A stretch of DNA of 35,816 bases from NCBI GenBank assembly GCA_945902745.1, contig CAMDNE010000028.1, positions 1 through 35,816 on the forward strand, read 5' to 3'. Under the pieces are notes generated by a model, which saw only the letters and a list, made by a program, of their open reading frames with translations, had not been told where the DNA came from and made no database searches. Of this stretch, positions 1 through 35,816 are shown piece after piece. Both the position numbers and the translations under genes were made by a program. Position 1 is the stretch's first letter. Every line of letters starts with the position of its first letter. The DNA comes from Chitinophaga pinensis. Lineage in GTDB: Bacteria > Bacteroidota > Bacteroidia > Flavobacteriales_D > Crocinitomicaceae.

Positions 1-1164
1 GAGCGTAGACCAGAAATTGAACTAGCAGATCTTGTAATATCGATGCTTCCAGCTCGTTTCCATGTTGATGTAGCAAAGGATTGTATTGCCTTAAAAACGA
101 ACCTTATCACTCCTTCATATATTTCGGAAGAAATGAAAGAATTAGATGAGCAAGCAAAAGCTGCAGGAATTATCATCATGAATGAAATTGGTGTTGATCC
201 TGGAATTGATCACATGAGTGCCATGAAAATTATTCATTCAATTCAAGCAAAAGGCGCAACAGTTACTTCATTCAAATCTTTTTGTGGTGGATTAATGGCT
301 CCCGAAAGTGATAACAATCCATGGAATTATAAATTTACATGGAACCCAAGAAATGTCGTTCTTGCCGGTCAAGGTGGTGCATCTTGTTTTATTGACCACA
401 ATGAATATAAATATGTTCCTTATAACAGACTTTTTGGTCGTTTATTCACAACTGGAATAGAAGGATATGGTGAATTTGATGGATATGCAAATCGTGATTC
501 ACTTTCTTACAGAAAAACCTACGGCTTAGAAACAATTCCAACAATTTTCAGAGGGACATTGCGTCGACCTGGATTTTGTCAGGCATGGAATGTATTTATT
601 GAATTAGGAATGACAGATGATTCCTATAAAATGGAAAACTCAGAATTTTTAACACCACGATCTTTTCTAAATGCATTTTTACCATATAGACCATACAGAA
701 GTGTCGAAGACAAATTCAAAGATTTCTTAAGAGAAGACCGACAGGATCTTTATGAAAAATTTGAATGGTTAGGGATTTTTGAAAGTACCACTCCACTTGG
801 AGTATGTGACGCTTCACCAGCGCAAATGTTGGAAAAAATCCTTGTTGGAAAATGGGTGTTAGAACCAGCAGATAAAGACATGCTTGTGATGTATCACGAA
901 TTCGAATATGAATTTCATGGTGAACATCATTCAATTACTTCTTCAATGGTCAATATTGGGGAAGACCACACATTCACCTCTATGTCTAATACTGTTGGAT
1001 TGCCGGTTGCAATTGCCTCAAAAATGATTTTGAACGGTGAATTAACAACAAAAGGGGTTACTCTTCCCATTCAACCTGAAGTTTACAATCCGATATTAGC
1101 AGAATTAGAAACTTTTGATATTCGATTTATCGAGAAAGAGATTCAATTAGATTGTAAAATTTAA
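1..1164 (+). CDS. Saccharopine dehydrogenase-like protein (5' end outside window)
   Basis: The reading frame is open from base 1, so the gene begins upstream and the first ATG at 43 is internal. The 387 visible residues lack the N-terminal Rossmann nucleotide-binding part and cover the end of that domain and the C-terminal catalytic domain. Family-typical stretches are 'NEIGVDPGIDHMSA', 'SFCGGLMAPES' and 'WNPRNVVLAGQGGA'. Family members oxidise or form saccharopine (N6-glutaryl-2-lysine) with NAD(P) in lysine metabolism in the cytoplasm; many bacterial homologues are annotated only by family. Nothing in the visible neighbours (metG downstream, 103 bases away with its own promoter-like element) ties it to a lysine pathway, so the substrate is inferred from family only. 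Confidence 0.85.
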   Translation, partial: ERRPEIELADLVISMLPARFHVDVAKDCIALKTNLITPSYISEEMKELDEQAKAAGIIIMNEIGVDPGIDHMSAMKIIHSIQAKGATVTSFKSFCGGLMAPESDNNPWNYKFTWNPRNVVLAGQGGASCFIDHNEYKYVPYNRLFGRLFTTGIEGYGEFDGYANRDSLSYRKTYGLETIPTIFRGTLRRPGFCQAWNVFIELGMTDDSYKMENSEFLTPRSFLNAFLPYRPYRSVEDKFKDFLREDRQDLYEKFEWLGIFESTTPLGVCDASPAQMLEKILVGKWVLEPADKDMLVMYHEFEYEFHGEHHSITSSMVNIGEDHTFTSMSNTVGLPVAIASKMILNGELTTKGVTLPIQPEVYNPILAELETFDIRFIEKEIQLDCKI

Positions 1165-1215
1165 TTCGCACACCAAAAAACAACAAGCTATATTGATAAT
1201 GTTGCAGAATCATGA

Positions 1216-1245
1216 TTTAAGAATCCTGAATTCTCTGTATCTTTG
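1216..1245 (+). promoter_or_regulatory. Predicted metG promoter
   Basis: A TTTA at 1216-1219 and TATCTTTG at 1238-1245 are separated by 18 bases, close to the Bacteroidota pattern TTTG-N19-TAnnTTTG. The expected start of transcription is about 1252, leaving a leader of roughly 16 bases before the metG ATG. The spacer contains GAATCCTGAATT, which also occurs at 12831-12842. Confidence 0.5.
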
Positions 1246-1267
1246 CCTTTTCAATTGAATTATCACG

Positions 1268-3322
1268 ATGTCAAAAGCAAAATATACCGTTACTGCAGCA
1301 CTTCCTTATGCAAATGGACCTTTACATTTAGGTCACGTAGCAGGAGTTTATCTTCCTGCCGATATTTTCGTGCGATTTTTAAGAATGAATAAGCACGATG
1401 TTGCATTTATATGCGGTAGCGATGAACATGGAGCAGCAATTACATTACGTGCAAAAAAAGAAGGAATAACACCACAAGAAATTGTAGATAAATACAACTC
1501 AATCATTAGTAAAGCTTTTACAGATTTCGATATTTCATTTGATATTTTTCACCGAACATCGTCTGAAATTCACCATAAAACATCACAAGATTTCTTTTTA
1601 AAATTATATGAAAAAGGGAAATTTACAGAAGAAACATCCGAACAATATTACGACGAAGAATACGAACAATTTTTAGCAGATAGATATATTACTGGTGAAT
1701 GTCCTAAGTGTCAAAATCCAAGTGCTTATGGAGATCAATGTGAAAAATGTGGAAGTGATTTAAGTCCAACAGAATTGATCAATCCAACTTCTACTTTAAG
1801 CGGAAAGACACCAGTTTTAAGAACCACTTCACATTGGTATTTACCAATGGCGAATCATGAAGATTGGTTGAGAGAATGGATAAAAGAAGGTAAATTAGAT
1901 GGAATTCAACAACATGATCCAAAGCCTTGGAGAAACCAAGTAATTGGACAATGTATGTCTTGGATTGATGGAGGTTTGCATTCCAGAGCAATGACACGCG
2001 ATTTGGACTGGGGAGTCAAAGTCCCACTTCCAAATGCAGAGGGAAAAGTATTATATGTATGGTTGGATGCGCCAATTGGTTACATTTCAGCTACAAAACA
2101 ATATGCATTAGACAACAATAAGAATTGGGAAGATTATTGGACTGGAGATAGAAAACTGATTCATTTTATTGGAAAAGATAACATTGTTTTTCATGCAGTT
2201 ATATTTCCAATTTTATTGAAAGATCACGGTGATTTAATATTACCTGATAATGTTCCAGCCTATGAATTTTTGAATTTAGAAGGTGATAAATTTTCCACTT
2301 CTAGAAATTGGGCAGTTTGGTTGCATGAATATTTAGCAGCATATCCAGGAAGAGAAGACGAATTGAAATATGTTTTGACATCCATCGCTCCTGAAACAAA
2401 AGATTCAGAATTTACATGGAAAGAATACCAAACTCGAATCAACAGTGAATTAGCCGATATTCTTGGAAATTTTGTGAATCGTGCTTTGGTTTTAACTCAA
2501 AAATATTACGAAGGCAAAGTTCCTGAAAAAGGAGAATTGACAGAAGAAGATCAACTCGTTTTAGCTGAAATAAACGAAATCCCAAAACGTATTAGCAAAC
2601 TCGTATATGCATACAAATTGCGTGATGCTCAAGCAGAAGCGATGAATTTGGCACGACTTGGGAATAAATATTTGGCAGATCAAGAACCTTGGAAAGTTGT
2701 AAAAATTGATCCTAAAAGAGTTGAGACAGTGATGAATATTGCTCTTCAAATCACAGCCAATCTGAGTATTGTTTTGCAACCATTTTTACCAGCAACAGCA
2801 GCTAAATTATCTAATTTCTTGAATTTTAAAAGTTCGAATTGGGAAGATGCTGGAAATGGTGATTTAATGAAAGTTGGAAATCAAACAAATCTGCCAGAAA
2901 TATTATTCCAAAAAATTGAAGACACGTTGGTTGAAGAAGAGGTAAAGAAATTGAAAAATATTGAATTAATGGAATCAAAATTTGACGTACAAAAAGACGA
3001 AGTAACATTTGATGATTTCACAAAAATGGATATTCGTTTAGGAACTATTCTTGAAGCCGAAAAAGTTGAAAAAGCAGATAAATTATTGAAATTACTTGTT
3101 GATACAGGATTGGACAAAAGAACAATCGTTTCTGGAATTGCTGAACATTATTCGCCAGAAGAAATCATTGGTAAAACTGTTCAGGTTTTGATGAATTTAG
3201 CTCCCAGAAAAATCAAAGGCATTGAATCAAAAGGAATGATTTTAATGGCAGAAGATGCTGAAGGAAAATTGAGTTTTATGTCGCCTGAAAAAGGATTTGA
3301 AGCTGGTTGTGGAATACATTGA
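1268..3322 (+). CDS. metG: Methionyl-tRNA synthetase with C-terminal tRNA-binding domain
   Basis: This cytoplasmic class I synthetase charges tRNA-Met with methionine. The HIGH motif is HLGH at residues 20-23, and the KMSKS loop appears as KFSTS at 341-345. A zinc knuckle with two CxxC pairs (CPKC and CEKC) lies near residues 144-162 in the connective domain. An anticodon-binding helical region follows. The last 110 or so residues ('[17 protein letters not shown]' through '[14 protein letters not shown]') form a Trbp111/EMAP-like OB-fold tRNA-binding domain. The length of 684 residues is normal for the form with the appended domain. The start is supported by the family N-terminus and a promoter-like element just upstream. 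The gene appears intact and ordinary. Confidence 0.97.
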
Positions 3323-3323
3323 G

Positions 3324-3406
3324 TTAATTGCTAGTTGCTAGTTGATTGGGAAATAAATAAATGTGTTTGTAAAACTTGTAATTTGTAACTCGCAATTAGT
3401 AATTAA
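3324..3406. repeat. Imperfect intergenic inverted repeat
   Basis: Two 20-base arms, 3324-3343 (TTAATTGCTAGTTGCTAGTT) and 3387-3406, are reverse complements except at 3 positions, with 43 bases between them. The left arm also contains a short tandem GCTAGTT. They fill the gap between metG and the small gene at 3415. It could act as a weak terminator or be a degenerate interspersed repeat; the sequence alone does not decide. Confidence 0.5.
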
Positions 3407-3414
3407 AATGAAAA

Positions 3415-3771
3415 ATGGAAGAATTGAAAAGTTATGCTGAGCTTCAAAATTATTTCAATAACGAAGTATTTGTTTTAAAAACACAACAACAAATTTCCAA
3501 AGATTTCGCAAAATTCAATTTGTTTTTCTCGGATTTATTTGAAACCGAACCATTTTCCAAGGAAGAAATTGAAGTACAAATTGCCAATCAACTTGTTGAT
3601 ATTATGAAACAAGGTGAAACACGTTTATTGCAATTATTATATACGATTGATTTAGCAGAAAAAGATTTTTTACATCTCACTACTCAACCAAATTTCATTC
3701 AAGAATTATCGCACAAAGTACTTTATCGAGAAGCGTATAAAGTTTATTTGAGGATGAAATTTAGCTCTTAA
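3415..3771 (+). CDS. Hypothetical protein, 118 residues
   Basis: I do not recognise a family. The product is a small, largely helical, charged soluble protein with no signal peptide or membrane segment. It begins 'MEELKSYAELQNYFN' and contains acidic and amphipathic stretches, for example around 'KEEIEVQIANQLVDIMKQGE'. The frame has codon use like its neighbours and lies 92 bases after metG on the same strand, so it may be read through from metG, although an inverted repeat sits between them. Its last 11 bases overlap the end of the convergent ORF6N gene. No function is proposed. Confidence 0.7.
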   Translation: MEELKSYAELQNYFNNEVFVLKTQQQISKDFAKFNLFFSDLFETEPFSKEEIEVQIANQLVDIMKQGETRLLQLLYTIDLAEKDFLHLTTQPNFIQELSHKVLYREAYKVYLRMKFSS

Positions 3772-4261
3772 ACCCAATTTTTTGTCTTGTATCTTGATTT
3801 TGTTGCTTTTTATCTTTTTCTAACAGAAAATTTATCGCAATATAAACGTCTGAAAACTTCCCATCCAATTCTTTTAGCTTTTCATTCAATTCTTGATAAG
3901 AAAGTGCGTATTGCCTTATACTTACAAACGTTCGCATAATTGAAATGTTTATTGCCACAGCTTTTTCTGAATGAAGAACAGAACTCAACATAGCAACACC
4001 TTGTTCAGTAAATGCGAATGGTAAAAATTTAGAATGTCTTCCTTTTCCTCCTTCTAAGGTCACAAATTGTGATCTTAGAAAAGAATATTCTTCCTGAGTA
4101 AGAATAAACATGAAATCTAATGGAAACCGATTGATATTTCTTCTAACACTCTGTTTTAATATACGTGTTTCCGTTTCATACAACTCCGCTAAATCAAAGT
4201 CCATCATGACCTTTAATCCTCTAATCGTGTGTATTTTATCTTGTATTGTTTGTTCATTCAT
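3761..4261 (-). CDS. ORF6N domain-containing protein
   Basis: The N-terminal 100 or so residues match the ORF6N domain: 'IRGLKVMMDFDLAELYETE', then 'LKQSVRRNINRFPLDFMF', 'LTQEEYSFLRSQ' and 'PFAFTEQGVAMLSSVL'. ORF6N is a DNA-binding-type module first described in phage and baculovirus proteins and is common as a stand-alone chromosomal gene in Bacteroidota. The C-terminal part is charged and probably helical ('YQELNEKLKELDGKFSD'). The domain is complete and the length is normal. It is divergent from sucA across a 172-base intergenic region and overlaps the preceding small gene tail to tail by 11 bases. A regulatory role is inferred, not shown. Confidence 0.85.
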   Translation of the reverse strand: MNEQTIQDKIHTIRGLKVMMDFDLAELYETETRILKQSVRRNINRFPLDFMFILTQEEYSFLRSQFVTLEGGKGRHSKFLPFAFTEQGVAMLSSVLHSEKAVAINISIMRTFVSIRQYALSYQELNEKLKELDGKFSDVYIAINFLLEKDKKQQNQDTRQKIGFKS

Positions 4262-4414
4262 TGTTACATAATTTAACTGACTCTCTTGAATTTAATAAAA
4301 AAGTTGACTTCTATCTAGTGCTTTTTTGGTCTTTTCTATAAATATTTCAACTTTCATTAGCTTTTTTATGCAAATTATTTCGACTTTTTAACGGCTTCCC
4401 TTGGGGAATTTGTC

Positions 4415-4422
4415 TAAATTTG
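4415..4422 (+). promoter_or_regulatory. Predicted sucA -7 element
   Basis: TAAATTTG matches the Bacteroidota -7 consensus TAnnTTTG exactly. The expected transcription start is about 4429, giving a leader of about 5 bases to the ATG at 4434 or about 20 bases to the ATG at 4449. No convincing TTTG -33 element is seen at the right distance. Confidence 0.4.
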
Positions 4423-4433
4423 CTATTCCATAA

Positions 4434-7175
4434 ATGAGTAATAAAACCATGGATAAAGTATCTTATGTTGGGAATGCAGACGTGACGGCTATTGATCATC
4501 TGTACAAAATGTATCAGCAAGACCCTGAAAGTGTTGATATTGGCTGGAAGAAATTCTTTGAAGGCTTCGATTTCGCTAGAACAAATTATGAAGATGGAGG
4601 AGATATCCCTGAAAATTTTCAAAAAGAATTCAAAGTAATTAATTTGATTAATGGGTATAGAAACCGTGGTCATTTATTTACAAAGACCAATCCTGTTCGC
4701 GAACGCAGAAAATACTCACCGACTTTAGATATCGAAAATTTCGGATTAGATATTTCAGACATAAACACTGTTTTTCAAGCTGGTGAAGAAATTGGAATTG
4801 GTGCCGCTTCTTTAGGTGATATTATCCATCATTTAGAATTGACTTATTGTCAATCTATTGGGATCGAATTCGTTTACATGCGTGATCCGGACAGAATTGA
4901 TTGGTTCAAAAATAAAATTGAAATTAAAAATCGTCCTGTTTTTGATAAAGCTCGTAAATTAAATATTTACAAAAAACTAAATCAAGCATCGAATTTTGAA
5001 GCTTTTCTAGGTAAAAAATTCGTAGGTCAAAAACGTTTTTCGATTGAAGGTGGTGAAGCATTAATTCCAGCTTTGGATGCTTTAGTTCAAAAAGGATCTG
5101 AATTGGGAGTTGAATATTTCGTTATGGGAATGTCGCATCGAGGAAGATTAAATACGCTAACAAACATTTTTGAAAAAAGACCAAAAGATATTTTTGCGGA
5201 ATTTGAAGGAAAAGAGTTCGATTCAATAGAATATTTTGATGGTGATGTTAAATATCATCAAGGTTTTACATCCCATGTAACTATAGCAAACGGGAAAAAA
5301 ATTGGTTTAACACTTTCTCCAAATCCATCTCACTTAGAGGCAGTAAACACTGTCGTTGAAGGAATTGCAAGAGCGAAAGTTGATCATGTTCTTCACGATG
5401 AAAGTAAAATTTGTCCTGTTTTAATTCACGGTGACGCTGCAATTGCAGGTCAAGGAATTGTATACGAAACGATTCAAATGGCGCAATTGGATGGTTATAG
5501 AGCTGGTGGAACTGTGCACATTGTTGTAAACAACCAAGTAGGATTTACAACAAATTATTTAGATGGAAGATCTTCAACTTATTGCACAGATGTTGCTAAG
5601 ACGACACTTTGCCCTGTTTTCCATGTGAATGGAGATGATATTGAGGCTGTTGTTCAAACCATTGAAATTGCGATGGAATACCGTCAAAAATTTAACCGCG
5701 ATATTTTTATCGATTTACTTTGCTACAGAAAATATGGCCATAATGAAGGTGACGAACCGAAATTTACACAGCCAAACTTATATAACTTAATTGCAAAACA
5801 CCCAAATCCAAAAGAAATTTATTTCTCTCAATTGGAAGCTGAAGGTGTGATGACAAGTGCTGAAGCAAAACAAGTTGAATCAGATTACAACGACTATTTA
5901 GAAATTGAATTTGATATTTCACATCAAAACGAAAAAGCGTTAGTACACGATTTTTTAAGTCTTACTTGGGAAGGATTCCGACATGGAAAATCAATTGATT
6001 TTGAAAAATCTCCTGAAACAGGTGTTGACAAAAAGAAATTACTAGAACTTGGAATTAAGCTTTCAACCTTACCAGAAGGGAAAAAATATTTTAGAAAAAT
6101 TGCTAAAATCTTTGAAGACAGATTAAACGCCATAAAATCTGACAAATTAGATTGGGGTTCTGCTGAGATGTTAGCATATGCAACATTATTAGAAGAAGGG
6201 CATCCTGTTCGTATTTCTGGACAAGACGTTGAACGAGGAACTTTTTCTCACCGTCACGCTGTTGTAAAAACAGAAGATACAGAAGAAGAAATAGAGACGT
6301 TGAACATGCTTTCAGATAAACAAGCTAAATTCTCTATTTACAATTCGCATTTATCAGAGTATGGTGTTTTAGGTTTTGAATATGGTTATTCATTAGCAAC
6401 TCCTAACGCATTAACGATCTGGGAGGCACAATTTGGTGATTTCTTTAATGGTGCGCAAATTATGATTGACCAGTTTATTTCTGCTGGAGAAGATAAATGG
6501 GCGACTCAAAGTGGATTGGTTATGCTTTTGCCTCATGGTTATGAAGGACAAGGAGCAGAACATTCTAGTGGTAGAATGGAGCGTTTTTTACAACAATGTG
6601 CAGACAACAATATGCAAATTGTAAATACATCAACTCCTGCAAACCATTTTCACTTATTGCGTCGACAATTGAAACGCGATTTCAGAAAGCCACTAGTAGT
6701 TTTCTCTCCTAAGATGTTATTACGTTATCCAAGCGCAGTATCATCTTTAGATGAAATGGCTAAGGGTTGTTTCCAAGAAGTGATTGATGATCCAAAAGCA
6801 AAAGTTGCTAATATTGATACACTCGTTTTCTGTTCAGGTAAATTCTACTACGAAATGTCTGAAAAGGCTGCTGAAATGGGTGTTGATAATATGGCTTTCG
6901 TTCGCTTAGAACAAATTTATCCTTTACCAAAGACACAAATTGATGCTATCATAGCGAAATATAAAAATGCTTCAAACATTCTTTGGGCGCAAGAAGAGCC
7001 ATCAAATATGGGAGCTTGGACATACATTGCTATGTCGATGAGAAACATACCATTTATTGGTGTTTGTCGTCCAGGAACTGCTGCATCAGCAGAAGGATCT
7101 AAAAAATTACATGAGAAAAGGTTGAAACAATTGTTTGCAGATCTTTTCCATTATGCGAAAGTTAAAGTACAATAA
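4434..7175 (+). CDS. sucA: 2-oxoglutarate dehydrogenase E1 component
   Basis: This is the thiamine diphosphate-dependent E1 of the 2-oxoglutarate dehydrogenase complex, which decarboxylates 2-oxoglutarate in the TCA cycle. The N-terminus carries the E1-specific segment ('IDHLYKMYQQDPESVDIGWK'). Catalytic-core signatures follow: 'GMSHRGRLNTLTNI', 'HGDAAIAGQGIVYETIQM' and 'HIVVNNQVGFTT', then the transketolase-like pyrimidine-binding region ('RISGQDVERGTFSHRHAV') and a C-terminal domain. The 913-residue length is normal for stand-alone E1. The start is either 4434 or the second ATG at 4449 (MDKVSYVG); the promoter position is compatible with both, and 4449 would leave a more usual leader. sucB follows after 29 bases. 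The E3 gene is not in the window. Confidence 0.97.
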   Translation: MSNKTMDKVSYVGNADVTAIDHLYKMYQQDPESVDIGWKKFFEGFDFARTNYEDGGDIPENFQKEFKVINLINGYRNRGHLFTKTNPVRERRKYSPTLDIENFGLDISDINTVFQAGEEIGIGAASLGDIIHHLELTYCQSIGIEFVYMRDPDRIDWFKNKIEIKNRPVFDKARKLNIYKKLNQASNFEAFLGKKFVGQKRFSIEGGEALIPALDALVQKGSELGVEYFVMGMSHRGRLNTLTNIFEKRPKDIFAEFEGKEFDSIEYFDGDVKYHQGFTSHVTIANGKKIGLTLSPNPSHLEAVNTVVEGIARAKVDHVLHDESKICPVLIHGDAAIAGQGIVYETIQMAQLDGYRAGGTVHIVVNNQVGFTTNYLDGRSSTYCTDVAKTTLCPVFHVNGDDIEAVVQTIEIAMEYRQKFNRDIFIDLLCYRKYGHNEGDEPKFTQPNLYNLIAKHPNPKEIYFSQLEAEGVMTSAEAKQVESDYNDYLEIEFDISHQNEKALVHDFLSLTWEGFRHGKSIDFEKSPETGVDKKKLLELGIKLSTLPEGKKYFRKIAKIFEDRLNAIKSDKLDWGSAEMLAYATLLEEGHPVRISGQDVERGTFSHRHAVVKTEDTEEEIETLNMLSDKQAKFSIYNSHLSEYGVLGFEYGYSLATPNALTIWEAQFGDFFNGAQIMIDQFISAGEDKWATQSGLVMLLPHGYEGQGAEHSSGRMERFLQQCADNNMQIVNTSTPANHFHLLRRQLKRDFRKPLVVFSPKMLLRYPSAVSSLDEMAKGCFQEVIDDPKAKVANIDTLVFCSGKFYYEMSEKAAEMGVDNMAFVRLEQIYPLPKTQIDAIIAKYKNASNILWAQEEPSNMGAWTYIAMSMRNIPFIGVCRPGTAASAEGSKKLHEKRLKQLFADLFHYAKVKVQ

Positions 7176-7204
7176 GAAGCTATAATATTTTAAAATAGAC
7201 AACT

Positions 7205-8479
7205 ATGTCAGTATTAGAAATGAAAGTACCAAGTCCAGGAGAATCAATCTCTGAAGTGGAAATAGCACAATGGCTTGTTGCTGATGGAGATTATGTAGAG
7301 AAAGACCAGGCAATTGCTGAAGTTGATTCTGATAAAGCAACATTAGAACTTCCTGCTGAAGATAGCGGAATCATAACATTTAAAGCTGCCGAAGGAGATG
7401 TAGTCAAAGTTGGGCAAGTTGTGTGTTTAATCGATACATCTGCAGCACGACCTTCTGGTCAAGCTCCAAAAGTTGCTGAAAAGCAAGAAGAAGTAAAAGC
7501 TGTTGTTGCTCCTGTTGCTGAAAAAGTTACGACTCCAGTAGCTGTACCTAATCCAGATCCAATTAAAAAAGAAGTTTCTTACGCTTCAGGAACTCCATCA
7601 ATTGCTGCTGCAAAAATAATGTCTGAAAATGGCGTTTCAGCAAATCAATTGAATGGTACAGGTAAAGATGGAAGAATCACGAAACAAGATGTTGTTGCGG
7701 CAATGTCTGCTGGTTTTTCTGCAGCAGATGCCCAAGGTTGGGGCGGTACACGTGATCAATCTCGTGAGAAAATGTCTATGATGCGTCGAAAGATTGCAGA
7801 ACGCTTAGTTGCTGTTAAAAATGAAACAGCGATGTTGACTACTTTCAACGAGGTGGATATGAAACCAATCATGGACCTTCGTGCTAAATACAAGGATGCA
7901 TTTGCAAAACACCATGAAGTGAATTTAGGATTCATGTCATTCTTTACAAAAGCAGTTACTGAAGCATTAAATTTATTCCCTTCTGTTAATGGACAAATTG
8001 AAGGAAACGAAATGATTTTGCACAATTATGCAGATATAGGAATTGCCGTTTCTTCACCAAAAGGATTAATGGTTCCTGTTGTTAGAAATGCAGAACAAAT
8101 GTCGTTGGCTGAAATAGAACGTGAAATTAAACGTTTGGCAATCAAAGCAAGAGATGGAAAGATTACGCCAGATGATATGACTGGTGGAACGTTCACTATC
8201 ACAAATGGTGGTGTGTTTGGCTCTATGTTATCTACACCAATTATAAATCCTCCTCAATCTGCAATTTTAGGAATGCACAACATTGTTGAACGTCCGGTTG
8301 CTATAAATGGAAAAGTTGAAATTCGACCTATTATGTATGTGGCCTTGTCTTATGACCACAGAATCATTGATGGAAAAGAATCAGTTGGATTCTTAGTGAA
8401 AGTGAAAGAAATGTTAGAAAATCCTGAAAGAATGTTGTTTGGAGCGAAAGATCCTTATGCAGTGTTGTTGGGGTTATAA
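7205..8479 (+). CDS. sucB: Dihydrolipoyllysine-residue succinyltransferase (E2)
   Basis: This is the E2 core of the 2-oxoglutarate dehydrogenase complex, transferring succinyl from lipoate to CoA. Domain order is visible: one lipoyl domain (residues 1-80) with the lipoylated lysine in '[13 protein letters not shown]'; an Ala/Pro/Val-rich linker (about 85-130); a peripheral subunit-binding domain ('[14 protein letters not shown]' to '[15 protein letters not shown]', about 131-168); and the catalytic acyltransferase domain (about 190-424). The active-site motif 'YDHRIIDGK' places the catalytic His near 385 and Asp near 389. The 424-residue length is normal. It is co-directional with sucA 29 bases upstream and certainly co-transcribed, and ends at a strong hairpin terminator. 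Confidence 0.97.
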
Positions 8480-8500
8480 GCCAATTTAATATTCCATTTT

Positions 8501-8538
8501 AAACCGGTCACTGAGCTTGTCGAAGTGCCGGTTTTTTT
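8501..8538 (+). terminator. Rho-independent terminator after sucB
   Basis: AAACCGG (8501-8507) pairs with CCGGTTT (8528-8534) and runs into a 7-T tract (8532-8538). An inner stem CACT (8509-8512)/AGTG (8524-8527) extends it. The loop carries CTGAGCTTGTCGAAG (8511-8525), a motif repeated in opposite orientation inside the terminator at 29727-29761. Confidence 0.85.
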
Positions 8539-8540
8539 AT

Positions 8541-9011
8541 TCAGGCCAAAAGGATCCTTCTTAAATAGTTCAACTGTCCCCTGTGTCTTGACAAATGACA
8601 TAAAAGTTGCATCAGAAAAAATCCTACCGTTCGACCCTTATGTTGAGGCGGGGTATCTGCCATCACTTCGCAGAGCTGAACGTTTGTAAGGTTTGAAAGA
8701 GCTTTATCAACAGCTTGCCGAGTCAATCGGATTTCTTGTATGAGATCGTCTTTGGAAATATCCTGACGGCTAAACTCTTCTTCCCTTTTTCGAATATACC
8801 CATCATTTCCGATCACTGAACCTATAAAATGTCTCAAATTACCACATAAATGAAAGGCCAACGTACCAACTGAATTTTTTATTCCGGGTACAGATCTCCA
8901 CAAATCATATTCAGCCATCGCATGCACTTCAATAATGAGGTCATCAAGATCACGCATAATGATCTCTCTTGCATCCAGAATAAAGTCGAATGGTTTCATT
9001 TCAATAGACAT
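8541..9011 (-). CDS. DinB-like (DUF664/DUF1572-type) four-helix protein
   Basis: The 156-residue product looks like a DinB/YfiT-superfamily four-helix bundle. The likely metal triad is a histidine in helix 2 ('LAFHLCGNLRHF', His54) plus the C-terminal HxxxH pair in 'LCHLSRHRGQLNYLRR' (His139 and His143). The family includes bacillithiol and mycothiol transferases and many proteins of unknown function; the substrate here is unknown. It is the last gene of a three-gene minus-strand operon and overlaps the sulfotransferase gene by 11 bases if the first ATG is used. A second ATG at 8999 (MKPFDFIL) would remove the overlap. It ends 3 bases from the sucB terminator. Confidence 0.82.
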   Translation of the reverse strand: MSIEMKPFDFILDAREIIMRDLDDLIIEVHAMAEYDLWRSVPGIKNSVGTLAFHLCGNLRHFIGSVIGNDGYIRKREEEFSRQDISKDDLIQEIRLTRQAVDKALSNLTNVQLCEVMADTPPQHKGRTVGFFLMQLLCHLSRHRGQLNYLRRILLA

Positions 9012-9996
9012 CGAGAGTTTGAGTATTAGTTAGATCAGGAGAATTTTCATGGCCCCACAAAAGTTTGCTTTTAATATCTATCTTGTAAATCTGTTCCGGA
9101 CGTAATTTCTCCTGCCAGTCATAAGTTGTGCCTGATCGAAAAAAGGTATTTGGATTAAAATGGAAACTGCCCGGATTTTCAGTAATACTTTTTTTCATTT
9201 TGTTGAACTCTGTATTTTCGATTATCTCAATCATCCCCTCCTCATTGATCCCGTTTTTAATTCCCAATAGAAAATGGGTAAGCAGTTTTGCTGATTCCAT
9301 TTTTCTCTCAACTAGATCTTCGTATCTTAAGGTAAGCAAGCAGTCGCGATCAAACTTTGAATCCCCAGATTCAGTCCAATTGAGAGTGTGTTTGTGGTAA
9401 TCCCCAAAATACAAATCTCCTCGAACAAAATAATCAATGAATTGATCCATTGTCAAGTCAGAATCAACGCCTAATAATGGGTGTGATTTGTAAAAAAAAT
9501 ACTGTGAAACCGCTGCACCTTTAGGATCTCTGAAAACATTGATAAACTTTGTCTTAGGGTGTATACTGGCTGCGGGAAGATCTTCTTTGAAACAGTGGAT
9601 ATACCATACACGAGGAAACCCTTTAGTGTGGTCAATGAATTCGAAAAACTTTTCCAAGCCGTATTGTGATGCCATAACCTCAGGCCACGGAATGGTATGA
9701 TGCCCAATATCTCCCGACTTCATTGGGTGCTCTTCAGGATAATCTATGCCCTTCCTTAAGATCTCTGAAACAAATTTCTTCGTTAGGTGCGTCCCTACCT
9801 TTTGATGAGTACTTATGAAAATGTCATTTTCATCGGTATTCCAGCGCAACTGCAATTCTTTTAGAATATCCCTGTCAATAAATGGAGGATACATTTTACC
9901 ATTTACCCTCGCATGTAAGAATCCATGTTCATTTAAAGGCTCAAAAGGCTCAAAAATAGTCAGACCTCCATGGCCGACATGTTGCTCATTACTCAT
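9001..9996 (-). CDS. Sulfotransferase family protein
   Basis: The product matches PAPS-dependent sulfotransferases (Sulfotransfer_1 type). The 5'-phosphosulfate loop is 'STHQKVGTHLTKK' at residues 62-74, in the place of the usual YPKSGTTW, with Lys66 kept. The 3'-phosphate motif is 'VFRDPKGAAVSQYFF' with Arg156 and Ser164 at the canonical eight-residue spacing. No signal peptide is seen, so it is probably cytoplasmic. The 331-residue length resembles small-molecule sulfotransferases, but the acceptor cannot be read from sequence. It sits 19 bases after an O-methyltransferase gene and overlaps the DinB-like gene, so the three products probably act together, perhaps decorating one metabolite. 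Such genes are uncommon in a core Flavobacteriales context. Confidence 0.85.
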   Translation of the reverse strand: MSNEQHVGHGGLTIFEPFEPLNEHGFLHARVNGKMYPPFIDRDILKELQLRWNTDENDIFISTHQKVGTHLTKKFVSEILRKGIDYPEEHPMKSGDIGHHTIPWPEVMASQYGLEKFFEFIDHTKGFPRVWYIHCFKEDLPAASIHPKTKFINVFRDPKGAAVSQYFFYKSHPLLGVDSDLTMDQFIDYFVRGDLYFGDYHKHTLNWTESGDSKFDRDCLLTLRYEDLVERKMESAKLLTHFLLGIKNGINEEGMIEIIENTEFNKMKKSITENPGSFHFNPNTFFRSGTTYDWQEKLRPEQIYKIDIKSKLLWGHENSPDLTNTQTLDVY

Positions 9997-10015
9997 TTTG
10001 CTTTAATTACGTCAA

Positions 10016-10600
10016 TCAAAGAGATGCAACCAACAAACCGCATTCTGTTTCAATTATCGTATGACTAATTCTATTTTCAGGAAACCAATTCAGGAAATTT
10101 AAACATTCTTCCCTTCTATCAGAGACGTTGTCGGCAAGGATCATTGTTCCGGCTCCAATACACCCCTTCTTCAAAAGGGCCATTAACTGGGCATAGTATT
10201 TATTCTTCTGGGCATCAAAAAATACAATATCATAAAAGCTGTCCAGGCCGGCAATCACCTCTTCCGCATCACCCTCAAGCACTGAAACTGGTACTTGAAG
10301 CCGATCCATTCTTTTCTGAGTACTATTAGCAACTTCTGCATCGAACTCGATCGTATCAACAACACTTTTTGAATGGTCCAAACCCATTACAAGGTAAAGT
10401 GTTGAAAGTCCATGAGCAGTGCCGATCTCAAGAATGCGTTGAGGGTTTTTAGCTAACATCAGCGAAGTAAGGATCTTTCCGGTATCTTTACGGATGGGAT
10501 TTCTCCAACCATATCTGCCCTCTGAGTTAGTATAACTTTCACCTTGTTTATCTAATAACTCGAGTTTCTTAATCTCTTCCCAGACTGATTCTATAATCAT
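10016..10600 (-). CDS. Class I SAM-dependent O-methyltransferase (YrrM/CCoAOMT-like)
   Basis: The 194-residue product has the Rossmann methyltransferase signatures. Motif I is 'ILEIGTAHGLSTLYL'; the acidic motif II end is 'VVDTIEFDAE'; and 'YDIVFFDAQKNKYYAQL' is characteristic of the COG4122/O-methyltransferase family 3, where the Asp binds metal and the substrate hydroxyl. 'MILADNVSDRR' matches the family's post-strand motif. Family members methylate catechols, tRNA hydroxyuridine (TrmR) or other small hydroxylated compounds; the exact substrate is unknown. It is the first gene of the operon with the sulfotransferase and DinB-like genes and has its own promoter-like element upstream. A 60-base hand count in this gene gave 40% G+C against 32% in accC. 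Confidence 0.88.
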   Translation of the reverse strand: MIIESVWEEIKKLELLDKQGESYTNSEGRYGWRNPIRKDTGKILTSLMLAKNPQRILEIGTAHGLSTLYLVMGLDHSKSVVDTIEFDAEVANSTQKRMDRLQVPVSVLEGDAEEVIAGLDSFYDIVFFDAQKNKYYAQLMALLKKGCIGAGTMILADNVSDRREECLNFLNWFPENRISHTIIETECGLLVASL

Positions 10601-10619
10601 ATTTTTGATAATTTGAATA

Positions 10620-10652
10620 TAAAATTAACTCATTAAATGAAAAATTCCAAAA
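10620..10652 (-). promoter_or_regulatory. Predicted promoter of the methyltransferase-sulfotransferase-DinB operon
   Basis: Read on the minus strand, TTTTGG (10652-10647) is followed by exactly 19 bases and TAATTTTA (10627-10620). This fits the Bacteroidota TTTG-N19-TAnnTTTG pattern apart from the last base. The predicted transcript starts near 10613 and has a leader of about 13 bases before the ATG at 10600. Confidence 0.55.
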
Positions 10653-10736
10653 CAATCCTTCTTTAATTACAAATTTTTTCCTTAAATTCATTAAAGCATT
10701 CTTTATCTACACACATGATATATTCAATAATTAAAC

Positions 10737-10781
10737 ATTCCCCTCCATCGGAGGGGTGTCAGCCGCAGGTTGACGGGGTGG
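10737..10781 (+). repeat. Left DUF559-associated double-hairpin repeat
   Basis: Hairpin 1 is CCCCTCC (10740-10746), loop ATC, GGAGGGG (10750-10756). Hairpin 2 is GTCAGCC (10758-10764), loop GCA, GGTTGAC (10768-10774), with one G-T wobble. The unit ends in GGGGTGG (10775-10781). It matches the right copy at 41 of 45 positions. Three of the four differences are in loops, and the fourth keeps base pairing. Confidence 0.85.
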
Positions 10782-10873
10782 TTAATTGCGACAACAAGCA
10801 AGGCGTAGTTGGAACCTACCGCCACCAAAATTTTTCTTTAGTTTTTGACCCTAGATCTTTATATACTAAAGTC

Positions 10874-11293
10874 ATGCGGATTAATGGATCCGTACTTAAG
10901 TCACCCATCATCCAAGAATTACCTCAAAACGCTGAACTATTAAAAAGTGCCAGAGAACTGAGACAAGCCCGAAATCTGCCCGAAGTTCTTTTTTGGATGC
11001 AAGTAACAAAAGGAAGATTTCACCAAATTGATTTTGACAGACAAAAAGTAATCGGAAACTATATTGTAGATTTTTATGTCAAACGGTTACGATTAATTAT
11101 TGAAATTGATGGCTCTAGTCATATCGGGAAAGAAGTATACGACCGCAAAAGGCAAAATTATTTAGAAAGTATGGGGTTAAAAGTTTATCGAATAAGTACA
11201 GGGGATATTAAGTATAGATTGGGTTGTGTGTTGAAGGAATTGGAGAAATATATTATTGAAAATTATTCAATGGGGCAAGAAGAGGTGGAATAA
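10874..11293 (+). CDS. DUF559 (Vsr-like) endonuclease domain protein
   Basis: The product carries a DUF559 domain, a PD-(D/E)xK/Vsr-like nuclease fold. Visible markers are 'VLFWMQVTKGRFHQIDFDRQ', then 'NYIVDFYVKRLRLIIEIDGSSH', with the catalytic Asp of VDFYV and the E-x-D-G-x-x-H cluster intact, then 'YDRKRQNYLESMGLKVYRIS'. The frame is open back to 10715, but that extension translates the left repeat, has no family similarity and is rich in repeat-encoded residues. The ATG at 10874 gives 139 residues, near the family norm of about 120-140. Function is not established for the family; nicking or cleavage of structured or mismatched DNA is plausible by fold. Flanking inverted repeats suggest the gene and palindromes form a unit. 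Confidence 0.85.
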   Translation: MRINGSVLKSPIIQELPQNAELLKSARELRQARNLPEVLFWMQVTKGRFHQIDFDRQKVIGNYIVDFYVKRLRLIIEIDGSSHIGKEVYDRKRQNYLESMGLKVYRISTGDIKYRLGCVLKELEKYIIENYSMGQEEVE

Positions 11294-11316
11294 CAGATAT
11301 CAGCTATTGCTGATTA

Positions 11317-11353
11317 AAATTATTTAAGACAATAAAATTGTCTTAAATAATTT
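11317..11353 (+). repeat. Perfect 16-bp AT-rich hairpin
   Basis: AAATTATTTAAGACAA (11317-11332) is the exact reverse complement of 11338-11353, with a 5-base loop TAAAA. A second small hairpin, ATCAGC (11299-11304)/GCTGAT (11309-11314), lies between it and the DUF559 stop codon. The large hairpin abuts the right 45-base repeat with no gap. It lacks a T tract, so it is not a classic terminator. Confidence 0.8.
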
Positions 11354-11398
11354 CCACCCCGTCAGCCTTTGGCTGACACCCCTCCGGTGGAGGGGAAT
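11354..11398 (-). repeat. Right DUF559-associated double-hairpin repeat
   Basis: This copy is inverted relative to the left one. On the minus strand it reads ATTCCCCTCC, loop ACC, GGAGGGG, T, GTCAGCC, loop AAA, GGCTGAC, GGGGTGG. Both stems are perfect here. It ends only about 9 bases from the accBC terminator hairpin. Confidence 0.85.
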
Positions 11399-11402
11399 AA
11401 AT

Positions 11403-11430
11403 AAAAAAGCCGACTCTAAAGAATCGGCTT
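11403..11430 (-). terminator. Rho-independent terminator after accC
   Basis: On the minus strand, AAGCCGA (11430-11424) pairs with TCGGCTT (11413-11407). The stem continues through TTC/GAG pairing around a TTTA loop and is followed by a T tract at 11408-11403. It lies 24 bases past the accC stop and so closes the long minus-strand core operon. Confidence 0.88.
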
Positions 11431-11453
11431 AAGAAAAAAATATAGTCTATTAA

Positions 11454-12788
11454 TTAAAATTCAAATGTTTCCATGAACTTAGTAGTAAAATTCCCTTTTC
11501 TGAAATCTGGGTTATCCATTAATTTCTGATGGAAAGGAATTGTTGTTTTTACACCTTCAATAATGTATTCATCTAATGCTCGCTTCATTTTAAGAATCGC
11601 TTCTTCACGTGTTTGAGCAACGCAAATTAACTTTCCTATCATTGAGTCATAATTCGATGGAATCGTGTATCCAGCGTATGCATGCGTGTCGATACGAACA
11701 CCGTGTCCACCTGGTGAATGGTAAGAAGTTATTTTTCCTGGTGACGGACGAAAATCATTAAATGGATCTTCAGCGTTTATGCGGCATTGAATTGCATGTA
11801 AATGCGGATAATAATTTTTTCCTGAGATTTTTTCTCCAGCAGCCAATTTGATTTGCTCCTTAATCAAGTCATAATCAATAACTTCTTCAGTGATTGTGTG
11901 TTCCACTTGAATACGTGTATTCATTTCCATGAAATAGAAATCTCTGTTTTTATCAACCAAAAATTCTACAGTTCCTACACCTTCATATTTAACAGCTTTT
12001 GCTGCTTTAATAGCTGCTTCTCCCATTTTCTCTCTTAACTCTTCAGTCATGAAAGGAGATGGAGTTTCTTCTACTAATTTTTGATGACGACGTTGTATTG
12101 AGCAATCACGTTCAGATAAGTGACAAGCATTTCCATATTGATCCCCTGCGATTTGAATTTCAATATGACGTGGTTCTTCAATGTATTTTTCCATGTACAA
12201 ACCGTCATTTCCAAATGCAGCTCCCGCTTCTTGTCTTGCAGAATCCCATGCAGCTTGCAGATCTTCTTCTTTCCAAACGATGCGCATTCCTTTTCCTCCA
12301 CCACCAGCGGTAGCTTTTAGGATAACTGGGTAAACAACTTGTTTTGCATTTTTGATGCAATCTTCCATGTCCTTAATAAGACCTACAGAACCAGGAATGC
12401 AAGGAACACCAGCTTTAATCATTGTTGCTTTCGCATTGGCTTTGTCGCCCATTCCAGAAATTTGCTCTGGTGTTGCACCAATAAATTTGATTCCGTGCTC
12501 CTGACATACTTTTGAAAATTTCTCATTTTCAGAAAGGAAGCCATAACCAGGATGGATTGCATCAGCATTTGTAATTTCTGCTGCAGCAATAATATTAGCA
12601 ATTGATAAATATGATTTTGAACTTACAGGAGGTCCAATACATACCGCTTCATCAGCAAAACGAACAGGCAAACTATCTTTGTCGGCAGTTGAATAAACGG
12701 CAACAGTTTTAATACCCATCTCTTTACACGTGCGAATAATACGCAATGCTATTTCACCTCTATTGGCAATTAATATTTTTTTGAACAT
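11454..12788 (-). CDS. accC: Acetyl-CoA carboxylase, biotin carboxylase subunit
   Basis: This ATP-grasp enzyme carboxylates the biotin of AccB with bicarbonate, the first half-reaction of malonyl-CoA synthesis. The N-terminal pre-ATP-grasp domain starts '[19 protein letters not shown]'. The glycine-rich ATP loop is '[12 protein letters not shown]', and catalytic and biotin-site residues lie in '[19 protein letters not shown]' and '[16 protein letters not shown]'. The C-terminal biotin carboxylase domain follows with '[17 protein letters not shown]'. The 444-residue length is standard. It is the last gene of the minus-strand run, 63 bases after accB, with a small repeat in that gap. The carboxyltransferase genes accA and accD are not in the window. 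Confidence 0.97.
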
Positions 12789-12796
12789 ACTTCTTT

Positions 12797-12849
12797 AATT
12801 TGGGATTCGGAATTCGGAATTCGGCATTATGAATCCTGAATTTCAAATT
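12797..12849. repeat. Tandem ATTCGGA heptamers within a hairpin-forming spacer
   Basis: The accB-accC spacer contains ATTCGGA twice plus a third ATTCGG (12805-12824). These are bracketed by complementary pairs AATTTG (12797-12802)/CAAATT (12844-12849) and GGATTC (12803-12808)/GAATCC (12831-12836). The transcript could fold between the two genes. It resembles degenerate intergenic repeats rather than a terminator. Confidence 0.5.
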
Positions 12850-12851
12850 GT

Positions 12852-13328
12852 TTAAGCTGGATCTACTAAGAATAATGGTTGATCATATTCAACTGGAGAA
12901 GCATCGTCAACCAATACTTTTACAATTTTACCTGAAACTTCAGATTCAATTTCGTTGAATAATTTCATTGCTTCAATAATACAAATTGTATCACCGTTTC
13001 CAACCATTTGACCAACACTGATGAAAGGCTCTTTGTCTGGACCGTTTGAACGATAGAAAGTTCCAATCATTGGTGATTTTACAACGATATAATTTGCGTT
13101 CTCATCAACAGGAGCTGCTGCTATTGGTGCTGCCGCAACTGGAGCCGCCGCAACTGGAAGAGCTGCTGGAGCTGGAGCACTTGCTTGAACATAAATAGGT
13201 TGATCGTTACCTTTCGATTTATTCTCAGCTTTTATTACAATTTTGAAATCTTTTTGCTCGATTTCAACTTCACTAACCCCTGATTTAGCAACAAATTTTA
13301 TTAGATCTTGTATTTCATGCAGATTCAT
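12852..13328 (-). CDS. accB: Acetyl-CoA carboxylase, biotin carboxyl carrier protein
   Basis: AccB carries the biotin that shuttles carboxyl groups between AccC and AccAD. The C-terminal biotinyl domain contains the biotinylation motif 'IIEAMKLFNEIESE' with the modified lysine at residue 122, and the family 'MIGTFYRSNGPDKEPF' thumb region. A 30-residue Ala/Pro linker of repeated 'AAPVAAAPIAAAPV' type (about 50-73) precedes it. The N-terminal 35 residues form the usual AccB helix ('MNLHEIQDLIKFVAKSGVSE'). At 158 residues it is of normal length. It lies between fabH (37 bases upstream) and accC, a conserved order. Confidence 0.97.
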   Translation of the reverse strand: MNLHEIQDLIKFVAKSGVSEVEIEQKDFKIVIKAENKSKGNDQPIYVQASAPAPAALPVAAAPVAAAPIAAAPVDENANYIVVKSPMIGTFYRSNGPDKEPFISVGQMVGNGDTICIIEAMKLFNEIESEVSGKIVKVLVDDASPVEYDQPLFLVDPA

Positions 13329-13364
13329 ATCTCTTAAATTTTATAATGGTAAAAATAGTTTTTT

Positions 13365-14354
13365 TTATGAATTATACGCCCATTTCAAATAAATTGCACC
13401 CCATGTAAATCCACCACCAAAGGCAGATAAAATAAGCGTGTCACCTTTTTTCAATTGACTTTCGTAATCCCACAAACAAAGAGGTAAAGTTCCTGCTGTA
13501 GTATTTCCGTATTTTTGAATATTAATCATTACTTTTTCTTTCGGAAGTCCCATTCTATTTGCCGTAGCATCAATGATTCTCAAATTGGCTTGATGAGGGA
13601 CTAACCAATCAACATCATCACTTGTTAGGTTATTTTTTTCCATGATTTCAGCGGAAACTTCGGCCATATTCGTAACAGCAAATTTGAAAACTTGCTTTCC
13701 TTCTTGCTTTACGTAATGCAATCTATCTTCAATTGTTTGATGTGTCGGCGGATTTGCTGAGCCACCGCCAGGCTGAATCAAGTAATTTCTCCCAGCACCG
13801 TCAGCTCTTAATATAAAATCCAGAACACCTAATCCCTCTTCATTTGGTTCTAATAAAACAACACCTGCTCCATCACCAAAAATCACACAAGTCGTGCGGT
13901 CTTGGTAATCAATTATTGAAGACATTTTATCAACACCAATAACCAATACTTTTTTGTACTTACCAGTTTCAATGAATTGTGCTCCTGTAGCCAAAGAATA
14001 AATAAAGCCTGAGCAAGCTGCGATCACATCATAACCCCAAGCATTTTTCATCCCTACTTTATCACAAACGACATTCGATGTACTTGGAAAAGGATAATCA
14101 GGTGTTACTGTTCCACAAATTACTAAATCAATATCAAGTGGATCAATTCCTTTTTTTTCTAACAATTGTGAAACTGCCGCAGCTGCCATATCTGAGGAAG
14201 CACCATCTTTCATGATACGTCTTTCCTCAATTCCTGTTCGAGATAAAATCCATTCATTCGACGTGTCAACAATTTCCGCAAGGTCATCATTGGTAAGAAT
14301 ATGTTCAGGAACATACCCTTGAACTCCTGTAATTGCGGCTGTAATCTTTCCCAT
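13365..14354 (-). CDS. fabH: 3-oxoacyl-ACP synthase III
   Basis: FabH condenses acetyl-CoA with malonyl-ACP to start type II fatty acid synthesis. The Cys-His-Asn triad is visible: Cys114 in '[14 protein letters not shown]', His in '[11 protein letters not shown]' and Asn in '[11 protein letters not shown]'. I choose the ATG at 14354 ([17 protein letters not shown]), which matches the family N-terminus and begins one base after the plsX stop. The ATG at 14372 would add six unusual residues and overlap plsX. The product is then 329 residues. Tight coupling with plsX suggests translational coupling. It ends 36 bases before the accB ATG. Confidence 0.96.
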
Positions 14355-14355
14355 A

Positions 14356-15294
14356 TTAACTAAATGCTTCATTTACCTTAGCAGCTAAGCCCGATTGAGC
14401 AACTTCAAAGGAATGTAATATCATATTTTTAACGGCAATACTATTTGAAATTCCATGACCTATAATCACATTTCCTTTCACTCCTAATATCGGAGTACCA
14501 CCGTAATTCTCATAATTAAATCTATCAAAATACTCGTCTTGAATTCCTCTCATTTTCATTAGAGAATATATTCCTTCAGCTTCTTTCAATACAACATTTC
14601 CGGTGAATCCATCACAAACAACAACATCAGCTTTACCAAAGAAAATGTCTCGTCCTTCTATATTGCCGATAAAATTGATATCGTCAGAATCGGCCATCAA
14701 TTTGTGAGCTGCCAAAGTCAATAAATTTCCTTTCGATTCTTCTTCGCCAATATTCAATAGAGCAACTCGTGGATTTTCAATTCCGTAAACATTTTGAGCA
14801 TACAAGGCACCCAAGACAGCAAATTGATACAAAACATCTGCCTTACAATCTGCATTGGAACCGACATCTAATAATATAGATTTCGAACCGTCAATTTGGG
14901 GCAAAGTGGATGTGATACATGGTCGAATAACTCCAGGAATTGTATTGATTTTATAGATTGCTCCAACCAACATTGCTCCTGTATTTCCTGTACTGGCAAA
15001 TGCCTGAATTTCTTTTTTGGCAAGAAGATCAAATCCAACAGCGATACTGCTATTCGGTTTTTGAGGAATTGCTCTCGTAGGATGATCCTCCATTGTAATA
15101 CAATCTGGTGCATGTACAATTTCGAAATCAGCTAGATTTCCACCTAACGACAAAAGGCCACTAGAGATTTGATCTCTGTCGCCTAATAAAACGATTGTTA
15201 CGTCGTCTGGAAGTTCTTTTTTGGCAAGTATTGCTCCCGAAAGGGTCGCTTCCGGAGCAAAATCACCGCCTAAAACATCAATTCCAATCTTCAT
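14356..15294 (-). CDS. plsX: Phosphate acyltransferase
   Basis: PlsX converts acyl-ACP to acyl-phosphate for phospholipid synthesis at the inner face of the membrane. Family landmarks are the start '[18 protein letters not shown]', then '[15 protein letters not shown]', '[15 protein letters not shown]', '[10 protein letters not shown]', '[11 protein letters not shown]', '[10 protein letters not shown]', '[22 protein letters not shown]' and '[14 protein letters not shown]'. The 312-residue length is normal. It lies between rpmF (29 bases) and fabH (1 base), the same order as in many bacteria (yceD-rpmF-plsX-fabH), linking membrane lipid synthesis with ribosome supply. Confidence 0.97.
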
Positions 15295-15323
15295 TAAGAA
15301 AGAAAATTAAGTAAAAGCAATAA

Positions 15324-15515
15324 TTAAATTGCCACTTCTTTCTCTGCTAAAACTCTACCTTTATAATAAAGTTTTCCTTCATGCCAGTGTGCATGGTGGA
15401 ACAAATGCGGTTGTCCTGTTGTTGGACATGTTGCAATGTTGTGAGCAACAGCATTCTTATGCGTTCTTCCTTTGTCACGTCTAGTCCTCGATATTTTTCG
15501 TTTAGGATGTGCCAT
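15324..15515 (-). CDS. rpmF: 50S ribosomal protein L32
   Basis: The 63-residue basic protein begins '[20 protein letters not shown]', the standard L32 N-terminus ('MAVPKRKTSKSRRDKRRTH' in many bacteria), and continues '[25 protein letters not shown]'. Only one of the four zinc-binding cysteines of C+ paralogues is kept, as usual in Bacteroidota. It sits between yceD and plsX in the conserved operon. The mRNA also encodes yceD, with a 19-base gap. Confidence 0.97.
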
Positions 15516-15534
15516 TTTACTTATTTATTTTATT

Positions 15535-16110
15535 TTAATTCAAATTTTTAAGGGGAAACATACTTGGATTTATTGGCATATCATCGCCGTCATCCTCATC
15601 GTCATCCCAATCTTCATCGTCCCAATCATCATCCTCCTCATCTTCTGAGTTTTCTGATTTTTGAGGCATATATTTACTCAACAATTCCATCATTTCTTCA
15701 TTACATTCACCTTTTGGATGAACTAAACGTGATGGAAGTGAAACAGTGATTAATTCATAAATTGAATCATACAAATTAATTTCATAATCATCTGGATGTA
15801 AAACAACCAGTGTTTCATTATCACTTGGCTCTGTGTCAAAGGTGTAAATCAAACGATACTGCCCATTAACGGGGACTTCGTATGCATCATTACAACGATC
15901 ACATTGCGTTGAAACTGTTCCTTTGATCGTAAATTCACCAATCATCATGGTGCCTTTTTTCTCAAATACAAGCTTCACATTCACATTGCCGTTGTGAATA
16001 ATTGAGTATTCTCTATCTTCAAAGAACGCATCATGAATTTCAAATTCAAATTCATGAAACCCAAGTTTCAAGCCTATAAACGGAATAATATATTCTTTTT
16101 TCGTCTTCAC
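15535..16110 (-). CDS. yceD: YceD/DUF177 family protein
   Basis: The protein belongs to the DUF177/YceD family, needed for 23S rRNA accumulation in some bacteria and always found next to rpmF. It shows the CxxC pair 'STQCDRCNDAYEVP' and the downstream Cys in 'HPKGECNEEMM'. The C-terminal third is an extremely acidic tail of Asp, Glu and Trp (about 155-180) before 'PINPSMFPLKNLN'. No ATG fits the family N-terminus. A TTG at 16119 is possible, but the GTG at 16110 starts 'VKTKKEYIIPFIGLKLG', which matches homologues best and sits about 14 bases after the predicted transcription start. I therefore choose GTG, giving 191 residues. Confidence 0.85.
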   Translation of the reverse strand: MKTKKEYIIPFIGLKLGFHEFEFEIHDAFFEDREYSIIHNGNVNVKLVFEKKGTMMIGEFTIKGTVSTQCDRCNDAYEVPVNGQYRLIYTFDTEPSDNETLVVLHPDDYEINLYDSIYELITVSLPSRLVHPKGECNEEMMELLSKYMPQKSENSEDEEDDDWDDEDWDDDEDDGDDMPINPSMFPLKNLN

Positions 16111-16130
16111 GCTGAGCAAAAATTGGAGGG

Positions 16131-16138
16131 CAAAGGTA
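16131..16138 (-). promoter_or_regulatory. Predicted yceD -7 element
   Basis: On the minus strand TACCTTTG matches TAnnTTTG exactly, and transcription would start near 16124. A clear -33 TTTG is lacking. It would drive yceD-rpmF-plsX-fabH-accB-accC separately from pepA-pdxA, whose end lies about 155 bases upstream. Confidence 0.5.
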
Positions 16139-16292
16139 GCATTTTAAACGTAAAATTGTTCATATCTTTTGTTTTTTTTACGAAAAAGATGATTTGACGC
16201 AAAGTGAAGAGCCACACTTTAAAGAAATCTATTAATTATCAATAAATTACCTCGTCAATGTATTTGTTCATCCAAACAAAGAAAAAACCAAA

Positions 16293-17402
16293 TTACTCTA
16301 TATCGCTATTGTTTCTTCTTTTTTCTTTTGGACTTATCGCCAAAGGATTCGCAAAAACCTCTTTCGAAAATTTTCTGTTTCTATAAACATCCATTGCAAC
16401 ATAAATCGCATTGCGCATAGATTGCTCAGAAGCTTTGTTTTGTCCCACAATATCAAATGCAGTTCCATGATCCGGTGAGGTGCGCACAATAGGCAAACCA
16501 GCTGTGTAATTGACACCATCTTCAAAAGCTAAAGCTTTGAATGCTGCTAATCCTTGATCGTGATACATTGCTAAAACACCGTCAAATTGAGAACGTGCAT
16601 TTGAACCAAAAAACCCATCTGCCGGATAAGGTCCAAAAGCCAAAATATCTTCTCCTTTTGCTTGATTAATAGCTGGAGAAATAATTTCTTGTTCTTCCGT
16701 TCCCATTTTACCATTTTCACCTGCATGAGGATTCAATCCGAAGATAGCAATTTTAGGTTTTAAAATTCCAAAGTCTTTTTTCAAACTCGCTTCAAACGTT
16801 TTGATTTTATTCAAGATTTTTTCTTTGGTCAAAGCGGTATTCACATCTTTCAAAGCAATATGCGATGTAACAAGTGCGACTCTCAAATTTCCAGAAACCA
16901 TTAACATCAAAGCATCATCAACACCGGATAAATCCGCTAAATATTCAGTATGACCAGGAAATTTAAAGCCTGATTTTGCCATTGCTTCTTTGGAAATTGG
17001 CGCTGTAACCAAAACATCAATTTTTCCTGAAGCCAAATCTTGTGTTGCTTGTTCCAATGCCAAAAAAGCATATTTCCCACCCGTTTCAGTTGCTTGTCCC
17101 AATTGATATTCTACCTCTTCGTTCCAGACGTTAACCACATTTACTTTACGAATTTGTGCTTCTTCAGCTGTACGACAAGATTGGTAATTGAATTCAAGCT
17201 CTCCTAGTATCTTTTTATAATGCGAGAAAACCTTCGTTGAACCATAGATAATTGGCGTACAGTCCAACAGCAATCTTGAATCATTTAAAGATTTCATGAT
17301 TACTTCAGCACCAATTCCATTGATATCACCAATTGAAATTCCAACCTTGATAGGATTTGGATTTCCTAGTTCCTTCTCCTTTTCTTTGTCTTTTTCTATC
17401 AT
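16293..17402 (-). CDS. pdxA: 4-hydroxythreonine-4-phosphate dehydrogenase
   Basis: PdxA oxidises 4-phosphohydroxy-L-threonine in the DXP-dependent pyridoxal 5'-phosphate pathway. Landmarks are 'VGISIGDINGIGAEVI', 'VTAPISKEAMAKSGFKFPGHTEYLADL' (metal-binding His), 'NPHAGENGKMGTEE', 'GPYPADGFF', 'AMYHDQGLAAFKAL' and 'PIVRTSPDHGTAFDI'. The 369-residue length is normal. It carries a short charged N-terminal extension of Lys/Glu ('MIEKDKEKEKELG') before the conserved start. Its ATG overlaps the end of the aminopeptidase gene by 4 bases (ATGA), so the two are translationally coupled. Confidence 0.96.
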   Translation of the reverse strand: MIEKDKEKEKELGNPNPIKVGISIGDINGIGAEVIMKSLNDSRLLLDCTPIIYGSTKVFSHYKKILGELEFNYQSCRTAEEAQIRKVNVVNVWNEEVEYQLGQATETGGKYAFLALEQATQDLASGKIDVLVTAPISKEAMAKSGFKFPGHTEYLADLSGVDDALMLMVSGNLRVALVTSHIALKDVNTALTKEKILNKIKTFEASLKKDFGILKPKIAIFGLNPHAGENGKMGTEEQEIISPAINQAKGEDILAFGPYPADGFFGSNARSQFDGVLAMYHDQGLAAFKALAFEDGVNYTAGLPIVRTSPDHGTAFDIVGQNKASEQSMRNAIYVAMDVYRNRKFSKEVFANPLAISPKEKRRNNSDIE

Positions 17403-18796
17403 TTAATTTTCTTCAAAAAATTGTATAATAAACGAACGCCAGCGCCTGTTCCGCCTTGTCCTTTATAATCTTCTTTTGCATCTAACCACGCTGGACCAGC
17501 AATATCCATGTGAATATAAGGTGATTTAACGAAATGCTCCAAAAACTTTCCTGCTGTGATCATTCCAGCATTTGGTCCACCAAGATTTTTTAAATCTGCA
17601 ATTTTCGATTTCACTTCTTTTCCATAATCATCCCAAAAAGGAAAACGTACCACACGTTCATGGGTTTCATTTCCAGCTTTTTCAAGAAGATCAAAATATT
17701 TATCATCAGCATTACCCATGATGATGGATGCATTTGTTCCGATAGCTTTTACTGCTGCACCTGTTAAGGTAGCTGCATCGATTACCAATTCTGGTTTATA
17801 TTTATTTGAATATGCCAACGCATCAGCCAAAATCATTCTTCCTTCAGCATCAGTATTTAATACTTCAACCGTTGTTCCGTCATACATTGTAACGACATCT
17901 CCTGGAGCATATGCATTCATCCCAGGACGGTTATCCGTTGCTGGAATTAATACAACAACATGTACTTTTAATTTCTGAATTGCAGCCAAATAAACTGCCC
18001 CAACCATACAGGCTGAACCAGCCATGTCACATTTCATGACATCCATCGAACCTGGGGTTGGTTTTAAACTCAATCCACCAGTATCGTAAACAACTCCTTT
18101 ACCAACTAAAACAATTGGTTTTTTATTGATTGCTTTTTCAGGCTTGTATTCTACAATCGTAAATGTTGGTGGATCAATTGAACCTTGGTTTACTGCCAGT
18201 ATCCCTCCCATTTTCAACGCTTCAATCTGAGATTTTTGAAGTACTTGAACATTGAATCCAACTTCTTCACCTAAGGCAACAATGTGTTCGCTTAATTGAG
18301 TCGCATTCAAATGTGAAACAGGTTCATTGACACGATCACGTGCCCAGAATACTGCTTTTGCCATTGCGGCTAATTCATCCAATTTTTTCTGTGAAATTTC
18401 AGTTGGAAACAACAGTTCATTTAAACCATTTGTTTTCTTTTTCTCATCCTTGAAATACTTGATGAATTGATAAGAAGAAAGCAATAAACCTTCACCAACC
18501 ATTAATATAGCAGCAGTTTCACCTAAAAATGCGACAGAACTATTTTCTTTTGTTAGGAAAGAAAACACTTTAGAACCTGCAATGCGCAATTCTTCGTTTT
18601 TTTGATCTTCTTTCACGAAGAACACGAATCCATTCGTAGTCTTCAGAAAATCAAATTTCTCTTCTCCTTTTTGGAATTTAGTATGATATGAGACAACATC
18701 TTTGCTTACTGACGTGTCTAATTTTGTTTTTTTATTGGAAACAATTACGATTGAGGTATCAGCCGTTAATTCTCCGCCATGTTTCAATTGAACCAT
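17399..18796 (-). CDS. pepA: M17 family leucyl aminopeptidase
   Basis: This cytosolic M17 metallo-aminopeptidase removes N-terminal residues from peptides. The C-terminal catalytic domain has the metal and active-site motifs 'VGKGVVYDTGGLSLKP', 'MDVMKCDMAGSACMVGAV' and the family signature 'NTDAEGRMILADAL'. The N-terminal domain (about 1-150) is divergent, as usual. The C-terminus has 'IHMDIAGPAWLDAKEDYKGQGGTGAGVR'. The length of 465 residues is slightly short of E. coli PepA (about 503) but typical of Bacteroidota forms. It is first in the minus-strand run, with a TAnnTTTG element at 18816-18823, and overlaps pdxA by 4 bases. Confidence 0.94.
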   Translation of the reverse strand: MVQLKHGGELTADTSIVIVSNKKTKLDTSVSKDVVSYHTKFQKGEEKFDFLKTTNGFVFFVKEDQKNEELRIAGSKVFSFLTKENSSVAFLGETAAILMVGEGLLLSSYQFIKYFKDEKKKTNGLNELLFPTEISQKKLDELAAMAKAVFWARDRVNEPVSHLNATQLSEHIVALGEEVGFNVQVLQKSQIEALKMGGILAVNQGSIDPPTFTIVEYKPEKAINKKPIVLVGKGVVYDTGGLSLKPTPGSMDVMKCDMAGSACMVGAVYLAAIQKLKVHVVVLIPATDNRPGMNAYAPGDVVTMYDGTTVEVLNTDAEGRMILADALAYSNKYKPELVIDAATLTGAAVKAIGTNASIIMGNADDKYFDLLEKAGNETHERVVRFPFWDDYGKEVKSKIADLKNLGGPNAGMITAGKFLEHFVKSPYIHMDIAGPAWLDAKEDYKGQGGTGAGVRLLYNFLKKIK

Positions 18797-18815
18797 AATG
18801 AATTCTTTATTTTAA

Positions 18816-18823
18816 CAAAAGTA
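18816..18823 (-). promoter_or_regulatory. Predicted pepA -7 element
   Basis: On the minus strand TACTTTTG fits TAnnTTTG exactly, 20 bases before the pepA ATG. No good -33 TTTG is visible, so the call is tentative. Confidence 0.4.
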
Positions 18824-18876
18824 ATGAAGTTCACGAAATAGGGGATATAAAAGAAAAAAATCAACTATTCACTCTC

Positions 18877-18894
18877 GCTCCGCTGCAGTTGCAC
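18877..18894 (+). repeat. Half REP palindrome
   Basis: GCTCCGCTGCAGTTGCAC matches the first 18 bases of the REP unit, then diverges into AT-rich sequence. It cannot form the full hairpin and appears to be a decayed or truncated copy. Confidence 0.75.
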
Positions 18895-18915
18895 TTTATT
18901 AATTCCAATCTCTTC

Positions 18916-18941
18916 GCTCCGCTGCAGTTGTACTGCTGCGG
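18916..18941 (+). repeat. REP palindrome, forward
   Basis: After a 5' GCT foot, the arms CCGCTGCAGT and ACTGCTGCGG pair over 10 positions with one T-T mismatch and a TGT loop. It is the exact reverse complement of 19010-19035, with which it forms an inverted pair. Confidence 0.9.
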
Positions 18942-19009
18942 CACATACTAAACACTAATCAATTCTTATCTGCAATCTTAAAGAATTTTAAGATGTTCTT
19001 ATGAAAATT

Positions 19010-19035
19010 CCGCAGCAGTACAACTGCAGCGGAGC
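19010..19035 (-). repeat. REP palindrome, reverse
   Basis: This is an exact reverse complement of 18916-18941, 68 bases away. It lies 78 bases upstream of the transposase ATG. Confidence 0.9.
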
Positions 19036-19113
19036 AATGTTAGAAAGAATTCATTCTGCAGTAATAAACCTTTTGCCGAATTCTATTTCAAAAAATATGA
19101 TTAACTTAATATA

Positions 19114-19689
19114 ATGCAGCAAGGAGTCAAACAAAACATTAAAAAAAATAGCAGTTATTTTTTAACCCTTACGGTGGTGGAATGGTTAGATGTATTCTCT
19201 CGAAAAAATCATAAAGACGCAATAATTGATTCTTTACGGTATTGCATAAAACAAAAGGGATTGAATGTATATTCCTATTGTTTAATGACCAACCATCTTC
19301 ACCTCATTGTTAACTGCAATGAACCCTTCCAACTGAGTAATGTTATTCGTGATTTCAAAAGACATACGGTAAAAACAATCATTCATCAAATTATCAATGA
19401 GCCTGAAAGTAGAAGAAAATGGTTATTACGTGAATTTCAAGAAGCTGGTGAACAAAATTCAAGAAACAAATCCTATAAGTTTTGGCAAACGGGTAACCAT
19501 GCAATTGAACTCTATAATGAAAAATTTGTTTGGGATAAAATCAATTACATTCACAAGAATCCCGTTGAAGAAAAATTTGTTATCAATCCTGAAGAATGGA
19601 TTTATTCATCAGCCTCTAATTATTTATTGGGTACAGGGATTTTGGAAGAAGTGCATTGTTTGGAGTCAAGATTACAAACAATTAGGTGA
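19114..19689 (+). CDS. REP-associated tyrosine transposase (RAYT)
   Basis: This single-domain HUH endonuclease belongs to the Y1_Tnp/IS200-like superfamily. The HUH motif is His61-Leu-His63 in 'MTNHLHLIV', and the catalytic tyrosine is Tyr145 in 'KINYIHKNPVEEKFV', the RAYT-typical YIHxNPV motif. A 'YKFWQTGNHAIELYN' stretch precedes it, as in the family. RAYTs cut and join single-stranded REP hairpins and are usually single-copy, domesticated genes that spread REP elements rather than themselves. The 191-residue length is normal, and the reading frame is intact. The palindromes around it are surely its substrates by family precedent. Confidence 0.93.
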   Translation: MQQGVKQNIKKNSSYFLTLTVVEWLDVFSRKNHKDAIIDSLRYCIKQKGLNVYSYCLMTNHLHLIVNCNEPFQLSNVIRDFKRHTVKTIIHQIINEPESRRKWLLREFQEAGEQNSRNKSYKFWQTGNHAIELYNEKFVWDKINYIHKNPVEEKFVINPEEWIYSSASNYLLGTGILEEVHCLESRLQTIR

Positions 19690-19706
19690 ATGATGAAAAT
19701 TTTATG

Positions 19707-19732
19707 CCGCAGCAGTGCAACTGCAGCGGAGC
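19707..19732 (-). repeat. REP palindrome, reverse, after the RAYT stop
   Basis: The same 26-base unit in reverse orientation starts 18 bases after the transposase stop codon. Its loop reads TGC instead of TGT when viewed in the forward sense; the stems are unchanged. Confidence 0.9.
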
Positions 19733-19819
19733 ACAGATAAACGTCATTTTAAATAATTGTTAGATCTAGCATAATCAATAATTTGATCAATTTCAAGTGA
19801 TGCTAGAGAATATACTACC

Positions 19820-19845
19820 GCTCCGCTGCAGTTGTACTGCTGCGG
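19820..19845 (+). repeat. REP palindrome, forward
   Basis: This copy is identical to 18916-18941, with the TGT loop. It pairs head-to-head with 19892-19917 across 46 bases. Confidence 0.9.
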
Positions 19846-19891
19846 ATCTTAAAAGTTTTAATTCTTTTAGTTGATCTCTTCATGATGTTTT

Positions 19892-19917
19892 CCGCAGCAG
19901 TGCAACTGCAGCGGAGC
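19892..19917 (-). repeat. REP palindrome, reverse
   Basis: This copy is in reverse orientation with the TGC loop, identical to 19707-19732. It lies 17 bases past the stop codon of the large minus-strand gene and may act as its transcript's 3' hairpin. Confidence 0.9.
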
Positions 19918-19934
19918 AAAACAATATTGATTTA

Positions 19935-22900
19935 TCACTCTTCCTCAATTATCTCACCTTCTTCAACTTCCTCCTCATCGCCATAATTATTCATGTTGAC
20001 ATCATAGAATTCCTTGTTCAAGGCTTTGCCAAGTTGGTAATTGGTGATAATAATGTCCAAAAGATTTTCTCTATACTTAATTTCTTCTTCTAAGTTCGGA
20101 AGATTTGGATTCAAGCAAATGTCTCCTAGGTACTTGGTTTTTGAAAGGTCGCCTCCTAACCAGCGTCCGTCACGTTTACCCATGACATAGTTTCCAACCA
20201 AGTTTAGTTTGCCATATGGATCATAATATTTCCAAACTCCTGTTGGCAAACCATCTTTCATCCAGCCTTCGTTTTGAAGTACTCCATTGTCATAATGATT
20301 TCTTACATAACCGTTCATACGGTCAATGGTGTCTTTTCCTTGCCAGAAAGTCATGTATTGACGGATTTCATAATGATCGGTGTGGGAACAATCATATTTT
20401 TCAAATTTCTCAATAATGTAACTTTGACTGATGATATCACCTGCTGCATTAAAGTCAATCATGATTCCTTTAGATTTGAATTGAATGGAATCATTAACAG
20501 TAATGATTGTATCGAAATAATCTGCTTCGTATAGCATTTCGCCTTCATAACTGTAATATTTCCAACAACCCACTTTTTTCCCAGATGAAATTCCACCATC
20601 TCTAGCAATTGAATCATTCGGATAATATTTAGTGATGTGGTAATCTATACTTTCTTTGTTCACGAGGCTTGGTCGGCCATAATAAGGTCTTTCATAATAC
20701 TCTCTGCCAATTCCCAAAGAAGAAAGTACCCTGTCCAAACTTTGGGTCGTTGTGATATCTGATGGTTGGAAATAAATTGAATCTCTCCAATCAAACAAAT
20801 AGCGCACACTTAATTGGTTTTCTTCCCAAATTTTCTCTTCCACTGGAAAAGCATAAAGGAATTTTACATAGTGATACTTGAACCCTAAAGTATCAATTGC
20901 TTCATAATCATCAATTGGTTCGCCGTTTAAGAAAAACCCTCGTTTCGCCAATTTACCATTCGTATGATACGAACGCGATTCACCTTGTAATAATCCATTT
21001 TGAAAATTAAGGTCGAATAGCAACATTGAATCTTGGCCTTTAAGTGTTAAATAAGTTCGAACATACCCATCCAATGAACCGTCTTTGTAGTTCAAACTTG
21101 TATAAGCGAGGTTGTTTCTCTCAAAGGCAGGTCCTTCTCTATATCCATCTTTAAAGATTTCTTGTTCGTTCAATTCTCCTAACCAATTGTATCTATTTGA
21201 TTGACCATTGGCTACACCATTTTTATACTCCTTAGTAGAATACAAATAATGTGTTTTTCTTTTTGGTGTTGAATCTTGAAGATAATCTTCTCTTTCATAA
21301 TCAAGGTAATCATACTCAGCATTAGGATACAAGTTGTCATATTCTTTAATTGTTCCGTTTAGCATTCCTTTTTCAAATGGAATTTCAACTAAAACCTTTC
21401 CAAATTGATCTTTTATTGTCCACAAGCCTTGAGGCAATCCATCGCTCATGAAACCGTTTATCTTTTTCGCAAAAGGGCGGTCTTTTTTTTCTGAATACTT
21501 TTTACCTTCTTCCATCTCGTATTCATAATTATCAGAATAAGGATATTCAACATATTCTCCGATAAAACCAGCGAATAATGCAGTATAAATGTTCGCTCCA
21601 AAATCCTCATCAACTTCAGAACCATCTAAGGTGTTGAGCAAAACTTCATTTTCAATTTTACCTGTTTTTTTATACTTAACAATCGACTTATTTAATGTTT
21701 TTGTCATGGTATATGAGCGCGGCAAGACCATTTTCACATTTTTCCCATTCTTATAACTGAAACTTTTTTCATTCATGATTAAATCAATTTCCCCAGTGAA
21801 TGGTTTCTCATTTTTCTTAAGGATATATTCATCTGTCAACATAAAAATTTCACCAAATTCATTCACATTTCGCTGAGGGATTGAATCCTTCACTATAAAC
21901 TCACTTATAGATGCTGATGTTGTTGTTTTCAGCGTTAAATCCCCAATTTTATAATTTTTGAAACCTGTCCAACTTTCATAGGTGTCACTGAACTGCAATT
22001 CTGCACTTAATGACGGTTTGCCAGTAATTGAATAAGATTCAAACTTCAATGTTTTATCTTCGGGGGAGTAGCTTCTAGAATACAACAAGGTAGAATCTTC
22101 TTTGAACCACGACCTAAAGAGAACAAGTGAATCTTTTTGTTCGAATTCTAACGTGTCTAATTTATCGTAGAAATAGTATTTCCCATACCCTCGGTCTTCA
22201 GCGATATAACCATCAATCGTTACATATTTTATTTTTTCAGGTTGGAAATTTATTCGTTTGAATTCACCTTTTTCATCAAACACTATTTCATTGAATAATT
22301 TACCGTTATAATCATAAATTGATTGCACAAAATGATTGGAGTCTGCCACAAATGAAACAACATCATACGGTTTTCCATTGTCCCAGAAGATAGTATCTTC
22401 TTCAACAAGTTGGCCATCTTTAAAATCATAATGCACCATCAATTGACCATTCGGATATCTTTTCTCATAAACACCGTCATAGTAAAAAACAACTCCTAAG
22501 CTGTCAATGAGTTTCGCCATACTTACATAATCTTGCAGTTTGGAATCATACATCAAATTCATGTACGCATTATTCTCCTCATCATAACCTTCATCGTAAT
22601 ATCCTTCTTCACCATAATATTCTTCATCTCCGTAATACTCCTCTTCATAATCTCCACCATCGTAGGAAGTAATTTTCTCTTCATCTAATTCAAGATCTAC
22701 TTCTTTAGGATAATTTATCCCGTACATTTTTGAAAAAGAGATATAAGCATCATATTTTGAATCAAAGTCAAATGCAGGATTATAATCTTGATCCGTTATC
22801 ATCCGTTTTCTAATCAAAGGAGTGTGCACGGCAATCTCTTTTTCCGCGGGAGTATATAACCATGTAATTACCGTATTATTTCTATTTCTTTTCCGTGTTT

Positions 22901-23771
22901 TACCTTTGCCTGTATAACCAACGGTTCTTTCCTTCCATTGACCAGCAGCTTCATTATTTTTATAAGTCCCTTCTAAAACTGGGTACAAAGAATTAGTATA
23001 ACTTGCGAAATATCCATTTTTAAATCCAGCTGCATAATTTGTAATTTCAATGGTTGTATCCATATCTGGATATCCTCTTTCTATATACATTTTAGCATCA
23101 ATTTTACCCAAATTGTAGGGTGTTTTTCGATTTTCTAAATACCACTCCCCTACTTTTAAACCTTTCTCAAATCTGCCTTTTTTTAAAGTATCACCTTGAA
23201 CATTCAACCAAATTGCATCTCCTTCAAGCATATTGTTCTTAATCGAAAAGTAACCTGAAACTTTTGTTTCATTAAATTCTAATCTGCCATTCTTCTTAAT
23301 CGGATAATATCCACTAAAATATTGAACATATTTACCATCAGGAATAACATCCAAGCTTGGAATTATATCACTTTCTAAGGTATAACGTTGTTCTAAAAGT
23401 GGGTAAGGATTTTTTCTCACCGCTTTTTTGAATTTTCCATTGAAATACTTTTGTTTATCACGGTATCTCCTGTTTTTTAATGCTTGACGAAAGATTTCTC
23501 TTTTACTCTTGCGATATTCTTTTTTATTGAAATCTTCTCCAAACGTTTCAGCATAATAATCTCGATAAGAATATCTTGGTCCTTTCGATCTTTTTACAGC
23601 GACATAATAATTACTATGCACAGTTACGGGATTTTCAAATGGATACACATAATATGCAATTCCATTTATAGTATCTTGCTCTATTTTTTGAGCGGAACAT
23701 TCAAAATAACTAATTAACAAAATGGAAATGAGTGTGATAACTCGGAAAATTGAATGGCCTATATTATTCAT
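19935..23771 (-). CDS. Large exported protein with MORN/YwqK-like repeats
   Basis: The 1278-residue product starts with a signal peptide ('VITLISILLISYFECSAQ'). Most of the rest is built from MORN/YwqK-like units of the form 'Y-x-NG-x-(6)-Y-x-x-G-x-x-x-G-x-W/Y'. Clear units are 'VYEKRYPNGQLMVHYDFKDG', 'LNFQNGLLQGESRSYHTNGK', 'WMKDGLPTGVWKYYDPYGK' and 'YVMGKRDGRWLGG'. A strongly acidic Tyr/Glu/Gly segment lies near residues 365-400, and the C-terminus ends in a Glu-rich tail. No T9SS sorting domain is seen, so a periplasmic or outer-membrane-associated location is inferred. Database names such as 'YwqK family antitoxin' describe the repeat only; I see no toxin. It overlaps the upstream lipoprotein gene by 8 bases. 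The molecular role is unknown. Confidence 0.82.
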   Translation of the reverse strand: MNNIGHSIFRVITLISILLISYFECSAQKIEQDTINGIAYYVYPFENPVTVHSNYYVAVKRSKGPRYSYRDYYAETFGEDFNKKEYRKSKREIFRQALKNRRYRDKQKYFNGKFKKAVRKNPYPLLEQRYTLESDIIPSLDVIPDGKYVQYFSGYYPIKKNGRLEFNETKVSGYFSIKNNMLEGDAIWLNVQGDTLKKGRFEKGLKVGEWYLENRKTPYNLGKIDAKMYIERGYPDMDTTIEITNYAAGFKNGYFASYTNSLYPVLEGTYKNNEAAGQWKERTVGYTGKGKTRKRNRNNTVITWLYTPAEKEIAVHTPLIRKRMITDQDYNPAFDFDSKYDAYISFSKMYGINYPKEVDLELDEEKITSYDGGDYEEEYYGDEEYYGEEGYYDEGYDEENNAYMNLMYDSKLQDYVSMAKLIDSLGVVFYYDGVYEKRYPNGQLMVHYDFKDGQLVEEDTIFWDNGKPYDVVSFVADSNHFVQSIYDYNGKLFNEIVFDEKGEFKRINFQPEKIKYVTIDGYIAEDRGYGKYYFYDKLDTLEFEQKDSLVLFRSWFKEDSTLLYSRSYSPEDKTLKFESYSITGKPSLSAELQFSDTYESWTGFKNYKIGDLTLKTTTSASISEFIVKDSIPQRNVNEFGEIFMLTDEYILKKNEKPFTGEIDLIMNEKSFSYKNGKNVKMVLPRSYTMTKTLNKSIVKYKKTGKIENEVLLNTLDGSEVDEDFGANIYTALFAGFIGEYVEYPYSDNYEYEMEEGKKYSEKKDRPFAKKINGFMSDGLPQGLWTIKDQFGKVLVEIPFEKGMLNGTIKEYDNLYPNAEYDYLDYEREDYLQDSTPKRKTHYLYSTKEYKNGVANGQSNRYNWLGELNEQEIFKDGYREGPAFERNNLAYTSLNYKDGSLDGYVRTYLTLKGQDSMLLFDLNFQNGLLQGESRSYHTNGKLAKRGFFLNGEPIDDYEAIDTLGFKYHYVKFLYAFPVEEKIWEENQLSVRYLFDWRDSIYFQPSDITTTQSLDRVLSSLGIGREYYERPYYGRPSLVNKESIDYHITKYYPNDSIARDGGISSGKKVGCWKYYSYEGEMLYEADYFDTIITVNDSIQFKSKGIMIDFNAAGDIISQSYIIEKFEKYDCSHTDHYEIRQYMTFWQGKDTIDRMNGYVRNHYDNGVLQNEGWMKDGLPTGVWKYYDPYGKLNLVGNYVMGKRDGRWLGGDLSKTKYLGDICLNPNLPNLEEEIKYRENLLDIIITNYQLGKALNKEFYDVNMNNYGDEEEVEEGEIIEEE

Positions 23772-24738
23772 ATTTTATTAATTCTATTGAGATCCGTGCT
23801 GTTTTATCTTGTTGATTTTCTTTCCGATGAATAACCTTTATTGGTCGGTTCAACTTATCTAATTTAATTTCTGATACTATTCGCGTTAAAAAAAGTTTTC
23901 CTGAAAACGTTGAATCAATGTAACCGTTACAATATCCATTTTGATTATATATTAAGGTTCTATTATTTTCAAACGGACTTTCTTGTCTTAATATTGTTTC
24001 AATTCTATTTGAGCTTGAATTATACTTGAATTGTTGCACATCTCGCTCGTTCACTTTATTAATTACCCTATATTGTTTCGTAGGTAGCATCGGTTTACCA
24101 AGTACAATAATGTCATTTTGGGTAGGATTCAAAACAGTATCTATAGATAAAGGTCCCCAATTTTTTTTATTGAGCATGTAAAATAAATAATCCCCTGTTT
24201 CAATATCTTGATAAGCTAAATATTTTTCAGTTTGCCGTACCTTTTGATGTGTCTTATATGGGAAATCCATATTTTCATCTTCTGAATAATCTGTATTTTC
24301 AAGACTATTAGCCTCAATTACATCCGCATAACCGTATGCATCTTTTAACGATTTGTATAAAAAAGTGAAATTCCCAATTTGCTCATCATCATAAAAAAAA
24401 GAAAAGCTCAATTCTTTCAGTTGACCATTGTCAAAAAACCAATATTCTCGTTTTTCTCTTGGGATATCATTTTGCAGGTTATTAATTTCTAGCGAATCTT
24501 CTAATTCTATATAGTAAAGACTCCTTGTCATCTTTTTGATTTTATATTTTGCCACCAAAGAATCATTCAGCCAAATAGGAAAAGAAACAAATTTTTCAGC
24601 ATCTGTAAACATTGCATTCATCCTAAATAAGAAAGGAGCTACTTTCTCTGAATTGTTTTTTTTTACATCCTTTCTCGATCCGCTGCAAGCAGAAAAAAAC
24701 AAGGCAAATAGTACTATGAAATAAACAAATTTTGTCAT
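23764..24738 (-). CDS. Putative lipoprotein of unknown function
   Basis: I choose the ATG at 24738 because it gives a clean lipoprotein signal: 'MTKFVYFIVLFALFFSAC', with lipobox FSAC followed by 'SGSRKDVKK'. An ATG at 24777 would add 13 residues that spoil the signal peptide. The mature part (about 305 residues) is hydrophilic, rich in Asn, Asp and Tyr, without a family I recognise. The text 'EKREYWFFDNGQLKELSFSFFYDD' resembles one YwqK/MORN-like unit, linking it to the large protein encoded next. Its last 8 bases overlap that gene, so the pair is co-translated and probably functions together in the envelope. Confidence 0.75.
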   Translation of the reverse strand: MTKFVYFIVLFALFFSACSGSRKDVKKNNSEKVAPFLFRMNAMFTDAEKFVSFPIWLNDSLVAKYKIKKMTRSLYYIELEDSLEINNLQNDIPREKREYWFFDNGQLKELSFSFFYDDEQIGNFTFLYKSLKDAYGYADVIEANSLENTDYSEDENMDFPYKTHQKVRQTEKYLAYQDIETGDYLFYMLNKKNWGPLSIDTVLNPTQNDIIVLGKPMLPTKQYRVINKVNERDVQQFKYNSSSNRIETILRQESPFENNRTLIYNQNGYCNGYIDSTFSGKLFLTRIVSEIKLDKLNRPIKVIHRKENQQDKTARISIELIKYE

Positions 24739-24809
24739 TGAAGCGTTAATATAAAAACAATCTTTGAAATGTTGCAATTTTTCAATTTTTTAAGCCGTTT
24801 TTTTATCTG

Positions 24810-24817
24810 TATTTTTG
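24810..24817 (+). promoter_or_regulatory. Predicted -7 element of the YgiQ-type gene
   Basis: TATTTTTG fits TAnnTTTG exactly and ends only 4 bases before the ATG at 24822. Transcription would start at or beside the ATG, so the mRNA would have almost no leader. Confidence 0.5.
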
Positions 24818-24821
24818 CACT

Positions 24822-26723
24822 ATGATTGATGTGATTAATGAAAGGCCAATAACCGATTGGATGCCTTTAACCAAAAAGGAAATCGAAAAGCGTGGTTGGG
24901 ACGAATTGGATATTATCCTTGTGTCTGGTGACGCGTATGTTGATCATCCTTCTTTTGGAACTGCCGTAATTGGTCGCATAATGGAGGACGAAGGTTTTCG
25001 GGTTGGGATAATTGCTCAGCCTAACTGGCAAGACGATTTAAGGGATTTCAAAAAACTTGGGAAACCAAAATATTTCTTCGGTGTAACAGCAGGTTGCATG
25101 GATTCGATGGTCAATCATTACACTGCCAACAAACGCTTAAGATCAACAGATGCATACACTCCCGGCGGAGCGGCCGGATTTCGTCCAGATTATCCAACAG
25201 TTGTTTATTCTAAAATACTCAAGGATCTTTTTCCCGATGTTCCAGTGATGATTGGTGGAATTGAAGCTTCCCTTAGACGTGTTACCCATTATGATTACTG
25301 GCAAGACACATTAAAAACTTCTATATTAGAGCAATCAGGTGCTGATATTTTAGTTTATGGAATGGGTGACCAGCCGTTACGAGAAATGTTGCAATTACTT
25401 AAAAAAGGCGTTCCATTTTCAAACTTACATACGATTAAACAAGTTGCTTTTCTTCAAAATAAGGACGAAGAATTGCCTAAAAATAAGAATTGGGAGACTG
25501 TTGAATTGGCAAGTCACGAAGAATGTCTTGAAGACAAAATTAAATATGCTTCGAATTTCAAAATTGTTGAAGTAGAATCAAATAAATGGGAAGCAAATCG
25601 CATTATTCAACATGTTGGAAACCAAACACTGGTAATAAATCCTCCGTATAAAACGATGACAGAAAATGAGATCGATCGTTCGTTCGATTTACCTTATACC
25701 CGTTTACCGCATCCGAAATATAAGAAACGAGGAGCAATTCCTGCATACGATATGATTAAGTTCTCAATCAACATGCACAGAGGATGTTTCGGAGGATGCA
25801 GTTTCTGTACAATATCGGCGCATCAAGGAAAATTTATTGCTTCGAGAAGTGAGAAATCTATTTTACAGGAAGTTGAGGAAGTAACAAATCATCCAGATTT
25901 TAGGGGATATATTTCTGATTTAGGTGGACCTTCTGCGAACATGTATAAAATGAAGGGAAAAGATGAAGCAATTTGCGCTCGCTGCTCTTCACCTAGTTGT
26001 ATTCATCCGGTTATTTGTAATAATTTGGATACTTCACACAAGCAAATGACGGAATTGTATCGCAAGGTTGACGCCAATCCGAAAGTTAAAAAAGCTTTTG
26101 TTGGTTCTGGAATTCGATACGATTTATTAGTAGATGATTTCAATAAGAACAATGACGATGGAAATCATGACGAATATATTGAGCAAGTTATCACACGTCA
26201 CGTCAGCGGAAGATTGAAAGTTGCGCCAGAACATACATCAGATGCAACACTTCGTGTAATGCGAAAACCATCGTTCAAATATTTCCATAAATTCAAGGAG
26301 AAATACGATAAGATTTCTGAGAAACATAATTTGAAACAACAGTTAATTCCTTACTTCATTTCGTCGCATCCTGGTTGTGAGGAAGAAGACATGGCTAATT
26401 TGGCTGCTGAAACAAAGGATATGGGATTCCAATTGGAACAAGTGCAAGATTTTATGCCTACGCCGATGACTGTTGCTGAAGTGATTTATTACACTGGTGT
26501 TCATCCATATACGTTGAAACCAATTAAAACTGTTAAGACGAAAGAAGAGAAATTGAGTCAAAACAAGTATTTCTTTTGGTATAAAAGAGAAAATCAAGAT
26601 TGGATTCGTCAACGATTAACGCAAGCAAAAAGACCTGACTTAATCGATAAACTACTCGGAGATCAGCAAAAGCCTTCTGATAAGAAAGTGCCTAATTGGT
26701 TGGAAGGACGTAGAAAAAGATAA
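24822..26723 (+). CDS. YgiQ family radical SAM protein
   Basis: This is a radical SAM enzyme of the YgiQ/UPF0313 family. The N-terminal domain has 'RGWDELDIILVSGDAYVDHPSFG' and 'VMIGGIEASLRRVTHYDYW'. The 4Fe-4S motif is Cys322-x3-Cys326-x2-Cys329 in 'RGCFGGCSFCTISAHQGK'. Further cysteines occur in 'AICARCSSPSCIHPVICNN', and 'RLKVAPEHTSDATLRVMRKPS' and 'PYFISSHPGCEEEDM' are family marks. The Lys/Arg-rich C-terminus is usual. The 633-residue length is normal. The substrate of the family is not established. The first ATG is kept because homologues conserve the 'TDW-P-TKKE' stretch before the next Met, despite the very short leader. Confidence 0.95.
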   Translation: MIDVINERPITDWMPLTKKEIEKRGWDELDIILVSGDAYVDHPSFGTAVIGRIMEDEGFRVGIIAQPNWQDDLRDFKKLGKPKYFFGVTAGCMDSMVNHYTANKRLRSTDAYTPGGAAGFRPDYPTVVYSKILKDLFPDVPVMIGGIEASLRRVTHYDYWQDTLKTSILEQSGADILVYGMGDQPLREMLQLLKKGVPFSNLHTIKQVAFLQNKDEELPKNKNWETVELASHEECLEDKIKYASNFKIVEVESNKWEANRIIQHVGNQTLVINPPYKTMTENEIDRSFDLPYTRLPHPKYKKRGAIPAYDMIKFSINMHRGCFGGCSFCTISAHQGKFIASRSEKSILQEVEEVTNHPDFRGYISDLGGPSANMYKMKGKDEAICARCSSPSCIHPVICNNLDTSHKQMTELYRKVDANPKVKKAFVGSGIRYDLLVDDFNKNNDDGNHDEYIEQVITRHVSGRLKVAPEHTSDATLRVMRKPSFKYFHKFKEKYDKISEKHNLKQQLIPYFISSHPGCEEEDMANLAAETKDMGFQLEQVQDFMPTPMTVAEVIYYTGVHPYTLKPIKTVKTKEEKLSQNKYFFWYKRENQDWIRQRLTQAKRPDLIDKLLGDQQKPSDKKVPNWLEGRRKR

Positions 26724-26782
26724 AATAAATCGCTATTCATATACTTGGTTTTCATAACTTTACTGTCTATTAAAACCTATAC

Positions 26783-29728
26783 ATGAACCGATTATTACTC
26801 TTTATAGTCTTATTTTCAAGTAATTCATTTTCGCAAATAAGCAATTCCTTTCAGGAAGCGTATGCTTTAAATTCTTTTGTCCCTTCAGGATTGTTGGAAG
26901 CAGTTTCATTTTCCAACACACACATGCGTGAAATAACGGATCAAGATGCTAATTCTTGTTCTGGTATGCCACGACCTTTTGGAATAATGGGGCTTTTTGA
27001 AAATGGAGCAGGTTATTTTATTGAAAATGGTCAACTTGTAGCAAATTACAGTGGAATTTCAATTGCCAACCAAAAAAGCGCAATCAATCTTCAAATTTTG
27101 GCGTATGCTAAGGCATTTAACGCGCTGATGCAAGTGCAAACTTCAATTGTCAGAGAGAAGAATAATCCGGAAAAAATAAGAACTATTTTGTTGAAATTAA
27201 CAGAAATTCCTGATTCAGGCATCGTGAACATTTTTGCAAGAGACGCACAAGTTTACGAAATTTTAAAATTCATGAATAGTCCTGAAAAGGCTGAAATTTA
27301 TCAATTTCAAGTACATCATTTCAAACTTAAATCAGTTTTTGGTGAAGAAAATTATAAGGTGCTTTCTGCAAAACGAATCTCATATGGGGCCAGTTCAATT
27401 TCAACAGAAGACAATTTGCAGTATAAAATAAAACAGAGTAAATCTTTACAATATGGCCCCGCAGTTTGGAATCCTGCCCCAACCTGTAATTTCAGTTCAC
27501 GAGGAGGAATTGCAATATCAGCAATTACGATACATACTATTCAAGGAACGTATGCCGGTGCAATTTCATGGTCGCAGAATTGTGCCTCAAGTGTTTCTTT
27601 TCATTATGTTGTTCGCAGTTCTGATGGACAGATCACACAAATGCTTTTAGAAGAAGACAAAGGATGGCATGTTGGCACAGAAAATCCATACACAATTGGG
27701 TATGAGCATGAAGGATATATTGATGATGCTTCTTGGTATACCGAAGCTATGTATCAAAATTCAGCTGCTTTGAGTCGAGATATTATTAATAGTGGATATG
27801 GAATTCCAGCATTACGCACCTATTTTGGCCCGGCAACAGTTGGCACCTTGTTACTTGGAAATTGTACAAAAATCAAAGGTCATCAGCATTTTGCGAATCA
27901 AACGCACACCGATCCTGGAATCAATTGGAATTGGGAGAAATACTATCGTTTAATTAATGACAATCCTTCAATTACAACAATAAGCTCATCAACTGGGAAT
28001 TTATACGATTCTGGAGGACTTGCAGGAAATTATCAGGATGATGAACGTTTATTGTGGTTAATCTCTCCTGCAAATGCAACATCTGTGACCCTAAACTTCT
28101 CTGCATTCGCTGTTGAAAGCAATTATGATTATCTGTTTATTTACGACGGAAATTCCATAGATGCGCCATTAATTGGTATGTACACAGGAACAAATTCTCC
28201 CGGAATAATTACCTCATCAACAGGTTCAATTTTTCTTGAATTTAGATCTGATTGTGGAACTGTTAATGCAGGTTGGAATGCTTCTTATACTAGTGTTTTA
28301 GCAGATTCGGAAGCACCTTTAACATCTATTGCTCCTTCCATTTCTTGGCAAACTCAAGATTTTTCAACGACCATAACAGATACAGATAACCAATCGGGTG
28401 TTGCCGAAAGCTACTATTTGGCAGCTGATAAAGACAATGCTCAAATTGGATGGAAAGCAAATGGTTCACTTGGTTTTGCACATGAAGATTTTGAGGATGA
28501 TCTATCATCTTGGACCCAACAAACTGGAACTTTTGTGTTGAACAATTCGAAAATCGATTTTTCTGATATTGCGCAAAACAATTCAAATGCATATTTGTCA
28601 GTTACACAAAACACATCAACAAATTACCTATATGAATGGAAGCAAAATATTACTTCTTCTGGAGCAAATCAACGTGCAGGATTGCATTTTTTCTGCAGCG
28701 ATCCAACACTTCCAAACAGAGGCAATTCCTATTTTGTTTATTTCCGTCAAGGTCAAAACAAAGCACAAATTTATAAAGTTGTAAATGATGTTTTTACGAT
28801 GGAAACAAACGACACGTGTGTTGTAAATCAAAATGTTGAATACACTTATCGGGTCACATACAATTCTCAAACGGGATGGATAAAAGTCTTTGTAAATAAT
28901 GTACTAGTTACATCTTGGATGGATTCAGCGCCATTGCTTGCTGGAAATTCCATTTCATTGCGTTCTGGTGGTTGTGCTGTTTCCTTTGATGATGTTAAAT
29001 GTTATAAAACACGCTCTTCTGCTGTTTCAATTGCACTTCAATCTGATTTTCGCTACCAAAGTAGTGCGTCACAATATGCTGGAAAAATTACCTCACTTGC
29101 CATTGATAATTTAAATAATTGGTCTTTGGAAGATGAGGAGCTGTACTTAGTTGATTGGACTATTCCTGAAATAAATAATTTGGCAGATGGACAATCGCTA
29201 GATATCGACAGCACTTATTTGAGCACGCTTTATGGAAATTGGTTGGGATCCGATCCACATTCAGGAATTACGGAATACCAAGTTGCAGTTGGAACGAGCC
29301 CATCACTTGATGATGTTTTGCCATGGACAACAAATGGTTTAGTTGAATCGTTTACGCATGTTCTAATAAACCCAATTTATAATCAAATGTATTACATTTC
29401 AGTGCGAGCAATAAATGGTGCAGCATTGCAAAATGAGATGAGTTCTGACGGTCAGCGCTATATGCAAGAACCTTCGAATGATTTATCTGAAGAATTATTA
29501 AATGCCATTTCGATTTATCCAAATCCGGCGGTTGATCAGTTGACAATTTCCAACATCAATATCAATGTTGACCTATTGTTATATACTGCTGACGGTAAAT
29601 TGGTCTATAAGAATACGGTAAATGAAGCAGCGACAATTCCGCTGATTGAATTTGCAACTGGGATCTATTCTTTGGTGATAGCTAATGGAGAAGGATTTGT
29701 AGTGAAGAAAGTGGAGATTCAGAAGTAA
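26783..29728 (+). CDS. Secreted N-acetylmuramoyl-L-alanine amidase with CUB and T9SS domains
   Basis: A signal peptide (residues 1-18) is followed by a domain of about 180 residues with 'VPSGLLEAVSFSNTHM' and 'PRPFGIMGLFENG', reminiscent of lysozyme/transglycosylase-like modules seen before amidases in Bacteroidota. An Amidase_2/PGRP-type domain spans about 240-395. Its zinc ligands are probably His251 ('AITIHTIQG'), His367 ('IKGHQHF') and Asp377 ('HTDPG'). A CUB-like domain follows (about 397-510, 'SNYDYLFIYDGNS'), then a jelly-roll/LamG-like and a fibronectin-like region, and a C-terminal T9SS type A sorting domain beginning 'ISIYPNPAVDQL'. It should be exported and anchored or released to act on peptidoglycan, perhaps of other cells. 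The gene is monocistronic and ends in a hairpin terminator. Confidence 0.88.
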   Translation: MNRLLLFIVLFSSNSFSQISNSFQEAYALNSFVPSGLLEAVSFSNTHMREITDQDANSCSGMPRPFGIMGLFENGAGYFIENGQLVANYSGISIANQKSAINLQILAYAKAFNALMQVQTSIVREKNNPEKIRTILLKLTEIPDSGIVNIFARDAQVYEILKFMNSPEKAEIYQFQVHHFKLKSVFGEENYKVLSAKRISYGASSISTEDNLQYKIKQSKSLQYGPAVWNPAPTCNFSSRGGIAISAITIHTIQGTYAGAISWSQNCASSVSFHYVVRSSDGQITQMLLEEDKGWHVGTENPYTIGYEHEGYIDDASWYTEAMYQNSAALSRDIINSGYGIPALRTYFGPATVGTLLLGNCTKIKGHQHFANQTHTDPGINWNWEKYYRLINDNPSITTISSSTGNLYDSGGLAGNYQDDERLLWLISPANATSVTLNFSAFAVESNYDYLFIYDGNSIDAPLIGMYTGTNSPGIITSSTGSIFLEFRSDCGTVNAGWNASYTSVLADSEAPLTSIAPSISWQTQDFSTTITDTDNQSGVAESYYLAADKDNAQIGWKANGSLGFAHEDFEDDLSSWTQQTGTFVLNNSKIDFSDIAQNNSNAYLSVTQNTSTNYLYEWKQNITSSGANQRAGLHFFCSDPTLPNRGNSYFVYFRQGQNKAQIYKVVNDVFTMETNDTCVVNQNVEYTYRVTYNSQTGWIKVFVNNVLVTSWMDSAPLLAGNSISLRSGGCAVSFDDVKCYKTRSSAVSIALQSDFRYQSSASQYAGKITSLAIDNLNNWSLEDEELYLVDWTIPEINNLADGQSLDIDSTYLSTLYGNWLGSDPHSGITEYQVAVGTSPSLDDVLPWTTNGLVESFTHVLINPIYNQMYYISVRAINGAALQNEMSSDGQRYMQEPSNDLSEELLNAISIYPNPAVDQLTISNININVDLLLYTADGKLVYKNTVNEAATIPLIEFATGIYSLVIANGEGFVVKKVEIQK

Positions 29729-29761
29729 ACCCGCCCTTCGATAAGCTCAGAGAACGGGTTT
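29727..29761. terminator. Hairpin terminator between convergent genes
   Basis: AAACCCG (29727-29733, overlapping the stop codon) pairs with CGGGTTT (29755-29761). The loop contains CTTCGATAAGCTCAG (29736-29750), the reverse complement of the 8511-8525 motif with one change. A long T tract is lacking, so strength is uncertain; it could serve both converging transcripts. Confidence 0.6.
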
Positions 29762-29775
29762 ATCATAATATTATT

Positions 29776-31530
29776 TTACTCTTTCACCATTCGTTTTGTT
29801 GAAACGATTTGACCATCAGCAACAAGAGAATACGTATAAACTCCCGTACTTAAATCATTGGCAAAAACATTCAATTGTCCGTTTCCACGCTCAACAATAT
29901 CAACTGAATTAATCAATTTTCCTTGACCATCATAAAAATGAATCTGTGCTTTTTGAACACTTGCTGGAATTGAGAATGTTATAATCGTTGATTCAGCAAA
30001 AGGATTCGGAACGTTTTGATTCAAAATAATTGAATTGCGGTCAAATAGATTCACGTTGATTGCTGCTTTTAATTGTTCTTGAACAATTTCCTGTGTTGGT
30101 TGAATCGATGAATTATTCATTTGACACAAGAATGGCAAAATCCCTGAAAGACAATTTTCAAGTTGAGTTAAGCGGTCGTTAAGGTCATCAATTTCTGTTT
30201 GTTGTGCAGTAATAATGGAATCTTGAGACTCAATTACGTCATTTTGTTCTTGTGCTCCTGCTATTAACAAGGGAATCAATTCTTCGTATTCAACACCTTT
30301 GAAATTAATTTGAGGTGCTATTTCCATTCCTAAGGAATCATATTGTGCTGGACGTATATGATTACTAACGATTGTTGGAAGAACTTGTTCAACGTCTTGT
30401 GCAACCAATCCCATCTGCTGATCACTTTCAAAATTAAAATCCGCAAAATTAGTAGTATCATAATTAAACGTTTTTGGTTGTAGATCATTCAAAATATCCA
30501 TTGCATTTGTCAAGTTTTGAACATTCGTTTTAAATTGCTGATCTGAAGTGATTACTGTTCCATTGGTTGAGGAAATTTGACCAGTAACATGAACATTGCC
30601 TTGAAAATATCCAGCAAAATTTGAAGAACCTCCAGTTACGGTTGCAAATATTCCATAATTAATTGGTGACACTGTATGAGAAGAGCTGAATATTCCATAA
30701 CTCACTGTTGACCGATCAATAGCTCTTGAATAAAGGCCGTAATTAGCAGAAGTAATACCTGCTGGATGACCATAAGCGGTAGCAAGTAACCCGAAATTTG
30801 TTCCTGATGCAGCTCGAGCATCTGCTTGAACTCCAATATTTGTATTAGCTATTGTTGACAATGAATTGGCAGCACCTGTAACACCTATATTATTTGAAGA
30901 TGCATTATTTGCAATTCCAGTAAGTGAATTGGTTGTAGTACCACCATCAACATCCGACCGAAGACCTTCATTTGAACTCATAGGATTTAAATTTCCATCA
31001 ATATTTATCTTTACTCCTCTTGTTGCATTGTTAATGCCATCGATGGTTATTTCAACTCCAGTGTTTTGTATTGAGTTAGCATGATTCTCAACGCGTAATC
31101 CCCTTGTGTTATTTGCATTTACATTATTGTTTATATTAATATGTAATTTTGAATCTGGGGTTGCTGTTCCAATACCGATGTTGTTTTCAGTATTGACTGA
31201 TGAAGAATTATCCGTAAAGACAATGTTATGATTATTCATTGGAACTTCTCTGTCACTCAATAATTGTCCACTTGTTCCATTAATATCATTTCCAAAAGCA
31301 ACTTTTGTAGTATCAATTGTACTCATTGAAGTTCCGTTATGAGCTCCAGTAGAAAAACCTGCTGGGCCTTGTGCGCCTGTAGAACCAGTCAATCCTTGTG
31401 GACCAGTTGCGCCAGTTAAACCAGCTGGACCAATCGGACCAGTTGGGCCTGTAGGGCCTGTAGCACCAGCAGGAACAGGTCCCTATGTACCATCACCGTG
31501 TAAAACTTGTGTATTATCCATTGGAAAAGC
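29776..31530 (-). pseudogene. 5'-truncated collagen-like/peptidase S74/T9SS surface protein
   Basis: The frame reads, from about 31530, '[14 protein letters not shown]', a TAG at 31485-31483, then '[16 protein letters not shown]' collagen-like repeats. In intact homologues the stop position is normally Trp (GDGTWGPV), so TAG looks like a TGG-to-TAG nonsense change. Downstream it has repeated 'NYGLYS/YGIFSS/NYGIFAT' units and an S74 intramolecular chaperone/autoprotease domain with the Ser-Lys dyad in 'TSDQQFKTNV'. It continues with 'MGLVAQDVEQVLP', a coiled coil and a T9SS sorting domain ('QNVPNPFAESTIITFSIP'). There is no signal peptide or start: the upstream part was replaced by a truncated DUF1697 gene. 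A TTG at 31392 inside the collagen repeat is the only later start candidate and would not be exported. Confidence 0.82.
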
Positions 31531-31730
31531 AGTTTTTCTAAATACTTCACATCAATCGTTTCATGTTTCAAAACTACATTTCCACTCTGTATGTAAGTTT
31601 GAATATTTATGCACTGGAGTGCAGCGAAAATGACCCGCAGTTGTTCCATTTTGATTGCGCGATGTCCACCAACATTGATTCCACGTAAAATAGCAACGTA
31701 GGTTGTTGAATTGGGAAGTATAGCGTTCAA
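31530..31730 (-). pseudogene. Truncated DUF1697 gene
   Basis: From a TTG start at 31730 the frame reads 'TTYVAILRGINVGGHRAIKMEQLR', '[19 protein letters not shown]', the conserved N-terminal third of DUF1697 proteins (usual length about 180). After about 67 codons similarity stops near 31530, where the sequence becomes the interior of the surface-protein gene in another frame. The frame stays open to 31416 as 104 residues, but the last 37 are out-of-frame translation of collagen repeats. The TTG overlaps the OsmC stop as TTGA, so it was once the second gene of that operon. Confidence 0.8.
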
Positions 31731-32194
31731 ATGACAATACAGTTGGCAATGTGATGTACAGGAAAATTACATGAATTGGCAATGAAACATTTTTTATTCG
31801 CCGCTTCGTGTAATGCGTTGGCCAAATCAATTTGATCGGCACGCGTTATGGTAACCGTTGGCCGCAGTGTAACTTCCGTAAATGCTCCGCCTTCAGGTTT
31901 AAGCGTTAGTATACCACTCGCATTATCCACATAATCCATTACAATGATGCCATTATCCGCGCACAAATGCAAAAACCAAAGCATGTGACAGCTTGCAATG
32001 GCAGAAACCAAAAAATCTTCTGGATTTGGTTTTGTACCGTCACCTTTAAAAACAGGATCGGATGAAGCTAGAATGTCTGCTTTATTTTTTATTGAAATCG
32101 TATGACTTCTTTCGTAAGATGTATAATCCTTTGTTCCTTCGCCTTTATTGCCCGTCCAGCGGATAGCGGAGTGAAATTCATGATTTTGAGACAT
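31727..32194 (-). CDS. OsmC family protein
   Basis: The 155-residue product matches the OsmC/Ohr-type fold: 'HEFHSAIRWTGNKGEGTKDY', then 'DPVFKGDGTKPNPEDFLVSAIASCHMLWFLHLCADNGI', where the first redox Cys sits in 'ASCHML', and 'FIANSCNFPVHH', carrying the second Cys near the C-terminus. Family members reduce organic hydroperoxides in the cytoplasm. The 'SCHMLWFLHLC' variant is that of the YhfA/OsmC-like subgroup common in Bacteroidota. The length is normal. It overlaps the truncated DUF1697 gene by 4 bases. The upstream DUF5808 gene lies 51 bases away on the same strand. Confidence 0.92.
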   Translation of the reverse strand: MSQNHEFHSAIRWTGNKGEGTKDYTSYERSHTISIKNKADILASSDPVFKGDGTKPNPEDFLVSAIASCHMLWFLHLCADNGIIVMDYVDNASGILTLKPEGGAFTEVTLRPTVTITRADQIDLANALHEAANKKCFIANSCNFPVHHIANCIVI

Positions 32195-32245
32195 TTAAAA
32201 AAGTTTTGAAATAATATAAACGGATGCTGTGAGAATAGCTAAAGC

Positions 32246-32431
32246 CTAAAATGAAAATGGATTAGCAAAGTTAATCGTCCAGCCTAACATTGCAATTCTT
32301 TTCGGCGGAAAAATTCTCTTGTCTTCTCGGTTGAAATAAAAAATGCCTAACTTCCAGTTTGTTGGATCTTTATGCCATGCATCAATGGTTTCTTTACTTG
32401 GTTTTTTATTTGTAGTATCCATTTCTTTCAT
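32246..32431 (-). CDS. DUF5808 domain small protein
   Basis: This 61-residue protein carries 'DPTNWKLGIFYFNREDKRIFPPKRIAMLGWTINFANPFS', which matches DUF5808, found alone or at the end of membrane proteins. Function is unknown. No membrane segment is evident. It starts 50 bases after the regulator gene's stop codon and precedes osmC by 51 bases, all on the minus strand, so it may be part of their transcript. Confidence 0.8.
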   Translation of the reverse strand: MKEMDTTNKKPSKETIDAWHKDPTNWKLGIFYFNREDKRIFPPKRIAMLGWTINFANPFSF

Positions 32432-32481
32432 TCTTTTACCAAAGTAGATTTTTTATAATAAACGGTATGATTAGCTTAATA

Positions 32482-34080
32482 TTAAGTTCGACGCGCAGAA
32501 CTTACTAAATTCAATGCAATGGATTGAAAATTTGAAGGCGTTACACCTGTCAATTCTTTAAAATGTGCGTAGAACGATGATTTACTAGCATATCCAACGG
32601 TCTCAGCAATGCCAACCATACTATAGTTTTTATACTTTTCATTGATCAACAGGTGTTTAGCCAATTCAATTCTTTTTTCGTTTATTAATGTTCGAAATGA
32701 TTTGCCGTAGTGGCCATTAATCGTCTGCGATAAATCTTTACTATTTGTGCCTAGTTTTTTAGCCAATTTTAGAATGGTTAAGTTTGGATCTTTAAACATT
32801 TCTTTCTCACTAAACAGTCTTTCTAATTTTTCTACGATGGGTGTTGAAATCTTATATACTGAATCTTTAACAATTGATTCATTGTCTATTAAATTGTTGT
32901 TTTTCATTTTGTCAAGTCCTATCTTGACTAATGCTTTATTTTTTAATCTTAATCGAAAAACGAATAAGATTGAGCTAATAAATAGCGCCAATACAAAAAT
33001 AAACAATAATAGTATTCGACTAGTTTTTGCTTTTTCATGTTCCAATGTAATACGTGTATTTTTATCTTTTAGTGCTTGAATAATGCTTAAGTCTTTTTGC
33101 TTTAATTTTTCCAATTCAGCAATACTCTCATCTTTTTTTTGCGCTTTAATTACGCTATCCTTAAGCACTAAATAGTGGTAGGATCTTTCATAGTTCTGAA
33201 GACCCAAATAGCAATCGGATAGGTTAGAGTAAACAGTATTTAACATATCCGTTCTAGACATTATTGCTTTTTTTTCTGAAAATAACAGAGCCTCTTCTGA
33301 TTTTAGCAATTGGTGATTTTCCAGGTACAATCGCCCCAAGTTGTTGTAAAAAACAGCCTTGTCCTCTTCAGCGACCTGATCCTTTAATTCTAAATATATA
33401 TAAAGTGCATCATGAATGCGATCATTGTAGTTTTCGAGTAAAATTGCCTTCGCCATCATCAAATTGTAATGATCATCAGTAAAACCAAATTGCTCATAGT
33501 AAATTGCTTTGTTAAGCCATTCTTCTGATGCTTGATAATTGCTGGTTTGGTAATAAATTCCGGAAATTGAGTAGTAAATAGTTTGATAATTTATGGTGTC
33601 TTTTACCGCTTTTGCAAGGCGCAAAGCTTCAAAGTCGTGCGCTAATGCTTTTTTATAATCTCTTGAAAATTGATAATAAGTACCTAACGCTTGTTCTGCA
33701 AATACCAATAAGTTTTTGTCAGATACGAGCTTCATTTTTTTCTCCATTTTGTGAATTAATGGAGCCATTTTTAAGAATTCATTTTGGTACATCATGAAAC
33801 TCGTAACAGCTAAGGCATGAATAACAAAATCCGTTGGTTTGGCTTCTAATAGTGAGGAATTATATGTTACTCGATCTAATGTTGACACAATTGATTTGGT
33901 ATTCGTTTGCCTGTAGTAAGCAGCCATTTCATTGCGAATTAGTTTAAAATATTTTTTAGAAGACCCTGCTTTTTTTTTCAATAATTTGAAATACGCGATA
34001 TCATTATTTGTTCTTGCTTCGCTGGCTAAATTTACGTTATAACAAAAAAGACAAAAAACAATAATAAGTTTGTAATGCAT
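32482..34080 (-). CDS. Membrane TPR protein with AraC-type DNA-binding domain
   Basis: The 532-residue product has an N-terminal signal-like segment ('MHYKLIIVFCLFCYNVNLASE') and a TPR-rich sensory region (about 90-330; 'YSISGIYYQTSNYQASEEWLNKAIYY', 'VFYNNLGRLYLENHQLLKSEEAL'). A coiled coil follows, then one membrane helix ('ILLLFIFVLALFISSILFVF') and a cytoplasmic C-terminal AraC-type helix-turn-helix domain ('LAKKLGTNSKDLSQTINGHYGKSF', 'SMVGIAETVGYASKSSFYAHFKELTGVTPSNF'). The architecture implies signal input in the periplasm and DNA binding at the membrane. The ATG at 34080 is chosen over 34143 because a TTTG-N18-TAnnTTTA promoter lies between them. Its targets are not evident; the divergent gene is a candidate. 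Confidence 0.88.
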   Translation of the reverse strand: MHYKLIIVFCLFCYNVNLASEARTNNDIAYFKLLKKKAGSSKKYFKLIRNEMAAYYRQTNTKSIVSTLDRVTYNSSLLEAKPTDFVIHALAVTSFMMYQNEFLKMAPLIHKMEKKMKLVSDKNLLVFAEQALGTYYQFSRDYKKALAHDFEALRLAKAVKDTINYQTIYYSISGIYYQTSNYQASEEWLNKAIYYEQFGFTDDHYNLMMAKAILLENYNDRIHDALYIYLELKDQVAEEDKAVFYNNLGRLYLENHQLLKSEEALLFSEKKAIMSRTDMLNTVYSNLSDCYLGLQNYERSYHYLVLKDSVIKAQKKDESIAELEKLKQKDLSIIQALKDKNTRITLEHEKAKTSRILLLFIFVLALFISSILFVFRLRLKNKALVKIGLDKMKNNNLIDNESIVKDSVYKISTPIVEKLERLFSEKEMFKDPNLTILKLAKKLGTNSKDLSQTINGHYGKSFRTLINEKRIELAKHLLINEKYKNYSMVGIAETVGYASKSSFYAHFKELTGVTPSNFQSIALNLVSSARRT

Positions 34081-34110
34081 GTGAGTGCTTGTGAATTTAC
34101 TTTGTGAAAG

Positions 34111-34140
34111 TAAAAGTAGCATTTTAGAATAACCCGCAAA
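34111..34140 (-). promoter_or_regulatory. Predicted promoter of the TPR/AraC regulator gene
   Basis: On the minus strand, TTTG (34140-34137) is followed by 18 bases and TACTTTTA (34118-34111). Transcription would start near 34104, 24 bases before the ATG at 34080. This excludes the upstream ATG at 34143. Confidence 0.6.
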
Positions 34141-34238
34141 CATTGTTACTTCAATATATTATGTATCTCTTGTTTTTTTATGAGTTCAAATTCACGAATT
34201 TGGACAGGTGCGGTGCTTCAGATAGTGACTATTGAATG

Positions 34239-34246
34239 TATATTTG
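34239..34246 (+). promoter_or_regulatory. Predicted -7 element of the redoxin-T9SS gene
   Basis: TATATTTG is an exact TAnnTTTG match, giving a start near 34253 and a leader of about 50 bases. The -33 region is weak. It is divergent from the regulator promoter, with the two -7 elements about 120 bases apart. Confidence 0.45.
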
Positions 34247-34303
34247 TTCGCCTGAGATGACCCACTATTATTTAAAAGAGTTATATATTTAAACTAAGAA
34301 ATT

Positions 34304-35800
34304 ATGAGTATTAAAAAAATTTTCGCTTGCGCTTTGTTATTGAGTTCTAACATTACCTATGGTCAATGGGTAGATGGAGACATTATTCCAGATTTTACTT
34401 TGGAGGATCTTGAAGGTAATCAACACGATCTTCATGCTATTCTTGATGACGGTAAAATGGTGTTTTTTGAATTCTTTTTTCCGGCATGTCAATATTGTTG
34501 GAATGATTTGGTAAAACATGAAATAAAAGACCTTTATTCTGCCTATGGTGAGCAAGGTTCAAATCAGATGAGCGCATTGGGAATAAATGTTCTGGGTGAT
34601 GGTATCGGCAATTGGGGTGGAGACCTAGCTGTTCCGAATATTAATGGTGTTGATATTTCGAATCAAAACCTTCCAAGAGGTGATTATGAATACGCGGGGA
34701 ATTATCCAATTATTCCTCAAGGATCAGCTTTTGGTGATACGATACAGGTTCTTGGTTGTCCAAAATACATGTTGGCTTGTCCAGATAAACGCTTGTATGT
34801 ATCGGCTTATCAGTGGTTAATATCAGATGCACAAAATCTTTGTGGAGTATCATTAACCAAAATTCAAAATAACGTAAGAATATATGTGCCTGAACTTTCT
34901 ACCTGTTCAGGATTAAATCGCGTTAATATTTATGGTCATTTGAGAAATACTGGCAGCAATAATATTACGAGTGCTACTGTGAAATTAATGGTGAACAACA
35001 CGGTGTTAAGCTCTCAAGATTTAACATATTCAGGCAATAATACGACTACAGCAACAATGGGTTTAACGGAATTTAAATTTGATAATGTATTCATTGATCA
35101 ACCGCTAGGTGAATATGACAAAGGCCCCTACAAAATTGTTGTTGATAAGATAAATGGAGTTACTTTACCAGCACCGATCGAAAAAATCATTAAGATAAAA
35201 ACGCCGAGTGCATCTACAGCTTCAACAAATTTGAATGTTGAATTATTGACAGATGATACTTCAAATGAACTTTCGTGGGTCATCTATAATTCTACAGGTG
35301 CTGTTGTTACTCAAAATCCAAGTTTAGTAAATAGTACCACTACAAATACCCCTATTACATTAGCAAACAATGAATGTTATACGATTCGATTGAAAGATAG
35401 TGGTGGCGATGGCGGTGGAACGTATGGTGATGATGTCTATTTAAAAGTAATAGCACCTTCAAATACAGAACTATGCAATCTCAACCACAACACTAATTTT
35501 AGTTATGGGAACTTTGGATATGATATTTTTGCTTCATTCAGAGTTGGAGCTTTATCAACCGAATCCAATGATTTGTTGAAATTATCTATTTATCCAAATC
35601 CAGCTTCAGATAAATTTATGGTAGAAACTTCTGAAAATGTAACAGTAGAAATTTCGGATGAAAATGGTAAGTTGATCAAATCCTTAGAAAATGTAACTAA
35701 TACAAAATGGGTTGATATTTCAGATTTAAAATCAGGTGTTTATTTGGTAAATGTTACCAATGGAACATCATCTCAAGCAATTAGAATTGTAAAAGATTAA
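34304..35800 (+). CDS. Secreted redoxin-like protein with T9SS sorting domain
   Basis: A signal peptide ('MSIKKIFACALLLSSNITYGQ') is followed by a TlpA/AhpC-like redoxin region (about 24-175): 'DFTLEDLEGNQHDLHAILDDGK', then 'MVFFEFFFPACQYCWNDL' with a CxxC (Cys62-Cys65) at the usual position. The middle (about 180-300) looks like a beta-sandwich, and a Gly-rich 'LKDSGGDGGGTYGDDVYL' stretch follows. The C-terminal 75 residues form a type A T9SS sorting domain ('LSIYPNPASDKFMV' to 'SGVYLVNVTNG'). The 498-residue length suits this class of poorly studied Bacteroidota proteins. It is probably an outer-surface or released thiol-redox protein; whether it is oxidase or reductase cannot be told. Confidence 0.85.
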   Translation: MSIKKIFACALLLSSNITYGQWVDGDIIPDFTLEDLEGNQHDLHAILDDGKMVFFEFFFPACQYCWNDLVKHEIKDLYSAYGEQGSNQMSALGINVLGDGIGNWGGDLAVPNINGVDISNQNLPRGDYEYAGNYPIIPQGSAFGDTIQVLGCPKYMLACPDKRLYVSAYQWLISDAQNLCGVSLTKIQNNVRIYVPELSTCSGLNRVNIYGHLRNTGSNNITSATVKLMVNNTVLSSQDLTYSGNNTTTATMGLTEFKFDNVFIDQPLGEYDKGPYKIVVDKINGVTLPAPIEKIIKIKTPSASTASTNLNVELLTDDTSNELSWVIYNSTGAVVTQNPSLVNSTTTNTPITLANNECYTIRLKDSGGDGGGTYGDDVYLKVIAPSNTELCNLNHNTNFSYGNFGYDIFASFRVGALSTESNDLLKLSIYPNPASDKFMVETSENVTVEISDENGKLIKSLENVTNTKWVDISDLKSGVYLVNVTNGTSSQAIRIVKD

Positions 35801-35816
35801 TTAACTCAATTGTCGT

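Follow-up and report, generated by a model that had tools for sequence, protein, structure and literature searches.

Bacterial genomes often contain palindromic repeats, and the locus described here raises the question of what a DUF559 gene is doing between two inverted copies of a 45-base double hairpin. The window, that is, the whole stretch of DNA that was analysed, is one 35,816-base contig of a 3.46-Mb genome, and the original prediction for it was a layout like that of REP sequences and their RAYT enzymes, with a nuclease in place of the transposase. From the evidence set out below, the feature is on balance probably a complete, mobile cassette of ~660 bases (unit, DUF559 gene, inverted unit), with a homing-type nuclease and hairpin ends. 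Its parts are listed in Table 1.

Table 1. Coordinates of the DUF559 gene and the double-hairpin units in the window
Feature	Position	Strand	Remarks
Longest DUF559 reading frame, 192 aa	10715..11293	+	Starts upstream of left unit and reads through it
DUF559 nuclease, from likely start ATG 10874, 139 aa	10874..11293	+	PD-(D/E)XK Vsr/EDxHD-like fold (predicted)
Left double-hairpin unit	10737..10781	+	ATT, outer hairpin, T, inner hairpin, GGGGTGG; tag points at gene
Left unit, outer hairpin	10740-10756	+	CCCCTCC-ATC-GGAGGGG
Left unit, inner hairpin	10758-10774	+	GTCAGCC-GCA-GGTTGAC
Left unit, tag	10775-10781	+	GGGGTGG, toward gene
Right double-hairpin unit	11354..11398	-	Inverted copy of left unit
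Right unit, tag	11354-11360		CCACCCC (+ strand letters)
Right unit, inner hairpin	11361-11377		GTCAGCC-TTT-GGCTGAC (+ strand letters), then A
Right unit, outer hairpin	11379-11395		CCCCTCC-GGT-GGAGGGG (+ strand letters), then AAT

The two arms are 45 nucleotides each and 91% complementary, the longest inverted pair listed for the window, in agreement with the 41 of 45 identical positions that had been predicted. Folded as single-stranded DNA and read toward the gene, both units form a pair of hairpins with 7-bp stems and 3-base loops, with GGGGTGG after them, again as claimed beforehand, at -10.8 kcal/mol for the left unit and -14.4 kcal/mol for the right (z -2.5 and -4.1 relative to shuffled sequence). 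For the right unit the other strand gives an equally good fold (-14.3 kcal/mol), whereas the left unit reaches -9.4 kcal/mol there with only the outer hairpin complete, because the G-T pair of its inner hairpin turns into A-C. The differences between the units had likewise been described correctly: of the four, loop 1 holds one (ATC/ACC) and loop 2 holds two (GCA/AAA), and the last lies in a stem, where a G-T pair remains. The right unit lies 10 bases from a terminator-like hairpin at 11409-11428 (by eye) at the 3' end of a biotin carboxylase gene. Chance hairpins are ruled out by the z-scores of the folds, by the flank-repeat statistics against control genes, and by the counts of second-hairpin stems against shuffles given below. 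Termination is rejected as the main role of the units, as accC has a presumed terminator hairpin of its own apart from the unit, and genomes that are free of the element have similar terminators after accC. Nor did a search of 10600-11500 against known RNA families at permissive E-values place the units in one, its seven matches all falling under the gathering score. Elsewhere in the window, positions 18871-19928 hold a Y1 (IS200-like) transposase gene (19114-19689; PF01797, E 2.6e-7) bordered by several inverted copies of a GC-rich palindrome of the CTCCGCTGCAGTTGTACTGCTGCGG type, a RAYT-like element.

The gene between the units matches PF04480 (DUF559) with E 4e-26 and 91.5 bits against a curated cut-off of 20.6, and the same Pfam search gave no match to the Y1/HUH transposase family PF01797. 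Its longest reading frame also reads through the left unit, as happens in the in-frame cases described further on, and the coding part likely begins at the in-frame ATG at 10874. Numbered from there, the candidate catalytic residues are D66, E77, D79, and H83. The D..ExDG..H residues are intact, as the original prediction had it, and in an alignment of 10 sequences E77, D79, G80, and H83 do not vary and D66 hardly does. The protein matches PDB entry 3hrl with E 2.6e-14. A structure model of the 139-aa protein aligned with nine relatives reached a pLDDT of 84, compared with 43 for a single-sequence model, and Foldseek returned 3hrl (a putative endonuclease-like protein from Neisseria gonorrhoeae) as its best solved fold, followed by the homing endonuclease I-Bth0305I (catalytic domain, 3r3p; E 8e-5, TM 0.79 by target), and, next among nucleases, Escherichia coli Vsr (1vsr, E 0.019). 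As modelled, the predicted DUF559 fold is thus closer to I-Bth0305I than to Vsr.

In a first alternative, the protein is a Vsr-type mismatch-repair nicking enzyme associated with methylation of cytosine, and the hairpins are intergenic repeats or terminators that have nothing to do with it. A precedent of that kind exists in Caulobacter, where a DUF559-domain protein, VsrA, is reported to be responsible for an SOS response upon loss of a solitary cytosine methylase (PMC12907096). The window's genome, which has one further DUF559 gene on a separate contig, gave no match to the cytosine methylase family PF00145 in a search that was positive in 10 of 14 known genomes used as a control, and a role in VSP repair was rejected on this ground. 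A Vsr-type enzyme also gives no place to insertion in frame in housekeeping genes, and it stands against the finding that hairpin flanks are far commoner at DUF559 genes than at control genes, both of which are set out below. We regard this alternative as very improbable.

It is clear from our results that the anatomy recurs well beyond the window. The DUF559 domain was present in 30 of 60 related genomes with a patchy distribution, and 171 of 296 genomes of the phylum had a PF04480 match. The 450 bases before the domain and the 450 bases after it were scored for their best inverted repeat without gaps, with cut-offs set at the 95th and 99th percentiles of 2775 permuted left-right pairs; from 138 loci, 137 had the domain, 117 of these were stand-alone genes with more than 80% coverage, and 111 had 300 bases on both sides. 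Among these 111 stand-alone genes, 71 exceeded the lower cut-off and 39 the higher, compared with 13 and 3 of 446 control genes, a set drawn without host-by-host matching (Fisher p 5e-47 and 7e-27, respectively). The three controls above the higher cut-off were two unit-bearing regions and the Y1 transposase gene of the window. The best-scoring arms were mostly hairpins of a C-run and a G-run, the exact letters of which vary by locus, and 40 of the 111 genes had no flank repeat above the 95th-percentile cut-off. The pattern extends outside Bacteroidota, where 14 of 18 loci exceeded the lower and 11 the higher cut-off, in genomes picked for holding a unit, not for its adjacency to the gene, and with flanks of at least 80 bases allowed. 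The palindrome flanks that had been expected at related DUF559 loci are therefore frequent, and empty sites were found as well.

The units themselves are dispersed over many phyla with a common core, CCCCTCC-loop-GGAGGGGTG-variable hairpin-GGGGTGG. A scan of named genomes with CCTCC, GGAGGGGTG, and GGGGTGG fixed and the loop and second hairpin free returned at least 118 stretches, and the phyla among the matches listed include Bacteroidota, Acidobacteria, Chlamydiota, Cyanobacteria, Planctomycetes, Proteobacteria, Clostridia, and candidate phyla, with the qualification that many of the unit-bearing records are metagenome bins whose species labels are possibly wrong. Among the matches listed, CC precedes the pattern in 141 of 144 copies though it was not demanded, and the second hairpin is rewritten nearly everywhere, giving 95 distinct strings. 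Pairing is nevertheless retained: an unbroken stem of at least 4 bp, with G-T counted, was present in 59 of the 95 (mean 5.4 and maximum 13 in 200 shuffles), and a Watson-Crick stem of at least 5 bp with at most one mismatch in 48 of the 95 (mean 6.4 and maximum 13 when the free middle was shuffled 500 times). Pairing above the shuffles in strings that are otherwise rewritten implies that the core letters and the pairing are kept, rather than the sequence of the second hairpin.

Most of these units are solo, as DUF559 was found in only 10 of the 118 listed stretches, in all of them within 445 bases of the unit and in nine within 130 bases, while profile search found none in the other 108; units with and without an adjacent gene had been proposed for counting, and this is the outcome outside the window's genome. 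Among the matches listed, 22 neighboring pairs of units lie less than 600 bases apart, 10 facing inward, 6 outward, and 6 in tandem, and DUF559 lies between the units in three of the 10 inward-facing pairs; at one locus (L165), the adjacent unit faces away from the gene. Within the phylum, the pattern was present in 35 of 296 genomes and a reversed control pattern in none, with up to 18 pattern matches per genome, a few of them overlapping, as solo or paired units. A PF04480 match was found in 29 of the 35 unit-bearing genomes versus 142 of the 261 others (p 0.0016; counts that include weak matches and domains of long proteins) and in 39 of 46 unit-bearing genomes picked from the 118 listed stretches, which leaves 6 of 35 and 7 of 46 unit-bearing genomes with no DUF559 match. 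In the window's own genome, by contrast with these, a search allowing three mismatches and a BLAST of all contigs gave no unit beyond the left and right copies, so that the dispersed copies looked for there did not materialize. The REP/RAYT-like layout thus stands insofar as DUF559 genes are often flanked by hairpins, units are dispersed solo and in pairs in other genomes, and unit type follows nuclease clade apart from some exceptions (see below), and falls short insofar as the window's genome has no dispersed copies.

Several stretches hold more than one unit, alternating or in tandem (L184 2231-3110, L185 5291-6183, and L125 1914-5222). In a second genus, the solo units at ~7920-8013 and 9280-9372 of one stretch (L379, genome G335) share ~50 bases of similarity on their inner sides (by eye), which suggests that they are part of a non-autonomous element longer than the unit alone. 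In the same genus, three units of one 11-kb stretch coincide with breaks in BLAST matches to relatives; there are other differences there too, and because more than the unit differs at those sites, the breaks lend weak support to insertion.

The abundance of solo units also invites a reading in which another enzyme, such as a RAYT, spreads the units as REP-like repeats and DUF559 genes simply gather at the same permissive sites. The 108 listed stretches lacking the gene would fit, as would the presence of a Y1 transposase element with inverted palindromes of its own in the same window. The palindromes of that element, however, differ from the units, and such an account has to accommodate DUF559 genes flanked by matched pairs of inverted units, packages of hairpin, DUF559, and hairpin that sit inside genes as a single insert, and a tendency of unit type to follow the DUF559 clade. 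We give it little credence.

This last tendency was examined in a tree of 124 DUF559 domains and 106 columns (tree 1), built by a quick method with many forks unresolved and leaving aside three duplicate loci (L313, L322, and L324) and a shortened gene (L177). By motif, 17 genes carry the unit type T1, and 13 of them fall inside one 19-row clade (SH-aLRT 97) that spans Bacteroidota, Chlorobiota, Pseudomonadota (Serratia), and Actinomycetota (a propionibacterium) and has outer loops of 2-3 bases wherever a T1 unit is readable. The other six rows of this clade are five one-sided copies from the accC site of the window's genus, with a diverged T1 unit, and L155, whose T1 match is 445 bases away from the gene. 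Three further T1 genes (L100, L180, and L283), together with L165 and L264, fall in a poorly supported ten-row group (SH-aLRT 80) that holds other units too; these five have the same core with an outer loop of 7-8 bases. One T1 gene (L328) lies outside both groups. A 12-row clade of the window's family (support 95) contains all five genes with T2 units, which have a short spacer. On the tree, 19 T1 labels (the 17 by motif plus L155 and L165 by hand) need 5 changes, compared with a mean of 18 and a minimum of 13 in 1000 shuffles; the 17 motif labels alone need 6. Four genomes carry one T1-clade and one T2-clade gene each, with both unit types matched by motif in two of them (G003 and G021), while in the window's genome and G006 the second unit is T2-like by eye only. 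A Mantel-type test (81 loci, with 3042 pairs from different families) gave a Spearman coefficient of -0.141, with 1 of 2000 permutations as low, which is significant but weak. As judged from these sequence comparisons, unit type therefore tends to follow nuclease clade, with exceptions. Such a link fits recognition of the hairpins by the nuclease, but co-inheritance of a gene and its ends could equally yield the same pattern; that the core has been kept over great divergence argues for function.

Filled and empty sites are both found downstream of accC. In the window's genus, 21 genomes are readable there, with a unit and DUF559 present in 9 and absent in 12, and the gene order beyond accC is partly conserved (tpx, sucB, and sucA, named by eye; the biotin carboxylase itself is supported by Pfam). 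The filled arrangement is accC-[unit-DUF559-unit]-tpx in G003 and the empty one accC-tpx in G002, G008, G011, and G012; on the tpx side, the flank of G003 gives a close alignment with G002 and G008, while the terminator side has diverged. No target duplication was readable in this filled/empty comparison, because divergence blurs the ends of the insertion. A clade of five species in the window's genus (L035 and L037-L040) carries at this site a DUF559 gene with a longer N-terminus and only the accC-side unit, which is diverged and in most of the five altered in both arms of the outer stem (CCCCTCTT/AAGAGGGG replacing CCCCTCC/GGAGGGG), and these are possibly a decayed or domesticated form. A single shared site in 9 of 21 genomes would also fit inheritance in place of recent movement. 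At the strain level, comparisons with plasmids, phages, and E. coli turned up no polymorphic copy: the L171 protein matched 36 plasmid records, all below 60% identity, its DNA matched none in E. coli, and the window's protein matched 3 phage records.

DUF559 domains also lie in frame inside other genes. Long frames with DUF559 were read in 18 cases, one of which (L043), with a weak domain, is not counted. The L015 frame aligns to methionine synthase (9ssp) at residues 355-757 and 772-1262 with a 3hrl-like domain in between, whereas in 52 relatives, among them the window's genome, the gap between the two halves is -15 to 24 bases; methionine synthase matches were present in 56 genomes, of which 52 were paired by script and four (G055, G428, G432, and G437) were read as 6-15 bases apart. 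Likewise, the L211 frame aligns to leucyl-tRNA synthetase (1h3n) at 148-236 and 240-581, with 160 residues that include DUF559 between them. Pfam places DUF559 between HSDR_N and SWI2_SNF2 in three HsdR frames and, in two genomes, between two Type_ISP_C stretches, the second of which begins at profile position 180 or 182; in an HsdM-like frame the domain directly follows a shortened match to N6_Mtase, and in another frame it has TPR on one side and SpoIIE on the other. The hosts were named through PDB (L015 and L211), through Pfam (L217, L231, L215, L230, L021, L209, and L098), or by eye (L210, L212, L214, L218, and L222), and three further frames are better called fusions than proven inserts: L225 and L165, in which DUF559 is at one end of the host frame, and L125, which has only unit-coded peptides on its N-terminal side. 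Pfam matches at E up to 1e-5 on ten long DUF559 frames list no intein domain; the methionine synthase and leucyl-tRNA synthetase frames were compared with PDB. Of 11 junction pairs, six have stems of at least 6 bp on both sides (L218, L215, L217, L222, L231, and L021) and four on one side (L015, L214, L230, and L098), and neither junction of the leucyl-tRNA synthetase insert L211 has a clear hairpin. A second kind of nuclease was seen in L231, where a GIY-YIG domain (PF01541, E 1.3e-14; aa 251-317 of frame 175-3315 +) lies in frame in the DUF559-bearing HsdR gene near the insertion point of DUF559 in L215 (by eye), and in-frame nuclease insertion may thus not be limited to DUF559. At G383:C7:32778-34178, two DUF559 matches ~1 kb apart each have a 639-aa open frame.

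The inserted domains group by host gene, with four HsdR rows at support 99, a pair from leucyl-tRNA synthetase at 91, and a pair from methionine synthase at 90, and the two Type ISP cases fall on separate branches, L098 beside T1 genes and L209 beside L230. It is here that the strongest rival has to be weighed, namely, that the element is a plain homing endonuclease gene that cuts the empty allele and is copied by break repair, with the hairpins as passengers that act as terminators, insulators, or safe in-frame ends. The grouping by host, the same methionine synthase linker used in two genomes (by eye), the leucyl-tRNA synthetase insert with no clear hairpins, and the match of the predicted fold to I-Bth0305I all speak for such a gene, and published work has already placed a DUF559 gene in the EDxHD homing family, in the context of inteins (PMC9403480). 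The HsdR group, on the other hand, occupies two insertion points (L215 versus L217, L222, and L231), and plain homing leaves unexplained both the dispersed solo and paired units that lack a gene and the conservation of the core across phyla amid rewriting of the second hairpin. We therefore consider plain homing unlikely, though it deserves more weight than the other alternatives.

Returning to the reading of the feature as a mobile cassette, in-frame cassettes in conserved genes together with a homing-like fold make the enzyme look homing-like rather than transposase-like. We infer that the cassette moves, that the enzyme has a role in this and recognizes the hairpins, and that movement proceeds by copying. 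The homing-type PD-(D/E)XK nuclease would break the target DNA, and repair or a single-strand step would then copy the cassette into the broken target. The two inward-facing units would mark the ends of the cassette and may be read by the nuclease or by a partner. Units that stand alone, and pairs with no gene between them, would have derived from such cassettes by decay or as non-autonomous forms on which the machinery acts in trans. A broader reading is conceivable, though we hold it with considerable reserve: mobile DNA of a class present throughout bacteria, in which a nuclease of Vsr/EDxHD type rather than a transposase recognizes a double-hairpin end and spreads both cassettes and gene-less units, and which is able to enter housekeeping genes in frame with no splicing, the hairpin ends being read as tolerated short peptides. 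Were that so, at least some orphan families of palindromic repeats would gain the enzyme that they lack. A second class of enzyme tied to palindromes, if real, would make the spread of palindromic repeats directly testable, the in-frame inserts of methionine synthase and leucyl-tRNA synthetase would illustrate how mobile elements gain entry to housekeeping genes with no device for splicing, and a role would be found for DUF559, still of "unknown function" in Pfam.

No published description of hairpin-flanked DUF559 genes was found in a literature search conducted mostly at the level of titles and abstracts, with subscription papers and preprints outside its scope. The feature encodes a DUF559 protein with an EDxHD-like predicted fold and is neither a RAYT/REP element nor a CGTC REP. 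As with REP/REPIN sequences and RAYT, a gene lies between inverted palindromic units, solo units and gene-less pairs are present in some genomes, and the distribution is sporadic; unlike RAYT, which is a Y1/HUH transposase, the enzyme is a PD-(D/E)XK DUF559 nuclease, neither strand of either 45-base unit contains the GTAG of REP sequences (by eye), the cassette is found in frame in conserved genes, and the window's genome lacks solo units. Small hairpin elements are also known from mitochondria, where double-hairpin elements and GC clusters have spread through intergenic DNA; those elements are organellar. The likeness to EDxHD homing endonucleases rests on I-Bth0305I being the closest solved fold to the model after 3hrl and on the ExD..H residues, but, unlike I-Bth0305I, the DUF559 protein is small and has a single domain, its gene has hairpin flanks with no intron or intein splicing part seen, and solo units are dispersed elsewhere. 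The CGTC REPs are a large group apparently without a dedicated transposase, characterized by an unpaired CGTC tag, a stem of 8-9 bp starting with A-T pairs, and a short unpaired tail (Di Nocera 2013, PMC3733652); the letters CGTC occur in the units, but GTC is paired there and the stem is 7 bp and starts with G-C, so membership in that group was rejected. Palindromes in frame in protein genes are shared with the Rickettsia palindromic elements, which are described as in-frame fusions to host genes (PMC10969869). What distinguishes the cassette from both the Rickettsia elements and the CGTC REPs is that it carries a nuclease gene between its palindromes.
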